From positions 1 through 56,357 of the IMG/VR virus record IMGVR_UViG_3300047509_000227: a stretch of DNA of 56,357 nucleotides, one strand, 5' to 3'. The position numbers and the translations under genes were made by a program. The notes under the pieces were generated by a model. It saw only the letters and a list, made by a program, of their open reading frames with translations, ran no database searches and was not told the origin of the DNA. This DNA comes from a virus. Positions 1-56,357 of the stretch are shown piece by piece. Numbering within the stretch: position 1 is the stretch's first letter; each line of letters begins with the position of its first letter.

Positions 1-127
1 GGAAATTCGAGACGAATGTGCGTAGCACCGGGGGCACCATTAACCATTGATACTCCCGGCCCCCAACATTTGCTCTTGCATCGCCGGTCCCACCCATGCC
101 ATCATGTCCCAGTCGAGACCCGGGCCG
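1..127. repeat. terminal direct repeat (circular overlap)
   Basis: The first 127 bases are identical to bases 56231-56357. The repeated block runs from the end of the last + strand gene (coding the final eight or so residues) into the first intergenic region, so joining the ends gives a seamless circle. A length of exactly 127 fits a de Bruijn assembler overlap better than a biological terminal repeat. The packaged ends are therefore not shown by this sequence; P22-like phages usually package headfuls from a concatemer. Confidence 0.9.
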
Positions 128-170
128 TTCCGGCCCCTCTGCCATTCTAAGTCAGTCTTCGGAGAATGAG
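26..170 (+). promoter_or_regulatory. leader before first early gene, with dispersed element copy A
   Basis: This gap lies between the last gene of the right operon and the first gene of the left operon. It contains copy A of a dispersed motif (about 27-54: CACCGGGGGCACCATTAACC followed by ATTGATACT). The motif core is bracketed by a GGGGGC / GCCCCC inverted repeat (31-36 and 59-64 approximately). GATACT could act as a -10 box, but no convincing -35 is seen. It could be a promoter, an operator or both. Confidence 0.4.
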
Positions 171-590
171 ATGAAGGTCTTCATCACGTCTGGCCTCTCG
201 GCCGTCCTGTATGAGTTTGACTTTCCCGAGCGCTACCGACAGGGAGACACACTTGGGGAAGCCGAGGCCTCAGCCCTCAATCGTCTCATCGCAGAGAACA
301 TCGCCCGCAACAAGACTGGCGGGGTGAGGCGAGTCGAGAGCGCTGTTGGCCAAGTTTTGTCGGTCAAAGATCTGTGGCTGTTGCAAAGCGAACTCGCGAC
401 CTATGTTGAGGAGTATCAACTGGTGGCGGTGCCCTCGGATCGGAGGGGGGATATTGAGCGCGAGGCCGAGACCTACCGGGCGGAGCGAGAGCACCAGTGC
501 GAGCCACTGTGTATGGCCTGTAAGGAAGAGGGCCGCCGGAGGGTGCTGGCCAAGGCAGGCATCGCACAGCGCGCCCTGGAAGACCTCTGA
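171..590 (+). CDS. hypothetical early protein
   Basis: A 139-residue soluble protein that I do not recognise. The ATG at 171 is chosen because a purine-rich ribosome site (CGGAGA) lies just upstream; an in-frame ATG at 96 would add a Ser/Pro-rich tail without a ribosome site. The N-terminal half looks like a beta-alpha fold with GDTLGEAEASALNRLI. The C-terminal part is charged and has three cysteines in HQCEPLCMAC, a possible metal site. It opens an operon whose next start codon overlaps its stop (TGATG). Confidence 0.7.
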   Translation: MKVFITSGLSAVLYEFDFPERYRQGDTLGEAEASALNRLIAENIARNKTGGVRRVESAVGQVLSVKDLWLLQSELATYVEEYQLVAVPSDRRGDIEREAETYRAEREHQCEPLCMACKEEGRRRVLAKAGIAQRALEDL

Positions 591-736
591 TGATGACGCC
601 AACCGAGGCAGCCATCATAGTCCTGGCCCTCGAAGAGCAGATCAGTAAATCGTCACGGGAGCGAAAGCTGTTGGCGCAGGCGAGGGAGATTTTGTGGCAA
701 GAAGCCCTTCGGATTGTGACCGAGGCGAGAGAGTGA
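590..736 (+). CDS. small helical protein
   Basis: A 48-residue frame with ATG at 590 overlapping the upstream TGA, and a TGA at 734-736 overlapping the next GTG start. It is almost wholly helix-forming (MMTPTEAAIIVLALEEQ..., ending IVTEARE) and charged. Translational coupling on both sides is the main evidence that it is real. Function unknown. Confidence 0.6.
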   Translation: MMTPTEAAIIVLALEEQISKSSRERKLLAQAREILWQEALRIVTEARE

Positions 737-969
737 CCACTCGCACCGAAGAACTCGGGCCGCTCTTGTATCAGGCCCTCGCGGAGCCCATCGGCCTCTT
801 GCTGCGCGTAAGTGAGCCGCAGAAGGTGATGCAGGCCCTACATCAGGTGAAGTATAAAGCAGGCGACCCATCGCTGATGATACTCCAAATCCGGATGCTC
901 GATCATCCCGAAGGCAACATCGCGATCACGAAGTCAGACAAAGACCTACCACTTCCAGGAGGCCTCTAA
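733..969 (+). CDS. hypothetical protein
   Basis: A 78-residue protein read from a GTG at 733 that overlaps the preceding stop (GTGA), beginning VTTRTEELGPLLYQAL. An upstream in-frame ATG at 694 would lie inside the previous gene. It is mixed alpha/beta with no cysteines and no recognised motif. It sits in a run of overlapped small early genes. Confidence 0.6.
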   Translation: MTTRTEELGPLLYQALAEPIGLLLRVSEPQKVMQALHQVKYKAGDPSLMILQIRMLDHPEGNIAITKSDKDLPLPGGL

Positions 970-970
970 C

Positions 971-1177
971 GTGTCAAAGCGCTCACCCGTCAAGCAATCC
1001 CGGAGGCATGTTTGGCTTTACGACGAGGACTGGGAGTGGATTAAGCAGCGATACTCAGGGACGATCGGCCCCTCTGAAGCCGTGAGGAAGATCATTCATA
1101 CGATGGTCTTGAGAATTAAGCAGCAAGAGCAACATGCTGTCGAGGCCTCTGGCAAGGCCAAGCTGAAGGGAGAGTAA
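971..1177 (+). CDS. ribbon-helix-helix-like small protein
   Basis: A 68-residue basic protein starting at GTG 971, with AGGAGG upstream. The pattern HVWLYDEDWEWIKQRYSG then GPSEAVRKIIH resembles small phage DNA-binding proteins of ribbon-helix-helix type: a beta strand followed by two helices, the second beginning with a Ser-Glu-Ala cap. The tail is lysine-rich. A transcription-regulator role is inferred; no operator is identified. Confidence 0.55.
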   Translation: MSKRSPVKQSRRHVWLYDEDWEWIKQRYSGTIGPSEAVRKIIHTMVLRIKQQEQHAVEASGKAKLKGE

Positions 1178-1178
1178 T

Positions 1179-1586
1179 ATGGGAGTCAAAATCATTTCAG
1201 GTGTGGGCAATTCTGTTCCCTTTGATAAGACAGATTGGACCGTACCAGTTGATGGGAAGAGTGGACTTGTTGTGGAGATAGTCGGCATCACGGACTTGGC
1301 CAAGATACTGGATGTAGTTGGTGGCGGTGGAGGTGGTGGTTACTCGGTTACGAATTTCAGGGCACCTGAGTCTCCGTCAAAGCCATTAAGTGGGCTCGAA
1401 TTACAAATCTCTCGACTTTGTACCTTTATCGAGGAAGATTTGAAAGATCGACGGCTTCAGCGACACCAGGAGATCGAACTTCGTATCATCATAGATAGAG
1501 AAGGGGGAGTTGGAGGTGCAGATGGAGGTGCAGGCCATTATGGCGGAGGCTCTGGTGGGAACATGGAAGTGAAAAGAGAGCTATGA
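1179..1586 (+). CDS. hypothetical protein with glycine-rich segments
   Basis: A 135-residue protein, not recognised. Residues 1-45 look like beta strands. A run of eight or so glycines then separates a central helical part (SGLELQISRLCTFIEED...) and a second Gly/Ala-rich stretch lies near the C-terminus. It starts one base after the previous stop and overlaps the next gene by ATGA. The glycine runs suggest flexible linkers. Confidence 0.6.
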   Translation: MGVKIISGVGNSVPFDKTDWTVPVDGKSGLVVEIVGITDLAKILDVVGGGGGGGYSVTNFRAPESPSKPLSGLELQISRLCTFIEEDLKDRRLQRHQEIELRIIIDREGGVGGADGGAGHYGGGSGGNMEVKREL

Positions 1587-1849
1587 CGATGTCTGACCAA
1601 CAATTGCCTCAGTCGAACGTCCTGGCCGAGGCCGCGGCGACGAGCCTCTCGGAGATGCTTTCGACAGACCCCGAGAAGATCACGCCGGAGATCGAGCTGA
1701 GAATTATCCAAGCCCTGCGTGACCAGCGAGCCCGCTTTGCGGAGGCTGAGGCCGCAGGGAAGCCGGTGCCGAGGGTGGGGAAGGGGGAGAAAAAGACAGC
1801 TAAGACAATTCTCTCCTCGCTCGCAAACGTCGATGACCTCGGGCTCTGA
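1583..1849 (+). CDS. small acidic protein with C-terminal DDLGL
   Basis: An 88-residue, mostly helical protein starting at the ATG in an ATGA overlap. It ends NVDDLGL, one of five early proteins here with a C-terminal LGL (see findings). A basic, lysine-rich stretch (GKGEKKTAK) precedes the tail. Function unknown; it lies directly before the Cas4/RecB-like nuclease gene. Confidence 0.65.
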   Translation: MTMSDQQLPQSNVLAEAAATSLSEMLSTDPEKITPEIELRIIQALRDQRARFAEAEAAGKPVPRVGKGEKKTAKTILSSLANVDDLGL

Positions 1850-1852
1850 CGT

Positions 1853-2815
1853 ATGATCGAGATGTCAATTCCTGATACGTCTGAGAACTCGTCCTTCTCA
1901 CGAGTGCAGTCCGCGATGCAGACGGCGGTGGACTCGACCTCGATTGGCGAGTTCAAGCTCTGCGAACGGAAATACTATTACTCGATCATCTGGGGCTACC
2001 AGCCGAGACTACAGAATGTTCATCTCACCTTTGGCCTGTTGTTGCACGCTGCGAGCGCAACCTTTCACCACGCCAAGAATGAGGGTCAAAGTCACGACCA
2101 AGCGTTGCAGACAACCATCCGATGGGCCTTGCAGGCGACGTGGAACAGAGAGTTGCAGCGCCCGTGGATCAGCAACGACCCGAGCAAGAACCGGCTCTCG
2201 CTCCTCCGGGCGATTGTTTGGTACTTCGATCAGTTCGCCGAAGACCCACTCGAAACTGTTATTCTCTCGAACGGCAAACCTGCCGTCGAACTCGACTTCC
2301 AGGCCGACAGCGGCCTGCGAACTTCGCGAAGCGAGCCCATTGTTGTCTGCGGCAGGTTTGACCGAATCGTCAGGTTTAACGACCGCCCACATGGACTCGA
2401 CGCCAAAACCACCGGATATCAGCTCGATGCGAATTTCTTCGCCCAGTTCTCGCCCGATAATCAGATCTCGCTCTACAACACCGCGGGGAGACTTGTCTTT
2501 CACGAGCCCATCCAGGGCTTTATCATCGACGGGATACAGGTCGGGGCGAACTTTGTCCGAGTCCACAGGGGGCTAGTGCCGAGGCCACTCGGGACGCTCG
2601 AAGAGTGGTGGGGGGAGTTTGGTCTCTGGGTGCAGCAGATGGAAGCAGCGGCCGAGGCACGATACTGGAAGATGAACGACAAAGCGTGTACGATGTATGG
2701 CGGGTGTAAGTTCAGGCCGGTCTGCTCTCGCTCGCCACAGGCCCGAGAGCAGTGGCTCAAGGCCGATTATGCCCGCAGGGTCTGGGACCCGATCAACCGG
2801 AGAGAGGATGTTTGA
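1853..2815 (+). CDS. PD-(D/E)XK nuclease, Cas4/RecB-like
   Basis: A 320-residue protein of the RecB/Cas4 exonuclease family, expected to trim DNA ends during replication or recombination. The nuclease signature is seen as GRFDRIVRF (the Gly-x-x-Asp motif) followed by GLDAKTTG, where Asp and Lys form the D-x-K part of the site. A cysteine in FKLCERKYYYS near residue 37 and a C-terminal cluster (KACTMYGGCKFRPVC) have the spacing typical of an iron-sulfur cluster in Cas4/AddB proteins. It lies next to the ATPase and the putative ssDNA-binding protein, as in many phage replication modules. No cas genes or CRISPR array are present. Confidence 0.85.
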   Translation: MIEMSIPDTSENSSFSRVQSAMQTAVDSTSIGEFKLCERKYYYSIIWGYQPRLQNVHLTFGLLLHAASATFHHAKNEGQSHDQALQTTIRWALQATWNRELQRPWISNDPSKNRLSLLRAIVWYFDQFAEDPLETVILSNGKPAVELDFQADSGLRTSRSEPIVVCGRFDRIVRFNDRPHGLDAKTTGYQLDANFFAQFSPDNQISLYNTAGRLVFHEPIQGFIIDGIQVGANFVRVHRGLVPRPLGTLEEWWGEFGLWVQQMEAAAEARYWKMNDKACTMYGGCKFRPVCSRSPQAREQWLKADYARRVWDPINRREDV

Positions 2816-2817
2816 CA

Positions 2818-2991
2818 GTGGGAAGATATTTCATCACTCTGACTGAAGATCAGGAAAAATTGATCGAGAGTTCTCGTGGTGATTTTTCTGCTCCAAGAAA
2901 TCAACAAGATTTCCAGCATCGTGTTCACGACTCTCTCCAAGAACTCGTCAAGTCTCATTGTGAAAAACTGAAAGGCACCATGCAACAATGA
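2818..2991 (+). CDS. small hypothetical protein
   Basis: A 57-residue protein beginning at GTG 2818, with GAGAGGA upstream in the end of the nuclease gene. It is helical and charged (YFITLTEDQEKLIESSRGD...) and AT-richer than its neighbours. Its stop overlaps the ATG of the ATPase gene. Function unknown. Confidence 0.55.
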   Translation: MGRYFITLTEDQEKLIESSRGDFSAPRNQQDFQHRVHDSLQELVKSHCEKLKGTMQQ

Positions 2992-3920
2992 CAAAACTTT
3001 CTGACCACCAGTCCGCCGCGACGACGAAGATGCTCTTCATCGGGGACTCTGGTTCCGGGAAAACAGGCGGGTTGGCTTCGTTAGCCAAGGCAGGCTATAA
3101 TCTCCGAATTATCGACCTCGACAATGGCCTCGACGTTCTGGCCAATCTCCTGCGGGGCAACCCTGTGGCCGAGGCCCGAGTCGAGTTCGAGACCCTCACC
3201 GATAAGATGCGAAAGGTCGGCGGTAGGCTCGTTCCGGCCAAGGCCACGGTCTGGTCGAGAACGATCGACCTCTTGGACAACTGGTCCCCGGAGGTGACGA
3301 AAAAATGGTCTCCGTCTGTGGAGGCAGCCAACCTCGGTCCGCTCGTCACATGGGGCGAGCAAGACATTCTCGTTATCGACTCTCTGACAATGCTCTCCAC
3401 AGCAGCGCTCAATCACATCTTGGCCATGAATGCCCGACTCGGCCAGAGGCCGCATCAGAGCGACTGGTATGACGGCCAACAGCTCGTCGAGGGGATGTTG
3501 CAGACACTCTACGATGATAATATCAAGTGCAACGTCATTGTCATCTCGCATATTACTTACATTGGGGAGGAGGGCGGGCCGACCCACGGCTACCCGAACA
3601 CCCTCGGCAAGGCCCTTCCACCAAAGGTCGGGAGATATTTCAACAGCTGCCTGATGGCCAGAACGACTGGGGCAGGGACGGGCCTGCGGAGGAAGATTCT
3701 GACCAACACCGCTGGGGCGGTCGAACTCAAGAACACCGCCCCGATGCAGGTCAAGCCAGACTACCCACTCGAGACGGGCCTCGCCGACTACTTCCGAGAC
3801 GTGAGATCTGCGATTGTGGCCAAGCCCCCAGCAGTGGCCAAATCGGAGCCTCCGCCTCCGCCTCCGTCAGAACCTATTGGTAGTGCTGGAATATCGGCAA
3901 CACCATCAACAGTCTCGTAA
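2988..3920 (+). CDS. RecA-like P-loop ATPase (AAA_24 type)
   Basis: A 310-residue ATPase of the kind found in phage replication and recombination modules (Sak/RecA-like). Walker A is GDSGSGKTG near residues 19-27, and Walker B is DILVIDS near residue 128. The C-terminal 30 residues are Pro/Ser-rich with a run of six prolines, probably disordered. It sits between a Cas4-like nuclease and a putative ssDNA-binding protein. A role in annealing or strand exchange is inferred from this pairing. Confidence 0.8.
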   Translation: MTKLSDHQSAATTKMLFIGDSGSGKTGGLASLAKAGYNLRIIDLDNGLDVLANLLRGNPVAEARVEFETLTDKMRKVGGRLVPAKATVWSRTIDLLDNWSPEVTKKWSPSVEAANLGPLVTWGEQDILVIDSLTMLSTAALNHILAMNARLGQRPHQSDWYDGQQLVEGMLQTLYDDNIKCNVIVISHITYIGEEGGPTHGYPNTLGKALPPKVGRYFNSCLMARTTGAGTGLRRKILTNTAGAVELKNTAPMQVKPDYPLETGLADYFRDVRSAIVAKPPAVAKSEPPPPPPSEPIGSAGISATPSTVS

Positions 3921-4001
3921 GAGAGGGCAAGGAGGTCCGCCCGAAGGACCTCGCACCGTGCAGTTCAACCAACATTGCACTCAACTCAAGGATCACTCAA
4001 A

Positions 4002-4466
4002 ATGGCAGTTAATTTCAAGGCCCTCCTATCGAAGCCCGCGGGGCAGGCAGAACGTCCCAAGGTCCTACCAGCAGGGGACTATCCAGGTATTGTGGCGAAG
4101 TTCGAGATGGGCGAGTCGAGCCAGAAGAAGACGCCTTATGTGCGGTTTTTGGTCAATCTGACTGGCTGGCCCGACGACGTTCCGGAGGAGGATCGAGCCA
4201 TTACGAAGGAAGATGGGACACAAGTCCCGATCGATCTGTCGAAGAAGCAGCAGAAGGTTGATTTCTACCTCACAGAAGATGCACTCTTTCGTCTCGACGA
4301 CTTTATTAAGTCCGTGGGGGCGGAGACTGCGGGCAAGACCTACGAGGAGATTATTCCCGAGTGTGTCGGGGCGCACGTCATCCTCGCGCTGACGCAGGAG
4401 ACGAATGACAAGGGCGACGAGGTTACGATGTTCAATCGCGCTGGAAAGATGGTCGGCCAGACCTGA
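4002..4466 (+). CDS. putative ssDNA-binding protein (DUF669-like)
   Basis: A 154-residue protein starting at ATG 4002, preceded by AAGGA. The pattern LPAGDYPGIVAKFEMGES...KTPYVRFLVNLTG resembles phage DUF669-type proteins, which occur beside RecA-like ATPases and are thought to bind single-stranded DNA. The C-terminal half holds TYEEIIPECVGAHVILALTQE. It is the last gene before a strong terminator. The family call rests on pattern and position and could be wrong in detail. Confidence 0.65.
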   Translation: MAVNFKALLSKPAGQAERPKVLPAGDYPGIVAKFEMGESSQKKTPYVRFLVNLTGWPDDVPEEDRAITKEDGTQVPIDLSKKQQKVDFYLTEDALFRLDDFIKSVGAETAGKTYEEIIPECVGAHVILALTQETNDKGDEVTMFNRAGKMVGQT

Positions 4467-4485
4467 CGACTGTGCGATAGCTCTT

Positions 4486-4540
4486 GACCGGGGCCAGCTT
4501 CCCCCGCTCGCTCAGCATGAGCTGGCCCCGGTCCTTTTTT
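4486..4540 (+). terminator. intrinsic terminator with 14-bp stem
   Basis: GACCGGGGCCAGCT (4486-4499) and AGCTGGCCCCGGTC (4520-4533) are perfect reverse complements with a 20-nt loop, followed by CTTTTTT (4534-4540). This is a textbook rho-independent terminator on the + strand. It follows the putative ssDNA-binding protein and splits the early operon into two parts. Confidence 0.92.
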
Positions 4541-4573
4541 ACCGCCCCGCGTGCCCGCCAAGGGCGGCCCTCT

Positions 4574-4598
4574 AATTGTTCCAATGAGAAGAACAATT
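4574..4598 (+). promoter_or_regulatory. 8-bp inverted repeat over the ribosome site of the ParB-methyltransferase gene
   Basis: AATTGTTC (4574-4581) and GAACAATT (4591-4598) form a perfect inverted repeat with a nine-base spacer. It ends directly before the ATG at 4600 and covers the GAGAAG ribosome site. It could be an operator for self-control by the ParB/helix-turn-helix part of the protein, or an RNA hairpin that hides the ribosome site. Confidence 0.5.
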
Positions 4599-4599
4599 G

Positions 4600-5994
4600 A
4601 TGACCATTACAGACCGTGTGCAACGGATTGCCATTGCAGACATCCGCATCGACCGCGAAAATCGCCAGCGCCGAAATATCGTCACAGCCGATCTCGAGAG
4701 GTCGATTGCTAAGAATGGCCTCTTGCAGCCCATTATCATCGACCAAGACCTTTGGCTGAAGGCCGGGGAGCGTCGGCTAACGGCCTGCCGCAACCTAGGG
4801 CATCAAGATATTCTCGCACGGTTCGTCGAAGACCTCTCGCCGATCGAGGCCCAGATTATTGAGCTTGAGGAGAACATTAAGCGTTCGGACCTCGAGTGGC
4901 CGGAGATCATCCGAGCCGTCGGGACCATTCATGCGCTCTATGAGCAGACCGAGCCAGGGTGGACCATGACAGACACTGGGGAGGCTCTCGGGCTGGCCCA
5001 ACCGACAATCTCGACCTACCTCCGGGTCTTTGAGGTCTTGGACGATCCCCGAGTCGCCGACTCCGGGTCGATCAACGAGGCGGCGAATAAAATCCGTCGG
5101 AGAGACCAACGCGCCGCGGGTGATGCCCTCGAAGAGCTACTCGGCACGGCCGAGGCCCTGCTGCCAAGTGAGTTTGCGACGAATGCCGCTGCGGCGGCGA
5201 TTGACCAGACAGCCGTCGTCACGGCAGCAGCGGGTGTCACACTGGCACCGCTCGCACCGCAGACGAAGGGGCCAGAACCGGAGGTCATCCTCAACAGCAG
5301 CTTTCTCGAGTGGGCACCCCTCTATGAGGGGCCGAAATTCAACCTCATCCACTGCGACTTCCCCTATGGGATCGGGGTGTTCGCTGGGCCGCAGGGTCGG
5401 CAGGGCGAGCCGGGCAAGCTCTACGACGACTCGGCCGAGACCTATTGGGCACTCTTACACTGTCTGCTGGATAATCTCGACCGAGTGATGTCCCTCTCGG
5501 GCCATCTGATGTTCTGGTACTCGGCCAGACTCGATGGTGAGGCCATTGACCAGACCCGCAGGGTGTTTCTGCAGAAAGCACCCTCGCTCAAGTTTTACCA
5601 CTACCATCTGATCTGGCTGAAGTCCGACAACTCGGGTATTGCCAGCGACCCGAGATACACCCCGAGGCATGTTTATGAGACTTGTTTGCTGGCGCGCCGC
5701 TCGGATAGGAATTTGCGGATGATTAAGTCCGATGCCTACAGCGCACCGACAGATAAAAAGCTGCACGTCAGTACGAAGCCCGAGCCAATGTTGAGATTCT
5801 TCATGGAAATGATCGTGGATGAGACCACGAGTCTCTTGGACCCGACTTGCGGCAGCGGTGCGGCCCTGCGCGCAGCCGACTCCCTGGGGGCGAAGAGACT
5901 GTTGGGGCTCGAAATTGACTCGGCGTGCTGTGAGGTCGCCCGCACGGCATTCAGGAACGCCCGGCACCTGCGGACGGCGGCGAGCCATCTCTAA
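4600..5994 (+). CDS. ParB-like / DNA methyltransferase fusion
   Basis: A 464-residue fusion. Residues 1-100 are a ParB N-terminal domain with KAGERRLTACRNLG (GERR at about 56-59). Residues 122-145 form a helix-turn-helix (TGEALGLAQPTISTYLRV). After an Ala-rich linker (about 185-220) comes an amino-methyltransferase with the catalytic DFPYG at about 253-257 and the AdoMet-binding LLDPTCGSGAALRA at about 412-425. This order (catalytic motif before AdoMet motif) is that of beta-class N4-cytosine/N6-adenine enzymes. DFPY instead of DPPY is an accepted variant. A TTG codon at 4597 could also start it. The likely role is sequence-specific DNA methylation, for protection or regulation. Confidence 0.88.
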   Translation: MTITDRVQRIAIADIRIDRENRQRRNIVTADLERSIAKNGLLQPIIIDQDLWLKAGERRLTACRNLGHQDILARFVEDLSPIEAQIIELEENIKRSDLEWPEIIRAVGTIHALYEQTEPGWTMTDTGEALGLAQPTISTYLRVFEVLDDPRVADSGSINEAANKIRRRDQRAAGDALEELLGTAEALLPSEFATNAAAAAIDQTAVVTAAAGVTLAPLAPQTKGPEPEVILNSSFLEWAPLYEGPKFNLIHCDFPYGIGVFAGPQGRQGEPGKLYDDSAETYWALLHCLLDNLDRVMSLSGHLMFWYSARLDGEAIDQTRRVFLQKAPSLKFYHYHLIWLKSDNSGIASDPRYTPRHVYETCLLARRSDRNLRMIKSDAYSAPTDKKLHVSTKPEPMLRFFMEMIVDETTSLLDPTCGSGAALRAADSLGAKRLLGLEIDSACCEVARTAFRNARHLRTAASHL

Positions 5995-6012
5995 CCTCTC
6001 GAGGCAAAACAT

Positions 6013-6288
6013 ATGACAAAGCTCTGTAAAGATTGCGTCCACTGTCACGGCGCAGCCGACTATGGACTTTTATGGCTACCGATTATTGGATGGTTGGTTT
6101 TACTCGTTCAAATCATCTCAGAATATTCAATTAGATTTGCGACGTGTACTCTCGAACACAACGCTCCTGATTCGAGCGAGCAATTCGTCACTGGGAGAGT
6201 CAATTTTGAGATGAGAGAGAAGTTCTGCACGGTTTGTCGCCAATATGGCGAGTGTGGACCTGAAGGCAAGAACTGGGAACGGAAGTGA
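6013..6288 (+). CDS. small Cys-rich membrane protein
   Basis: A 91-residue protein, AT-richer than its neighbours. It begins MTKLCKDCVHCHG, has a hydrophobic segment (LLWLPIIGWLVLLVQII, about residues 19-35), and ends with FCTVCRQYGECGPEG. The CxxC pairs on both sides of one membrane span suggest a metal-binding or redox membrane protein. Its TGA overlaps the GTG of the glycosylase gene. Not assigned to a family. Confidence 0.6.
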   Translation: MTKLCKDCVHCHGAADYGLLWLPIIGWLVLLVQIISEYSIRFATCTLEHNAPDSSEQFVTGRVNFEMREKFCTVCRQYGECGPEGKNWERK

Positions 6289-7445
6289 CACACGAGCCTG
6301 CCCCTGCCTTCAAACATACTTCCGGGCCGCGCACTGCCAAGATTGTCATCGTCGGCGAGGCGTGGGGCGAGTCCGAGGATATGATGAAGAAGCCCTTTGT
6401 GGGAGAGTCAGGGAAAGAGCTTTTTAGGATGTTGGGTGAGGCCACTATTGGTGGCCAGCCTGCTCCGGAATTGCACGCTGCTGCTTGTGCCCTGCACAAA
6501 TACGGTTTGGCCTGGGTCAAAGAGCGCGAAGCGTGGCTGGACGCCGCGAGCATTATGATGACGAACGTCCTGGCGCTGCGTCCTCCAGACAACAAGCTCG
6601 ACTATCTCTGCCTTACGAAAGATGAGTTGCCACATGGCTATTCTCTACCACCCATTGCCAAGTCGGGCTCGAAGCAGCTTTTCCTCCATCCTGATCTGCT
6701 CGGGGAACTTACACGTCTGGAAGAGGAACTCACTACTGTTAGGCCAAATCTCATCGTTGCCCTTGGTAATCCAGCATGTTGGGCCACCTTGCGGACAACG
6801 GCCATTACCTCAATCCGCGGCACCATCGCACAGGGCATCGAGAACATAAAGGTCCTCCCGACATTCCATCCTGCTGGGGTGATGAGAAATTGGGCCTGGC
6901 GCCCGATCGTCGTCGCGGACCTGATCAAAGCCCTCCGCGAGGCCCAATTTCCCGAGATAATCCGGCCGCAGAGGACGATCATTATCAATCCCTCTATTGA
7001 GGAGCTTGAAGAGTGGACTGAACTTACATTGGCAACGGCCACTGCTCTGTCTTGCGACACAGAAACGGAACTTGGCCAAATCAAAATGATCTCGTTCGCA
7101 CCGACAGTCGATCACGCAATGGTCGTGCCGTTTTTAGACTGGTCAAAACCTGGAGGGTCATACTGGCCAACAGAGGAACTAGAGTTTAGGGCCTGGGTCT
7201 GTGTTCGCCGCCTCTTGGAGAGTCCCATTCCAAAGCTGTGGCAGAATGGGATGTACGATTTGCAGTATACGATTCGGAGGAAGATCTGGCCTCAAAGGTG
7301 CGAGTTCGATCCGATGCTTCTCCATCATTCGATCTTTCCAGAGATGAACAAGGGCCTCGGTTTTCTCGGCTCGATCTACACGAACGAGGCCTCATGGAAG
7401 CTGATGCGGAAACAGAAAACCGATACGGAGAAGAGAGATGAGTAA
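6285..7445 (+). CDS. uracil-DNA glycosylase fused to N-terminal half of a 3'-5' exonuclease domain
   Basis: A 386-residue protein starting at GTG 6285. Residues 15-225 are a family 4/5-type uracil-DNA glycosylase, with VGEAWGESED (about 23-32) and TFHPAGVMRN (about 193-202). The cysteines of the family 4 iron-sulfur cluster are not obvious. Residues 230-386 match the start of the family A polymerase proofreading domain: Exo I as SCDTETE (about 256-262), Exo II as WQNGMYDLQ (about 319-327), then KGLGFLGSIY. It stops at TAA 7443, before Exo III; that motif (YCGLD) is on the protein from 7875. Both frames are the same, so one ancestral gene appears to have been interrupted. Confidence 0.85.
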   Translation: MTHEPAPAFKHTSGPRTAKIVIVGEAWGESEDMMKKPFVGESGKELFRMLGEATIGGQPAPELHAAACALHKYGLAWVKEREAWLDAASIMMTNVLALRPPDNKLDYLCLTKDELPHGYSLPPIAKSGSKQLFLHPDLLGELTRLEEELTTVRPNLIVALGNPACWATLRTTAITSIRGTIAQGIENIKVLPTFHPAGVMRNWAWRPIVVADLIKALREAQFPEIIRPQRTIIINPSIEELEEWTELTLATATALSCDTETELGQIKMISFAPTVDHAMVVPFLDWSKPGGSYWPTEELEFRAWVCVRRLLESPIPKLWQNGMYDLQYTIRRKIWPQRCEFDPMLLHHSIFPEMNKGLGFLGSIYTNEASWKLMRKQKTDTEKRDE

Positions 7446-7878
7446 GTGGTGGAAACCATCTCGTGAGCCAGATTTTGTAGTTGGAGGCAAAAGCAATCCA
7501 TATATGAAGAGATGGTATGTAATTCCTCGAAACAGGCTCTTTAACATCTATCTACATCAGATCATGAGGTCTGACGATGATCGTGCTCTTCACGATCACC
7601 CTTGGATCAATCTCTCGATAATCCTTGAAGGGGGATATGTTGAGCACACAATCGCTGACGGTGGTATTCACTATCAACATCCACTCAAAAAAGGTCAATG
7701 GCGCTGGCGCTGGCCAACCAAAGCACATCGGCTCGAAATCTCGACTCCTTGTTGGAGCCTGTTCATTACAGGCCCTGTTGTGAGAGCTTGGGGATTTCAC
7801 TGTCCTCAAGGCTGGCGTCACTTTAAGGACTTCGTCGCAGACAGTGATCGAGGTCTGATTGGAAGAGGTTGCGAGTGA
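7438..7878 (+). CDS. cupin-like phage protein inserted in the polymerase gene
   Basis: A 146-residue protein starting at ATG 7438, inside the last codons of the glycosylase/exonuclease gene, and ending at TGA 7876-7878, overlapping the polymerase GTG. The core has the cupin look: ALHDHPWINLSIILEGGYVEH gives two histidines (HDH) and a downstream Glu, and KAHRLEI a third histidine. It ends with LFITGPVVRAWGFHCPQGW. Such small cupins occur in many phages, with unknown substrate. It is AT-richer than the flanking polymerase parts, which supports acquisition. It contains no nuclease motif, so it is not an obvious homing element. Confidence 0.75.
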   Translation: MSKWWKPSREPDFVVGGKSNPYMKRWYVIPRNRLFNIYLHQIMRSDDDRALHDHPWINLSIILEGGYVEHTIADGGIHYQHPLKKGQWRWRWPTKAHRLEISTPCWSLFITGPVVRAWGFHCPQGWRHFKDFVADSDRGLIGRGCE

Positions 7879-9431
7879 CCCTCGTTGCCACCCATTTGCT
7901 CAAACCTGGCCAGCTCTCCGACTCGGCCAACATGCAGGTCTACTGCGGCCTCGACTCGTGTGTTGCGCTCGAGGTCCACCAAGCAATCTCCGAAGAGCAC
8001 GGCCAGCCACCAACCTACGACTTCGAGCGCGCCCTGCAGGCACCATACTTAGACATGATGCTCCGAGGCTTCGCCGTTGACGAGATCTCTCGCCGCGCCG
8101 TCGCGACACAGTTGCACGAGCGCCTCGCCCACATTCGATCCCTCATCGACCGACTCGCGACTGTCGTCTGGGACAAACCCCTCAATCCACAATCGCCGAA
8201 GCAGTTCAAAGAGTTCTTCTACGGCGCGATGGGGATTAAGGAGATCATCTCGTACAAGAAGGGTGTGAGAAGAGTCTCGACGGATCGCGATGCCCTGGAT
8301 AAGATAGAAGAGTATCTTCATGCCCGACCGTTCGTCCTCGCCATCGGCCGAGCCAGAGATATCAAGAAAGAACTCGAGTTCTTCGAAGCCTCCATCCGGA
8401 ATGGAAGGATGTTCGCGGGGTACAACATCTCCGGCACGGTGACTGGTCGGCCCTCATCAAGCGACAACGCTTTTGGCGAGGGGCGAAATATGCAGAACAT
8501 TCCCGAACCGCTGCGGTATCCATTCATCGCTGATATTGGCAAGAAGCTCTGTGTGATTGATCTCGAACAGGCCGAGGCCAGAGACTTTGGCTTTCTCTGT
8601 GGCTGTCTTTTCGACAAGTGGGGCTTTCTGGATAAGTGCGAAGGTGGGGATCTGCATACCGCGAATGCTCGAGACGTGTGGCCAGAGCTGGCGTGGACGG
8701 GGCACAAACTTCAGGATCGGAAGATCGCCGACCAACTCTACTACCGGGACTTCTCCTACAGGTACATGGCCAAGAGACTGGGGCATCTCACAGACTACAT
8801 GGGCACGGCCTATACGAGTGCAAAGACGCTCAAGATTCCCCAACAGATGGCCGAAGACTTCCGCCAGCGCTACGCGACCGGGACGAACGCGGCCCATCCC
8901 GAGATTCCCCTCTACTGGGAGTGGTGCTCCAGGCAGATCCAGACGACCTACCAACTCACAACGCCCTTCGGCCGACAGAGACATTTCTTCGGCCGAGCCA
9001 ATAATGATGACGTTCTCCGTGAGGCGATTGCCTACGTTCCGCAATCGATGACGGCGGATCGCATGAGCTTGGGGATGTGGAGACTCTGGCGCTATGGACG
9101 AGGCCGAGTGGAGCTTCTCCATAACGGCTACGACTCGGTCACTTTCCAGTTCGATGATAGAGGGCCAAAGTATGAGAAAGAAATTGTCTCGTGGGCCTCG
9201 GCGCTGTGTGTTGTACCTCTCCGGGCACCGAATGGAAGGGACTTCGTCATCCCGACCGAGGCCAAGACAGGGTGGAACTGGGGCTCCGAGGTCACGCAAG
9301 ACGAGGTCAACGAGGCTCTCCGAAAGGGCAAAAAACCACCGCGGCTCAACACCGAGGGCCTGAGAAAATTCTCTCCCTCCGTGCCGGACATGCGCCAGAG
9401 GCAGACTGGCCTGCAAAGGGTAATGACATGA
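7875..9431 (+). CDS. family A DNA polymerase, C-terminal part (Exo III plus polymerase)
   Basis: A 518-residue protein read from GTG 7875, with GGAAGAGG six bases upstream. After about 20 residues without clear homology it has VYCGLD (about 22-27), the Exo III Y-x3-D motif of the proofreading domain. The polymerase domain follows: the GR...NMQNIPEP loop (about 191-212), motif A as CVIDLEQAEARDFG (about 226-239), motif B around YMAKRLGHLTDYMGT (about 292-306), and motif C as NGYDSVTFQF (YDS instead of HDE, common in phages). It should copy the phage genome. Proofreading would need the upstream protein carrying Exo I and II. Confidence 0.9.
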   Translation: MTLVATHLLKPGQLSDSANMQVYCGLDSCVALEVHQAISEEHGQPPTYDFERALQAPYLDMMLRGFAVDEISRRAVATQLHERLAHIRSLIDRLATVVWDKPLNPQSPKQFKEFFYGAMGIKEIISYKKGVRRVSTDRDALDKIEEYLHARPFVLAIGRARDIKKELEFFEASIRNGRMFAGYNISGTVTGRPSSSDNAFGEGRNMQNIPEPLRYPFIADIGKKLCVIDLEQAEARDFGFLCGCLFDKWGFLDKCEGGDLHTANARDVWPELAWTGHKLQDRKIADQLYYRDFSYRYMAKRLGHLTDYMGTAYTSAKTLKIPQQMAEDFRQRYATGTNAAHPEIPLYWEWCSRQIQTTYQLTTPFGRQRHFFGRANNDDVLREAIAYVPQSMTADRMSLGMWRLWRYGRGRVELLHNGYDSVTFQFDDRGPKYEKEIVSWASALCVVPLRAPNGRDFVIPTEAKTGWNWGSEVTQDEVNEALRKGKKPPRLNTEGLRKFSPSVPDMRQRQTGLQRVMT

Positions 9432-9613
9432 TTGGGAATGCCTACAGAATAACCGCCAAAGACGCTGTTGGACAGGAGATGAGATTCGCCGTCTTCTCTC
9501 GCTTCCGGGCACTCGAATTGGCCAAATCTCTCGAGAACAAGAAGTTCCGAGACATCACGATCAAGATCGGGACCGAGATCTACCAGCCTCCATTCGAAGA
9601 GAGCCTGCCATGA
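9428..9613 (+). CDS. small hypothetical protein
   Basis: A 61-residue protein with ATG at 9428, overlapping the polymerase stop. Its end overlaps the next ATG (ATGA). It looks like a small alpha/beta domain (NAYRITAKDAVGQEMRF...). No motif recognised; the tight coupling to the polymerase gene supports that it is translated. Confidence 0.6.
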   Translation: MIGNAYRITAKDAVGQEMRFAVFSRFRALELAKSLENKKFRDITIKIGTEIYQPPFEESLP

Positions 9614-9948
9614 GTATTCGAACGGTGCCCGAGCGACGCGAGCTTCCGACCCGACGAAACTCTTCCGCCATCACCTTCTACCATGAGAGCGTCGAGTATA
9701 AGGTTTACTTCTCCCAGTATGAGCCTGACGGTAGGCTCGCGGAGATCTTCATCGAGGTGGCAAAGACCGGCACCTCGGCCAACATCTTTGCAAAAGAGTG
9801 CGCTGTTATTCTGTCGCTCGCGTTGCAGTACGGAACGCCCCAGGAGACTCTCTACGCGGCCTTGCCGAAGGTGCAGGACGGGAGCCCGGCGGGGCCAATC
9901 GGCAAGGCCATGCGCTACGCTCTCACAGGAGAGATTCCCCTTCCATGA
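9610..9948 (+). CDS. TSCPD-domain protein
   Basis: A 112-residue protein that looks like the TSCPD domain found at the C-terminus of some ribonucleotide reductases and alone in phages. The match lies in the central segment VYFSQYEPDGRLAEIFIEV, followed by KTGTSANIFAKECAVILSLAL and PAGPIGKAM. The classical cysteine of the family is not in the usual place (CAVILS only). A nucleotide-metabolism link is known for the family, but the role of stand-alone phage copies is not. It starts in an ATGA overlap. Confidence 0.7.
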   Translation: MSIRTVPERRELPTRRNSSAITFYHESVEYKVYFSQYEPDGRLAEIFIEVAKTGTSANIFAKECAVILSLALQYGTPQETLYAALPKVQDGSPAGPIGKAMRYALTGEIPLP

Positions 9949-9955
9949 CGAAAGG

Positions 9956-11200
9956 ATGCCGCTTGCGGTGGCCCTGAATGGCGTTTGGATCGACTTTATC
10001 GAGCAATGGCTCGATTACACGGCTGGTACAAACTCGCCACCGATGTTCAGACTCTGGTCGGGGATTTCGCTCGTTGCAGGGGCACTCGAGAGACGGGTCT
10101 GGACGCAGACGGGGCAGAGGTCGGTCTTTCCGAATCTCTACACGATGCTGGTCGCGCCGCCTGGCGTCGGGAAGTTCATCATCGAGGACGTTCGGGATCT
10201 CTGGAATATTGTGCTCAAGCCCAACACCGACACCTTTGCGTTCAGAGTCGGGCCGGATAATATGACCAAGGCAGCGATGATCGACGCTCTCGCCGGGGCA
10301 CAGCAGATTGTGCTACCGCAAAAGGGCCCTCCACAGACCTACCATTCACTCTTGGTCGCGACGGAAGAGATGGAGACTTTCATGCCCGAGTACGACCGAG
10401 AGTTCATCGGGGTGCTCAACTCGATCTACAACAACAAACCGTACTATGACGAACTTCGCCGCCATGGGCCGAATAGAAAGATCAGAATTGAAAATCCCCA
10501 ACTCAACATCCTCGCCGGAGCGCAACCTGCCTACATGGCCTCCCGGTTCCCGGAGGATATGTGGAGCACAGGGTTCTCCAGGCGGATTATAATGGTCTAC
10601 TGTGGTGAGGGGATTTTCCAAGAGTTGTGGGACTCCCCGCAGGCGCTGTCGGGCTCGCTCACCGTCATGGCCAGGAGGCTGGGGCAGATGTCTGCCCTCT
10701 TCGGCGAAGCCCGCTGGGCCGTAGACGCCGCCGACGGCATCGCCGAGTGGCATCGCACAGGCTGCCCGCCGGTTCCACAGCATTCGAAACTCTCCAACTA
10801 CAACCGCTCCCGGACGGTGCACGTCATAAAACTCGCGACCATCTCGGCCATTGCTCGAACGGGGACGCTTGTTGTCACGCTCGCCGACTTCATCCGCGGT
10901 CGAGCCTGGTTGTTGGAGGCCGAACGGGCGATGCCTGACATCTTCCGCGAGATGATTGGGAAGTCCGACCAGCAGGTCATTGAAGAATTGCACTATTATG
11001 TGACGGCCGTCTGGGCCAAGGACCGACAGCAGGCCGTCAATGGCGAAAAGATAATGGAGTTCCTCCTCCAGCGTGTGCCGACGGAGAAAGCCCAAAAGGT
11101 GATGCAAGCCGCCGCGGCGGCGAACTACATCCAGCGCGCCGCAGGGACCGACAATCACTGGCTGCCCCGGCCGAAGATCGAGGCAAGAGGGGTCCAATGA
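9956..11200 (+). CDS. DUF3987-like P-loop protein (putative replicative helicase)
   Basis: A 414-residue protein resembling phage DUF3987/helicase-type replication proteins. The N-terminal part FIEQWLDYTAGTNSPPMFR leads into a P-loop-like VAPPGVGKFIIEDVRDLW (about residues 62-79). In it the Ser/Thr that normally follows the P-loop lysine is Phe. Other blocks are SLLVATEEMETFM (Walker B-like), LNILAGAQPAYM (sensor-like) and GFSRRIIMVY (arginine-finger-like). The C-terminus looks like a winged helix. The start is set at ATG 9956; its ribosome site is weak. It probably serves DNA replication; whether it hydrolyses ATP is doubtful given the altered P-loop. Confidence 0.65.
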   Translation: MPLAVALNGVWIDFIEQWLDYTAGTNSPPMFRLWSGISLVAGALERRVWTQTGQRSVFPNLYTMLVAPPGVGKFIIEDVRDLWNIVLKPNTDTFAFRVGPDNMTKAAMIDALAGAQQIVLPQKGPPQTYHSLLVATEEMETFMPEYDREFIGVLNSIYNNKPYYDELRRHGPNRKIRIENPQLNILAGAQPAYMASRFPEDMWSTGFSRRIIMVYCGEGIFQELWDSPQALSGSLTVMARRLGQMSALFGEARWAVDAADGIAEWHRTGCPPVPQHSKLSNYNRSRTVHVIKLATISAIARTGTLVVTLADFIRGRAWLLEAERAMPDIFREMIGKSDQQVIEELHYYVTAVWAKDRQQAVNGEKIMEFLLQRVPTEKAQKVMQAAAAANYIQRAAGTDNHWLPRPKIEARGVQ

Positions 11201-11410
11201 CGATGGCCAGCCTGTGCCTCATAAAAGATCAACCGTTGATAGGTGGGCTGACTTTGGGCGCGACCGCTGGGGCGAAGCGGGGCGGAGGGGATTGGATGCT
11301 GTGGGCGTGCAATGGGCGTGCGATGGCCGTTGCATGTCATCGACGTACCTACCATCACCACAAAATGACGGCCATGCCACGCCCCCTTCCACCACACCCT
11401 GGAGCCACCC
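11201..11410. promoter_or_regulatory. gap with dispersed element copy E
   Basis: About 210 bases without a convincing gene. ATCAA-CCG-TTGAT (11228-11240) is a perfect 5-bp inverted repeat. Read on the - strand it matches copy C before the terminase gene (shared AAAGATCAACCnTTGATnG on the + strand). The rest is GC-rich with several GGGCG and CACC runs. An internal promoter or operator is possible. Confidence 0.4.
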
Positions 11411-11683
11411 ATGCCCCTCTTGACTGAAGCCGACGCTCATCTCCGCTGGTGCCCCTTCGTCAGAACAGGGGCCTTCTCTGACCGAGGTCCGCTAACGCCG
11501 ATTGCAATCAACAGAGACCCTCGGATCGAAGTGGAGTCAGCCTGCAGGTGTATCGTGTCGAATTGTATGGCCTGGCGCTGGGCGATCAAGGAAGAGCAGC
11601 CGGAAAGTTCGATGGTGTCGAAGAAGCTCCCGAAAAGTGCCTGGAAGGGGTATTGTGGTCTGATGGGGAGGCCGGAACTGTGA
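11411..11683 (+). CDS. hypothetical protein
   Basis: A 90-residue protein, starting at ATG 11411 after TGGAG. It has a well-spaced Cys/Trp/His pattern (HLRWCPFVRTGAF, ACRCIVSNCMAWRW, GYCG), likely metal-binding. It resembles small phage proteins of unknown role. Its stop overlaps the next GTG (GTGA). Confidence 0.65.
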   Translation: MPLLTEADAHLRWCPFVRTGAFSDRGPLTPIAINRDPRIEVESACRCIVSNCMAWRWAIKEEQPESSMVSKKLPKSAWKGYCGLMGRPEL

Positions 11684-11979
11684 GCAAGCGGTTCGTCGTC
11701 CGAGCCGGGCCGAGAGAACGCTATGCGTTCGAGTTCTCCCCTGTAGACATAGAGCGGGACAAGTACCGACCAGTGATTCTGTACTCGACCGAGGTCCCTG
11801 ACGCTATGGCCCTCGCAGAGTGCATTGCCCTCTATAAGAGTGGAGTTCGGGCCAAGGCCTCCGCCGAAGGCGGACAGAAAAAATTCAAGCCTCTGGCGGA
11901 GATTCTCCGAATAAAGCGAGAGAATAAGAAGAAGGGCTTTGGCATCGTCTACAACGAACGGGATTATCTGGAGGAATAG
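11680..11979 (+). CDS. hypothetical protein
   Basis: A 99-residue basic protein, read from GTG 11680 in a GTGA overlap. The N-terminal 60 residues look like beta strands. The C-terminal third is lysine/arginine-rich (ILRIKRENKKKGFGI), so nucleic-acid contact is plausible. Not assigned to a family. Confidence 0.6.
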   Translation: MSKRFVVRAGPRERYAFEFSPVDIERDKYRPVILYSTEVPDAMALAECIALYKSGVRAKASAEGGQKKFKPLAEILRIKRENKKKGFGIVYNERDYLEE

Positions 11980-11980
11980 A

Positions 11981-12343
11981 GTGCCCTATACTATAGGTAA
12001 TAGCAGCCGTGGCCTACGCCCAGTTCGGCCTGCACCCAGGGTCAGCTCTCCTGGCAGACCGTTAGTTGCACCCTCCCGCTTCGAGGCCTCAAACTTGCTG
12101 GTCGTAAATGGGCAGAGAGGGGCCTGGAGCCGAGGCCAACTTCTGCCCCTCGAGGCCAGCTTGTTGGCCCTCCTCCGGCGCAATAGTGGCCTGAGATTCA
12201 CCGCCCGAGAGCTGGCGGATGAGACAAGCCTCTGGCCTGTGGCCAACGCCCTGAGAGGCCTCTCTCTCAAGGGCAAGGTCGGACAGGCCAAACTCAAGGT
12301 CCACGACGGCGAGAAAGCCGTTCGGTACTACTGGGCCCTCTGA
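11981..12343 (+). CDS. winged-helix-like protein
   Basis: A 120-residue protein from GTG 11981, preceded by GGAGG in the end of the previous gene. The first 50 residues are low-complexity and Pro/Arg-rich. The C-terminal part (SLLALLRRNSGLRFTARELADETSL, then ALRGLSLKGKVGQ, then AVRYYWAL) has the order of a winged helix-turn-helix with a final beta strand. A DNA-binding role is inferred. Confidence 0.6.
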   Translation: MPYTIGNSSRGLRPVRPAPRVSSPGRPLVAPSRFEASNLLVVNGQRGAWSRGQLLPLEASLLALLRRNSGLRFTARELADETSLWPVANALRGLSLKGKVGQAKLKVHDGEKAVRYYWAL

Positions 12344-12354
12344 CCTACGAGGTA

Positions 12355-12618
12355 ATGGCGATGAACACCAAAGTTGACTATGTGCTCTCACAGAGACAGA
12401 CCCGAGGACATACCTGCCATTGGCCAGGCTGTGATCGTCAGGTTCCACCTGCGATGTGGGGCTGCAAAGAGCACTGGTACAAGCTGCCGAAGTCTCTTCG
12501 CGATCTTATCTGGGCAACTTACTTACCAGGGCAAGAGGTCTCACTCTCCCCATCGAGAGGCTATATCGAGGCAGCGGAGTTAGTGCAGAAGTGGATTAGG
12601 GAGTTTGGGCAGGCATGA
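12355..12618 (+). CDS. small phage zinc-finger-like protein
   Basis: An 87-residue protein with GAGGT before the ATG. The block HTCHWPGCDRQVPPAMWGCK then EHWYKLP is a Cys/His cluster found in a small protein family common in phages of GC-rich hosts, likely binding zinc. The C-terminus is a helical pair (RGYIEAAELVQKWI). It is the last gene of the left + operon. Function unknown. Confidence 0.75.
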   Translation: MAMNTKVDYVLSQRQTRGHTCHWPGCDRQVPPAMWGCKEHWYKLPKSLRDLIWATYLPGQEVSLSPSRGYIEAAELVQKWIREFGQA

Positions 12619-12623
12619 CGACA

Positions 12624-12664
12624 ATGGCACCGGGGACACCATCAACGATCTATAATTTGCCCCA
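12624..12664 (+). repeat. dispersed element copy B at the convergent operon ends
   Basis: GGCACCGGGGACACCATCAACGATC... with TATAAT just after it. The first 20 or so bases match copies A (27-47) and C (- strand, 32360 downwards). It lies in the 48-base gap between the ends of the left early and the late operons. No clear intrinsic terminator is seen in this gap, although GGGG and CCCC runs flank the element. Confidence 0.5.
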
Positions 12665-12666
12665 AA

Positions 12667-14718
12667 TCACTGCTGACTCCCTCGCAGGGTCGTCGCGGCC
12701 GACCCAGCACGCGCGCCCTGCAACGCAGCGAGTGGCAGCCGTGGGTGTTTGACTGTCCGAGCAGCCGATCGGACTACCCAAGGAGCCATAGCACCAATAA
12801 TTCCACCCCATGCACTTTGGACAAACTCACTTCCTGGAAGACCGAGAGCGTGAAGACCTGCGGTAGCAATTTGTGGTCCGACTGTTCCGCCAAGCAATCC
12901 TCCGAGGAGGTTGGGAGTCCATGAGCCGGATTTTTCCTTCAGGGCGTTGTAATTGGCATTCGCGTTGTCGAGATCCCTCTGCGCCTGCCTCTGGGCCGAC
13001 TGCAACTGGACTCGGGCACCCTTCTGACCAGCAGATGTAGCCGCACGAGTGTCGGCCAGCGCCCCGGCGATTGTCTTATGGGCGAGGTTGAAGGAGGCCA
13101 TGTCGGACTCATGCTTCGCCAGCGCGGCGTCGATGTTCCCGGCGTTCCCGGGCGCAAGCGCCAACTTGGCCTCGGGCGACAAGTTTGACCATTGTTTGCC
13201 CTGCTGACGCATGAACGCCGCCGTCAGGCCATCTACTGCCTGCGGCATCTCGCTTCGGAGGGCAGAGAGGTCTGTCGCGCCGGACCTTCCGGCAGTCAGC
13301 AGCCTACGCGCAGCGGCCTCGGGATTTGGGTCACTCGCGGGATCAGGCTTCTTCCCGGAGATGACCTTGGCGAGCGGACCTTCGGCGAAGCCGAACAGTC
13401 GAGTCGATTGGGCATTGGCGTCGTTGAAGGCCTTGGCGGCCTGTGGCGAGACCTCGCTCGCTCTCGCGCCCATGTCGTGCGTCAGCGCACGGTAGAGGTT
13501 GGCCAAGTCTTGCTGATGAATGGGCTTGACCGTGGCGGTGTCGCCCATTGCGTCGCCGATCAGTGACCGCAACTCTCGGGCATCCTGCCAGGTAAGTGGC
13601 TTGACTGTCGGCTCTTCTCCCGGGATGTCCTCGGACGGGCGGAGGGCGCCCTGCAACCTTCGGTTGAGACTATCGAAGATGGGACTTTTGAGATCCCCGC
13701 CGAGGCGACTGCCCTTCGAGGTGATCTGAGTAAGAGCCCCTGCGTACTCAGGAAGTTCGATCTCGCTCGTCGGAGGGACAAGTTTATCGACGGGTGCCCA
13801 AGCAGCAGCCTGCCTCTTCGGCATCTCTGTAGTCAGCCACTTCCTTCCTGCGTCCTGCATTCCCTCGCCAGCCTCTTGCAGGGTCTGCGTCGGGCCGAAC
13901 TTCGCGGCGATCTGCTCATAGGGAGGGATGTGGGGAGTGAGGGCGGCCTTCGCCGCCTCGGCCTGTTGGCGGGCCTGAGCGAGCTTGTCTTGGGCATCCT
14001 TGGCGAGAGCGATGTTGCCATCAAACCTCGCATCCTTGGCCTGAGTCAATGCAGTCGAGGCGTTGCTGGCAGCCCTCTTTGCCGAGGAGAGGGCGAGCAT
14101 GTTTCTGACATCCCCGATGATGCTGCCACCGGCAAGCCCGGTCGCGATGCCAGCCAGGTCCGAGGTAATCGGGTTGTTAGGAAAGACTTCCTCGGTTGCA
14201 CCAGAGCCAAGGCCTGCGATACCACCAACAGCAACGGCACCGGGGATGTCCCCTGTAAGGGCGAGCGGAATGGCGCCAGTGGCCCCCGCAACGGTCCCGG
14301 CAGCAAGTCGCTGGCCAAGGGTATCGGGGTGACCGAGCTGGGTCCCCGTCAGTCCCAGGGCATTTGTTGCACCCTGCAGGGCGCTCGATGTCGGCAAGGT
14401 CGGCTTGCCGTTTGGAGTGAGCAGAGGCAGGCCAAAGGTCAAGGAGGCTGAGTTAATCGCTCCAGTCAGGGCCGGAGCATACTTCTCGCCAGCGGCGATG
14501 AGATCACCGGGAGCGCCAGCTCCGAGATCGAACCCTTGCGCAGCGGCCGTGCCGAGAACTGCTGGCCACTTTATGTAGGGCGAGGCTGCAGGTGCAGGCG
14601 CTGCCTGCTGACTTGCGTGCCCCCCGTACATCTGCTGCATGGCCTTGTCAATGTCGGCAGATGACATCGAGTCAGGAAAGGCAATGACCTTGCCGTCAGG
14701 GCCCTCTACGTTGGGCAT
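12667..14718 (-). CDS. large internal/ejection virion protein
   Basis: A 683-residue protein. The N-terminus (MPNVEGPDGKVIAFPDSM, then SADIDKAMQQMYG) is typical of large phage internal proteins that are injected with the DNA. Then come long Ala/Gly-rich stretches with hydrophobic segments (about residues 130-200), a coiled-coil-forming Ala/Gln/Lys region (about 215-260 and 570-600), and a C-terminal glycine-rich hydrophobic part. It is the last gene of the late operon, next to other ejection-type proteins. The role in crossing the envelope is by analogy with P22 gp16 and gp20. Confidence 0.65.
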   Translation of the reverse strand: MPNVEGPDGKVIAFPDSMSSADIDKAMQQMYGGHASQQAAPAPAASPYIKWPAVLGTAAAQGFDLGAGAPGDLIAAGEKYAPALTGAINSASLTFGLPLLTPNGKPTLPTSSALQGATNALGLTGTQLGHPDTLGQRLAAGTVAGATGAIPLALTGDIPGAVAVGGIAGLGSGATEEVFPNNPITSDLAGIATGLAGGSIIGDVRNMLALSSAKRAASNASTALTQAKDARFDGNIALAKDAQDKLAQARQQAEAAKAALTPHIPPYEQIAAKFGPTQTLQEAGEGMQDAGRKWLTTEMPKRQAAAWAPVDKLVPPTSEIELPEYAGALTQITSKGSRLGGDLKSPIFDSLNRRLQGALRPSEDIPGEEPTVKPLTWQDARELRSLIGDAMGDTATVKPIHQQDLANLYRALTHDMGARASEVSPQAAKAFNDANAQSTRLFGFAEGPLAKVISGKKPDPASDPNPEAAARRLLTAGRSGATDLSALRSEMPQAVDGLTAAFMRQQGKQWSNLSPEAKLALAPGNAGNIDAALAKHESDMASFNLAHKTIAGALADTRAATSAGQKGARVQLQSAQRQAQRDLDNANANYNALKEKSGSWTPNLLGGLLGGTVGPQIATAGLHALGLPGSEFVQSAWGGIIGAMAPWVVRSAARTVKHPRLPLAALQGARAGSAATTLRGSQQ

Positions 14719-14721
14719 CTC

Positions 14722-16446
14722 TTATTGCCCTCCCACCGGCACAAGGCCCTTGCCAGGAATCCACCGATGAGTGACTCGGTCGGCAGGCGCAGCAGTCGGT
14801 CCGATGTTGAGCCCCCCGCCAGTCTTCGTCGGGAGCTTCATCATGTTCTGATGGTCGTTGAAGTAGGTGTAGAAGTCGGTCAGCTCCCCAGGGATTTTGC
14901 CCGCATGGACACCCTCGCGATATTGAGGCCACATTTCACTTCTGGCGTAGCCAAGTTGGAGGTGATACTTGGCCTGGTTTAGGAGCGTCAAGAGAGCTTT
15001 GGGGTCGGTCGCAGAAGACATCATCGAGAGGAAGGCATCGACCTCCGACCGCATTACGCGACCAGTGCCTTGGGCTGCAGCCTTCAATTCCGAGATCACA
15101 AGCGGCTTGACGTTGGCCTCGAAGACCTGCGTATCGGCGAGTGAGGCGTTGCCGACCTTATCAATGTCTTTCTGTGTGAAGCCAGTAAAACCAGCGTTCC
15201 GCAAGCCTTGCATGAGGCGGGCGAGCGAGCCTCGCGTGTCAGCCAAGCCACCCGACTCGAAATGCTGCAGTGCCTGAGTCATTGTATCGAAGCGGTTCAT
15301 CGCCGTGGGGATCTCTCTCGCGTCCGTGGCCATGTCGGAGGTGATCTCCCCAGCAACCTTGCCGGAGGCCTCATTCGCAGTGGCCTCGCTCTGCGACGGG
15401 CCGGTCATGAGGTGTGGCCCGCCAGCAGGCCCAGCCTGTGGCCCAAGTTTGTGCGTCTGCTCATACCTGTCGGCCAGGGCGTTCGCGATGGTGTCGTTGG
15501 GAGCGGCTGCAATGGCGGCGTCGATATTGCCCTTATGCGCCGCCAGGAGGTTATCGAGGGCCTTTGGCGAGGGCGCAGCGGCAGACTGACCTTCTGCTGG
15601 AGGTGGCCCTCCTGGCTCGTTCATCGTCAGCGGCGTGGCCGTGCTGCCTTGCTGCAGCACCGTCGTCGGGATGCCCTTTGGGCCGAGTGGCTGCGTTGCA
15701 TAGGCCGGAGCAGGAGTCATTGGGACGGCATTCGCCGGGGCGAAGCCTCCGCCGAACTGCGGTGGGAGCTGCACTCCGAACTGCTTCATCCCGCCAGTAT
15801 CGACAGTCGTCGGCTTCCCAATAATTCCCGAGATCGAGTCTGGTGGCAAACCAGCGGCGAGCGAGTAGCCAACAATTCGCTGTCCAAGGACGGCCCTCGC
15901 GGCTTGAGGGTCCTTTGGTAAGTCTGCCAAGAGAGACTTCTGAAGTGAGTCGAGGGCCGGGCCGACCTGTTCTCTGGCCATCGGCGACATCGAGGCCAGA
16001 GCATTGGTCTTAATCGCGTCCCACTGGCTTGGATCAGCCAACAGTGTCGGCATCATCTTATAAAAAGACTCGAGTCCCGACGACGATTGTTTGGCGACCT
16101 CGCCCTGGGCCTGAATCAGCGAGAGGTTGGCCGAGCGGAGAGTGTTGATGGTCTCGCCTGCGAATGGCGCGGTGATTGGGTCGGCCAAGAGGGCCTTGAT
16201 TGCGGACTCGGTATCAGGCGAATTGGCGAGAATCTCACCCGAGCGCTGGCGCGCAGCGAAGGTCTGCTGGAAGAGGGTGTTCGCGTTTCTCTGGTTCTGA
16301 ATCTCGGCCCACTTGCCCATCGTCTCGGCAGCATTCGGCACGACCGGCTGAGCGATCGTCTCGTCGTGAGAGAGCGCACCAGGGTTGATACCTGGCTGTG
16401 CCGGGTTAATGCCGCCACCAGAGAGGGAGAACATATTGTCAGGCAT
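14722..16446 (-). CDS. internal virion protein
   Basis: A 574-residue protein, Ala/Pro-rich in the middle, with helical N- and C-terminal parts. The C-terminal third (FTQKDIDKVGNASLADTQ, LKAAAQGTGRVMRSEVDAF) is predicted mostly helical and is common in large ejection-type virion proteins. It starts MPDNMFSLSGGG and is separated by three bases from the 683-residue protein. It is probably ejected with the DNA or part of an internal core; no enzyme motif is seen. Confidence 0.6.
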   Translation of the reverse strand: MPDNMFSLSGGGINPAQPGINPGALSHDETIAQPVVPNAAETMGKWAEIQNQRNANTLFQQTFAARQRSGEILANSPDTESAIKALLADPITAPFAGETINTLRSANLSLIQAQGEVAKQSSSGLESFYKMMPTLLADPSQWDAIKTNALASMSPMAREQVGPALDSLQKSLLADLPKDPQAARAVLGQRIVGYSLAAGLPPDSISGIIGKPTTVDTGGMKQFGVQLPPQFGGGFAPANAVPMTPAPAYATQPLGPKGIPTTVLQQGSTATPLTMNEPGGPPPAEGQSAAAPSPKALDNLLAAHKGNIDAAIAAAPNDTIANALADRYEQTHKLGPQAGPAGGPHLMTGPSQSEATANEASGKVAGEITSDMATDAREIPTAMNRFDTMTQALQHFESGGLADTRGSLARLMQGLRNAGFTGFTQKDIDKVGNASLADTQVFEANVKPLVISELKAAAQGTGRVMRSEVDAFLSMMSSATDPKALLTLLNQAKYHLQLGYARSEMWPQYREGVHAGKIPGELTDFYTYFNDHQNMMKLPTKTGGGLNIGPTAAPADRVTHRWIPGKGLVPVGGQ

Positions 16447-16458
16447 CTCTCGTCTCCA

Positions 16459-16833
16459 CTACTGAATGGGTGGAAGTGGAGCCACGTCTACTGGCGCGGG
16501 CATCAAGCCATTTGTTGGGGCTGCAGGCGCAGCAGCAGGTACGGCCGCAGTCGCTGCCGTAGTCGGGGTGCCGATGGGCGTCCCAGGAGGCCCGAGCCCG
16601 AGTACTTTCTGCGAGAACCAGGGGATTGGAGCCATGCCGGAGGATCGGCCGAGCAGCGCTTGGGCAATGAACGGAATCGGGGCCAAGTTTGGCAGCGCCT
16701 GCTGCGGCGAGGCCGCGATGTAAGAGTGCATGGCGGCGACATCAGCTGGCGTGCCTGGGGCCTCGACCTGTGCCACAGCAGTCGATTTCGGCCCCAGCAT
16801 TCTCGCAATGCCAAACGGGTCACTGTTGAGCAT
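16459..16833 (-). CDS. Ala/Pro-rich virion-region protein
   Basis: A 124-residue protein starting at ATG 16833, which overlaps the end of the next upstream gene. The longer in-frame start at 16902 would lie wholly within that gene. It is low-complexity (AAAPAAPTN..., TPTTAATAAVPAA) with two short hydrophobic patches. Only its place among ejection genes hints at a role. Confidence 0.5.
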   Translation of the reverse strand: MLNSDPFGIARMLGPKSTAVAQVEAPGTPADVAAMHSYIAASPQQALPNLAPIPFIAQALLGRSSGMAPIPWFSQKVLGLGPPGTPIGTPTTAATAAVPAAAPAAPTNGLMPAPVDVAPLPPIQ

Positions 16834-17302
16834 CTGGCGCTCCCTCTTCGGCAGGCGCAGCCTGCGAGCTATCGTCAGGTCCAGCCTGTGGCCCCATCGC
16901 ATTCGCTTGCGCCTGCTGCAATTCCCCGACCCTCTGTTGCACGTGCTGCCCGGCGAGCGACTGCAGCGCCGTCACGCCCATAGCGAAGCGGGCCTTCTGC
17001 AACACCGGCTGCAGCTGTTGCTCGCGCTGGAGCATGGCTTTCCACATCTGCTCGACCCAGCCAGCGAGAGCCTGACCGTCCTTCGGCATACCAGCGAGCA
17101 GCCCTGCGAGGCCCGCCGGGGTGAGGCCCTTCCCGACGAGGTGCGACGCCGAGCGCACGACATCGTCCTGCTCGACGAAATCCCCCAGGTCGCGTAGCGA
17201 CTGCAACTGCTGCCTGACGGCATCGAGGTTCGCAAAGCGATCCGCGACCTTGTCGTACTGGGCCTTTGCGCTGGCGTGGGCCTGAGTCAGGTGTTCGATC
17301 AC
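16820..17302 (-). CDS. coiled-coil virion-region protein
   Basis: A 160-residue helical protein, rich in Gln and Ala. Long amphipathic helices (QAHASAKAQYDKVADRFANL and QMWKAMLQREQQLQPVLQKA) suggest a coiled coil. An intervening LVGKGLTPAGLAGLLAGMP is a helical turn motif. It is encoded between the DNA-transfer-type protein and the Ala/Pro-rich protein. A chaperone or internal-protein role is possible but not shown. Confidence 0.55.
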   Translation of the reverse strand: MIEHLTQAHASAKAQYDKVADRFANLDAVRQQLQSLRDLGDFVEQDDVVRSASHLVGKGLTPAGLAGLLAGMPKDGQALAGWVEQMWKAMLQREQQLQPVLQKARFAMGVTALQSLAGQHVQQRVGELQQAQANAMGPQAGPDDSSQAAPAEEGAPDAQQ

Positions 17303-17305
17303 CTT

Positions 17306-17923
17306 CTATCCTCCGAACATTGCCATCAAACTCGCCATCATGCCGCCGTTGGAACTGCCCCCGCCATACATGCCCGCGCCAGAGCCGAAGCCAGTCATGT
17401 AGCCCATGGCGTTGTTGATGCCTCCGGCCATTGCATTCGCCCCGCCCACCACGGCGTTCGATTCACCTTGGGCTGCGGTCTGCGCCCCAGCGCCAATCCC
17501 TGCCGCCGCACTTTCTCCAACCCCCAGGAGGTTCATATAGTTCCCAACCTGCTGTTGGTAGGTCGTCGAGGCGAGGCCCTCGGCGTAGTTCGCTGCGCCC
17601 TTCATGGCCGCGCCACTGCTGCCCAGCCCCTGGGCGGCGAAACCATTCTGAGTCGCCTTCATCCCATTGTCGAGGGCGAACTGGTACCCGGGAGTGGCCT
17701 GCAATGCCTTGAGCGCCCCTGCAGAGCCCTGCGGCCCAATGCCGAGCAAATTCATCAGCCCAGGAATGGCGGATGTACCTGCCTGCATGAACGGCGAGAG
17801 GTCTTTCTGAACAGTATTAAACGCCGACTCTTGAAATTGAAGGGCCTGTTTTTCGGCCTCCGACTGCAAATTCGCCCCATAGATCGAGCTTCCAGCCATC
17901 GCCAGTCCACCAAGGCAGCTCAT
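17306..17923 (-). CDS. DNA transfer/ejection protein
   Basis: A 205-residue protein of a class often named phage DNA transfer protein. The conserved look is ALQATPGYQFALDNGMKATQ followed by AAQGLGSSGAAMKGAANYA and TYQQQVGNYMNLLGVG. The N-terminus (CLGGLAMAGSSIYGA) is hydrophobic and could act as a membrane or maturation signal. The C-terminus is Gly/Met-rich. It overlaps the acetyltransferase-like gene by ATGA. The role in genome delivery is by family resemblance. Confidence 0.7.
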   Translation of the reverse strand: MSCLGGLAMAGSSIYGANLQSEAEKQALQFQESAFNTVQKDLSPFMQAGTSAIPGLMNLLGIGPQGSAGALKALQATPGYQFALDNGMKATQNGFAAQGLGSSGAAMKGAANYAEGLASTTYQQQVGNYMNLLGVGESAAAGIGAGAQTAAQGESNAVVGGANAMAGGINNAMGYMTGFGSGAGMYGGGSSNGGMMASLMAMFGG

Positions 17924-18402
17924 CTCTCAAGCCCTTTCGGTTCGTTCAGCCAGATCAAATACGTCATCTCGTAGGGCGTTCCGCCCTGACGCTTAAACAT
18001 CGTGTCGAGGGCAAAGCCCGAGGCAAACTGATGATGGGGCAACAACAGATTGATGCCATTGGCCCGAAGGTCGCGCTTCGACGTAGCCCAGAGTCGTATG
18101 GCGGCGCTCGTATGACGCCCCTCCTTCGAGACATACCACGGTCCCATCTGCGCTACGCGCAGCCCCTCCGAGAAGAGATGCCAGCCGAGATACCACACGA
18201 TGTAGCCGAGCAGCCCCTCGGAGCCTCTGGCAATCCAGAACCTGACGTTGCCCGCACGCTCGATCTCCCTAATACGGAGATGGTCGAGCTTGAAGGTCAC
18301 ACCATTCTCCCCAATCTCCTCATGATGGAGACGCATGAGCGGCTCGGCCTCGCGACAAAAGCTGTCCCAGGATTCGCGGCTGATAGTCGGTTGCTCTGTC
18401 AA
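17920..18402 (-). CDS. GNAT-like acetyltransferase
   Basis: A 160-residue protein with a GNAT-like layout. The sequence VRFWIARGSEGLLGYIVWYL matches the beta4 strand that leads into the acetyl-CoA site. It is followed by MGPWYVSKEGRHTSAAIRLW, where an R/G-x-x-G/A acetyl-CoA loop would lie, but that loop is not canonical. Proteins of this type are encoded in the tail/ejection regions of several podophages. Substrate unknown. It overlaps both neighbours by four bases. Confidence 0.65.
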   Translation of the reverse strand: MTEQPTISRESWDSFCREAEPLMRLHHEEIGENGVTFKLDHLRIREIERAGNVRFWIARGSEGLLGYIVWYLGWHLFSEGLRVAQMGPWYVSKEGRHTSAAIRLWATSKRDLRANGINLLLPHHQFASGFALDTMFKRQGGTPYEMTYLIWLNEPKGLER

Positions 18403-19010
18403 TTCAGTCCACTCGTTGCAATGGCCTGCGAGAGTGTCTCAACCTCCTGCCGAAAGGCCAACATCTGTTGTTGCCTAGTCTGGAGATGTCTGATGCGCTC
18501 CCTCATGTCGATCTGGACATTCTGCCTCGCTATGGCAGCCCACCAGTTATGATTATGGGCCACGCCGAGAGTGTGTTCGAATAGTTGCGCGCAGCGCTCT
18601 TCGTCTTCAAGTTCGACGTACTCCCAGACCTTGACATCGGGAAGTGAGGCGACTGTGTCGAGCGCAATCGCTCTGCGGAAGAGTTCTTCCTGATCCACAT
18701 TGGTCACACCGAGCCTGACAAACGAGGCATAGACCTCGCGAAGTGGCCTCCGGACGACGACGACCTTAGCAGAGGGCAATGCATGGCGCAAGACCCTCCA
18801 GCCCACCACGGCCCCGGTTTCGACCACCCCCGTCAGAACGCTGAAGCGCCCCAACCAGTCCTGGACGCTGTCGCAGTACGCGGCGAGATCGTGGCCGCAA
18901 GAGAAGAGGCCGTATGAAAGGAACTGTGCGAGCCACGCACTTCGCGAGCGTGGGAGGCAGAGTATGATAAATTGCTTCGCCGGAGGTGCCGCTAGGAGGT
19001 GATCAGACAT
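18399..19010 (-). CDS. sulfotransferase-like protein
   Basis: A 203-residue protein with the look of a PAPS-dependent sulfotransferase. FIILCLPRSRSAWLAQFLSY near the N-terminus is the 5'-phosphosulfate-binding loop (P-R-S-x-S-x-W-L), and KVVVVRRPLREVYASFVRLG is the 3'-phosphate motif (R-x-P-x-x-x-x-x-S). The last 40 residues are a charged helix (MRERIRHLQTRQQQMLAF). It may modify a virion protein or a host surface molecule. The acceptor cannot be read from the sequence. It is co-encoded with a GNAT-like gene in the late operon. Confidence 0.75.
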   Translation of the reverse strand: MSDHLLAAPPAKQFIILCLPRSRSAWLAQFLSYGLFSCGHDLAAYCDSVQDWLGRFSVLTGVVETGAVVGWRVLRHALPSAKVVVVRRPLREVYASFVRLGVTNVDQEELFRRAIALDTVASLPDVKVWEYVELEDEERCAQLFEHTLGVAHNHNWWAAIARQNVQIDMRERIRHLQTRQQQMLAFRQEVETLSQAIATSGLN

Positions 19011-20098
19011 GTCGCCCCCTTTGATGAGCCCGAGGCACTGAGCGATGCCATTACCCCAGCCATGGGGGTCTGCCCGAGATCGGTGTGCCCGGCGAACAAT
19101 TTTCTGTTCCCGGTGTTGTCGAGCACGTCCTGCGTTCCGACGTTGAATCCACTCGCGATGGTCTGTGGCGTGATGACGCTCACGGCTGACAAACCAAGGC
19201 AGTTGAAGACGTTTGGCAGCAGGACGGGTGTCGCGAACGCCCCGGACTGCTCTGGCTGACTCTGCCCAAAGACGAAGGGCACAGCGTTGGCTCCGGCCAA
19301 CTCCCAGATCACGACTCCGCCATTCGCCGTTGCGACTGCCATTGGCTGCTGGAGCGAAGGTTCGGCCACGCCCACTGGCTTGGTCAGAATATCGCCCCAG
19401 TCGGTGCCCGACCCATCCTCGACCTGCTTAGTCCAGCCTGCGGTGATTGTATCGTTGGCGGAGTTGAACGCCATTGCGACAAACAAGTTGCCACTCGTCG
19501 GTGGCGAGCCAAACGTCGCGGCGACTGCGGAAGTGGCCCAAGCAACCTGAACGACGGTCGGGGGAGTGCCTGGGGCGTAGCCACCCCCACCTCCGCCTGT
19601 GGCCGAGATTGTCCCATCAGGGAGGATCGTGATGGTCGTGCCATCCGGCTTGACTGCGCCAACATCGCTCGTCGTGGCGATTGGCAGGTCTGCTGGCACC
19701 AATAGACGGAACGTCGGCACAGCATCAGCGCCCGAGCCTGGCCCCGCGAAGACGGTATTTGCGCCCTGTGGGTTCCAGACAACCGTAAAATTCGGGTTGC
19801 CGTTCGCGTCAGTCGTTTCTGTAACGGTGAACTCGTCAGTCGGCAAGACAATTTGGAGTCCAGTGAGCATCTGGCCTAACATATCACCAGTTTGCGCATC
19901 GTGCATCGTGATCGGCAGCCCGGGCTGTTGCTTCGGATAGGCCGCGTTCGGGACCTCCGAGAACGACGAGCCATTTTTCTGCCACATCGCCGTCAGAAAC
20001 CATTGCCAGGCTTGCGAGACGTTCCCACTTCGATCAACGAAGGGGGCGTTGAACTGCGGAAACCCTGCGAAGCGTTGGTTTGACTGATTCGCGGTCAT
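18992..20098 (-). CDS. tail-associated structural protein
   Basis: A 368-residue protein starting at ATG 20098, which overlaps the gp10-like stop (ATGA). The N-terminus is helical (QAWQWFLTAMWQKNG). The middle contains TDEFTVTETTDANGNPNFTV and GAVKPDGTTITILPDGTISATGG, typical of beta-rich fibre or needle repeats. The C-terminal half (PPTVVQVAWATSAVAATFGS...) resembles a beta-sandwich domain found in many phage structural proteins. A tail fibre or needle role fits its place after the gp4- and gp10-like genes. Confidence 0.6.
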   Translation of the reverse strand: MTANQSNQRFAGFPQFNAPFVDRSGNVSQAWQWFLTAMWQKNGSSFSEVPNAAYPKQQPGLPITMHDAQTGDMLGQMLTGLQIVLPTDEFTVTETTDANGNPNFTVVWNPQGANTVFAGPGSGADAVPTFRLLVPADLPIATTSDVGAVKPDGTTITILPDGTISATGGGGGGYAPGTPPTVVQVAWATSAVAATFGSPPTSGNLFVAMAFNSANDTITAGWTKQVEDGSGTDWGDILTKPVGVAEPSLQQPMAVATANGGVVIWELAGANAVPFVFGQSQPEQSGAFATPVLLPNVFNCLGLSAVSVITPQTIASGFNVGTQDVLDNTGNRKLFAGHTDLGQTPMAGVMASLSASGSSKGATCLITS

Positions 20099-21675
20099 TT
20101 GGTCAGCACTTCTCCATCGACCCACCCACCAACGAGCGCTGCCGGGGCTGGGATCGAGTACTCAACTTCATACACCCGGTCCATAGCTTGGCCGAGATTT
20201 TGCCAGAACGGCCGGGTCGTGTATTCACCGAGTTCGCCTGAACTCTGCAAGAGCGCATTACCCCAGGAGCGGCCTCGGGTGTCGCTCCAGCGAAGGCTGA
20301 TCTTGGTGTTCGTCTGGGCCATGCCGACTTCGAGGTCGCACTGAAATTTCTTATGCCGAATCATGTGTCCCTCACCCGACACTGGCTTCCCGGTAGGGTC
20401 GAGGCCAATCATCAAATGCGGAAACGTCCTGACGAAGGAGATTGGCCCGGCGCTCGCCGCTGGGGCGAGGGTGTCGGTGTAAACGTCAGGATCAACGGCA
20501 TAGATCGTCCCGTTCTCCCAGTCACCCATCACCAGCTGGCCACTCTCAAGCCCTGGGAGGCAGCCTGTCTGGAAACCAACGTAGGCGAAACAGTTCGCCC
20601 GATGACGGTGCATCAGACCCGTGGCCGGGTCCGTCCAGGCCTCTTGATGCCATGCCAAGAGAGGGTCCTGAATCGAGTCGTCGAAGACCCAGGTCTGATC
20701 ACCCGAAGGGAAGGTTAGGAAGTAGAATGAGTGGCCATCGAACTGAAACGTAAAGCCAATGGCATCGGAGATGCTCCCGCCCTGATTATAGATCTGTCTG
20801 AGTTGAAACTCAATCGCGTGGTTGCTAATTCGAGTCGTCTCGTACCCTCGTCGCCTGAAGACGACGCCCTGCCCCTGTAGGTCTTGGCCGAGCCAGAACA
20901 CCGAGATGTCGGTCGAGGCGGCCGAGAATGGTGCAACACAACCATGTTCGATGTACGACCCGGGGAGCTTCGCAAACGGGAACAGCGGGTTCCCCGCGTC
21001 ATACCAGATCTCGCTCTTCTTCTTCCCGAGCAGGAGCATCTCGGTATTGTTAACGATGAGGGTCTGAAGATTGTCCGGATACGAGGTTTTGGCTGCGATG
21101 TAAGTCGGATCGAATGGCGGGCCGGAGTTGGAGAGCGACGATCGGAACTGATTCGTGCCAATCACAATCCAGAGCACGAAGGTGTCGAGATAGTCGAACT
21201 TGATTGTCCCGGAGAATGCTTCGTCGTTGAACGCGGCGAACTCTTGCGTCGGCGTACTGCTGCCGAGGGTGACGTTGTAGCCAAACGGCGTTCCATCTCC
21301 GACGAACAGCAGATTCCTATTGTCGATCATCGTCGCAGGGACTGGCAAATACGCCTGCAACTGCCCAAGAGTCTGGAGGGACCAAACTTTCGTCTGCGTG
21401 TCGATGTTGACGGCGAATAGAGTCTGGCCAATCACCGCATAGACCTGGCCATTCGTGGCCTGATATATACAGCGAACAGGAAATGGCGAGCCGGGGGTCC
21501 AGCCCGCAGGCCGAGGGGCCTGAATCAGAGGCCTCAGGCCAGGCCGTTGATAGTGGATGATCGGCGTTGGGGAGTCTTGCCGATTGGCCTCCGGGTAGAG
21601 GTTGATGCACCGCTGGCAATTTGCCAGAATGCTTCGGGGGCTATATGCGCCCCCGATGAGCGGGAATCGGTGCAC
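20095..21675 (-). CDS. P22 gp10-like tail (packaged DNA stabilisation) protein
   Basis: A 526-residue protein resembling P22 gp10, the tail factor that closes the portal after packaging. The family start is clear: FPLIGGAYSPRSILANCQRC, then INLYPEANRQ and YQRPGLRPLI. Further blocks are repeated beta-propeller-like strands (VYAVIGQTLFAVN, NRNLLFVGDGTPFGYNV) and ISVFWLGQDLQGQGVVFRR. It is about the length of gp10 (472) plus an extra domain. It forms part of a conserved gp4-gp10 gene pair, split here by two small paralogous genes. Confidence 0.85.
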   Translation of the reverse strand: MHRFPLIGGAYSPRSILANCQRCINLYPEANRQDSPTPIIHYQRPGLRPLIQAPRPAGWTPGSPFPVRCIYQATNGQVYAVIGQTLFAVNIDTQTKVWSLQTLGQLQAYLPVPATMIDNRNLLFVGDGTPFGYNVTLGSSTPTQEFAAFNDEAFSGTIKFDYLDTFVLWIVIGTNQFRSSLSNSGPPFDPTYIAAKTSYPDNLQTLIVNNTEMLLLGKKKSEIWYDAGNPLFPFAKLPGSYIEHGCVAPFSAASTDISVFWLGQDLQGQGVVFRRRGYETTRISNHAIEFQLRQIYNQGGSISDAIGFTFQFDGHSFYFLTFPSGDQTWVFDDSIQDPLLAWHQEAWTDPATGLMHRHRANCFAYVGFQTGCLPGLESGQLVMGDWENGTIYAVDPDVYTDTLAPAASAGPISFVRTFPHLMIGLDPTGKPVSGEGHMIRHKKFQCDLEVGMAQTNTKISLRWSDTRGRSWGNALLQSSGELGEYTTRPFWQNLGQAMDRVYEVEYSIPAPAALVGGWVDGEVLTK

Positions 21676-21687
21676 CCTCAGTCACCA

Positions 21688-22080
21688 CTATGCCGAGGTG
21701 AATTGCTTCCACAGGCCCTGCTTGTAGCAGACATAGACCGAACTTTTGGTCGTGGCCTGAGTGATGGAAGCCGCACCGGCACCTCCGGCAACGGCCGAGC
21801 CAACGATCTTGTCTGCCACGCCAGCATTGTTCGTATTGGCGAACACCGCGAGCGTAGCCGCGCCATCATTGATGACCCAGCACGTCAGTCCCGCGAACGC
21901 CGGAGGTAGCATGACCGAGTCGTTGTTGGTGGCACAGACTGAGACTTCATTGATCCAGGATGCAAGCACCGGACACCCTACGGCACCGCCACCGGCGAGC
22001 GCCGTGATGGTGTTGACCGGGCCGGAGCCCTGAAAGTATGCAGCGACCGAAGATTGGTAGCCGGGTGTTTGAGCAGTCAT
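21688..22080 (-). CDS. small beta-rich virion protein, paralogue 1
   Basis: A 130-residue protein, homologous to the next gene upstream in the operon (22123-22557). They share a WINEVSVCATNNDSVMLPP / FINEVSVCATNGDSVILPQ block and an INDGAATLAVF block. The fold is probably a beta-barrel or jelly-roll, a decoration- or fibre-type domain. It lies between the gp4-like and gp10-like tail genes. Confidence 0.65.
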   Translation of the reverse strand: MTAQTPGYQSSVAAYFQGSGPVNTITALAGGGAVGCPVLASWINEVSVCATNNDSVMLPPAFAGLTCWVINDGAATLAVFANTNNAGVADKIVGSAVAGGAGAASITQATTKSSVYVCYKQGLWKQFTSA

Positions 22081-22122
22081 TTCTTTCGTTCCTTCTGAGA
22101 AAGGCGCCGCTATGGCGCGGGA

Positions 22123-22557
22123 TTATGACTGGAGGGCCTGCTTCCAGATTCCTGGAGAGATGCAGTAGTAGGCCGCGGTCGCAGTCGTAAGTTGGTTGGC
22201 ACTCGTAGTGCTCGCGGCCGAGCCGGAAGGTATGATCGCATCCGCGACTCCGGTTGCTGGATTGGACTGGAGCGGGAAGACCGCAAGAGTGGCTGCGCCA
22301 TCGTTGATGATGTTGATTGTCCGACCCGGGATGGCCTGAGGCAGAATAACAGAGTCTCCGTTCGTGGCGCAGACCGAGACCTCGTTGATGAAGCGGTTGC
22401 AGATGACTGTCGTAGTCGCACCGCCTCCGGCCAGGGCCGTCAGGCCAAACTGGCTACTCGTCATTAGCCCGGCGAGATTCAGCAGGTCTCTGCCATCGAT
22501 CAGTCTCTCACCCTGGACGAACGAGGGCCATAGTTGTCGAAGTGTCGAGATTGTCAT
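22123..22557 (-). CDS. small beta-rich virion protein, paralogue 2
   Basis: A 144-residue paralogue of the protein at 21688-22080, with an additional 25-residue N-terminal part (TISTLRQLWPSFVQGERL). It shares NEVSVCATN-DSV-LP and INDGAATLAVF. The two genes are tandem, which suggests a duplication followed by divergence. A virion surface or tail role is inferred from position only. Confidence 0.65.
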   Translation of the reverse strand: MTISTLRQLWPSFVQGERLIDGRDLLNLAGLMTSSQFGLTALAGGGATTTVICNRFINEVSVCATNGDSVILPQAIPGRTINIINDGAATLAVFPLQSNPATGVADAIIPSGSAASTTSANQLTTATAAYYCISPGIWKQALQS

Positions 22558-22572
22558 CGAAAGGCGCTCCTG

Positions 22573-23406
22573 TTAGTAGGACTGATCGGAGAAGATGTTG
22601 TAGATGCCGGGCCGACTTAGATCGGCAGGAATGGACAGCGCAGCAATAGCGGCATTCGCTCCGCGTAGCGTCGCAAGGGCGTCCTTGGCCAGGCCTGGAA
22701 GCATGTCCCCTGGATAGGTCGGAAAACTGTAGTACGACCGAGCCCTCAAGGCAAGGTTGTACAGCAGGGCCGAATAGTATTCGTAGGGCAGCGTCAGCGT
22801 GATCGACAAATTCGGGAACGAGACTGGCAACTGTTCCTTAAAGGTCACGCCCAGAGCGTAGTTATTGGCCTGCGCCACTGGCCATGGGTAGATCAGCCCC
22901 AGGGGCCATGCTGGATCGTAGAAGTACCACCCAGGGAAGCTGACCAACTGCTTCAGCGCGATTCTATTATAGTCTTCTTTTGCGTGCAGCATCGCCAGTG
23001 GGTAATCGATCTGATTTGGTTGGCTCTGCGTGATCTGACGCAGAAAGGCTGACTCGAGCTTATCTGGCCGAGATGACTTCTTCGACTGTTGCCCAGCCGC
23101 CGCCCCAGAACCAAACTGTGGCCCGAACTGGGCGTTCCACTGATCCGAGGCAACATCCGTGTTGATGTTCCCTCCAGGGCCGATTGTGTAGAACTGAGCG
23201 CCAGTCGAGGGCAGCATGTAGGTGATAAGATGATACACGAGGTATCGCTTGCGCTGCCACTGTTGCAGCATCCACTGCATTCTCGCCCAGATTGCGTTGA
23301 TGTCCTCCGCGAGTGGCGTCTGCCCAGTCCCAAGGGCACCGCTCTCTTTCGCCGCCTCGAAGCAGATGTCCCTGACGGTAGTGGTGGTTGGGTCGAGTTC
23401 GCTCAC
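22573..23406 (-). CDS. P22 gp4-like tail accessory factor
   Basis: A 277-residue protein of the P22 gp4 type, which joins the portal to the tail. N-terminal helices carry TVRDICFEAAKESGALGTGQ and AEDINAIWARMQWMLQQWQ, and the middle holds LPSTGAQFYTIGPGG. Then comes YEYYSALLYNLALRARSYYS, typical of the family. Longer than P22 gp4 (166) by C-terminal additions, as in many related phages. It is encoded just downstream of a signal-peptide gene and before the two small paralogues. Confidence 0.8.
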   Translation of the reverse strand: MSELDPTTTTVRDICFEAAKESGALGTGQTPLAEDINAIWARMQWMLQQWQRKRYLVYHLITYMLPSTGAQFYTIGPGGNINTDVASDQWNAQFGPQFGSGAAAGQQSKKSSRPDKLESAFLRQITQSQPNQIDYPLAMLHAKEDYNRIALKQLVSFPGWYFYDPAWPLGLIYPWPVAQANNYALGVTFKEQLPVSFPNLSITLTLPYEYYSALLYNLALRARSYYSFPTYPGDMLPGLAKDALATLRGANAAIAALSIPADLSRPGIYNIFSDQSY

Positions 23407-23407
23407 C

Positions 23408-23845
23408 TCAGGCGTTCCCTGAGGGGAAGAACGTCACGGCAGGGGCCGAGGCACCGAACCAACTTACCCTGACCTGATCTCCGGCGAGCACGCCAATGGC
23501 ACCGCCGACGAGGCTGACCTGAAACCACGTCACGCCGCTGTCGCGACTCAACTCGGCCTTGCCGTTCGCCAGCGTCAACGTCCCAAGAGATTGAACAAAA
23601 ATAATGGTCGGAGAGCCAAACAGGGCCTGTGCCACAGCCGTTCCCCCGGCTGACTTCAGCAGCTGGCTTGAGCAGATGACGTTCCGGACGTTCTGAGGGG
23701 TGATCGTCCCTGGAGGGACGTTGTCCGAGAACTCGCCCAAGAGTGTGGTCTGATTTTGGATCGCACAGGCAAGCTGCGCCTCTGCCCTCTCACTTGCGGC
23801 GACGAGGGCGAGGCCAACAACTGCCAGTGCGATCCAAACCTTCAC
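23408..23845 (-). CDS. exported small protein
   Basis: A 145-residue protein starting with a classic signal peptide: MKVWIALAVVGLALVAASERAEAQ, probably cut after AEA. The mature part is beta-rich with a Cys pair (LACAIQ, VICSSQ) that could form a disulfide, and ends RVSWFGASAPAVTFFPSGNA. A signal peptide on a gene between head and tail genes is odd. It may be a secreted late protein acting in the periplasm. Confidence 0.6.
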   Translation of the reverse strand: MKVWIALAVVGLALVAASERAEAQLACAIQNQTTLLGEFSDNVPPGTITPQNVRNVICSSQLLKSAGGTAVAQALFGSPTIIFVQSLGTLTLANGKAELSRDSGVTWFQVSLVGGAIGVLAGDQVRVSWFGASAPAVTFFPSGNA

Positions 23846-24327
23846 GGCGATAGCGTCCCCTCGGTGGCCTTCGCCACAACCCTCGGTAGGGCATTCGCCG
23901 TGGCTTGTCGGAGGACATCGCCCTGCAACCTGGCCAGTTCGGCCTCCAGTTGCGCGATGCGATCCACCGACGAGGTCGGAGGAGCTTCGCCACCGCCAGC
24001 GTGAATTGCTTTCGCCGGATGGTCGTGCCAGCCCTCTGCACGCAGCGCAGCCTCCTCGTCGGCGTTCTTGGCAATCGCTGTGATCAGCTCTTTCTGCTGA
24101 CTTCGCAATTTGACCCCTTCAAGGGTCTGGACCATCTCTCCCGGGACGGTGATTTTGGTCTCGCCTTTCGGGCTGTAGAAGGTCTTCGGGTACTCGATCG
24201 GGCCGTTGTAGAGGGACTCTCCCGAGACATCATCCCGAGCAGTCTGGTTCGCCGGGTTCCGGTCGAAGGCCCCCGAGGCCTCCATCGCATCATAAATGGT
24301 GAAACGCTTGTTCCTAAAGCCTGCCAT
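23842..24327 (-). CDS. coiled-coil virion-region protein
   Basis: A 161-residue protein. The segment IEYPKTFYSPKGETKITVPG resembles one in the neighbour at 24849-25337 (EYPKALYKPGSEAHIV), and both have a GWHDHPA / GWDIHPG block, so the two are paralogues. The C-terminal part (VDRIAQLEAELARLQGDVLR) is a coiled coil. Not assigned; likely a minor virion or assembly protein. Confidence 0.6.
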   Translation of the reverse strand: MAGFRNKRFTIYDAMEASGAFDRNPANQTARDDVSGESLYNGPIEYPKTFYSPKGETKITVPGEMVQTLEGVKLRSQQKELITAIAKNADEEAALRAEGWHDHPAKAIHAGGGEAPPTSSVDRIAQLEAELARLQGDVLRQATANALPRVVAKATEGTLSP

Positions 24328-24333
24328 CTTGTC

Positions 24334-24522
24334 CTACCTTCCATATCCGCGTAGGGGCGGAGTCGCCCCGCTTTTATCCTGATCCCGATACGACTTCGTT
24401 CTCTTCAGCGTCGCGATTGTATCCGCACTCACGGGCTGATCCGTATCAAGGCTCACATTTGCATCGAACTGAGCCTCAGCACTCTCCGGAGTGTCAGGAC
24501 TGAGGTCGCGTTTGACAGCCAC
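24334..24522 (-). CDS. small protein ending GYGR
   Basis: A 62-residue acidic protein read from GTG 24522 (MAVKRDLSPDTPE...). GGAAGG in the last codons of the upstream gene serves as its ribosome site. It ends PPLRGYGR, and its own GGAAGG codons serve the next gene. Function unknown. Confidence 0.6.
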   Translation of the reverse strand: MAVKRDLSPDTPESAEAQFDANVSLDTDQPVSADTIATLKRTKSYRDQDKSGATPPLRGYGR

Positions 24523-24524
24523 AA

Positions 24525-24674
24525 CTACCTTCCGTAGCCCTTCGGCATCTGCTGCTGTTGCTTGACCTTGTCGAGTTCCTTCTGGATCTCATCCACGGTC
24601 AGGGGTTTGCCTGCCGTAGCAGACTCGTCCCCGACTTTCGGCGGAGAGGGCTGGAGAATGTCAGTCGGACCCAT
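24525..24674 (-). CDS. 49-residue small protein ending GYGR
   Basis: A short frame, ATG 24674 to TAG 24525, giving MGPTDILQPSPPKVG... and ending QQQQMPKGYGR. A GGAAGG ribosome site lies in the end of the preceding gene. The C-terminus has a helical LTVDEIQKELDKVKQQQQ part. It belongs to a row of three short genes with the same end. Confidence 0.6.
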   Translation of the reverse strand: MGPTDILQPSPPKVGDESATAGKPLTVDEIQKELDKVKQQQQMPKGYGR

Positions 24675-24678
24675 CTCT

Positions 24679-24846
24679 TTACCTTCCATAGCCTCTGCCC
24701 TCGGCCTTTGCCTTGGGCTTGGGCTTCTTGTCGGCCTCTACAAAGTCCTTCGCCACAGCCTGCGGTATGCCCGCTTTGCGGGCGAACTCAGGGTCGTGGT
24801 CCGCAGCCTCCATGAAGCGGTGCTGCTTCGCAGAGACGCTCGGCAT
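24679..24846 (-). CDS. small DUF3008-like protein ending GYGR
   Basis: A 55-residue protein (ATG 24846), starting MPSVSAKQHRFMEAADHD. It resembles the small DUF3008-type proteins found in phages and bacteria (MPxxSxxQxRxM..A). A helix-turn then leads to a lysine-rich tail (KKPKPKAKAEGRGYGR). It is followed at four bases by the next ATG. Confidence 0.7.
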   Translation of the reverse strand: MPSVSAKQHRFMEAADHDPEFARKAGIPQAVAKDFVEADKKPKPKAKAEGRGYGR

Positions 24847-24848
24847 GG

Positions 24849-25337
24849 CTACGCCGAGCCCTGCTTGATGACCTTGCCGCTCGCAGCAGCGGCCGACGCT
24901 TTGGCCTTTTCGGCCTCGGCTTTGTCTTGCTCGGTCTTGGCTCTGTCAGCCTCAGCGCGCGCTTTAGCAGCTTCAGCATCAGCAATAGATGGACCAGGCC
25001 GATTAGCTGCAGGGCCACCACGATCCGTCAGATCGCCCCGCTTCAACGCTTCCTGTTGCGCCTTCAGCCCTGGGTGGATGTCCCAGCCATCTTTTTTGGC
25101 AACGACTTCTTCCTCGGCCGAGGCCACAATATGAGCCTCACTCCCGGGCTTGTAGAGTGCCTTCGGATACTCCGCCCCGACAGGGGCATCGCCCTGAACG
25201 AGCTTGTAAGAGTAGCCGAGCGAGGCGAGCTTTTGGAGGCCCGAATTGATCTCGCCCATTGCGATTGAGGCCAACTCCGCGCGCTGCGGGGGCTCGTTGT
25301 GCAAGAGGTGGCCGATTGTCTGCCTAATGTCTGCCAT
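24849..25337 (-). CDS. coiled-coil protein before the small genes
   Basis: A 162-residue protein, a paralogue of 23842-24327 by the blocks EYPKALYKPG and GWDIHPG. The C-terminal half is an alternating Ala/Glu/Lys helix (AKARAEADRAKTEQDKAEAE), a long single helix or coiled coil. It is the first gene after the coat gene, following a small hairpin. Head-completion or decoration roles are possible. Confidence 0.6.
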   Translation of the reverse strand: MADIRQTIGHLLHNEPPQRAELASIAMGEINSGLQKLASLGYSYKLVQGDAPVGAEYPKALYKPGSEAHIVASAEEEVVAKKDGWDIHPGLKAQQEALKRGDLTDRGGPAANRPGPSIADAEAAKARAEADRAKTEQDKAEAEKAKASAAAASGKVIKQGSA

Positions 25338-25350
25338 TTTGGTCTCCGTT

Positions 25351-25366
25351 CAGGGCCTCGGCCCTG
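25351..25366 (-). terminator. short GC hairpin after the coat gene
   Basis: CAGGGC-CTCG-GCCCTG is a perfect 6-bp stem with a four-base loop in the gap between the coat gene and the next gene. No T-run follows on the - strand, so it may act as an RNA-processing or transcript-stability structure rather than a terminator. Confidence 0.35.
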
Positions 25367-25407
25367 GTTTGTAGGGACAACGCTGAAAACTGGCGCGAAG
25401 CGTCAGA

Positions 25408-26631
25408 TCAGATCTGGTCTGCGACGATCGCCGCCCACTCCGGCCTGATCCACAGGAAGCCGTAGAGGGTGTCGAGGCGGGTGATCAGGTTGTCGTTGCC
25501 GATGAAGTAGTCCGTCAGCATACGCATCGAGACGCCGTCGAACTGCTCCCGAGCGACCTCATGGACGCCCTTCGGCATCTCGAGGTCGGCCGTAGCGAGG
25601 GTGACGGCCTCCGGGCAGTAGGCGAAGTTCTTCCGATACTTCGTGCTCGCCGCAAGGGTCGCCACAGGGTTGACCGCAGCACCGTTCGCGGGAGACGAGT
25701 CCACCGTCTGATACTGGACGGGTTGGCCACCCACTGGGGGGATAATGGCCGGGTAGATTGGGATCGAAGTCGCTGCTGCAGCGACAGGCGCCGTGACAGC
25801 GAACTGCGCGAGCTCGCCCGTGCTCTGCTTGGTGATCCGGTTGACGGAGTTGACGTTCGCAATCGTGATGATGTCGCCCATGTTCAGGCCTGCCGCAAGG
25901 GCATTCACGACAAGGTTCAGCCCTGTTTGGCCCGCCCCGTTGACGGTGGCGCTGCCTTGTGCGAGCGCCCCGTTCGTGTGCGTGATCGCGGTCTGGTCCT
26001 TCATCCAGATAAAGCCAAGGGCATCATACATCCGCCCGGTCACATACTGGCGGCTGATCTCCGGCGCGGGGTTGAGCAGGCCCGACAGGCTTGCGACGAC
26101 GCGCGCCTCTGTCCTGGGGCCGTTGACGATCTTGCGGTTTGCAATCGGCGCACTCATCAGGTCAAGTGAGGCCCCGGCATTCAAATAGGTCGAGGCAATC
26201 GGCGTCAGGATGTTGTTTGAGGCATCCTGATTCGCGACGAAGTTCGAGATACCGCCTTCGGAGGCGGCCATAATATCGACCGCGACCTGGCCGGCGAGAT
26301 TGTTGACCATCGGGGCCAGAATGCGGCGGCTGTAGTCGTCGAGCGAGAGCGTCCGGTCCGCCGTCGAGTAGCCGACATCGACGTGAGCCTGAGTCGCCAA
26401 CACCAGGGTCGTGGACTGTTCCGCGGTGTCCTGAACGCTGAGGGCTGGACCCTTCACGACGACGAAATCATTCGGCAGCCTGATGCGCAGCGATGAGCCG
26501 ATCTTGGCGCCGCTCACGGCGAACGAGTCATCGTACTGCATATCCACGTTCTGAATGAACGCATTGCTGTTTTTCCACAGCCTGACGGCTTCTCGTGTTA
26601 TCATGTTTATTGTGAGCAGAGAATTGGCCAT
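25408..26631 (-). CDS. major coat protein, P22 gp5-like
   Basis: A 407-residue protein of the P22 coat (HK97-fold) family, close to the 430 residues of P22 gp5. N-terminal MANSLLTINMITREAVRLW, then LRIRLPNDFVVVKGPAL, and a C-terminal ATADLEMPKGVHEVA...MRMLTDYFIGNDNLITRLD are family blocks. An Ala/Thr-rich insertion lies near residues 280-320. It has a strong ribosome site (AAAGGAGAAGAAA before ATG 26631). It forms the head shell with the scaffold encoded upstream. Confidence 0.9.
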   Translation of the reverse strand: MANSLLTINMITREAVRLWKNSNAFIQNVDMQYDDSFAVSGAKIGSSLRIRLPNDFVVVKGPALSVQDTAEQSTTLVLATQAHVDVGYSTADRTLSLDDYSRRILAPMVNNLAGQVAVDIMAASEGGISNFVANQDASNNILTPIASTYLNAGASLDLMSAPIANRKIVNGPRTEARVVASLSGLLNPAPEISRQYVTGRMYDALGFIWMKDQTAITHTNGALAQGSATVNGAGQTGLNLVVNALAAGLNMGDIITIANVNSVNRITKQSTGELAQFAVTAPVAAAATSIPIYPAIIPPVGGQPVQYQTVDSSPANGAAVNPVATLAASTKYRKNFAYCPEAVTLATADLEMPKGVHEVAREQFDGVSMRMLTDYFIGNDNLITRLDTLYGFLWIRPEWAAIVADQI

Positions 26632-26788
26632 TTTCTTCTCCTTTGCGACCGTGCCGCCGCAAGGCGCAGGTCAACCTTTATTGGTGGTTGAGCTGGACAG
26701 GCTCTACTCAGTCCGGACATTGCTGTTTCAAGTCCAGCAAGACGACTATCAGCTCATTTAAGGTCTGAGCAGAAGACCGACTGACCGA

Positions 26789-27304
26789 TTATGCCCCGTC
26801 GACAGGCAACATTGGCGAAAACTCTCCAAACATTTCGGAGGCCGTTTTCTCATAAAACTTGACAGCTTCGGCCAATGTGACGAAGTGTCGTTGTAGTCGA
26901 TTGGAACCCTTTCGGCTGATTTGGACCTTCCACTTCAGCTTCTGATTGTCCCAGCAAATTCCACGATAACCAGTCGAATTGTCGCTTCTGATTTTTGAGT
27001 TCATCAGGTTCTGTGAGTGACTGACTTCCCGGAGATTAATCAGGCGATTATCCAACGTATTGCCGTTGATATGGTCAAGTTCACCATCAGTTGCGACTCC
27101 ATGCACATAGAGCCAAGCAAGACGATGCGCCAAGTATCTGTCGTCATTCAGTCGGATAATGAGATAACCTTTGTTGCTTACAGTTCCGACTGAATATCTG
27201 CGACCTTTCTTGGATTTTTTCCATGCAAATTTGCCACTCACATTATCGTATGTGAGTTCGGAGCGAACCAATTCAGCTGACAGATCCTTGTCCTTATAGG
27301 ACAT
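26789..27304 (-). CDS. HNH homing endonuclease with AP2-like DNA-binding part
   Basis: A 171-residue protein, ATG 27304, overlapping the scaffold stop as TAATG. The HNH core is HRLAWLYVHGVATDGELDHI plus NGNTLDNRLINLREVSHSQN: His-His/Asp-His and Asn-Leu. The C-terminal part (NSTGYRGICWDNQKLKWKVQ) is the AP2-like DNA-binding domain usual in these enzymes. It is clearly AT-richer than its neighbours and sits between scaffold and coat genes, a typical free-standing homing site. Confidence 0.88.
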   Translation of the reverse strand: MSYKDKDLSAELVRSELTYDNVSGKFAWKKSKKGRRYSVGTVSNKGYLIIRLNDDRYLAHRLAWLYVHGVATDGELDHINGNTLDNRLINLREVSHSQNLMNSKIRSDNSTGYRGICWDNQKLKWKVQISRKGSNRLQRHFVTLAEAVKFYEKTASEMFGEFSPMLPVDGA

Positions 27305-28101
27305 TACGCTGACTTCGCCAACTGTGCCTCGCGGCGTTTCATCCACTCGGTCGTCGTGAGCCGATCTGCGCGCTCTGTATCAGTGGGGTCGATTGCAGTA
27401 TGCTGCGCGCCCTTCGACCCTACAGGCGTAATGGGCTTCGGCAGACCATCTTCGCCCTCGGCGCCTTGCATGGCCATCTTGGCGATCTCAATCGTCCGAC
27501 TCTCTGGGTCGAGCGCCATTATCCTCATCGCCTCGGCCCGATCGCTGCCGAGAGCGTGGATGACCTTCGCGGCCTTTCCACTCTTCAGCGCTGCTGAGAC
27601 GATGCCCCAGTAGGCGCCCTCGGAAGCCTGATCCCCAGGCGTGATGACTGAGCGTAGGTCGCCGAGCTTCGCGTCGAAGTCCGAGAACTGCAACCTCCCC
27701 GCCTCAACAGCCGCATTACACTGACGGTTGAACTCGATCGCCGCGGTCTGCTGTTGGGCGAGCGTCGGGGCAAGGCGCTCTGCCTCGGTCCGAACTCGCT
27801 GTGCGATTTCTTCTTCCGAGGGCGCCGCAGCAGCAGCTGCTGCCTTCGGCTGGAGCGAGGCGATTTGTGCCTCCAACTCCGCGATTCGCGCCTCGCGCGA
27901 AGTCAGCACATCGTTTCTCTCATGTAACCTGGCCGAGAGTTGTCCCAGTCTTTTATCTCTCCAGTCCTCTGGAGCTGCAGGTGCTGCCGATGGCGCGGGG
28001 GGTGTGGCAGCGGCTGCAGGCGGTTGCGGATCATCAACAACAGCCCCGGCTGGCGGTGTTGCCGCTGGTGCTGGTTCGATCCGTTCGCCTGTGCCTGACA
28101 T
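27304..28101 (-). CDS. scaffolding protein
   Basis: A 265-residue protein with the scaffold layout: Ala/Pro-rich disordered N-terminus (about 1-50), a coiled coil (LHERNDVLTSREARIAELEAQ), a helical middle (ERLAPTLAQQQTAAIEFNRQ), and a basic helical end (TTTEWMKRREAQLAKSA). The C-terminal helices of P22-type scaffolds bind coat protein. It is directly upstream of the HNH and coat genes. Assigned mainly by composition and position. Confidence 0.75.
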   Translation of the reverse strand: MSGTGERIEPAPAATPPAGAVVDDPQPPAAAATPPAPSAAPAAPEDWRDKRLGQLSARLHERNDVLTSREARIAELEAQIASLQPKAAAAAAAPSEEEIAQRVRTEAERLAPTLAQQQTAAIEFNRQCNAAVEAGRLQFSDFDAKLGDLRSVITPGDQASEGAYWGIVSAALKSGKAAKVIHALGSDRAEAMRIMALDPESRTIEIAKMAMQGAEGEDGLPKPITPVGSKGAQHTAIDPTDTERADRLTTTEWMKRREAQLAKSA

Positions 28102-28503
28102 TCAAATCTGCCTTTGTATAGCTGTCGGCTGTGTGCGGCCGACGCGCAGGGACTGGTCTTTCGTGAGTGCTTGCATGATGCGCTCCTTTGTAGAGGAGTC
28201 AACGGTGGACAACGTGAGCATCTGCGCTAACGTGGCCCGCGCGAACGGGACGCAGCGAGGCCAATTCCTTGCAACGAACCTGCGTTCCAACTCCTTCGCC
28301 GAAGCGTCAGGGTTCTGCTGTTTCCAGCGCTCGAAGATAAGATTGTCCGACATGACCTTGTCGTACAACTGTCCAGCCGCTTCGCGAGCAACCTCCCGGA
28401 CCTCCCGGTGGACGGACGCCCGACCAAGCCGAGGTACAGCCTGTGGCTGGCCGAGATCGACTAGCATGTTCGGATCGAGTGGCGCTCGGACGAGACTGCT
28501 CAC
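28102..28503 (-). CDS. small head-region protein
   Basis: A 133-residue protein, helical and basic, that ends one base before the scaffold start. It carries AAGQLYDKVMSDNLIFERWK and ERRFVARNWPRCVPFARATL. Similar small genes lie between portal and scaffold genes in related podophages. It may help head assembly; the family is not known to me. Confidence 0.6.
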   Translation of the reverse strand: MSSLVRAPLDPNMLVDLGQPQAVPRLGRASVHREVREVAREAAGQLYDKVMSDNLIFERWKQQNPDASAKELERRFVARNWPRCVPFARATLAQMLTLSTVDSSTKERIMQALTKDQSLRVGRTQPTAIQRQI

Positions 28504-28682
28504 GACTCGGCCCCGCCGGAGGCAAAGGGGTCGTAATCGACGGCCTCAATTCGCCACTCTCTTCCCTGAAAGAGCACAATCTGCTCCAGTGGCGCCAACG
28601 GCGAGGCCCCCACAGATGGCATTGGCAGGGCCTCACTCGGCGGACTCCCAAAGGGATTACCGACCTCGAGCTGATTATCCAT
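28500..28682 (-). CDS. small head-region protein
   Basis: A 60-residue acidic protein (MDNQLEVGNPFGSPP..., then IVLFQGREWRIEAVDYDPFA), overlapping both neighbours (the portal end by eight bases and the next gene by ATGA). No motif. Confidence 0.55.
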   Translation of the reverse strand: MDNQLEVGNPFGSPPSEALPMPSVGASPLAPLEQIVLFQGREWRIEAVDYDPFASGGAES

Positions 28683-30948
28683 TCACAATGCCCCGTTCGA
28701 TGTGCTGTTGGGCGAGCGGCGCGAGTCGGAGATACCGACCTTGGCGACTCGGGTCCCTCAAATACCACTCGCCATCGCCAGCCCTCTGAGGGGCACCCAC
28801 ACCACCAGAGTCCATCGGAAGACTTTCGTCTTCTCCCCCCTGCTCTGCAATGCCACCCTTATTGGCCTCGATGATCGAGCCGAGCCGGGTTGAGAGCGCA
28901 TCGTCGATCAACTGACTGATGGCTTGCCGAAGGCCCTCGGGGTCTGAACCCTCCAAGAGCTTGCTGAGTGCCGCGAAGCGTTTCGTCTCAGCATCGTAGA
29001 CATCAATGTCCCTCATTTCAGACTTGCCCACGAGCTTGAGCGAGTCTTTGCCCGCTCGCTGCAGCGCCTTCGACAGCGCGACCTGCATCCCCTGCAGCTG
29101 TTGCTGCAGATGTTGCACCTCGGGGGTTGGGCCAACGCCCAGGGCCTGCGGTGGAACCATCCGCTTCATCCGCTGCGCTGCCTCTTGCGCCTCATCGAAG
29201 TCGAGACATTTCAGCAGCAGATCACCAATGAGACCCGTCAGGGCCGGGGCCTGAGTCAGCAGGAGCTTGAGCGACTCCGCACTCTCCTGCCTGCGCGTGC
29301 CAAAGGCTTTGCCCACGTCTTCCGCCACGTCATATTGCCCAACCTGCGGATTGAAAATCCTCACCAGGGCACCCGCCCTTGCAGCCTGCTGGACTTGGAG
29401 GGCCTGCTTTTGGGTCGGGTCAATTATAAGGTCCATCATCGACCCATCGTCTGCGAGGACCTTCATTATTCTCTGCCTGTTCATAACCTTCGGAATGAGG
29501 TCAATCAACTGGCGAGCACAGAACTTGAGGCCGCAGGCGAAATTATCCTGAAAGTGGAACGTCGCCGTGTCGCCCTGCTCCTGCCTCTCCGAGATGGCTG
29601 CGCCAGTACGTTCATTCCCGCCCATGCCCATTTGGTTCTGCCATTGGCCAGAGGTCATCATCATCTGATCAAAGGCCGTCTTCATCCCAGTCTCGTAGGC
29701 CGGGGCCGCAGTCGGAGGTTGGGTCCTCGTTGGAGGCGGAATTACCGCCTGTGGATTGTCATCATCCACATGGTTGTATGGCAAGATCGAGTGATTTGTT
29801 GTGTTCGCCGTGTTCCAATACTGCTCCAACTCTTCAATGGCCTTGACTGGTGCAACCCACGGCGTCTTGCCCTGCAGGGCAACGAACTCAACTTGAGCGC
29901 TGCCGTTGTAGTTATACATCCGCTGGGCATCTTTCATATACCGAGTGTGCCCCTTCCGATCAAGCTGGCCGTCGATCTGCGTCTGTTTGCCGAGCACTCT
30001 AACAAGCGGAACATACTTTCCAGGCCAGATTGTCTTGTCGATAATCTTCTGCCCCGCAATCAAATACCACTCAACAGTCGGCGGCGTGATTGGCCGAGTT
30101 CGAGTCGATTTGGCCTTCAGAACTTCGTCCATCATCTCTCTCGAGGGGAGGGCCTTTGTTAGAATGGACTTCCGAAGCTCCTTCCTCATACCCGAGGTCG
30201 GGTCGAAGAATGAGACGAGAGTGTCCTTGCCCTTCATGATTCTGAAATATTCGCAGAGCCTGATGTAGTCCTTTGCAATCCAGTCACTATCGACCGACCC
30301 AATCCCGAGCGGCTGTTGGTTGGCCTCATCAACCATCTCGGGATACGCCTCATCGAAGTCGTCCCTCGGGATGGTGTCGAATACGAGGCCAAACTTCGCA
30401 TCACTCCCATCGGACTGTTGACAGTCCGGGTCCCCGTAGACTGAGAGTGGATCTTGGACCTCTCGAATCCAGATCTCCTGATCCATCGTCTCGTCCGAGG
30501 CATAGGCGGTGATAATTCTCCACCAGCCAATTCCTCCTTCGACCTGGAACGTCCTGGCCATCTGATACGCACAGTCTTGGGCGTTCGACCGGCGTTCGAT
30601 CTCCTGCACAATGGCCTGCATCACTTTCGCACTCTCGACCGAGGCGGAGCCGCCAGTGGCCAAGAGCTTGATCGCCGATTTGTTCTGCCTCCCAGCGTTC
30701 GTAATCATCAAATTATGCTGGTTGATGATGTTGAGCGTCAGGCAGGGCCGATTGTCAACATCTCTCGTTCGGCGAATCGCATTCGGCCACTGATAGCCAT
30801 TCTCCGAGTCACCATTCGCAAACCTGATGTCATCGAGAAATCTCTGCCTGGCGTTCCCCTCCCACTCACTGCATCGGTCAAACCTCTTTCTGGCCTCCTC
30901 AATAATGGGATCGCCGGAGAGTGTTTGTACTGTTGGATCACCCGCCAT
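28675..30948 (-). CDS. portal protein, P22-like
   Basis: A 757-residue protein with P22 portal family features: N-terminal EARKRFDRCSEWEGNARQRF and DIRFANGDSENGYQWPN, then RPCLTLNIINQHNLMITN and QVEFVALQGKTPWVAP. It is close to P22 gp1 (725) in length. The C-terminal 150 residues are helical and Gln-rich, like the barrel and lower stem of P22 gp1. It forms the dodecameric DNA gate, and is encoded directly after the large terminase gene (TAGATG overlap). Confidence 0.9.
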   Translation of the reverse strand: MAGDPTVQTLSGDPIIEEARKRFDRCSEWEGNARQRFLDDIRFANGDSENGYQWPNAIRRTRDVDNRPCLTLNIINQHNLMITNAGRQNKSAIKLLATGGSASVESAKVMQAIVQEIERRSNAQDCAYQMARTFQVEGGIGWWRIITAYASDETMDQEIWIREVQDPLSVYGDPDCQQSDGSDAKFGLVFDTIPRDDFDEAYPEMVDEANQQPLGIGSVDSDWIAKDYIRLCEYFRIMKGKDTLVSFFDPTSGMRKELRKSILTKALPSREMMDEVLKAKSTRTRPITPPTVEWYLIAGQKIIDKTIWPGKYVPLVRVLGKQTQIDGQLDRKGHTRYMKDAQRMYNYNGSAQVEFVALQGKTPWVAPVKAIEELEQYWNTANTTNHSILPYNHVDDDNPQAVIPPPTRTQPPTAAPAYETGMKTAFDQMMMTSGQWQNQMGMGGNERTGAAISERQEQGDTATFHFQDNFACGLKFCARQLIDLIPKVMNRQRIMKVLADDGSMMDLIIDPTQKQALQVQQAARAGALVRIFNPQVGQYDVAEDVGKAFGTRRQESAESLKLLLTQAPALTGLIGDLLLKCLDFDEAQEAAQRMKRMVPPQALGVGPTPEVQHLQQQLQGMQVALSKALQRAGKDSLKLVGKSEMRDIDVYDAETKRFAALSKLLEGSDPEGLRQAISQLIDDALSTRLGSIIEANKGGIAEQGGEDESLPMDSGGVGAPQRAGDGEWYLRDPSRQGRYLRLAPLAQQHIERGIVNG

Positions 30949-32310
30949 CTATCCCATCCATCCCAGCGACGCGATCCGCCCACCCATCGCAATCGCCTTC
31001 CCCTTCGCCCTCGCCAGCCTACTATCAACGTCGTTCCGCTCACGAGGCAGCGCCGCCGAGATCGCGAAATACCTAAAGGCGTCCGCCCCGTCCGAGGCCC
31101 AATCGTGCAGCGGCTCGTTTGATAGTTGGCCATCGACGACCTTGTACCTATAATGACGCAAGGCGTTGACGCCATCTTCACACCCATCCTGGTCGAACCA
31201 GCAAGAGCCCATTACGATTCGCGAGGCGTTGATGCCATCGACCCTCGAGAGCTTCGGCACGATGATGGTGTTAAAGCCTGCAAGGCGGGTCTGCTCCTCG
31301 ATCGTCTTCCTCGTCCCGAGCCTCTTCGCCTTCGCGTCATGGGGGAGATAGATCGACCCAACAATGTACTCTTGTCTCTGGATTTCCTTGAGCCAGTAGG
31401 ACCAGTCGCGACCACTCTCCGCCAAGTACCGCAAGAGCCGCCACTGCATCGCCACCCTCTGCACAAACCAGACCGCTGTCTGATCAGCCCGTCCGAGGTC
31501 GAAGAACACCCCCACCGGGACAGAAGGCTCATACGGCACGCTGCAGATTCTGCCCTCGAGCTGGATCTTTCTCAGCTCTTTGGCATAAACCGCTCCTTCG
31601 AGATTCTCAAGACAGTTCCCCTCCCAGACATTGAGATAAAAGTCGTAGTCCCGGTCCTTGTCGCGAGTCATCTCATCATACATGACCTTCGGCAGCCAAG
31701 GATTATCGGCATAGGTCATCTTCACAACGATCGAGTGAGCACTCTCGCTTCTGTTTTTGTCGATCTTCTTCAACTCTTTATCCAGAACCCACCGGACATA
31801 CGTATAGTCTGTCTTGAGCCCCGGGTTGAAGGTCATTATAATTTCAGAGTTCTCTTTTCGGACAGTCGGGATCAGAATGCCCCACGAACTCTTACTGACT
31901 TTCTCAGCCTCTTCCACCCAGCAGTAATCAATGCCCTCGGTAGACTTGACTTTGTTGGTGTTGTTTTTGATCCCCTCGAACATAAACTCCGTACCATTCT
32001 GGCCGAAGATCTTGTTTGCCTGGACGACATAAAATTGGGAGAGGCCGAGCTTCTCGATCTGATCTACGATAACTTTGTAGACCGAGTCCTCAATCGACTT
32101 CTGAAACTCTCTACAGCAGAGAACTCTGATTTTTCTCTTGGCGCCAATCAGCAACAGCGCGCGGGCGACGCCCCACGAGCGCCCCGCCGATCGTCCGCCC
32201 CACAGAACTTTGTATCGGCGTGGCTCGAAGAGGCAGCGCAGAGTCGGCGGGAAGTCCGCGTCGACTTGTATGGCGGCCTGCTGCTGTGCCTGGGTGAAGG
32301 GAGCGTTCAC
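30949..32310 (-). CDS. terL: terminase large subunit
   Basis: A 453-residue packaging motor, PBSX/Terminase_3 type. The ATPase site has KVLWGGRSAGRSWGVARALL (about 34-53), with Arg where the P-loop Lys is usual, and DYCWVEEAEKVSKSSWG as Walker B. The nuclease domain begins VPVGVFFDLGRADQTAVWFV and ends HDWASDGADAFRYFA, giving the acidic residues. The start is a GTG at 32310 with no strong ribosome site. The dispersed element copy C lies just upstream. Confidence 0.9.
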   Translation of the reverse strand: MNAPFTQAQQQAAIQVDADFPPTLRCLFEPRRYKVLWGGRSAGRSWGVARALLLIGAKRKIRVLCCREFQKSIEDSVYKVIVDQIEKLGLSQFYVVQANKIFGQNGTEFMFEGIKNNTNKVKSTEGIDYCWVEEAEKVSKSSWGILIPTVRKENSEIIMTFNPGLKTDYTYVRWVLDKELKKIDKNRSESAHSIVVKMTYADNPWLPKVMYDEMTRDKDRDYDFYLNVWEGNCLENLEGAVYAKELRKIQLEGRICSVPYEPSVPVGVFFDLGRADQTAVWFVQRVAMQWRLLRYLAESGRDWSYWLKEIQRQEYIVGSIYLPHDAKAKRLGTRKTIEEQTRLAGFNTIIVPKLSRVDGINASRIVMGSCWFDQDGCEDGVNALRHYRYKVVDGQLSNEPLHDWASDGADAFRYFAISAALPRERNDVDSRLARAKGKAIAMGGRIASLGWMG

Positions 32311-32326
32311 GTAGGCTGGCCCGCAG

Positions 32327-32361
32327 AAAGATCAACCATTGATGGTGTCCCCGGTGCCATC
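32327..32361 (-). repeat. dispersed element copy C before terL
   Basis: On the - strand GGCACCGGGGACACCATCAA runs into ATCAA-TGG-TTGAT (32331-32343, perfect inverted repeat) and GATCTTT. It matches copies A, B and D in the CACCnGGGnCACCATCAA part and copy E in the palindrome. It lies in the 49-base gap before the terminase start, so a promoter or operator role is possible. Confidence 0.55.
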
Positions 32362-33652
32362 ACAACTCCGCACTCGCCTTAATTCGCCCCGCTCCACCAT
32401 TGTCCCACAGCAGCCCAGCCGTGCCCGCCGCCGGTGCTGTCGCAGTCGTACACCCAACGCCAACGCCTGTCGTCGAGGCCACCCCTGCTACAGTAGCCGA
32501 CGTTCCGAGAGCTGAGCAGGCTCCGAGCGTCCCGCCTGCTGCTGTCGTCTCCGTCGCAAACCCTGCCGCATACGACATAGTCGGGACGACCCGCATCGGC
32601 ACTGGCCACCCGACGAAGCAGTCTACGATGGTGACTGAGTGGCTCCGACAGTTCCCAACAACATCTGGCCCTGTTACTTCGTCCCGCTCCCAGTAATAGC
32701 GCCACTGTAAGAGGGCCTCCGCAAGGGCGAACCGACCAAACACTGGGCTGCAGGCGATAGCATTGCAGTTATAGCCCACCGACGACGAGGCCAGCGCACT
32801 CAGGCTGTCGTTCTCGGTGAGTTGGACGAACGAGAAGTTCACAAAGTCATTCGCCCCGGCTGTGCCAACAGGCACAAAGCAGAGCGCAACACCTACCTCC
32901 ATCGCTGTGTTCGGAATGTTTGCGACCGCTGCGTAGCGGCCACTCGTATTAACTCCCCCCAGGCCAATCACCGCAGCCGTAAGGTTCGTCTGCCCCGTCC
33001 ACCCACTCCCTCCCCCGCCGCCACCATTGAGGCCCTTGGCCATCGCCACGGTCCCCTCATCTTGCCCCGTCCCAGTGACGATGTAGGCCGTCATATTCGA
33101 ACTCGCGGCCGAGAAATCCGCCCCAGTCAAAGCCTTGAAATCAAATTCCAGCGTATGGCCCTGCATCTGCACCGAGTTGATGCTCTCGATCTCCTGCTCC
33201 ATACAGACTGGACTCGTGCCCGTCTGGGCCGCAGTTCTGGCCATTTTGAACGCAAAGTGACCAAAAACCGCCCCAGTCCGGATTACTCTCATTTCAGTCC
33301 CAGTCCCGGACCAATAGGCCCAGCGATCTGGCCCACCGTATGTGAGGGTCGTCGTAACCGCGAGCCCCACGTTGCCTCGCTGCCAAAGATTTGTCCCGGC
33401 ATCGCCGCCGATTAGCCAGTTCGATTTATCAAGCTGGCCACTCTGTGCAAACCCCGCCAGCTGCGCCGCCGAAATGGCCTCACTTCCCCCGACCTTATCG
33501 GCAGGAAGCTCTTCCGTCCCAACAACCGAGGTCGCCAGCGGCACTCCATTCGTGAAACTGCCCTGATCCGCCCCCACAGGCGCTGGCAGGAGGGTCCAGA
33601 TCGCCGCCAGGGCTGCCGTCTGTCGTAGAAGTCGCATTTTTTGCCCCATCAT
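32360..33652 (-). CDS. tail fibre-like protein with signal peptide
   Basis: A 430-residue protein. An overlap with the preceding stop (ATGA) sets ATG 33652; ATG 33637, after GGGG, is an alternative. It starts with a signal-like stretch: MRLLRQTAALAAIWTLLPAP then VGADQG. The next 130 residues contain WLIGGDAGTNLWQRGN and GGPDRWAYWSGTG, the pattern of carbohydrate-binding modules common in tail fibres. The rest is beta-rich with Gly and Cys. It may bind a host glycan. A signal peptide is odd for a virion protein. Confidence 0.6.
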   Translation of the reverse strand: MMGQKMRLLRQTAALAAIWTLLPAPVGADQGSFTNGVPLATSVVGTEELPADKVGGSEAISAAQLAGFAQSGQLDKSNWLIGGDAGTNLWQRGNVGLAVTTTLTYGGPDRWAYWSGTGTEMRVIRTGAVFGHFAFKMARTAAQTGTSPVCMEQEIESINSVQMQGHTLEFDFKALTGADFSAASSNMTAYIVTGTGQDEGTVAMAKGLNGGGGGGSGWTGQTNLTAAVIGLGGVNTSGRYAAVANIPNTAMEVGVALCFVPVGTAGANDFVNFSFVQLTENDSLSALASSSVGYNCNAIACSPVFGRFALAEALLQWRYYWERDEVTGPDVVGNCRSHSVTIVDCFVGWPVPMRVVPTMSYAAGFATETTAAGGTLGACSALGTSATVAGVASTTGVGVGCTTATAPAAGTAGLLWDNGGAGRIKASAEL

Positions 33653-34383
33653 GGCGAGAATTGCACCTGAGCCAGCGTACTGACGCGCAGCGTCAGAGTA
33701 AATCTCGTAATCGTCGTCGCGGAGTTGCAGTTTACTCTCCACCAAGTCTTCGCCGCAAGCGCCGTATTCCACCCCGTCAGGGGATTTGCCCCTGTTGGAC
33801 TCTGATCCCCGCCACTCGCGCTCTCATTCCCGGCCAAAATCACTGGAAATGCCGCCGCAACAATACTGTTCGCATTCGTCGGCGGAGAGTCATCCGCATA
33901 CTGCTGCAGCCAGAGATCGACCTCGAGCGCGCCATTCTGATCCGCCTGCAGCACCCACCCAGTGATTGTCCCATCGAACGTAGTGTATAAGTCGCCAAGA
34001 ACGCCCGGGGCAATCGGCAGCCCTGCGTTGTCGAACCTGAACACAACGTCTCGATCGTACAAAAAACAGGCGTCGATCGTTCCATTCTGGAGTTGCGTCA
34101 GCAGCGGAATCTCACCCGTCTCGGTGTCCCACAGCACCGCACCAGTCGCGTCCTTCACAACCTGCCGGTAGAGTCCCGAGCCCCACATTATGCACCTGCC
34201 AGAGGCGTCGAGCGTGAGAGGGTTCGCATTCGGAGCTGCCCCAGCAGGATCGAGCCACGTCTGCGCCAGAGTGTTCGTCCCGGGCAAGTACGTCGTGACC
34301 GTACCCCCAGCCAGCACCAGTCCATTGTTGTCAAAGAACTGCTGCTGCCCGTTCGGGAGCAGAATCAGGCTCGGCGTCGTCAC
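33649..34383 (-). CDS. tail fibre N-terminal-domain protein
   Basis: A 244-residue protein read from GTG 34383, which overlaps the small membrane gene stop (GTGA). The N-terminal 90 residues carry the fibre/virion-binding pattern seen in many phages: QQQFFDNNGLVLAGGTVTTY, then LPGTNTLAQTWLDPAGAAP and WGSGLYRQVVKDATGAVLWD. The C-terminal part is beta-rich (WVLQADQNGALEVDLW...). Probably a tail fibre or its virion-anchoring part. Confidence 0.7.
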   Translation of the reverse strand: MTTPSLILLPNGQQQFFDNNGLVLAGGTVTTYLPGTNTLAQTWLDPAGAAPNANPLTLDASGRCIMWGSGLYRQVVKDATGAVLWDTETGEIPLLTQLQNGTIDACFLYDRDVVFRFDNAGLPIAPGVLGDLYTTFDGTITGWVLQADQNGALEVDLWLQQYADDSPPTNANSIVAAAFPVILAGNESASGGDQSPTGANPLTGWNTALAAKTWWRVNCNSATTITRFTLTLRVSTLAQVQFSP

Positions 34384-34541
34384 CGGAGGCCGCCCAGCAG
34401 CCAAACAATCAAGAGAATCACCAGCAGGACGCCAAGGATTCCCCCTACGCCATTCGGCCCATAGGACTGGTAGCCCCACCACCCTCCACCACCAAGCAGC
34501 ACAATCAGGATGACTACCACGAGAAGTGTTCGATTTGTCAT
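34380..34541 (-). CDS. small DUF3309-like membrane protein
   Basis: A 53-residue protein, ATG 34541, with MTNRTLLVVVILIVLLGGGG then WWGYQSYGPNGVGGIL and a second hydrophobic stretch LLVILLIVWLLGG. The two spans around a GYxSxGPxG turn match DUF3309-type small membrane proteins. GGGAG in the last codons of the preceding gene is the ribosome site. Such proteins are common in phages near lysis genes. Confidence 0.7.
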   Translation of the reverse strand: MTNRTLLVVVILIVLLGGGGWWGYQSYGPNGVGGILGVLLVILLIVWLLGGLR

Positions 34542-34544
34542 GTC

Positions 34545-34889
34545 TTATCTCCCTTCATACATTTGTTCAGGCTTCGCCCCAATACCACCAATCGCAGCGT
34601 AGTTCGTACGGGAGAAGTAGAACGAGATCACAATCCCGGCGATGAGATTGACAAAACTCACCCCCGTCATCTGCGCTACGGTCGGGTCCCTGTTCGTGAC
34701 GAGGCAGATCAGCGTAGAGCCTCCATCGACGATCATCGTCAGCGCAATCACCCCAATCGCCACAGCGGCCTGCGTATATTCCCAGATCAGGTTGATCTTC
34801 CGCTGCCCGAGCGTCGTCAGATCTTCCTGATGCGTCGTCGTGGGAGGCACAGACGGCTGGTGCGATCCTGAGTCTTCAGCCAAGCTCAT
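34545..34889 (-). CDS. two-span membrane protein (holin-like)
   Basis: A 114-residue protein with a hydrophilic N-terminus and two membrane spans: AAVAIGVIALTMIVDGG (about 42-58) and VSFVNLIAGIVISFYFS (about 77-93), followed by a short tail. Size and layout fit a class II holin. A second two-span protein (39957-40391) is also a holin candidate, so assignment is open. Confidence 0.5.
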   Translation of the reverse strand: MSLAEDSGSHQPSVPPTTTHQEDLTTLGQRKINLIWEYTQAAVAIGVIALTMIVDGGSTLICLVTNRDPTVAQMTGVSFVNLIAGIVISFYFSRTNYAAIGGIGAKPEQMYEGR

Positions 34890-34905
34890 TGTAGTTCCCG
34901 GAAGG

Positions 34906-35178
34906 TTAGCGCGATGCGCCCGAAGGTTCGCTCTTCAGATAATCCACAGCGTCGCCCAGCGAAGCCCGACCTTCGACAGCACGCACTCGTGGCGGCTGAA
35001 TATCTGGGGGGTTCTTCGAGAAAATCTCTTTCCTCAAGTATTTGCCTGTGCCTTGGTTGTTCTCACAGACCTCGGTCACGTAGCCATTCTCGATCTCCCG
35101 GCACGAGACCGTGTGACTGACGCCATGCCCCGGGGGCCGCGCAGCAATCGCCGCTGTGTCGTTCAAACGCTTCGCCAT
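34906..35178 (-). CDS. small hypothetical protein
   Basis: A 90-residue basic protein, ATG 35178 after TAGGAG. It contains GVSHTVSCREIENGYVTEV and KYLRKEIFSKNPPDIQ. Similar proteins are seen in virion-gene regions of related phages; no function known to me. It is the first gene after the terminator at 35200-35241. Confidence 0.6.
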   Translation of the reverse strand: MAKRLNDTAAIAARPPGHGVSHTVSCREIENGYVTEVCENNQGTGKYLRKEIFSKNPPDIQPPRVRAVEGRASLGDAVDYLKSEPSGASR

Positions 35179-35199
35179 CTTCGTCTCCTATTACTTACC

Positions 35200-35241
35200 A
35201 AAAAGGGACTGTGTGAGGCCAAACAAGGGTCTCACACAGTC
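35200..35241 (-). terminator. intrinsic terminator (late operon)
   Basis: On the - strand GACTGTGTGAG, a 13-base loop and CTCACACAGTC form an 11-bp stem followed by CCTTTTTGG. This is a clear rho-independent terminator, inside the late operon and ahead of the membrane/fibre genes. Genes downstream need their own promoter or readthrough. Confidence 0.88.
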
Positions 35242-35253
35242 GATGTCGGCAGG

Positions 35254-35619
35254 TTAGCGCCCGAACTTCTCCCGGTGGGAGGGCGAGTGCTTCTCCGCAT
35301 GATGCCGATGGGCCTCGGTCTTCAGCCCATGAAGGGGCTCGTGCCGGACGTGATGATCTGTCCCATGGTGAGGCCCGTGGTCGTGATACTTGATCGGGTG
35401 CTGCCTCTCGAGTTCCTTCGTGGCACCATGAAGGGGGTTCCGGTCGGTCGGCTGACCCTCTTGTGCCCCACGCATGTCAGCTCGACGTTCGTCGCCAACA
35501 CCAGCACGTCCCGGCGGCGTCTTCGGAGGCTGCCCCCCTCTCGGGCCACTCTCCTTCACTCCCTCCATCCCAGGGTCCATCTTGTTCCCCTTGCTTTCCT
35601 TGCCAGTAAGTCTCTCCAT
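35254..35619 (-). CDS. His/charge-rich small protein
   Basis: A 121-residue protein, ATG 35619 with GGAG eight bases upstream (GTG at 35628 is possible). It is disordered, rich in His, Glu, Lys and Pro, with HDHGPHHGTDHHVRHEPLHG, a strong metal-binding candidate, and ends REKFGR. Similar His-rich small proteins occur in phages, with unknown role. Confidence 0.55.
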   Translation of the reverse strand: MERLTGKESKGNKMDPGMEGVKESGPRGGQPPKTPPGRAGVGDERRADMRGAQEGQPTDRNPLHGATKELERQHPIKYHDHGPHHGTDHHVRHEPLHGLKTEAHRHHAEKHSPSHREKFGR

Positions 35620-35670
35620 CTCACTCACTCCTGCTGTTGCCCCTATGGGGCGCTGATGTTGCGCTGACCG

Positions 35671-35922
35671 TCAGCGCCCGTAACCGGACCTCTGCGGCCC
35701 GAGATGTTCCCGCGAAGCGGGCTTGCCCAGGATGCGATTCGCTTTCGCATCAATCTTCTGCTCACTCGCTGCCGAGAGGTTGCCCTTTGCGACCTGCTGC
35801 GTCGCTCTAGCCTTCGCGTTCGCGGCGTGAGACTTATCAGGCATCGGATACCCCCGGGACGCGGGGAGGCCAAACTCCCTCGCCGGGATCTCTCTGCGCT
35901 CACTCGTCGTCAGCTTCGCCAT
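35671..35922 (-). CDS. small DUF6582-like protein ending GYGR
   Basis: An 83-residue basic protein of a widespread small family: MAKLTTSERREIPAREFGLP, then GYPMPDKSHAANAKARATQQ. The unusual C-terminus is QRSGYGR, resembling the ends of three small proteins at 24334-24846. The last base of its ATG overlaps the nuclease stop region. Function unknown. Confidence 0.7.
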   Translation of the reverse strand: MAKLTTSERREIPAREFGLPASRGYPMPDKSHAANAKARATQQVAKGNLSAASEQKIDAKANRILGKPASREHLGPQRSGYGR

Positions 35923-36452
35923 TATAGTCCTCCCGGTACCGCCATCAGCGCCGACACGACTCTCGGGCGTGGCCCCGGCAGGGGCTCTCGGATGGTAGAT
36001 TTGCCCAGCCAGTGAAACGTTGGAATCCGTGACAGTGACTGTTGTGCAAACACCAGCGCGGGCTGCAGGTCCCCATAAACCGCTCTGACCTGCGGCACCA
36101 AGTGTTTACAAACCACCAGCCCAACGGCACGTTTCCCTGTCGCCTTCTCGACCACCGGCAGATACAGGAGGCGAAGCTTGGCCTCGGCCTCCTCGACCCA
36201 CGTATGCTTAATCTCCGCCACCACGACGAAGTCGCCCTGATGCCAGACCAGATCGGGCTGACAAAAGCTCTCGCCCCGGCTGTCGCGGAAGGTATACCAC
36301 GGCCCATGGAGCGCCCACGGCATATGCCTCGCGACGAGCCTCTCATATCGAATGCCGAGGGCCTTCACTCCTCTCGGTCGTCCGTTTGAAATGCACGAGG
36401 GCTTGCTTGCCAGTTGCCTTGCTGTCACGAGTGGCTGTTGCACCTGCCTCAT
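35922..36452 (-). CDS. PD-(D/E)XK-like nuclease
   Basis: A 176-residue protein. ESFCQPDLVWHQGDFVVVAE followed by IKHTW gives a PD and E-x-K pair, separated by a beta strand, the core of this nuclease superfamily. Around it are helical, basic parts. It overlaps its neighbours by four bases and one base. It lies among structural genes, so its target (genome concatemer, host DNA) is unknown. Confidence 0.65.
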   Translation of the reverse strand: MRQVQQPLVTARQLASKPSCISNGRPRGVKALGIRYERLVARHMPWALHGPWYTFRDSRGESFCQPDLVWHQGDFVVVAEIKHTWVEEAEAKLRLLYLPVVEKATGKRAVGLVVCKHLVPQVRAVYGDLQPALVFAQQSLSRIPTFHWLGKSTIREPLPGPRPRVVSALMAVPGGL

Positions 36453-37681
36453 GGTTCATCCCCAGTATAGCCCTGTGCTTCCCAATAATCAATACCACTG
36501 TCACAACGAGCTGGACTTGTGCAGAACAACAACAGCCCGCGCATAGTATCTGCTTGCCAGTTGACAACCGGGGCGAACAGCGCCGAGGTGTCATCGAAGA
36601 ACGACAGAGTTGCCAGATAACATTTACTGCCTTGCAGCTGCGACGGCAGACAATCTGCCTTCTGAACCTGAACCTTGTGAGCACGGAAAAAAGCATCGAT
36701 CAGCCAGTTCTTTTTGCTGCCATCAGCAAATCGGCTCTGATTTACATTGTAGTCGCTGTCTGGTCCATTCTCTCCAAAGTGTTCACAGATCAGCTTCGCA
36801 GTCATGTCATTGGCGGAGGCCAAGCAGTACATGTCAAAATCTGCACCGTAGGAGGTAAAATTATGCAAGTTCGCCACCGCACCACTCACAAATTTATATC
36901 CCTTGTTCTGAACCCCAACCTTGGAGTTGAAATTCGTCCCACTACTCGGCACAAAAGTCCAGACGCCTCCGCTGCGATAGCCAATATATGAGAAGTCCGC
37001 AGCATTTACATAGAAAGTGTACTGCCACTCAAAAAACGAAAGATCATCTGCACTCGTCGCCTGATTGCCAGCCGCTACAAGGTCTGCATCCTGAATTGCA
37101 AGGCTGGCGTTATAATCTGTGGAGAATGCAGCAATCGCACTCGGCACATCGAGATACCCTTGAACTGCGTTCACCTGAATACTCGGAACACCTCCGGTCA
37201 TCGCCGTGCGATCCTGTAAACTCTCCGTAAAATTCTGCTCGCTACGAAGCGCCGGTTCACCTGGTTCCCCAAAAGTTGCCATATCGAACTGTTTGATCGC
37301 CAGAATACCGGGAACTGAAGAGCTCACAACCGTTTGCGTACAATCGTTGCGAGAGGCACCTCCCTGATCGCAGTTATAGTGCTGTCCATGCGCCCAATCC
37401 CAACAGGCATTTTGCGCCGAACGACCGGCCCCGGTTGCAATAAGGTTTCGACCATTAAGAGAAGAACCAAAACCCGAGGTAATCATCGAATTTCCGATAC
37501 CACCCGCCAAATCTTCGACACCAAATGTAACCTGTTCTCCAAGGGAGCCGACGAGCAACAGGGATTGCGTAGTTATACCTTCATCGCAATACTGCAACTC
37601 GGGCCAACTAACATTAACTGCAGCGCCTGGTGCGATCACCAAACCGTTCATCACAAGGCCGACGAGAAGTGAGGCAAACAC
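36449..37681 (-). CDS. exported or surface protein with signal peptide
   Basis: A 410-residue protein, not recognised. It starts MFASLLVGLVMNGLVIAPGA, a likely signal peptide, after GGGAG. The body is Asn/Ser/Gly-rich with many Cys (about ten), in SAQNACWDWAHGQHYNCDQG, DFDMYCLA, KADCLPSQLQGSKC and TSPARCDSG, likely disulfide-bonded in an oxidising place. Position between a glycine-rich adhesin-like gene and a nuclease suggests a fibre, but the signal peptide points to the periplasm. Confidence 0.55.
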   Translation of the reverse strand: MFASLLVGLVMNGLVIAPGAAVNVSWPELQYCDEGITTQSLLLVGSLGEQVTFGVEDLAGGIGNSMITSGFGSSLNGRNLIATGAGRSAQNACWDWAHGQHYNCDQGGASRNDCTQTVVSSSVPGILAIKQFDMATFGEPGEPALRSEQNFTESLQDRTAMTGGVPSIQVNAVQGYLDVPSAIAAFSTDYNASLAIQDADLVAAGNQATSADDLSFFEWQYTFYVNAADFSYIGYRSGGVWTFVPSSGTNFNSKVGVQNKGYKFVSGAVANLHNFTSYGADFDMYCLASANDMTAKLICEHFGENGPDSDYNVNQSRFADGSKKNWLIDAFFRAHKVQVQKADCLPSQLQGSKCYLATLSFFDDTSALFAPVVNWQADTMRGLLLFCTSPARCDSGIDYWEAQGYTGDEP

Positions 37682-37682
37682 A

Positions 37683-38615
37683 TCAAACTCCCATCATAAG
37701 AGAGGTGTCGCCAGGTGTAGGGGTCGAAGGCGTATAATTGATAACAATTAGGCCAGCACCACCAGCGCCACCAGCACCACCAGTTGTTGCACTACAACCA
37801 CCTCCACCTCCACCACCTCCATAAATCCCGCCATTGCCGCCACCACCAACTGCCGTCGCATTGCCACCACCTCCACCTCCACCACCGCCAGACCCATGAG
37901 TAGCGTCAAAAGCTGTTGTTATGGCGCCATTACCACCAGTGGCATCGCCTATGAACGGAGCACCACCGCCACCACCACCGCCAGTTCCCACCGTGCCATT
38001 GGAAGCCGGTACACCTGTTGAGCCGCCGGCACCTCCACCTGTACCAGCAGGCCCGCTACCACCAGCGCCACCAATCGTTGCTGAACCCTGTACTCCATTG
38101 GTAGAAGACGTGCCACGAGAGCCGCCTCCTCCACCACCGCCAGCAGTGCCATTGGCACTCGCGCCATTTGCTGTCCCTGCTCCAGTTCCTGAAGCTGCGC
38201 CTCCACCCCCTCCGCCACCGCGGTTTATAGTCGCATTTGCAGCAGCACCAGGCCCCCCACCCATAAGAGCATCTCCAATAGATGCTGCACTCGTGCCTTG
38301 TCCACCAGATGTTATACCAACAGCATTACGACCAAAATCAGCCGATACGATCGTATTTGAATTGTTATCCATTAAAAAAGTAGCAAGCTGAGAACCCGCC
38401 GCCGGAATTTGCACTGTTACAGTGGTTCCAGGAAACAACCCTGCATTTATTTTTTTCGCGTATGCTCCACCACCACCGGCAGCACCAGCACGTGTATTTG
38501 CAAGACCAGCAGCGCCATTGCCGCCAGGCCCAATACATTCAATCGTATTATTGCTGCTATTCCAGTCAGCAGGAACCAGCCACGTCGCACCGGAAGTTAG
38601 AAAGATTTGCGTCAC
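37683..38615 (-). CDS. glycine-rich adhesin-like protein
   Basis: A 310-residue protein with an N-terminal beta part (MTQIFLTSGATWLVPADWNS, then NTIECIGPGG) and then about ten poly-glycine runs of 5-9 residues separated by short Ala/Ser/Thr/Asn loops. It ends with TPTPGDTSLMMGV. This resembles the polyglycine-rich tip adhesins of T-even-like phages and other glycine-rich virion proteins. Receptor binding is inferred. Confidence 0.6.
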   Translation of the reverse strand: MTQIFLTSGATWLVPADWNSSNNTIECIGPGGNGAAGLANTRAGAAGGGGAYAKKINAGLFPGTTVTVQIPAAGSQLATFLMDNNSNTIVSADFGRNAVGITSGGQGTSAASIGDALMGGGPGAAANATINRGGGGGGGAASGTGAGTANGASANGTAGGGGGGGSRGTSSTNGVQGSATIGGAGGSGPAGTGGGAGGSTGVPASNGTVGTGGGGGGGAPFIGDATGGNGAITTAFDATHGSGGGGGGGGGNATAVGGGGNGGIYGGGGGGGGCSATTGGAGGAGGAGLIVINYTPSTPTPGDTSLMMGV

Positions 38616-38627
38616 AAACCTTCAGCC

Positions 38628-39359
38628 TTACGTTGACTGCACGAAGAGCGCCGTCACTTCAAGCGCTGTCGTTGCCGTCGCACATTGCGCCGTCCAGTTA
38701 TTTGCCGCCGTCGTCTGTGAGAAGCCCGATCCAGCCGGAACCATAAACCCTCTCGTCTCCAGCGTCGGCACCTCAAAGGTCGCGATAATTGTTCCTGCCG
38801 TCGCGTCGCGAATATCGACCTTCGTCGTCGAAGCGCCAGAGTTCGCGAAGATCAGCCCGTAGAGGTCGTTAAAGACTCCCGCGGCGCCTGCAGTCACAAT
38901 CGTCGTCTCGGCAGTCGAGTTGCTAATGCTCGTCTTCTGCGACTTCTTGAGTTCCCTCGGGGCGCCATCAACCGTGACGACCTTGCCCGTTTTCGTCAGC
39001 ATCGCATTAACGACCTGACCATCCGCCACGCCCGCAGGATTGGTTGTCGCCGCCCTGCCACCCGTCGTCACTGGAGGATTGGCCACAGCAGCACCGCTTG
39101 CGGTCTGCCCGTCAACCGCAATAGCAACAGGCACGCTAAAGAAATTGACAAAGAGAGATTTCAAAAACCCAACCACCGTGCCAGTGGCCTGCGTATCGCC
39201 AATCGTCCCCTCTGTCGTATCCGCCCCATTCGCAATCGTGACTGGTCCTCCACCTCCCCCTCCCGAGATCACTGCCACTGGCAGCGGCGTCGTTGGCGTG
39301 ACCGGAATACTCTGCTCTGGCAGCGCGAGCGACTTCTGATATTTGATTGGGTCAGCCAC
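38628..39359 (-). CDS. structural protein with beta-sandwich C-terminus
   Basis: A 243-residue protein, Pro/Thr-rich at the start (SIPVTPTTPLPVAVISGG), then ATGTVVGFLKSLFVNFFSVP, then a C-terminal domain with TIVTAGAAGVFNDLYGLIFA, DIRDATAGTIIATFEVP and QTTAANNWTAQCATATTALE. Such modules are found in many tailed phages as virion or decoration proteins. Its end overlaps the start of the small-terminase candidate. Confidence 0.6.
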   Translation of the reverse strand: MADPIKYQKSLALPEQSIPVTPTTPLPVAVISGGGGGGPVTIANGADTTEGTIGDTQATGTVVGFLKSLFVNFFSVPVAIAVDGQTASGAAVANPPVTTGGRAATTNPAGVADGQVVNAMLTKTGKVVTVDGAPRELKKSQKTSISNSTAETTIVTAGAAGVFNDLYGLIFANSGASTTKVDIRDATAGTIIATFEVPTLETRGFMVPAGSGFSQTTAANNWTAQCATATTALEVTALFVQST

Positions 39360-39957
39360 TTAGCACCTCACCTTCGACTACGAGACCACCGCGAAGCGGA
39401 GGCGCCTCTACGAAATTGACATTGATATTCACGCCCCCCTGCTGTGGCTGGCCACCCTTGGCCATCGCAGTCGCAGTAGTTGGCTGGAGACAGAGTTCGG
39501 CCAGGTCCATGAGTTCTCTCTTGGTCCACTTCTCGGGTTCGTCCGCAAGCCTAGCCTGCAATTCATCGAGCGAGGAGAGTCCCAGGTCCTTCATCCGCAG
39601 CAGCACATCCGCGAACACCAACTGCCTCTCAGCCGCATACGTCGAGACCAACTCTGCAAACGACGGATCGCTTCGGAGTCTCGAGAGATAGGCCGGATTA
39701 TAGCCCGTCATCATCGAGACTTCCGTATTATCCTTCCCCTGGGCAATGAGCTGCGCCAGCCGATGATGTGCCGTCGTCACCCGAACGAGGGACTGCCCAG
39801 ACGCTCGCGCTTGACTTGCCAGAACCGCCGGTACGTCCTCTACCGTCAGTCCCCTCACGACCTCGATCACGAGCGGCGCCCCGCGCCTACCTTGGGCAGA
39901 GCCAAAGACCGCGTCGAGGTCCACCAGCAGTTCTTGTGGCTCGTCGCCCTGTGGCAT
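39352..39957 (-). CDS. terminase small subunit candidate
   Basis: A 201-residue protein. The central part (ASGQSLVRVTTAHHRLAQLI, then AQGKDNTEVSMMTGYNPAYL and SRLRSDPSFAELVSTYAAER) has the helix-turn-helix pattern of small terminase proteins that recognise the packaging site. It lies about 7 kb from terL with fibre genes between, which is unusual. Regulatory DNA-binding protein is the alternative. Confidence 0.55.
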   Translation of the reverse strand: MPQGDEPQELLVDLDAVFGSAQGRRGAPLVIEVVRGLTVEDVPAVLASQARASGQSLVRVTTAHHRLAQLIAQGKDNTEVSMMTGYNPAYLSRLRSDPSFAELVSTYAAERQLVFADVLLRMKDLGLSSLDELQARLADEPEKWTKRELMDLAELCLQPTTATAMAKGGQPQQGGVNINVNFVEAPPLRGGLVVEGEVLSG

Positions 39958-40391
39958 CAGCCCGACGCCGCGGCAGTCGCCGGTGGCAGCTGTGCCTTAT
40001 TGAGGGCCACCGTTAGCGCCTTCTCTGCCTCTGGACTTTTCGCCACTCCCGCAGTCACAATCCTCTGCAACTGCTGTGGGTTGGCCGCGTGGATGATCTC
40101 TGGTGCGATCGACCCCGAAGTCGCTGCTGCAATCGTCCTCTCAACGACCGAGTCCTGAGCCTGCTTCTGCTTAAAGTAGCTCCACGCCCCACCAACCACC
40201 CCTGCCAGCAGCGAGAACACCATCCCACTGACCAAGAGCGTCAAATTCGGATCGCTAAAGCCATGGGCATTCAGCCAGCCCACAATGAGCCCCGTCGCGA
40301 TGCCGGAGGCCCCAATAAGGACGCTCAACAGCATGCTGTCCATTCTGGTCGAGCCGGTTGTGAAGGGCAGGACTGGCACGCTCGTCGCCAT
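39957..40391 (-). CDS. two-span membrane protein (holin candidate)
   Basis: A 144-residue protein with SMLLSVLIGASGIATGLIVG (about 19-38) and LTLLVSGMVFSLLAGVVGGA (about 50-69) as membrane spans and a cytoplasmic helical tail (QAQDSVVERTIAAATSG). This layout and its closeness to the lysozyme-like gene fit a holin. Confidence 0.6.
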   Translation of the reverse strand: MATSVPVLPFTTGSTRMDSMLLSVLIGASGIATGLIVGWLNAHGFSDPNLTLLVSGMVFSLLAGVVGGAWSYFKQKQAQDSVVERTIAAATSGSIAPEIIHAANPQQLQRIVTAGVAKSPEAEKALTVALNKAQLPPATAAASG

Positions 40392-40396
40392 GACGA

Positions 40397-40594
40397 TTAT
40401 CCCTTCGCCGCGGCGCCGAGCGCCGCGTCTACGTCCGGCTGCTGAAGATTGAGAGCATCGACCGCTGCCTTCAAATCTGCATCAATTTTCGCCCGATCCC
40501 CCTCCGTCATCCCCGACTTGAGTTGGTTGATCAGCGAGATCCCACCACTTACGAGTGCGAGGGCTGCCTGTGCAGCGCCCAGATAATCAAACAT
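40397..40594 (-). CDS. small hypothetical protein
   Basis: A 65-residue protein with an amphipathic/hydrophobic N-terminus (AAQAALALVSGGISLINQLK) and a charged helix (KIDADLKAAVDALN). It sits between a holin candidate and a lipoprotein gene, so a lysis-related role (antiholin or pore) is possible. Confidence 0.55.
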   Translation of the reverse strand: MFDYLGAAQAALALVSGGISLINQLKSGMTEGDRAKIDADLKAAVDALNLQQPDVDAALGAAAKG

Positions 40595-40617
40595 CCTCTT
40601 CTCTCCGCTGTGATAGA

Positions 40618-41055
40618 TTAGGTCGAGCCTGGCGTGACGCCCTTGATGGTGGCAACTGCGGCGGTTGCTTTCGCAATCGCCTCATTGATGGATTGCAAAT
40701 CCGGGTGCATCCCAGCGTCGATCGCTGCCTGCGCCGCCACAGCCGCGTCGTTGGCCTTATTCACCCAACTCACGCCCGTGTCGTAGGCGATTTTTGCCTC
40801 CGCCGCACTCGAGCCCTTCAGCAGCCCAACGCTCGCGGCGAACTTCATCCCGTCGCCCGCTGTGTGCACAGCACCCGCAGCGAATGTAATTCCCACCTTG
40901 GCCTTATTGAGGGCCGTCTGCGCGGCACTTGTTACAGAAGATGGTGCAGCCGGAAGTATCTGTGTCTGCCCAAGCGCCCCGCTCAGGGCAGTACACCCCG
41001 CCAGCGGCCCAAACGCTAGCGCGAGTGCCAATGCTGTACATTTCAGAAGTCGCAT
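40618..41055 (-). CDS. small lipoprotein
   Basis: A 145-residue protein, ATG 41055, with MRLLKCTALALALAFGPLAG C-type lipobox (LAGC) and lipid attachment expected at that Cys. The mature part is Ala-rich and helical with a coiled-coil flavour (AAQTALNKAKVGITFAAGA, VNKANDAAVAAQAAIDAG). It could be the outer-membrane spanin of a lysis cassette or a membrane-anchored modifier. No separate inner spanin is recognised. Confidence 0.6.
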   Translation of the reverse strand: MRLLKCTALALALAFGPLAGCTALSGALGQTQILPAAPSSVTSAAQTALNKAKVGITFAAGAVHTAGDGMKFAASVGLLKGSSAAEAKIAYDTGVSWVNKANDAAVAAQAAIDAGMHPDLQSINEAIAKATAAVATIKGVTPGST

Positions 41056-41056
41056 T

Positions 41057-41491
41057 TTATTCTCCATCCTTCAGCGCCAGCGCCACGCCAGCCTCGAGAT
41101 CGGCCTCGGCGAAGTGCCATCCGCCACACTCATGAGTGGAGATCGCCTTCGCCAACTTTTCCAGAACGATCGGATTGTGCATCTCGAGCGTCGCGTCCGC
41201 CCCCACACCGAGATCTCTGGCAACGTCCTCAACGTAGGCCGCGGTGTTGTTCTCACTCGATGGTGCCCAGCGACTGATAATGCCTCGGACGGTGTTCAGA
41301 CCATGCAAATGGCTGTAGTTCAGCAATACTGTGGCGAGCGCCCTGAAGCCCCACTTCGGCGAGACAAAAACGGCGAAGCGATGCTCGCTGAGTTGGGCCG
41401 GAGTCATCGCCCCGCGGGGCCGTAGGCCCTGCCAGTGGTCGCCCGCGTCGAGATTGCCTGGGTTCGCGTTCCGAAGGGCTCGAACTACCAT
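41057..41491 (-). CDS. lysozyme-like / structural protein P5-type endolysin
   Basis: A 144-residue protein. MVVRALRNANPGNLDAGDHW followed by FAVFVSPKWGFRALATVLLN and RGIISRWAPSSENNTAAYVE and VARDLGVGADATLE is the pattern of the small phage proteins often annotated as structural protein P5 or lytic transglycosylase-like. It is predicted to cut peptidoglycan; the catalytic acid is not certain. It is the first gene of the late operon. Confidence 0.72.
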   Translation of the reverse strand: MVVRALRNANPGNLDAGDHWQGLRPRGAMTPAQLSEHRFAVFVSPKWGFRALATVLLNYSHLHGLNTVRGIISRWAPSSENNTAAYVEDVARDLGVGADATLEMHNPIVLEKLAKAISTHECGGWHFAEADLEAGVALALKDGE

Positions 41492-41880
41492 CTCAGCCTA
41501 TCTATGTCCTTGCCTCGTAGGCGCGCCGTTTGGCGCGGAGCATGGGGGTGCGGTCAGTCCCAGCGAGGGGGCGTGTCGAGGCGCACAAACTGACCACACC
41601 CGCACCATGCGGCTGCAGTGGCGCACATTATGAGGAGTGGCGCAAGGAGGGCTGGGGCGGCTGCGGCGATGGCGTGGGCCGGGGACGCTTCGCACAGCTA
41701 CTGCTTGTGGGCAAGGAAGAGAAGGAAGAGAGAGGTGGCCAGGGTGTTTTGGCAAAAAATGGGAAGGAGAGTTGAGACGTACCCAAAAAGAGATCCTTTC
41801 AGGCCAGTCCCCCCGGCCTGCCCAGGATGGTCGCAGTCGGTCCCGGGACCCGGGCGGTTCCACTGGTCATAGCGCGGGAA
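41492..41880. promoter_or_regulatory. gap upstream of the late operon
   Basis: About 390 bases between the first late gene and the parS site. It is GC-rich with GGTCCCGGGACC (41839-41850), a 12-base palindrome, and a GGAAGGAGAGTTGAG run. Two possible reading frames (41618-41872 + and 41498-41863 -) look like composition artefacts. The late promoter on the - strand should lie here, but no clear -35/-10 pair is seen. Confidence 0.4.
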
Positions 41881-41896
41881 TGTTTCACGTGAAACA
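41881..41896. promoter_or_regulatory. parS: parS consensus palindrome
   Basis: TGTTTCACGTGAAACA, identical to the bacterial chromosomal parS consensus, a perfect 16-base palindrome. ParB proteins of most bacteria load on the chromosome at such sites. The phage has ParB-like proteins at 4600-5994 and 45775-46365, but no partition ATPase next to the site. It overlaps the T-rich end of the terminator at 41896-41922. Confidence 0.85.
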
Positions 41897-41922
41897 AAAC
41901 AGGCGCCCTTGCGAGGCGCCTG
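41896..41922 (-). terminator. intrinsic terminator after the 41946-42554 gene
   Basis: On the - strand CAGGCGCC, a seven-base loop and GGCGCCTG form an 8-bp GC stem followed by TTTTGTTT. It stops transcription of the (-) gene at 41946-42554 before the late region. Confidence 0.85.
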
Positions 41923-41945
41923 CTCTGCATTCATTTGACCTGACG

Positions 41946-42554
41946 TTAGAGGCCGAGTTGATCCGCCGAAACCGGACCAGCCTTGGCCAACTTCTCGGCC
42001 TCGGCCTTTGCCTTTTCGGCCTTCGCAGCCAAGTCCTTCACACGCTTCTCGGCGTCCTTACGCAGCCGGTCGCCGTGCGTCTTGGTGACGTTCTCGCGCA
42101 TCTGTTCCAACGTGCGCGTCTGGCCATTCGCGAATTGAACGACCTCGTCCTCGGTCGGCAGTTTGCGACCCTTCGGGAACTTAATGCCGTTGCCCGCGAG
42201 GGTGTTCGCAATGTGCGCGTCCACCATCGAGTTGAACTCGCGTTCAATTGGGTCAAGGCGCGGACCGCGTCCCGAACCGATCTCGCCCTCATAAATCGCG
42301 GCAAGGGCTTTCGCGACCAGTTCGTCCTTCTTGGCCTCGATTTCCGCCTCGGTCAACGCGACCGCCTCGGTTCCGTTCTTCTTGGCCTCGGCCTCGCGTG
42401 CCGCAGTCGTGCTCTGCTTCCACGCTGTAACCTTCGACGCCTGCTCATTACCCAAGAAGTGGGTCACGCCTTTGGCCAGAAGACTTTCGATGGACGGCTG
42501 GGGAACCATCGAAAAGTCGATGGCATTGCCAGCGTATTCGTATGTGAACTGCAT
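41946..42554 (-). CDS. early coiled-coil protein with C-terminal DQLGL
   Basis: A 202-residue protein, ATG 42554 after GGAG. The N-terminal half is alpha/beta (MQFTYEYAGNAIDFSMVPQP, then GVTHFLGNEQASKVTAWKQ). The C-terminal half has charged helices (AEKRVKDLAAKAEKAKAEAE). The end is KAGPVSADQLGL, one of five LGL tails, here with the strongest match to a beta-clamp-like QLxL. It is the only (-) gene in the control region, with its own terminator. Confidence 0.65.
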   Translation of the reverse strand: MQFTYEYAGNAIDFSMVPQPSIESLLAKGVTHFLGNEQASKVTAWKQSTTAAREAEAKKNGTEAVALTEAEIEAKKDELVAKALAAIYEGEIGSGRGPRLDPIEREFNSMVDAHIANTLAGNGIKFPKGRKLPTEDEVVQFANGQTRTLEQMRENVTKTHGDRLRKDAEKRVKDLAAKAEKAKAEAEKLAKAGPVSADQLGL

Positions 42555-43253
42555 GGTGATGACTCCGTTGTGGAACGACCCAATGCCGTTCCGATCCAAC
42601 AAATGTACGCGCATCAACGGCTGATTGCAACGGTCCCGGTCAATTTTTGTTGGCCAGTCCAATCACGAAATGTTACCGGCCAACGGGCGGCGGATGTTAA
42701 CCATGCCGAGTTGGGGCCGATCCGGCCCAGTCGCAAGCGCCCACCTGAACCCTTCGACTACCATCTGCCCCAACGCCCGAGGTCACTCGATAGAGTTGCT
42801 AGTGGTAGTGGTATGGAATCTCGAAATCTGTCGGGAGTCGGTAACGAATGGGACGGGCCAAATGTCGGGGGCCAGTTGACCGCAGAGCTGCGGATGTCGG
42901 CCCCCATATGTCGGTCCCCATATGTTGCGACCGGGACGGCACCCCTCCACCACCCACTCCGCCACACTGGATGCCGACCATGGGGCAGGCGTGCCAGTAG
43001 TCCAGTTCTTTTATTATATAAATTTTATTTTTTTTTTAAGACTGCCCCCTGACGGCACCCCCCTGCCCTACCATCCGCCCTACTGAGCCGAGAGTGTCAC
43101 CGGAGGGCACGCCGTCCACGGTCACAAATGGACCCCCATTGCTGGAGCCCCACAATCACGGCATATAATCGCCCCAACGTCACCCGGCCCACCATCAACC
43201 ATCTATACCTACCGATAGCCAGCCACCAAAGACAGAGGAGCCTGCCTTCGGAA
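42555..43253. promoter_or_regulatory. divergent non-coding region with repeats and AT-rich tract
   Basis: About 700 bases between a (-) gene and the right (+) operon, with no convincing gene. It holds three ATGTCGG copies (42862, 42894, 42908), two CCCCATATGT copies (42902, 42916), the hairpin CGCAGAGCTGCG (42881-42892), a nearly pure A/T tract (43006-43039) in a GC-rich genome, a TATAAT (about 43164-43169), and dispersed element D (43179-43213). It could be an origin of replication, a divergent promoter region, or both. Confidence 0.5.
43179..43213 (+). repeat. dispersed element copy D
   Basis: GTCACCCGGCCCACCATCAA followed by CCATCTATACCTACC. It aligns with copies A and B (CACC-G-rich-CACCATCAAC-ATCTATA). 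It lies about 40 bases before the first gene of the right + operon. Confidence 0.5.
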
Positions 43254-43445
43254 ATGACTCAGCCACTCATTCTGCATCATCGACCGAGGACGCCCTGGAT
43301 CGAGCAAATTCCCGAGCCGCGTTACTGCATGGCCTGCACATGCGGCTTTACCGTCAAAAGCATCTGGGCCTCTGTAGTCAGGATACAAATAGAGCAACAC
43401 CTTAGAGAAGGAAATTTCGGATGCCAATCTCCCAAGAGCGAATGA
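43254..43445 (+). CDS. small Cys-rich protein
   Basis: A 63-residue protein, ATG 43254. RYCMACTCGFTVKSIWASVV followed by RIQIEQHLREGNFGC gives a CxxCxC plus C/H pattern, likely a zinc site. The end overlaps the next gene by 25 bases. It could open the right + operon. Confidence 0.55.
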   Translation: MTQPLILHHRPRTPWIEQIPEPRYCMACTCGFTVKSIWASVVRIQIEQHLREGNFGCQSPKSE

Positions 43446-44050
43446 TCGCCCTGACGAACGCGGGACTCGACTACCAGCAGGCTCTGCACTCTGTCCTCGA
43501 CTTCGTCAACGATCAAACCAGCCGGATCAACTCCGGGGCCATTACTTCAGCCGAGGCCATGATGGCTATCTCTACACTCGCGGCAAGCGAGTCGGGACTT
43601 CTCAACAACAAGGCAGACTCTCAGACCACTCTTGCCCTCGAAAGCCGCCATTGGTTGAAGGCTGCAAAGCGGAATGAGCGTGAACGGGGCAGACTCGCGC
43701 GCAAGCGCCTCGCTGATGGCAAACCGAAGGGGATTTTCGACACAGCCCCAAAATCACTCTCACACACCGCCATGCGGAGAGATGAGTCGATATTGCAAGC
43801 CACAGGGAATGTCCGCCCGAGAAATGACTACCAACAGCGTAGCTTGCAAGCAGGGGGCAAGCCCCCCGAACTGATCGAAGCGGCGAGTCGGCTCTCGCCC
43901 GAGGCCATTGCAGAGATCGACCGACTCGTTGCCGCGAGTCCCCCAAGTGGGGCGACCATTCCACCACTCACTGGCGACATGGCCGAGGATATTGCGGCCG
44001 ACCTCGATGATCCGACCATTCCACAAGCCCCAGACATCGGCGACGACTGA
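43421..44050 (+). CDS. hypothetical early protein
   Basis: A 209-residue protein, helical and rich in Ala and Glu, with RERGRLARKRLADGKPKGIF, and an acidic C-terminus (MAEDIAADLDDPTIPQAPDI). Ribosome site AGAAGGAAATTT is upstream. No known family. Charged, probably partly disordered. Confidence 0.6.
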   Translation: MPISQERMIALTNAGLDYQQALHSVLDFVNDQTSRINSGAITSAEAMMAISTLAASESGLLNNKADSQTTLALESRHWLKAAKRNERERGRLARKRLADGKPKGIFDTAPKSLSHTAMRRDESILQATGNVRPRNDYQQRSLQAGGKPPELIEAASRLSPEAIAEIDRLVAASPPSGATIPPLTGDMAEDIAADLDDPTIPQAPDIGDD

Positions 44051-44142
44051 TCGGGCTTCGCCCGCTCGAAATATAAAGTGATCGAGAAATGTGAGAAAAG
44101 TGGGCAGATTTGGTGCGAGGGCATTGACACGGCCATCGCCAT

Positions 44143-44400
44143 ATGCCACAATGCGCCATGACTCAGTCTCTCCCATTTCAGGCGCTGACTTTCTCGCCTG
44201 TCCTCGCACAGCCCGATCTGGCACCCTTCCCCATGCCACCGAGGGCAACAACAATGAGGCATCGGCAGATTTATCGCCTGCTCGTTCGGCAAGGCCATTC
44301 GGCTCAGAAAGCAGCAGAGATCGTACTCGATGCTGTGAGGAAAGATGTGTGGGCGAGAAGATGGATCGGGCTTGTGTTCAAGAGTAGGAGATTTCAATGA
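44143..44400 (+). CDS. small basic protein
   Basis: An 85-residue protein; ATG 44143 or 44158. The first 35 residues are hydrophobic and Pro-rich, with no clear family. The C-terminal part RHRQIYRLLVRQGHSAQKAA then EIVLDAVRKDVWARRWI is a helical pair common in short phage proteins. It ends in an ATGA overlap with a 19-codon frame. Confidence 0.5.
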   Translation: MPQCAMTQSLPFQALTFSPVLAQPDLAPFPMPPRATTMRHRQIYRLLVRQGHSAQKAAEIVLDAVRKDVWARRWIGLVFKSRRFQ

Positions 44401-44456
44401 AACGATGTGATCAGTGTGGGAGTGCGAAGCGCTCCAGACTGGGGGCACGACGATGA
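44397..44456 (+). CDS. 19-residue mini-ORF, truncated zinc-ribbon copy
   Basis: MKRCDQCGSAKRSRLGARR, coupled by ATGA to genes on both sides. Its first codons copy the start of the zinc-ribbon gene at 44758: 44400-44422 matches 44767-44789 at 21 of 23 bases. It may be a remnant or an upstream leader peptide. Confidence 0.4.
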   Translation: MKRCDQCGSAKRSRLGARR

Positions 44457-44749
44457 GCCGAGGCAATACGCTTACAGCAAATACCACAACCAACACCATT
44501 ATGCGGTCGAAAGCATTCGCGGCAGGCGTTGAAGACGCCCTCCTAGGTCTGAAATACGATGACTCGTGGGACGGTGACTGGTACTATGAGTACGGTCGGT
44601 TGTGGCAGGTCACGACGAAGGCAACTCGGGTGTATGTCAGCAAGGGCCAAGTCGATGGCCTTCAGCAGATGTCATTCAACCGCTGCTATGGGAGAGAGAT
44701 CCCGGTTGCGCTCGTGCACCTGCCATCGGCAGACGAACTGGGACTGTAG
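44453..44749 (+). CDS. small protein with C-terminal DELGL
   Basis: A 98-residue protein, ATG 44453 in an ATGA overlap. The middle is FAAGVEDALLGLKYDDSWDG and YYEYGRLWQVTTKATRVYVS, alpha/beta. It ends LVHLPSADELGL, a shared tail. It lies between two copies of a zinc-ribbon start. Confidence 0.6.
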   Translation: MSRGNTLTANTTTNTIMRSKAFAAGVEDALLGLKYDDSWDGDWYYEYGRLWQVTTKATRVYVSKGQVDGLQQMSFNRCYGREIPVALVHLPSADELGL

Positions 44750-44757
44750 GAGTGCAA

Positions 44758-44949
44758 ATGATGAGTAAACGCTGTGACCAGTGTGGGAGGGAATTTGTCC
44801 CGCCAGCAGACGCCCCGCACAAACGCTTCTGTCAAACTGGCTGTCGCCAGACCTGGCATACGCTGCGGCGGCAGGCGGCGATGCAGCTACTCCGGGCAAC
44901 GACAGGCGACAAGGCCGCCCAAAAGTCTGCAACGGAGTTGGGCCTATGA
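44758..44949 (+). CDS. zinc-ribbon protein with C-terminal TELGL
   Basis: A 63-residue protein, ATG 44758 after AGGAG (ATG 44761 also possible). KRCDQCGREFVPPADAPHKR then FCQTGCRQTWH has a CxxC...CxxxC zinc-ribbon pattern. It ends KSATELGL. It is probably a small DNA- or protein-binding early protein. Confidence 0.65.
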   Translation: MMSKRCDQCGREFVPPADAPHKRFCQTGCRQTWHTLRRQAAMQLLRATTGDKAAQKSATELGL

Positions 44950-45173
44950 TGGGCGAGCGCATAAATGCCTACACGCAGGCCTCGCCAGATGGTCGGCCGG
45001 GAGTCGTCGTGGACATCGAGGGCATGATGGTCGATCTCGTGACCTTTGTAAAGGCTATGGCCATCAACTCGGTCGTCCAGGAGGACCTGTGTAAGGCGAG
45101 GTTCTTTCAGGCCCTCGAAGAGGTCTGGCAAAACGTGCAGGTCGCCGTGAGCGACGACTCGACGAAGCAATAG
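44946..45173 (+). CDS. small hypothetical protein
   Basis: A 75-residue protein, ATG 44946 overlapping the previous stop. It contains RPGVVVDIEGMMVDLVTFVK and a final helical part (ARFFQALEEVWQNVQVAV). No motif. Near-neutral and compact. Confidence 0.55.
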   Translation: MMGERINAYTQASPDGRPGVVVDIEGMMVDLVTFVKAMAINSVVQEDLCKARFFQALEEVWQNVQVAVSDDSTKQ

Positions 45174-45206
45174 CGCGCAACGCGCACAACACTTTAGGAG
45201 ATGACC

Positions 45207-45305
45207 GTGGCAGATACGATTATTACTGCGTTGGCTTGGCCCGCAGCCGTTGCCTTCGGCATCTGGCTTGCCGTTGGCTTCTTTCTTCACGTCATCTCTC
45301 ACTGA
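45207..45305 (+). CDS. 32-residue membrane peptide
   Basis: From GTG 45207 after AGGAG: MADTIITALAWPAAVAFGIW then LAVGFFLHVISH. A single hydrophobic span with a short polar end, too short for most gene finders. Such peptides often modify host membrane proteins in early phage infection. Confidence is limited by length. Confidence 0.5.
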   Translation: MADTIITALAWPAAVAFGIWLAVGFFLHVISH

Positions 45306-45317
45306 GTGAGGGCAGCT

Positions 45318-45770
45318 ATGACCGGCGTACCACAGGTGATCGTGACGCTCGATCCGCAGGGCAAACTTGTGGCGGAGCTTCCGGGAATACAGGCAACACG
45401 GCGGCAGGTCCATATGCGCTCGGGCGAGGCCGAACAGACCCTCTTGCGAATTTTGACCAACCAGTTGACCTCGGCGGTCGAGATTGGCCTCGATGGTGCG
45501 CCGACGCAGAGGCAGGTCGATCACTGGGAGAGGCATCAGACCTGGCCGAAGGAGGGCTGCAGGTGGTGCATCGCCGAAGGGCGCATTGCCACAGGCATCT
45601 CTTCGAGGCGACGGAATGAATTTCTCGTCGCGGGGGGTGATGTGACGGTGCGGAGGCTGAAGCCGAAGGAGAGTGGGCTGCCGAAGAAGGCGAAGGCCAA
45701 GAGGGTTCCGACAATTGTAGTGGTTCAGCATGGCCGGAAGCCGCGCAGCGCAGAAGAGTTGGGGCTCTGA
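45318..45770 (+). CDS. small protein with C-terminal EELGL
   Basis: A 150-residue protein, ATG 45318. IVTLDPQGKLVAELPGIQAT and LLRILTNQLTSAVEIGLDG are alpha/beta. KEGCRWCIAEGRIATGISSR is a possible metal site, and it ends GRKPRSAEELGL. The start codon at GTG 45306 is a weaker choice. Confidence 0.6.
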   Translation: MTGVPQVIVTLDPQGKLVAELPGIQATRRQVHMRSGEAEQTLLRILTNQLTSAVEIGLDGAPTQRQVDHWERHQTWPKEGCRWCIAEGRIATGISSRRRNEFLVAGGDVTVRRLKPKESGLPKKAKAKRVPTIVVVQHGRKPRSAEELGL

Positions 45771-45774
45771 GACG

Positions 45775-46365
45775 ATGGTGAGCAAGATTGAGTCTGCCGA
45801 GATGGTTGCCCGAGGGGAAGTGATGGAAATCTTCTCTCACGAGTCCCTTGGACATTTCAATGTCTCGGAGACGAGAAAATTGATCGCGACCTATCCAGAG
45901 CTGTTTCCACAGAGGGCAGCGAGATTTGCCGAGACGAGAATGGTGGATGGGATTCAGGTTGATGCCTGGGACTACATCTTCAAGTCGAGAGACATCTGCC
46001 AAGAGCGCGCGGCGAGCCTGACGGGAGAGCAGTTGATCGACCCGGCGATTGTGGTCGAGGTGCCGGAGGGAGTGAATGGGAACTTCGACAGGTCGCATCT
46101 CATTATCGACGGCATACACAGGGTCTTCAGAAGGAAGCAACTTGGTAAGCCGGAATACTATTTTTATCTGGTGCCGATGGCGGTTGTGCCGATGGTGCCA
46201 CACTGGGCAGTCGAAGTCTCGGACGCCCTCCGGCCGGACTTAGCGTGGGGCAAGTTCGATTTCGTCGGAGGTGTCTTTGTTGATAGAGAGACTGGAGAGA
46301 AGGTTGGAGACATTCCGGGGGTCTGGGAACACGGTCAACGAGTCGATCAACAAGGCAAGAGGTGA
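45775..46365 (+). CDS. ParB-like domain protein
   Basis: A 196-residue protein, ATG 45775, four bases after the previous stop. The segment SHLIIDGIHRVFRRKQLGKP has the I-D-G-x-H-R-x-x-x pattern of ParB/Srx-like proteins, here in a minimal form. No helix-turn-helix follows. It may bind nucleotides or DNA, and could act with the parS site, but evidence for this is absent. Confidence 0.55.
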   Translation: MVSKIESAEMVARGEVMEIFSHESLGHFNVSETRKLIATYPELFPQRAARFAETRMVDGIQVDAWDYIFKSRDICQERAASLTGEQLIDPAIVVEVPEGVNGNFDRSHLIIDGIHRVFRRKQLGKPEYYFYLVPMAVVPMVPHWAVEVSDALRPDLAWGKFDFVGGVFVDRETGEKVGDIPGVWEHGQRVDQQGKR

Positions 46366-46479
46366 TATTTGCGGCCCGAGCATGAGAAGTACGTGCTCGG
46401 CCCGCAGCGATCATTCGACGCTGCAAACCAACGGGCAGTAGCGAGTTAGAAGCTCGCCGACCCAGAAGGAGACACTACG
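46366..46479 (+). terminator. hairpin pair between the ParB-like and DUF932 genes
   Basis: GCGGCCCGAGCA and TGCTCGGCCCGC (46371-46405) form a 12-base stem with one mismatch. A shorter GCGAG/CTCGC stem follows (46442-46458). No T-run, so termination is not certain. They may protect or process the transcript. Confidence 0.4.
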
Positions 46480-47568
46480 ATGAGTGAACTGATGCAAGCC
46501 CACCAGCAATGGGCCTCCCGACCCGCAGATGAGCGTTTTACCTCTCTGATCGACATGCACAACCATTTCGTGGCGGCCAAGCTGGCCAGCCGAGAGACTG
46601 TCGTAGCGTCGAGACGACTTCATGCGCTCCCAGCCGAAGATAATAAGGGGCTGCTGCTGCAGGGTCCCTCCGGTGCAACGGCATCGCCGACGAACTGGGC
46701 CTTTGGGCAGCTCTGTGGGCTGGCGGAAGCTCCGGCGGGGTATATGCGGACTCTGCCGAGTCCGATCGTCGCGGACTGCGTCAACTACGGCCTGCAGTTT
46801 AAGCGCAATGTCGAGGATGTTGGGGTGCTATTGCAGCGAAATGGCTCGACCGAAGCCAGAGCGCTGACCGGCCCACGCTATGGTCGAGTGTGGAATGCGG
46901 AAATCTGCGAGGGCCTGGTGGAGAGGTTCGGGAATGGGACTACCGACAGCGACTGGCGAGTGCCGGGAGAGTTTGGCAAGGCCATCACGGTGGATAAGGA
47001 CAACACCACGCTCTTCGCGGGGGATCGAGACATGTTTGTCTTCCTCGCCGACGAGACGAACAGAGTTATCCTCCCGGAGAGACGGGGTGGGAACGAAGGC
47101 AGTCTTGCGAGAGGGTTCTTTGTCTGGAACAGCGAGGTTGGATCGGCTACGCTGGGTATCTCGACGTTTCTCTTCGACTATGCGTGCTGTAATCGCATCG
47201 TGTGGGGAGCGAAACAATACAAGCAGGTGAAAATCCGCCACACGCCAGGAGCGCCCGTTCGGTGGTTGGACGAGGTGCAACCTGCGCTGCAGGCCATGCA
47301 CACGAGCGGGACGCACAATATCGTTCTGGCGATTGAGAACGCTCGGAAAGCGAGGATCGACGATGTCGAGGATTTTCTCGCGAAGCGCTTCGGGAAGCGA
47401 ATGCCAGCGATGTTGCAAGATGTGAGCATGGAAGAAGAGGGCCATCCGGTGGAGACGCTGTGGGACGCGGCCACGGCCGTCACGGCCTATGCGAAGCGGA
47501 TCAAGTGGCAAGACGATCGAGTCGCGCTTGAGACGAAGGCGGGAGAGCTTCTCGATCTCGCAGCCTGA
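46480..47568 (+). CDS. DUF932 protein
   Basis: A 362-residue protein of the DUF932 (phage/plasmid-like) family. It has RRLHALPAEDNKGLLLQGPS, FGQLCGLAEAPAGYMRTLPS, and DRDMFVFLADETNRVILPER; the C-terminus RIKWQDDRVALETKAGELLD is helical. The ribosome site is AAGGAGA. Function unknown in the family; it is often near replication genes. Confidence 0.82.
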   Translation: MSELMQAHQQWASRPADERFTSLIDMHNHFVAAKLASRETVVASRRLHALPAEDNKGLLLQGPSGATASPTNWAFGQLCGLAEAPAGYMRTLPSPIVADCVNYGLQFKRNVEDVGVLLQRNGSTEARALTGPRYGRVWNAEICEGLVERFGNGTTDSDWRVPGEFGKAITVDKDNTTLFAGDRDMFVFLADETNRVILPERRGGNEGSLARGFFVWNSEVGSATLGISTFLFDYACCNRIVWGAKQYKQVKIRHTPGAPVRWLDEVQPALQAMHTSGTHNIVLAIENARKARIDDVEDFLAKRFGKRMPAMLQDVSMEEEGHPVETLWDAATAVTAYAKRIKWQDDRVALETKAGELLDLAA

Positions 47569-47593
47569 GCGCTTCGCGAAGAAGGAGACTGAA

Positions 47594-47914
47594 ATGGCGA
47601 TGACATCTGACCCAGTCTTGGACAACAACTTCGAGGATGGGCTTAAGACACTCATCCCAGACTACATGCGGCAGGGGCTTCGGGACTACTACTATCGAGG
47701 CACTCCTCCCGGGCACTTCCTCAAGGCCGTTCTCACGAACGACTTCCTCGAGATGTGCAACCGAGCTGATTTGACAAATCAGCACGCATTTATGAACTAC
47801 GGACGGTTTGTCTATAACCACATGCCAATCGGCTCATACGGCTCGAAAGAGAACTATGAGAAGTGGATGGAACGACGCCGTCCGAGGTCTGCGGAGACCA
47901 ACCTCCCGGAGTAG
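47594..47914 (+). CDS. hypothetical protein
   Basis: A 106-residue protein, ATG 47594 after AAGGAG. It has IPDYMRQGLRDYYYRGTPPG and HFLKAVLTNDFLEMCNRADL, and is mostly helical. A similar short protein is common in DUF932-containing phages. Function unknown. Confidence 0.65.
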   Translation: MAMTSDPVLDNNFEDGLKTLIPDYMRQGLRDYYYRGTPPGHFLKAVLTNDFLEMCNRADLTNQHAFMNYGRFVYNHMPIGSYGSKENYEKWMERRRPRSAETNLPE

Positions 47915-47969
47915 AAAGTCTCCGCAAAGGCAGCCCCCTCTTTAATGCCCCAAGCCGAAGAGGGGGCTG
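47891..47969 (+). terminator. two tandem hairpins
   Basis: GCGGAGAC/GTCTCCGC (47891-47898 and 47918-47925) and CAGCCCCCTCTT/AAGAGGGGGCTG (47931-47942 and 47958-47969) are perfect inverted repeats of 8 and 12 bp. No T-run follows. They lie at the end of the 47594 gene, and could be terminators or RNA-stability elements. Confidence 0.5.
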
Positions 47970-48004
47970 TCACCTTCCAACAGTCAACAACGAGGCACCA
48001 GCAG

Positions 48005-48187
48005 ATGGCCAACGACGCGACGAGAGGTGATCTTGTAAATGACTGTAGAGAGTCGTTCAAGGTCATTGCGGAGGAGATCGGGTTTGGTAACTTCACGCCG
48101 CAATGGCTTGAGAAGCTCAACTGGGACCAGCTGGATGGTCTGAGTTCTTTCTTGGATGCGGTCTGGAGTGAAGTGAGGCAGCCGTGA
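48005..48187 (+). CDS. small hypothetical protein
   Basis: A 60-residue acidic protein, ATG 48005 (47945 gives a longer version overlapping a hairpin). It contains NDCRESFKVIAEEIGFGNFT and LEKLNWDQLDGLSSFLDAV. Not recognised. Its stop overlaps the next GTG. Confidence 0.55.
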   Translation: MANDATRGDLVNDCRESFKVIAEEIGFGNFTPQWLEKLNWDQLDGLSSFLDAVWSEVRQP

Positions 48188-48384
48188 TTACAACAATCGT
48201 CCTTGGCTCTCGGAAGACGTGGCTTGCATTCGCTTACGATCATGGGATCAATCCTCTGGATCGTCGGTATGTGTGGACTGAAGATCGGAGCGAAGTGATA
48301 CAGGGTCTTGAAGTCGGGACTGTTATAATAGTCTCGCCAGTTGGCAGGGATTTGCTCATCGAGGCATTGGCGAGGATGCGATGA
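48184..48384 (+). CDS. small hypothetical protein
   Basis: A 66-residue protein from GTG 48184, alternating beta strands (TTIVLGSRKTWLAFAYD then VGTVIIVSPVGRDLL). No family. It is coupled by ATGA to the next gene. Confidence 0.55.
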   Translation: MITTIVLGSRKTWLAFAYDHGINPLDRRYVWTEDRSEVIQGLEVGTVIIVSPVGRDLLIEALARMR

Positions 48385-48539
48385 GACGCATCTGGTGCCT
48401 CCTGTTTGGCCATCAATGGGCCAGGGCAACGCTCGGCGCTCCGCATGACGCGCTCTGCGCGCGCTGCAAAGCCTTTCGATACAGTTGGCTCCCCGGCAAG
48501 ACCGGGCAACAAGAGTGGACGAGAGAAAAGGGAGGATAA
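48381..48539 (+). CDS. 52-residue Cys-containing protein
   Basis: ATG 48381, MRRIWCLLFGHQWARATLGA, then DALCARCKAFRYSWLPGK. A small protein with a C-x2-C and His, likely zinc-binding. Coupled by ATGA to the gene before. Confidence 0.55.
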   Translation: MRRIWCLLFGHQWARATLGAPHDALCARCKAFRYSWLPGKTGQQEWTREKGG

Positions 48540-48542
48540 GTG

Positions 48543-49748
48543 ATGCCGGGAGGACTTTTGGGAGTCGTGGGGGCGGCAGGGCCAGTTGGGTATAATCCTT
48601 TCGGGGGCTATATGGTATACAAGCCCGACTCGGACGAAGTGTTTCTCGTCGAACTCAGTGTCTCGGGAGGCGGGGCTGATGGGCTCAAGCGCTTCACAGT
48701 CGGAACGACCGGGACCGAGACGCAGCAGCAGCTTGAGTCTGCGATGGGCCTCGGAGATGTCTTGTCGAATACGATGTGCTACCATCCGAACACGAGCGAG
48801 CTGTTCGCGGATCTCGGAACCAGCAACTCTCGGCCAATCTCGAGGATAAATGGGACGACGCTTGTTCAGAGCGAAGTATATGGGATCTCGTCGGCGTCGT
48901 TGCTACCGAGTTCGATTGGTCCGCCCGTACAGATCGTGGCCTCAAGGCAATTCCTGCCGGTGTGGAACCTCAATCAGAGCCTTCTGTTCTCGGCCGCAAT
49001 CGTCCTCGCGGAAGTCTGCGCCGTCGATGTGACGGAGGGAGGGGTGATGAACCTCGTTTATGTCGCGAACGTGACGGAGGCCCATGCGAGGCTCGGCCCG
49101 GGAGTCAACGGCAATCAGTGTCTCTTCTACGCCATCGGCTATGGGACGTTTCCGTCGGGGGCGGCGCTCTCACTCTACGAGTATGATGCGTCGAGTGGCA
49201 TCTCGCGCCGAACAGTCAGGACAATCGTGCCCACAGATATTGATCCTCTCTGGACGACCTTTGGCGATTTTAATGGCCCAGGGTATGACTCGGCAGACGG
49301 AAGGGTGCTCTGTTTCTTTCAGACAAACGATGCGGTGCCCAATCAGCAGTATCTGGTCAAATTCGACCCCCTCGTTGGGGCAATAAAGTGGACGCTGCCG
49401 GTGAGTGCATACGCGGTGATGGATATGCAGCAGTCGTCGTTCCCGGGCCAACTCATTGGGCAGAACCTCATAACAGTGAACTTCATTGCGGTTGTCAATC
49501 TCCAAGATGGCACCGTAGTTGAGATTGAGTACAACCACGGCCTGGGGACGATGGAACAGCAGATATTTGCCCGCCAAGCCAATTTGGGGGTGCTCATTAC
49601 AGGAAGCTACGCGCAGGGAGCGGGGCCGGTGCCGGAGTATCTCGGGGCCTACTTGGCCGCCAACGCGAACGTCCTGCCAGTCCACCGACACGGCCGAGTC
49701 TGGCCAGGAACGCCCGAGGGACAACGATCTTACGTGGAGATTATCTGA
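48543..49748 (+). CDS. beta-propeller-like structural protein
   Basis: A 401-residue protein, ATG 48543 after GGAGG. It has repeated beta blocks (SDEVFLVELSVSGGGADGLK, DGRVLCFFQTNDAVPNQQYL, NFIAVVNLQDGTVVEIEYNH) like a propeller or virion protein. Its C-terminus (PVHRHGRVWPGTPEGQRSYV) is unlike the rest. It lies within an early-type operon, which is an odd place for a virion gene. Family unknown. Confidence 0.55.
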   Translation: MPGGLLGVVGAAGPVGYNPFGGYMVYKPDSDEVFLVELSVSGGGADGLKRFTVGTTGTETQQQLESAMGLGDVLSNTMCYHPNTSELFADLGTSNSRPISRINGTTLVQSEVYGISSASLLPSSIGPPVQIVASRQFLPVWNLNQSLLFSAAIVLAEVCAVDVTEGGVMNLVYVANVTEAHARLGPGVNGNQCLFYAIGYGTFPSGAALSLYEYDASSGISRRTVRTIVPTDIDPLWTTFGDFNGPGYDSADGRVLCFFQTNDAVPNQQYLVKFDPLVGAIKWTLPVSAYAVMDMQQSSFPGQLIGQNLITVNFIAVVNLQDGTVVEIEYNHGLGTMEQQIFARQANLGVLITGSYAQGAGPVPEYLGAYLAANANVLPVHRHGRVWPGTPEGQRSYVEII

Positions 49749-50029
49749 TGGCCCTGCCCCTGCGCGAGCTTGAGAAGCGGATGGAAGAGGCCGGGGCGCT
49801 TCTTGCCGAAGTAGATGCGCACAATAAAGCTGGATCAAGGCCGAGTGTTTGCGCTGCCGGATTTCCACTACGAAATACCGACGACGAAGGAAAGTGCAAA
49901 GAGTGTGGCGGCTCACCCGATACAGGATGCTACCGCGCGAATAGCATAGAGCGTGCCTTCTATCACAGAGCGCTCGCCCTCATCCGTGCGCTGATTTCCA
50001 CCCATCCCCACACGGCAGGAGAACGATGA
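49748..50029 (+). CDS. small Cys-rich protein, start of island
   Basis: A 93-residue protein that starts at the last base of the previous stop. CAAGFPLRNTDDEGKCKECG and SPDTGCYRANSIER give a C...CxxC...C cluster. Codon use shifts here (more CGC and GCG, fewer GAG and CTC) and continues to about 51.4 kb. Confidence 0.6.
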   Translation: MALPLRELEKRMEEAGALLAEVDAHNKAGSRPSVCAAGFPLRNTDDEGKCKECGGSPDTGCYRANSIERAFYHRALALIRALISTHPHTAGER

Positions 50030-50196
50030 TGGCCCGCGATCTTCAAAACTTCTCGCTACGAAATTTCACACAGCGCGAACTTGAATGGGAACAGTTCCGG
50101 TTAAACCAACTCTGGCCACGCGACTATGAGCGTGAGCAAGAAGTGGAAGATGAAATTGAGCGGCGCGGATACATTGGTTACGGAGTATCCCCATGA
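50026..50196 (+). CDS. small charged protein
   Basis: A 56-residue protein, ATG 50026, coupled by ATGA at both ends. It is very rich in Arg and Glu (RELEWEQFRLNQLWPRDYER). Typical of small phage early genes; no function seen. Confidence 0.5.
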   Translation: MMARDLQNFSLRNFTQRELEWEQFRLNQLWPRDYEREQEVEDEIERRGYIGYGVSP

Positions 50197-51191
50197 CCTC
50201 CCCGAACCCGAAGGCGGTAGAGGCTGCGGGCGAGATGCAGGCCGCTGGCGAGCGGGCCATGCTGGAATGTACGCGAGCAGGTTTCGGCCCCGACGTGACA
50301 GTTGGCAAAATCATCGAGGCTGTTAGACCTCTGATCGAAACATCGGTGCGTGGCGAAACGGTAAACGCGGAGGGCTTAAACCCCGTCCATCATGCAGGTT
50401 CGAATCCTGTCGCACCGCCCACCCCCCGCTCGCCCGGCGATGTGGGGGAGATACGCGAGCGGCATGAGCGGGATGAAAAAGCGCGCATAAACGGATGGGA
50501 AGGGTTCCACGACATGGATCGCGTGGCTGCCCGTCATACGGACCGCGCCACGCTCCTCGCCCACATCACCCGCCTCTCCGCGGCCCTCGCAGAGCGGGAC
50601 GCTGCAAAGCAAGAGTTGGTGAGCCTGTTTTGCAACGAGGAAATGGCGCTCGGAAACGAAGGTGATATCGCTGGCTGGCAAACCGAACACGCGGCCGTCG
50701 TTGCGATCCGTAGGCTACGCGCATCCCTCGCAGAAGCCGAGGCGACAAACGCGCTGCTGCGAAACGACTATGAGGTTGAGCAGCGCAAACGCCTCTTTCT
50801 GCAATGGAAGTTGGTCGAGATACGGGCGGAGGCAATTAAAGACCCGAAAGACCGCGCCGCTGAAATTGCGAAAGCAAAGGATGCGTTGAAAACGCTTGGC
50901 AATCCTGTTCTTGAGCGGGAGGTTGAGAATGCCGCCAAACGCGCTGTCGTCCAACACGAGATTATAGCGGGCTACCAATCCACCATTGCCACACTCACCG
51001 CACAGGTGGAGGGGATCAGGGAAGAGTGCGCGAAGATTGCAATGCGCTGGGCAGAAACGGTGGCGATAATCTTAGAAGGTAGCGACCGTGAAATGACCCC
51101 TGATGAACTGCGTGCCGCGAAGTTAGCTGGTTACGAGATAGCTGAGCAAATCCGCTCCGCCCGACAGCCCGAGACGGGAGGGAAGGAATGA
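50193..51191 (+). CDS. helical protein read through a tRNA-like gene
   Basis: A 332-residue reading frame. Residues 1-50 (KAVEAAGEMQAAGERAMLEC, then VGKIIEAVRPLIET) resemble one small phage family. Residues 51-76 are translated from a tRNA-like gene (GLNPVHHAGSNPVAPP). The rest has TLLAHITRLSAALAERDAAK, a long helical coiled-coil. The two ends look like parts of two different small-protein genes joined by the tRNA-like segment. It may be a single chimera. Confidence 0.5.
   Translation: MTSPNPKAVEAAGEMQAAGERAMLECTRAGFGPDVTVGKIIEAVRPLIETSVRGETVNAEGLNPVHHAGSNPVAPPTPRSPGDVGEIRERHERDEKARINGWEGFHDMDRVAARHTDRATLLAHITRLSAALAERDAAKQELVSLFCNEEMALGNEGDIAGWQTEHAAVVAIRRLRASLAEAEATNALLRNDYEVEQRKRLFLQWKLVEIRAEAIKDPKDRAAEIAKAKDALKTLGNPVLEREVENAAKRAVVQHEIIAGYQSTIATLTAQVEGIREECAKIAMRWAETVAIILEGSDREMTPDELRAAKLAGYEIAEQIRSARQPETGGKE
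50344..50418 (+). tRNA. tRNA-like gene, anticodon TAA
   Basis: Cloverleaf elements are: acceptor CGGTGCG/CGCACCG, 3-bp D stem GCG/CGC with a GG-containing loop, anticodon loop CTTAAAC (TAA), T stem GCAGG/CCTGT with loop TTCGAAT, and an encoded CCA (50419-50421). The anticodon stem has one mismatch (A-G) and a G-T pair. No long variable arm, which a Leu tRNA should have. It may be a degraded or atypical tRNA. It lies inside the frame at 50193-51191. Confidence 0.6.
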
Positions 51192-51413
51192 GATTGTTGC
51201 GCGATAGCGATGGCATTCTAAGCGATATTCGCTACATCCTGTTCTACGGCTGGGCATATCGGCCGTTGATGAAATTAGCGCATCGAATGGGATGGCACCA
51301 CATGAAGGTTTGCTACCCGGACGGCGATACGATGCTCCTGGTGCCAACGGTGTGGCGCACGCTGTGTCGTGCAATCGCTACCCCACACGAAAGCGCGCGG
51401 AGGGGCGGAATGA
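51188..51413 (+). pseudogene. frameshifted small zinc-ribbon protein
   Basis: ATG 51188 gives MRLLRDSDGILSDIRYILFY and LMKLAHRMGWHHMKVCYPDG, then DTM. A one-base shift at about 51331-51333 opens CSWCQRCGARCVV, a perfect-looking zinc ribbon, to a stop at 51411. Without the shift the frame runs on to 51490 with unlikely sequence (ending RGRSWDWKRNSATRWP). A sequencing error, recent mutation, or programmed frameshift could explain it. Confidence 0.5.
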
Positions 51414-51528
51414 GACTCGGTCGTTTGTCGATTCAGTATCGTGGCCGTTCGTGGGACTGGAAACGAAATTCGGCCACAAGGTGGCCGTAGCAACGCCCCC
51501 TCTGTGGGGCAAATCGAGGAGAGCAAAA

Positions 51529-51744
51529 ATGAAGGTGAGTGATTTGATCGAGGTCCTCAAGAAGTGCCCCCCAGCTAACGAGGTCAAAATCCTCGGAGAG
51601 GTCGAGGGAGTCGATCTGGACATCTGTCCCAGTGTAGTGGTGATGCACCCGAGTAAGGCCTATGTGGCGCTTCTCCCAGACTATGGCGATGTCGATGTCG
51701 ATAGTGGGGAGCAAGTTCTCTACGAGGGCGCCCCCGAGGGCTGA
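51529..51744 (+). CDS. small acidic protein
   Basis: A 71-residue protein, ATG 51529 after AGGAGAG. It has LIEVLKKCPPANEVKILGEV and a beta-rich end (DYGDVDVDSGEQVLYEGAPE). The pattern of a Leu-rich helix plus acidic beta parts is common in small phage proteins of unknown role. Confidence 0.6.
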   Translation: MKVSDLIEVLKKCPPANEVKILGEVEGVDLDICPSVVVMHPSKAYVALLPDYGDVDVDSGEQVLYEGAPEG

Positions 51745-51848
51745 AGAGGATTGGGCCAGTCAGGCAGCTCTGCGTCTGCCTTCGCACCCCAATAATTGCT
51801 CTGCCTGAAGGCTGGATAAAGCAGGGCGCTATTTCGAGGCACCAAGAG

Positions 51849-52199
51849 ATGGACACCGATATCGACATGAACTCCCCACACATACAACAGGCTAAGAGGC
51901 TCCTACAAGCCAGGCTCGAAGTTATTGAGACCGAGGTTTGTAAGCTTGCCCTGACGGACGATCTTGTGGGTGATAAGAAGCTCGCAGCAAAGTGGGGGAA
52001 AGAGTTTTACCTTCCTGCAGTGCAGGCCCTTGCAACCTGCGACGTGGATGAAATTCGAGCCGCACTCAGCCAAGCCATCAAAGCGGTGGCGATCTTGTCG
52101 GTCTGGCTACCAGCAGAGGCCGGAGTGGACGGACCAATTCTGCTAGCTATCGCGGACCATAGAGAGAAGTTTGGTAAACTCATCAAAGGGCAAAGCTGA
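51849..52199 (+). CDS. hypothetical protein
   Basis: A 116-residue protein, mostly helical (RLLQARLEVIETEVCKLALT, then AVQALATCDVDEIRAALSQA). Codon use is again like the rest of the genome. Its stop overlaps the HIRAN gene ATG. Not recognised. Confidence 0.6.
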   Translation: MDTDIDMNSPHIQQAKRLLQARLEVIETEVCKLALTDDLVGDKKLAAKWGKEFYLPAVQALATCDVDEIRAALSQAIKAVAILSVWLPAEAGVDGPILLAIADHREKFGKLIKGQS

Positions 52200-52648
52200 T
52201 GACGACGAATTATATGAGCCTCCTCGTCGGCGCACACTTCCGGCCTCCAGCCAAGGCCGTTATTGAGAGCCTCCCGGCGGGGGCAGAGCTGACGCTCGAG
52301 CCAGAGCCCGAGAATCAGTACGACGAGTACGCCATCAAGGTCCTCGTCAGGGCCGAGGCGGTTCCAGCCAGCCAACAGGACGACTTACGAGAGAAGTGTC
52401 TCTTGATGGGCGCGGACTGGGACGAACTTCTGCTCGCGACGGAGCCCCTCCATCTTGGGTATCTCATCTCGGCGACGAACAAGAAACTTGGGGCTTGGAC
52501 GCCGAACACAATCATCAGCGATGTGCTATCGCGTGGGCCGGACTGGACGGCGAGGCTCGGCTTCAGCGACAAGGGCGAGCCGATGGTGATCGTGAGTGTC
52601 GAGGATGAGGCCGAGCCCCCTGTTTCGGACGGGGAGGACAACTCGTGA
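52199..52648 (+). CDS. HIRAN-domain protein
   Basis: A 149-residue protein with a HIRAN-like core: LLVGAHFRPPAKAVIESLPA, GAELTLEPEPENQYDEYAIK, then HLGYLISATNKKL. HIRAN domains recognise DNA ends or damaged DNA, often joined to helicases. Here it is a stand-alone protein about 700 bases upstream of a UvrD-like helicase gene. The C-terminus is acidic. Confidence 0.75.
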   Translation: MTTNYMSLLVGAHFRPPAKAVIESLPAGAELTLEPEPENQYDEYAIKVLVRAEAVPASQQDDLREKCLLMGADWDELLLATEPLHLGYLISATNKKLGAWTPNTIISDVLSRGPDWTARLGFSDKGEPMVIVSVEDEAEPPVSDGEDNS

Positions 52649-52851
52649 CACCTGAGCAGTTTGCCTCTCTGCGGGAGGGCGATCGGATTAAGCATCCAAT
52701 GGCAGGGACGGAGTGGATGGTCGCGATGGTCCTCGATAGGGCCGAGGGCCGGACGCTTTCGCTCGTCGCGACCTCGACGATCTGTTTGAGTCATCTTGAC
52801 TCGAAAGATTGGCTGCTGATGCCAAGGCCAAGATGGAGACTTCGGGCATGA
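52645..52851 (+). CDS. small hypothetical protein
   Basis: A 68-residue protein from GTG 52645 (GTGA overlap). The part FASLREGDRIKHPMAGTEWM is SH3-like, and the C-terminus is basic (MPRPRWRLRA). Its end overlaps the next ATG. Confidence 0.55.
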   Translation: MTPEQFASLREGDRIKHPMAGTEWMVAMVLDRAEGRTLSLVATSTICLSHLDSKDWLLMPRPRWRLRA

Positions 52852-53345
52852 CCACCAAGGACGAACTGGGGATTAAGTCTGCGGAGTTGTTCTCCGAGAA
52901 ACGCCCGGGAGGGATACTCCGTCAGTTGTTTGTAACAGCGGCCCATGATATGACCTCAGGTGTGCCAGGGCGAAACTACGGTCAACACGGCACGGACTGG
53001 TGGTTTGTCGTGAGCAGAAATGGGGAGGCCGCTGTTGCTTTGCGCTGGATGTTCCCCTTCCGGCTCAGGCGGAATAGAAGAGATGATGAGAGCTCGTTTA
53101 CTGGACTTGGCGATCTCTCGTTTCACTCGCATATCAGGCTGAGCGAGTACGATAGCCCCTGTGATAAGTGCCAGTGGCTGAGTGAAAAGGAATGTTACTC
53201 GAGTTTGAGTTCGCTCGCAGCAGGGACAATCTTTGAACGGTTTGTCGCTGATCCAGCAGGACTTTGGGAAGCTCTTGAGGATCATCTCGTAAGTTTAGAG
53301 GTGCAGATTGCAATCGAGAAGGGCGAGGTGAGAAGTGGCGGTTGA
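52848..53345 (+). CDS. hypothetical protein
   Basis: A 165-residue protein, ATG 52848 in an ATGA overlap. It has DWWFVVSRNGEAAVALRWMF then RLSEYDSPCDKCQWLSEKEC, giving a CxxC...C pattern, and an acidic C-terminal helix. Not recognised. It overlaps the helicase start by eleven bases. Confidence 0.6.
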   Translation: MTTKDELGIKSAELFSEKRPGGILRQLFVTAAHDMTSGVPGRNYGQHGTDWWFVVSRNGEAAVALRWMFPFRLRRNRRDDESSFTGLGDLSFHSHIRLSEYDSPCDKCQWLSEKECYSSLSSLAAGTIFERFVADPAGLWEALEDHLVSLEVQIAIEKGEVRSGG

Positions 53346-54891
53346 TCCGACAGACGAGCAACTGGCGATCGCCGACGCTGCCAAGACGCGAAGTGAGTCG
53401 ATTCTTGTACCTGCATACGCAGGCTGCGCGAAGACGACTACCCTCACACTCGCGGCCCGCAACATAAAGGTCCCGGCCCTGGCACTGGCGTTTAATAAGC
53501 GCAACGCCGAGGATCTGAAGCCGCGCTTCGCGGGGAACTTCGTCGTTCGAACGCTCAATGGCCTCGGGCATCTGGCCTGGGCCAGGGGCAATCCCCGAGT
53601 CAACAAGTTCGAGATCGACGATAGGAAGCTCTCGAAACTCATCTCACTCGTCTGCAAAGACCGGCAGGTTGATCTTGCAGAGGAGCAGTGGGCAGCGCTT
53701 CGGGCGCTCGTACAGCGGGCCATGACCCAAGGGCTGGTTCCTGCGTCTACTGGCTTGCCAGGACTCGTAGCGGATGATGCGGATGGCTGGCTCGCCATCG
53801 GTGCCGATATTGGCCTCGATGACGACGACACGAGCTTCTTGTGGGAACTCGCCCGAGAGATTCTCGAAAAGGACATTGAGCTTGCAAGACAGGGTATTAT
53901 CTCGTTCGACGACCAAGTCTACTGTAGTGCAATGCTTGGGGGGCTCTTTCCGAAATATCCGGTTATTCTCACTGACGAGACGCAAGACTTCGCACCGCTG
54001 AACTTCGTGATGCTCCGAAAGGCGCTCCGGCCAGATGCTCGGCTGATGTCTGTGGGCGACGAAAAACAAAGCGTCTACGCCTTCCGTGGGGCGGATGGCG
54101 AGGCCATGACCACAGCGCAGACGCTGAGGGAGAACTGGGTCCATCTACCGCTGACGATGACCTTTCGGTGCCCGAAGTTGGTCGTGGGTCGCCAGCAGGC
54201 ACATGCCCCAGGCTTTCGGGCGTTTGAGGGCAATCGGCAGGGGCGCTTCGCACAGTGGTCGTTCTCGCCAGAAGACGTGGAGTTTGGTGCGGGGTGGACC
54301 TGGGCAGAGGTCGAGGCCCTCAGGCCGGTTGGTGGGTCGCTTGCGGTCCTTTGCAGGAATAACGGCCCGCTTATTGGGCTGGCCTTCCGACTCTTACGTC
54401 GGAATATCCCCTGTCATGTCCTTGGGCGGGACATCCTGAAGGGCGTCGTGGGCCTCATTCACAAGCTCTGCCCGGATGATAACGTCTCGTGCGAGACTCT
54501 CGTGGGGAGACTCACGGAGTGGACCGACACGCAGGTTGCTCTCGCGCTCGCCAACGATCAGTCGAACAAGGTCGAACAAATCTACGACAAGGCCGAGGCC
54601 ATTCGCTGTGCCATCGAGGGCGCCCAGGCAGCGACCGTCAAGCAACTCACTCAGGGGCTCGAGGCACTCTTCGCAAAGACTGAGGGGCGAGTCACGCTCG
54701 CCTCCATACACCGGGCGAAGGGCGCGGAGTGGGACCTCGTAGTGCACCTCGATTGGTGGCGCATCCCGAGCCGTTGGGCAACTACAGCTATCGCGAAGCG
54801 CCAAGAGTCTAATCTTCGCTACGTCTGCGAGACCCGGACGAGGGATGTGCTGGTGTTGGCCTCGCTCAATGAGATGAAAAAGGGAGACTAA
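53335..54891 (+). CDS. UvrD/Rep-like SF1 helicase
   Basis: A 518-residue superfamily 1 helicase, from GTG 53335. Motif I is PAYAGCAKTTTL (about 26-37), motif II VILTDETQD, motif III SVGDEKQSVYAFRGA, motif IV TMTFRCP, motif V SIHRAKGAEWDLV, and motif VI NLRYVCETRTRD. AGCAKT in place of AGTGKT is unusual. It should unwind DNA 3'-5', and fits replication or recombination with the Cas4-like nuclease. Confidence 0.9.
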   Translation: MAVDPTDEQLAIADAAKTRSESILVPAYAGCAKTTTLTLAARNIKVPALALAFNKRNAEDLKPRFAGNFVVRTLNGLGHLAWARGNPRVNKFEIDDRKLSKLISLVCKDRQVDLAEEQWAALRALVQRAMTQGLVPASTGLPGLVADDADGWLAIGADIGLDDDDTSFLWELAREILEKDIELARQGIISFDDQVYCSAMLGGLFPKYPVILTDETQDFAPLNFVMLRKALRPDARLMSVGDEKQSVYAFRGADGEAMTTAQTLRENWVHLPLTMTFRCPKLVVGRQQAHAPGFRAFEGNRQGRFAQWSFSPEDVEFGAGWTWAEVEALRPVGGSLAVLCRNNGPLIGLAFRLLRRNIPCHVLGRDILKGVVGLIHKLCPDDNVSCETLVGRLTEWTDTQVALALANDQSNKVEQIYDKAEAIRCAIEGAQAATVKQLTQGLEALFAKTEGRVTLASIHRAKGAEWDLVVHLDWWRIPSRWATTAIAKRQESNLRYVCETRTRDVLVLASLNEMKKGD

Positions 54892-54893
54892 AG

Positions 54894-55073
54894 ATGCCGC
54901 AGATGTCATCAATGGGTGAGGACGAACTCGAGAACTCTCGGGAGGAGTTTAAGAAATTCCTCGTGACGACTGGTGAGGCCGAGGCATATATGAAGATCTT
55001 CGAGACGGTTTTTATCTCAGGCTACATGGCGGGAGTTAAGCGTGGCCTGTCGTGGGCCAAGGAGCATCTCTGA
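54894..55073 (+). CDS. small helical protein
   Basis: A 59-residue protein, ATG 54894, just after GGGAGACTAAAG. It has LENSREEFKKFLVTTGEAEA and YMAGVKRGLSWAKEHL, two helices. The stop overlaps the next ATG (TGATG). Confidence 0.6.
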   Translation: MPQMSSMGEDELENSREEFKKFLVTTGEAEAYMKIFETVFISGYMAGVKRGLSWAKEHL

Positions 55074-55447
55074 TGCCGGTGCCCTTTAGGGACCCATCTC
55101 GTAGACTCATGGGCGAGAGACCCTGTTGGATGAAGTGCTTCGTCGTTCTGCCTGATGTCGTGGTCGAGATCGCGAACGAACCTCAGAGGTTCGTGGCCCG
55201 AGTCATGGCCCCGAGGGGGCCACAGAGTGCCCACTGGGTCGAGACCCCTGCCCTGAGCTTAACAGATGTGGCGAAGCTGTTGATCGACTGGCACGACGGG
55301 CCGGAAGAGGCGCTCTGGCGCTGGTGGAAAGAGATAGAGCCGAACTCTGCGGTCTGGAGCGAGGGACGACGGGAGGGTCGGCAGGTCGTGACGAAGGTGC
55401 TGGTTGCGGCGGGGGATGTGGATGTGGAAGACCTTGATGGGCTCTGA
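55073..55447 (+). CDS. hypothetical protein
   Basis: A 124-residue protein, ATG 55073. It has CWMKCFVVLPDVVVEIANEP and LTDVAKLLIDWHDGPEEALW, with an acidic C-terminus (AAGDVDVEDLDGL) that vaguely recalls the LGL tails. No family. Confidence 0.6.
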   Translation: MPVPFRDPSRRLMGERPCWMKCFVVLPDVVVEIANEPQRFVARVMAPRGPQSAHWVETPALSLTDVAKLLIDWHDGPEEALWRWWKEIEPNSAVWSEGRREGRQVVTKVLVAAGDVDVEDLDGL

Positions 55448-55839
55448 TGCTTCGCACAACTGACCTCGTCGAACGTCTCAATTCGATGCTCGCGCTTGTC
55501 GAGATTGGAGATCCCATCAAGTGGGCCTTCGATCCAAAGATAGAATTTATTTGTGAGGACAGATTTGAGTCTCCTCAATTTGGCCGTCCAGCTTTGAGGA
55601 TTAAGTGTCTTTCGAAAAATGCTCGGCCAGAGAAGGATGGGAAGGAATTTGTAAACATCACAGTTGACGATGCTCTTACAAAAGAAGAAGTAGAGTGGTT
55701 TATCGAAAGACCAAATGAAGTAGCGAGGCTCGTGTTTCGGCAGTTGATGAGGGTGCTAGAGCATGAGTTGAAGGAGAGTTTCTTTGTGAACGGCCAATAC
55801 CTGTACGATCCACATCCAGAAATAAAGAGACAGAAATGA
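55447..55839 (+). CDS. hypothetical protein
   Basis: A 130-residue protein. It is clearly AT-richer than its neighbours in the second half, with FVNITVDDALTKEEVEWFIE and RVLEHELKESFFVNGQYLYD. No motif. The stop overlaps the next ATG. Confidence 0.6.
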   Translation: MLRTTDLVERLNSMLALVEIGDPIKWAFDPKIEFICEDRFESPQFGRPALRIKCLSKNARPEKDGKEFVNITVDDALTKEEVEWFIERPNEVARLVFRQLMRVLEHELKESFFVNGQYLYDPHPEIKRQK

Positions 55840-56255
55840 ATGTCGAGAAAGTAAAAGCGCTCCGGGAGGCCCTTGCAACAGGCCTGCTTGCGAGGCAGGG
55901 CGTTGGGTTTAATATGTGTACGGAGTATGCCACTGATGTGGAGGCGAGACAACTGGAAGATTATTCCGGCTACAACTGTGGCACTGTGGCCTGCCTTGCA
56001 GGCTCAACAGTATTGCTCGAGCCGAATGGAAGGGAGCTAATTCGAGATGAGTCTGTTCTAATCCTATCTCATGCGAAGAACTTGCTTGGTCTGCATGAGG
56101 CAGAGGGCGAGGATTTGTTCTGCCCATTTGGGTACTCTGATCAGCCAGCCAACTTTACACTTGAACGAGCGGTCAAGGTTCTGGATGTTTGCATCTCCGA
56201 AGGGCGTGTGCCATCGAATGTCTGGGACGAGGAAATTCGAGACGAATGTGCGTAG
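55836..56255 (+). CDS. hypothetical protein with CGTVACLAG motif
   Basis: A 139-residue protein. YSGYNCGTVACLAGSTVLLE is the family mark of a small protein group found in phages and bacteria, with unknown function. The last eight or so residues are encoded in the terminal repeat, so the gene is complete only because the assembly overlaps itself. It is the final gene of the right operon. Confidence 0.7.
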   Translation: MNVEKVKALREALATGLLARQGVGFNMCTEYATDVEARQLEDYSGYNCGTVACLAGSTVLLEPNGRELIRDESVLILSHAKNLLGLHEAEGEDLFCPFGYSDQPANFTLERAVKVLDVCISEGRVPSNVWDEEIRDECA

Positions 56256-56357
56256 CACCGGGGGCACCATTAACCATTGATACTCCCGGCCCCCAACATT
56301 TGCTCTTGCATCGCCGGTCCCACCCATGCCATCATGTCCCAGTCGAGACCCGGGCCG

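Follow-up and report, generated by a model that had tools for sequence, protein, structure and literature searches.

In family A DNA polymerases, the exonuclease and the polymerase usually lie on one polypeptide, although this is not strictly defining, and a DEDD 3'-5' exonuclease with the motifs Exo I, Exo II and Exo III is present in most proofreading members. In phages LUZ24, PaP3 and tf and in phage phiEco32, a family A polymerase and a 3'-5' exonuclease are made from two genes (PMC3517423, PMC3890496). The OM43 phages MEP401 and MEP402 carry a split DNA polymerase in which the authors suspect an intron; its break lies inside the polymerase domain, with the exonuclease and the N-terminal part of the polymerase on one side and the C-terminal part of the polymerase on the other (PMC10580990). 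In Aeromonas phages 25 and 44RR, gp43A and gp43B purify together with polymerase activity, and the split NrdA of Aeh1 is active (PMC2988022). These T4-like splits affect family B or other enzymes in single phages and are tied to homing endonucleases or to an untranslated insert (PMC2988022).

We analysed the 56,357-bp virus record IMGVR_UViG_3300047509_000227 (hereafter the window, meaning this whole stretch of DNA), in which a polymerase occupies two genes, N and C. The locus resembles the LUZ24, PaP3, tf and phiEco32 systems in being a two-gene family A polymerase with other genes between, and the OM43 phages in that a small gene separates the two ORFs of a family A polymerase, an arrangement common to most relatives (PMC10580990). 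As with gp43A/43B, Aeh1 NrdA and T4 topoisomerase, an essential phage enzyme is in two chains, and theirs reassemble (PMC2988022). The place of the cut differs. In LUZ24, tf and phiEco32 the cut is at a domain boundary, and a small chain without a uracil-DNA glycosylase (UDG) domain holds all of Exo I to Exo III (DLEGDG, GHNILDYD and YCLQD in the proteins read), whereas in the window the polymerase chain carries Exo III. The shared two-gene layout with other genes between (PMC3517423, PMC3890496) would fit a complete exonuclease subunit beside a polymerase subunit, but every member read carried Exo III on its polymerase chain and no complete exonuclease was found on the small chain in the window's clade, which makes a split of the LUZ24 type extremely improbable here. 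The literature on split phage DNA polymerases, searched largely outside subscription papers, yielded no account of this break; the family A splits located there lie at domain boundaries or inside the polymerase, and a cut through the catalytic site was, as far as we found, not described.

Gene layout and the two subunits

The features of the window are collected in Table 1. An earlier note on this DNA had placed Exo I (CDTETE) and Exo II (QNGMYD) on a first protein ending at a TAA stop, Exo III (YCGLD) followed by the polymerase motifs on a second protein starting at a GTG, and a different gene between them, and each was found where it had been placed. A further Exo III elsewhere in the first protein, which would have spoken against the note's reading, was not present.

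Table 1. Features of the split polymerase locus and other genes of the window (A1 and A2, clade alignments)
Feature	Position	Strand	Basis or remark
PD-(D/E)XK exonuclease gene	1853-2815		Replication block
Sak4-like protein gene	2988-3920		Replication block
ParB-methyltransferase gene	4597-5994		Replication block
N subunit gene: UDG domain and Exo I/Exo II part of PolA 3'-5' exonuclease	6285-7445	+	GTG to TAA, 386 aa; Pfam UDG, phrog_17, clade alignment A1
Uracil-DNA glycosylase domain	6324-6896	+	Pfam PF03167, 1.6e-17
Exo I motif DTET, catalytic D258 and E260	7056-7067	+	D258, E260 and T261 invariant in A1
Exo II motif QNGMYD, catalytic D325	7242-7259	+	Q/N/Y/D invariant in A1
Conserved C-terminal tail of N subunit, KRDE-stop	7431-7445	+	Overlaps next start codon
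Intervening gene, cupin-type	7438-7878	+	phrog_4786 'cysteine dioxygenase'; ATG 7438 to TGA 7878
C subunit gene: Exo III segment and thumb/palm/fingers of family A polymerase	7875-9431	+	Pfam DNA_pol_A, phrog_17, A2
Conserved N-terminal extension of C subunit (MxxIxTxxL...)	7875-7940	+	About 22 aa long, preceding Exo III
Exo III motif YCGLD, Y23 and catalytic D27	7941-7955	+	Y, G and D invariant in A2
Polymerase motif A, DLE (D229)	8559-8567	+	Invariant in A2; window reads DLEQAE
Polymerase motif B (R296, K300, H304, Y308)	8760-8798	+	Invariant in A2
Polymerase motif C Asp (D420)	9132-9134	+	At least 90% conserved in A2
TSCPD-domain gene	9610-9948		3' of C gene; replication block
DUF3987-type primase	9683-11200		ORF; replication block
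Phage helicase	53335-54891
Portal and terminase		-

The phrog_17 (DNA polymerase) profile is covered at 553-798 by the N protein and at 805-1239 by the C protein; the halves therefore abut in the profile, and both genes belong to one polymerase family. The C protein matched Pfam DNA_pol_A (PF00476) at 1.3e-17, over the cut-off, and its membership of family A is borne out by motifs A, B and C, with motif C reading YDS in the window and HDS or HDA in most relatives. The DEDD 3'-5' exonuclease motifs are complete only as a pair, with Exo I and Exo II on N and Exo III on C.

In the N protein, both motifs of the UDG superfamily, the GEAPG-like motif (GEAWGE) and the HP motif (FHPAG), are present, and the best PDB matches to the domain were family-4 UDGs, including TM0511. 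The glycosylase domain of the N subunit is thus a putative family 4-like UDG. PF01612 alone did not match the exonuclease part of the N subunit; a search of the record with PF01612 and PF00929 found no second proofreading exonuclease, a weak negative since PF01612 misses the N subunit as well.

Distribution and origin of the split

A search with the C protein matched 35 viral contigs, and the N half was a separate ORF in all 35. Wider scans, each covering the best 80 of more than 500 relatives, gave at least 201 loci, some of them sharing one contig. Exonuclease and polymerase were on separate ORFs rather than a single polypeptide at 187 of the 201 loci (186 with both halves on the same strand and one, L025, with halves on opposite strands); three loci were intact, all of them outgroups, and 11 had one half alone. 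The set contains at least 122 distinct junctions and at least 90 complete nonredundant pairs at <90% identity. Among the matches listed, no fused gene occurred within the split clade, and fused genes were found only in more distant phages, which answers the earlier note's question about intact homologues. A scan of bacterial and archaeal genome contigs yielded just four loci, all on short MAG contigs.

The clade consists mostly of uncultured bacterial viruses and has a cultured member, Caulobacter phage Kuura (OQ067476; PMC9959647), which has the same split, in proteins WCD44107 and WCD44104, with two small genes between the halves, and is known in this respect from its annotation. The N half of Kuura is annotated as 'hypothetical protein', an annotation that can now be corrected, and a word search of the main text of PMC9959647 found neither 'split' nor 'uracil'. 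That the split is merely a recent insertion, frameshift damage or a misassembled chimera peculiar to this phage would draw on nothing beyond the single window; the same break recurs at 122 distinct homologous junctions, so chance is excluded, and the many independent contigs together with the isolated phage Kuura exclude a chimera, leaving damage or misassembly a practically negligible explanation. The two-gene split claimed in the earlier note stood, and it is shared by a whole clade instead of being peculiar to this phage.

In a tree of 56 split and eight intact polymerases, in which three outgroup branches are long, the split rows formed one clade with support of 98/99. The nearest intact relatives were Microcystis phage Mel-JY34 (810 aa) and phage ctMlz233 (MW202489, 779 aa), which have the same UDG-exonuclease-polymerase order but in one chain. 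The tree is consistent with one origin of the split, which by these comparisons is ancestral and fixed across a broad phage clade. Most reports of phage replication enzymes in two pieces concern a single genome or a few, whereas here the split is fixed in a diverse clade.

Phage ctLwi270 (MW202554, L040) was considered as a clade member and left out of the clade set: its polymerase is also on two ORFs, but it is broken downstream of Exo III, which represents a different event or a frameshift. At one other locus (L078) the N ORF ends early (profile 6-207), by a frameshift or a real loss of the exonuclease part.

The junction and the genes between the halves

Alignment with intact relatives placed the break in the loop between the WK after Exo II and the YxxxD of Exo III. 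The window N protein ends ...WKLMRKQKTDTEKRDE, and at the 186 one-strand loci the N ORF ended 0-27 nt past the profile end, with L040 and L078 as exceptions. From WK to Exo III, the intact proteins of Mel-JY34 and ctMlz233 have a stretch of about 17 residues that contains neither stop nor start. The earlier note had taken ANMQVYCGLD as the start of the second protein, and this was not upheld, as the conserved N-terminal extension of the C subunit precedes Exo III. Because of this extension, the two halves together are about 19 residues longer than Mel-JY34 between WK and Exo III. The halves are in the same frame in the window, as had been pointed out, but relatives show all frame relations, and the shared frame is a coincidence.

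The N stop and the cupin start overlap by 8 nt (ATGAGTAA, 7438-7445), and the cupin stop and the C start by 4 nt (GTGA, 7875-7878). An ATG overlapped the end of the N gene at 97 of 122 junctions; the first ORF in the gap started 8 nt inside the N gene in 28 cases and 4 nt inside it in 16. The N tail was KRDE at 35 and KKDD or KKDE at 34 of the 122 junctions. This tail may be kept partly for its codons, which overlap the start of the next gene and perhaps form a ribosome-binding stretch. The stop and start codons overlapped as TAATG or TGATG at three loci (L028, L191 and L197) and as ATGA at one (L030); such directly abutting pairs indicate that no insert is needed for the split. At the opposite-strand locus L025 the halves lie at 703-1713 (-) and 3026-4534 (+), and translational coupling is therefore not strictly required.

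The slot between the halves held nothing, or DUF7768 (25 ORFs), DUF1937/DUF4406 (19) or HNH-type (8) genes, or genes for a methyltransferase, a HAD or a TSCPD protein, or the cupin of the window; these slot genes are mutually unrelated. The slot looks like a gene-exchange site in what would be a translationally coupled operon, and the HNH genes would be candidates for having started the split. The TSCPD-domain gene, which follows the C gene in the window, lies within the N-C slot in a relative (L005:5645-5953), a change of position that is gene shuffling around the polymerase. Genes of the phrog_4786 cupin family, with 79 phage records, occur commonly in phages of Mycobacterium and Gordonia.

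The gap could also be a self-splicing intron with an intron ORF, in which case the mature mRNA would encode an intact polymerase. Group I introns are common in phage DNA polymerase genes (cited in PMC10580990), and the HNH-type ORFs form a cluster among the gap ORFs. However, Rfam gave no match in 12 loci or in the window, where E values of up to 1 were admitted. The gap genes show no relationship to one another, and many are coupled codon to codon. Gaps as small as -4 to 2 nt occur, and the halves of L025 are on opposite strands. The conserved start and extension belong to the C gene itself, and a spliced product would still contain the extra residues at the join. An intron is, on these data, very improbable.

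Conservation, selection and co-divergence

Residues D258, E260, N321, Y324 and D325 of the N subunit and Y23 and D27 of the C subunit were invariant in the A1 and A2 alignments. Exo I and Exo II were found in N at 100 of 101 loci, and Exo III in C likewise at 100 of 101; the misses were L078, whose N ORF is truncated, and L104, where the motif is YCCLD with Y and D retained. Pooled over 13 disjoint pairs, dN/dS was 0.129 for the UDG domain, 0.098 for the exonuclease part of N, 0.095 for the exonuclease part of C and 0.089 for the polymerase; synonymous differences are near saturation, so these values are rough and their order of magnitude alone counts. They indicate that both exonuclease pieces are under strong purifying selection. 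The N and C distances were correlated (Mantel r 0.74, 0 of 2000 permutations), which is partly shared descent within one genome.

UDGs can act alone in other contexts, and Taq-like polymerases live without proofreading. The two genes might accordingly encode independent proteins, with N a UDG carrying a vestigial exonuclease fragment and C an exonuclease-minus polymerase. Against this, neither chain shows variation in its proofreading carboxylates, the lone Exo III Asp on C among them, and strong constraint acts on both exonuclease pieces; we consider two independent proteins improbable.

Fused structure model of a relative

A structure prediction, as had been suggested, was obtained for a relative and not for the window pair. 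At this locus (L031) the halves share a frame and one TGA is all that separates them, so that the read-through could be folded; it was modelled with AlphaFold from an unpaired alignment of 37 rows. The fusion model (pLDDT 88.5, pTM 0.82) was Klenow-like, with about 650 columns matched to Klenow and to Bst polymerase I. Its pLDDT fell below 50 only at the break (326-342), the main disordered stretch, and in a short loop (550-557). When the C chain was modelled alone, its first 40 residues had pLDDT 64-83 and the N-terminal strand was absent; in the fusion, the same stretch had pLDDT 78-94 and a beta strand was formed. The model suggests that the conserved N-terminal extension of the C subunit docks on N, but the fusion forces proximity, and the fold is therefore no independent proof of binding.

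A probable proofreading site divided between two chains

The claim of the earlier note that the proofreading site is divided between two chains is the best supported reading, because the split is clade-wide, the catalytic residues are invariant, purifying selection is evident, the halves co-diverge and the fused model is confident. We infer, with a probability of about 0.86, that the pair is an obligate two-chain UDG-exonuclease/polymerase whose active site is split between the chains. As the cut passes through the proofreading active site, the two proteins would almost certainly have to join in order to proofread. By analogy with split gp43 and NrdA, which reassemble into active enzymes, assembly of the window pair is plausible.

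In such a mechanism, one replicative family A DNA polymerase would be encoded as two chains, both made from one translationally coupled operon. The N subunit would supply the uracil-glycosylase domain together with the larger part of the exonuclease fold and three of its four catalytic carboxylates, and the C subunit would supply the last exonuclease segment (the fourth carboxylate and the Tyr) and the whole polymerase. Assembly of the chains would complete the 3'-5' proofreading site across the interface, and the UDG domain would be part of the assembled enzyme. A single split in the clade ancestor would have fallen in a surface loop just ahead of Exo III, probably as a stop/start overlap, and would have left a slot in which unrelated small genes come and go, occupied by the cupin gene in the window.

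The clade would offer a natural system for building a replicative proofreading site from two chains and would show how a gene break becomes an obligate complex. Switchable proofreading may arise, because the proofreading site would exist just when both chains meet; that the phage switches proofreading and uracil surveillance by the UDG through subunit association or stoichiometry, with the variable slot gene tuning it, is a speculative and rather unlikely extension of the two-chain reading.

An insert in polymerase motif B

Motif B of three C subunits (L021:5935-8340, L034:5986-8382 and L035:3780-6185) contained an in-frame insert, about 290 aa long, which Pfam did not name. The insert starts with CLTxDHEVLT and ends at or near GKISITGN, ahead of S/TNY, and in these sequence features it looks like a putative intein.
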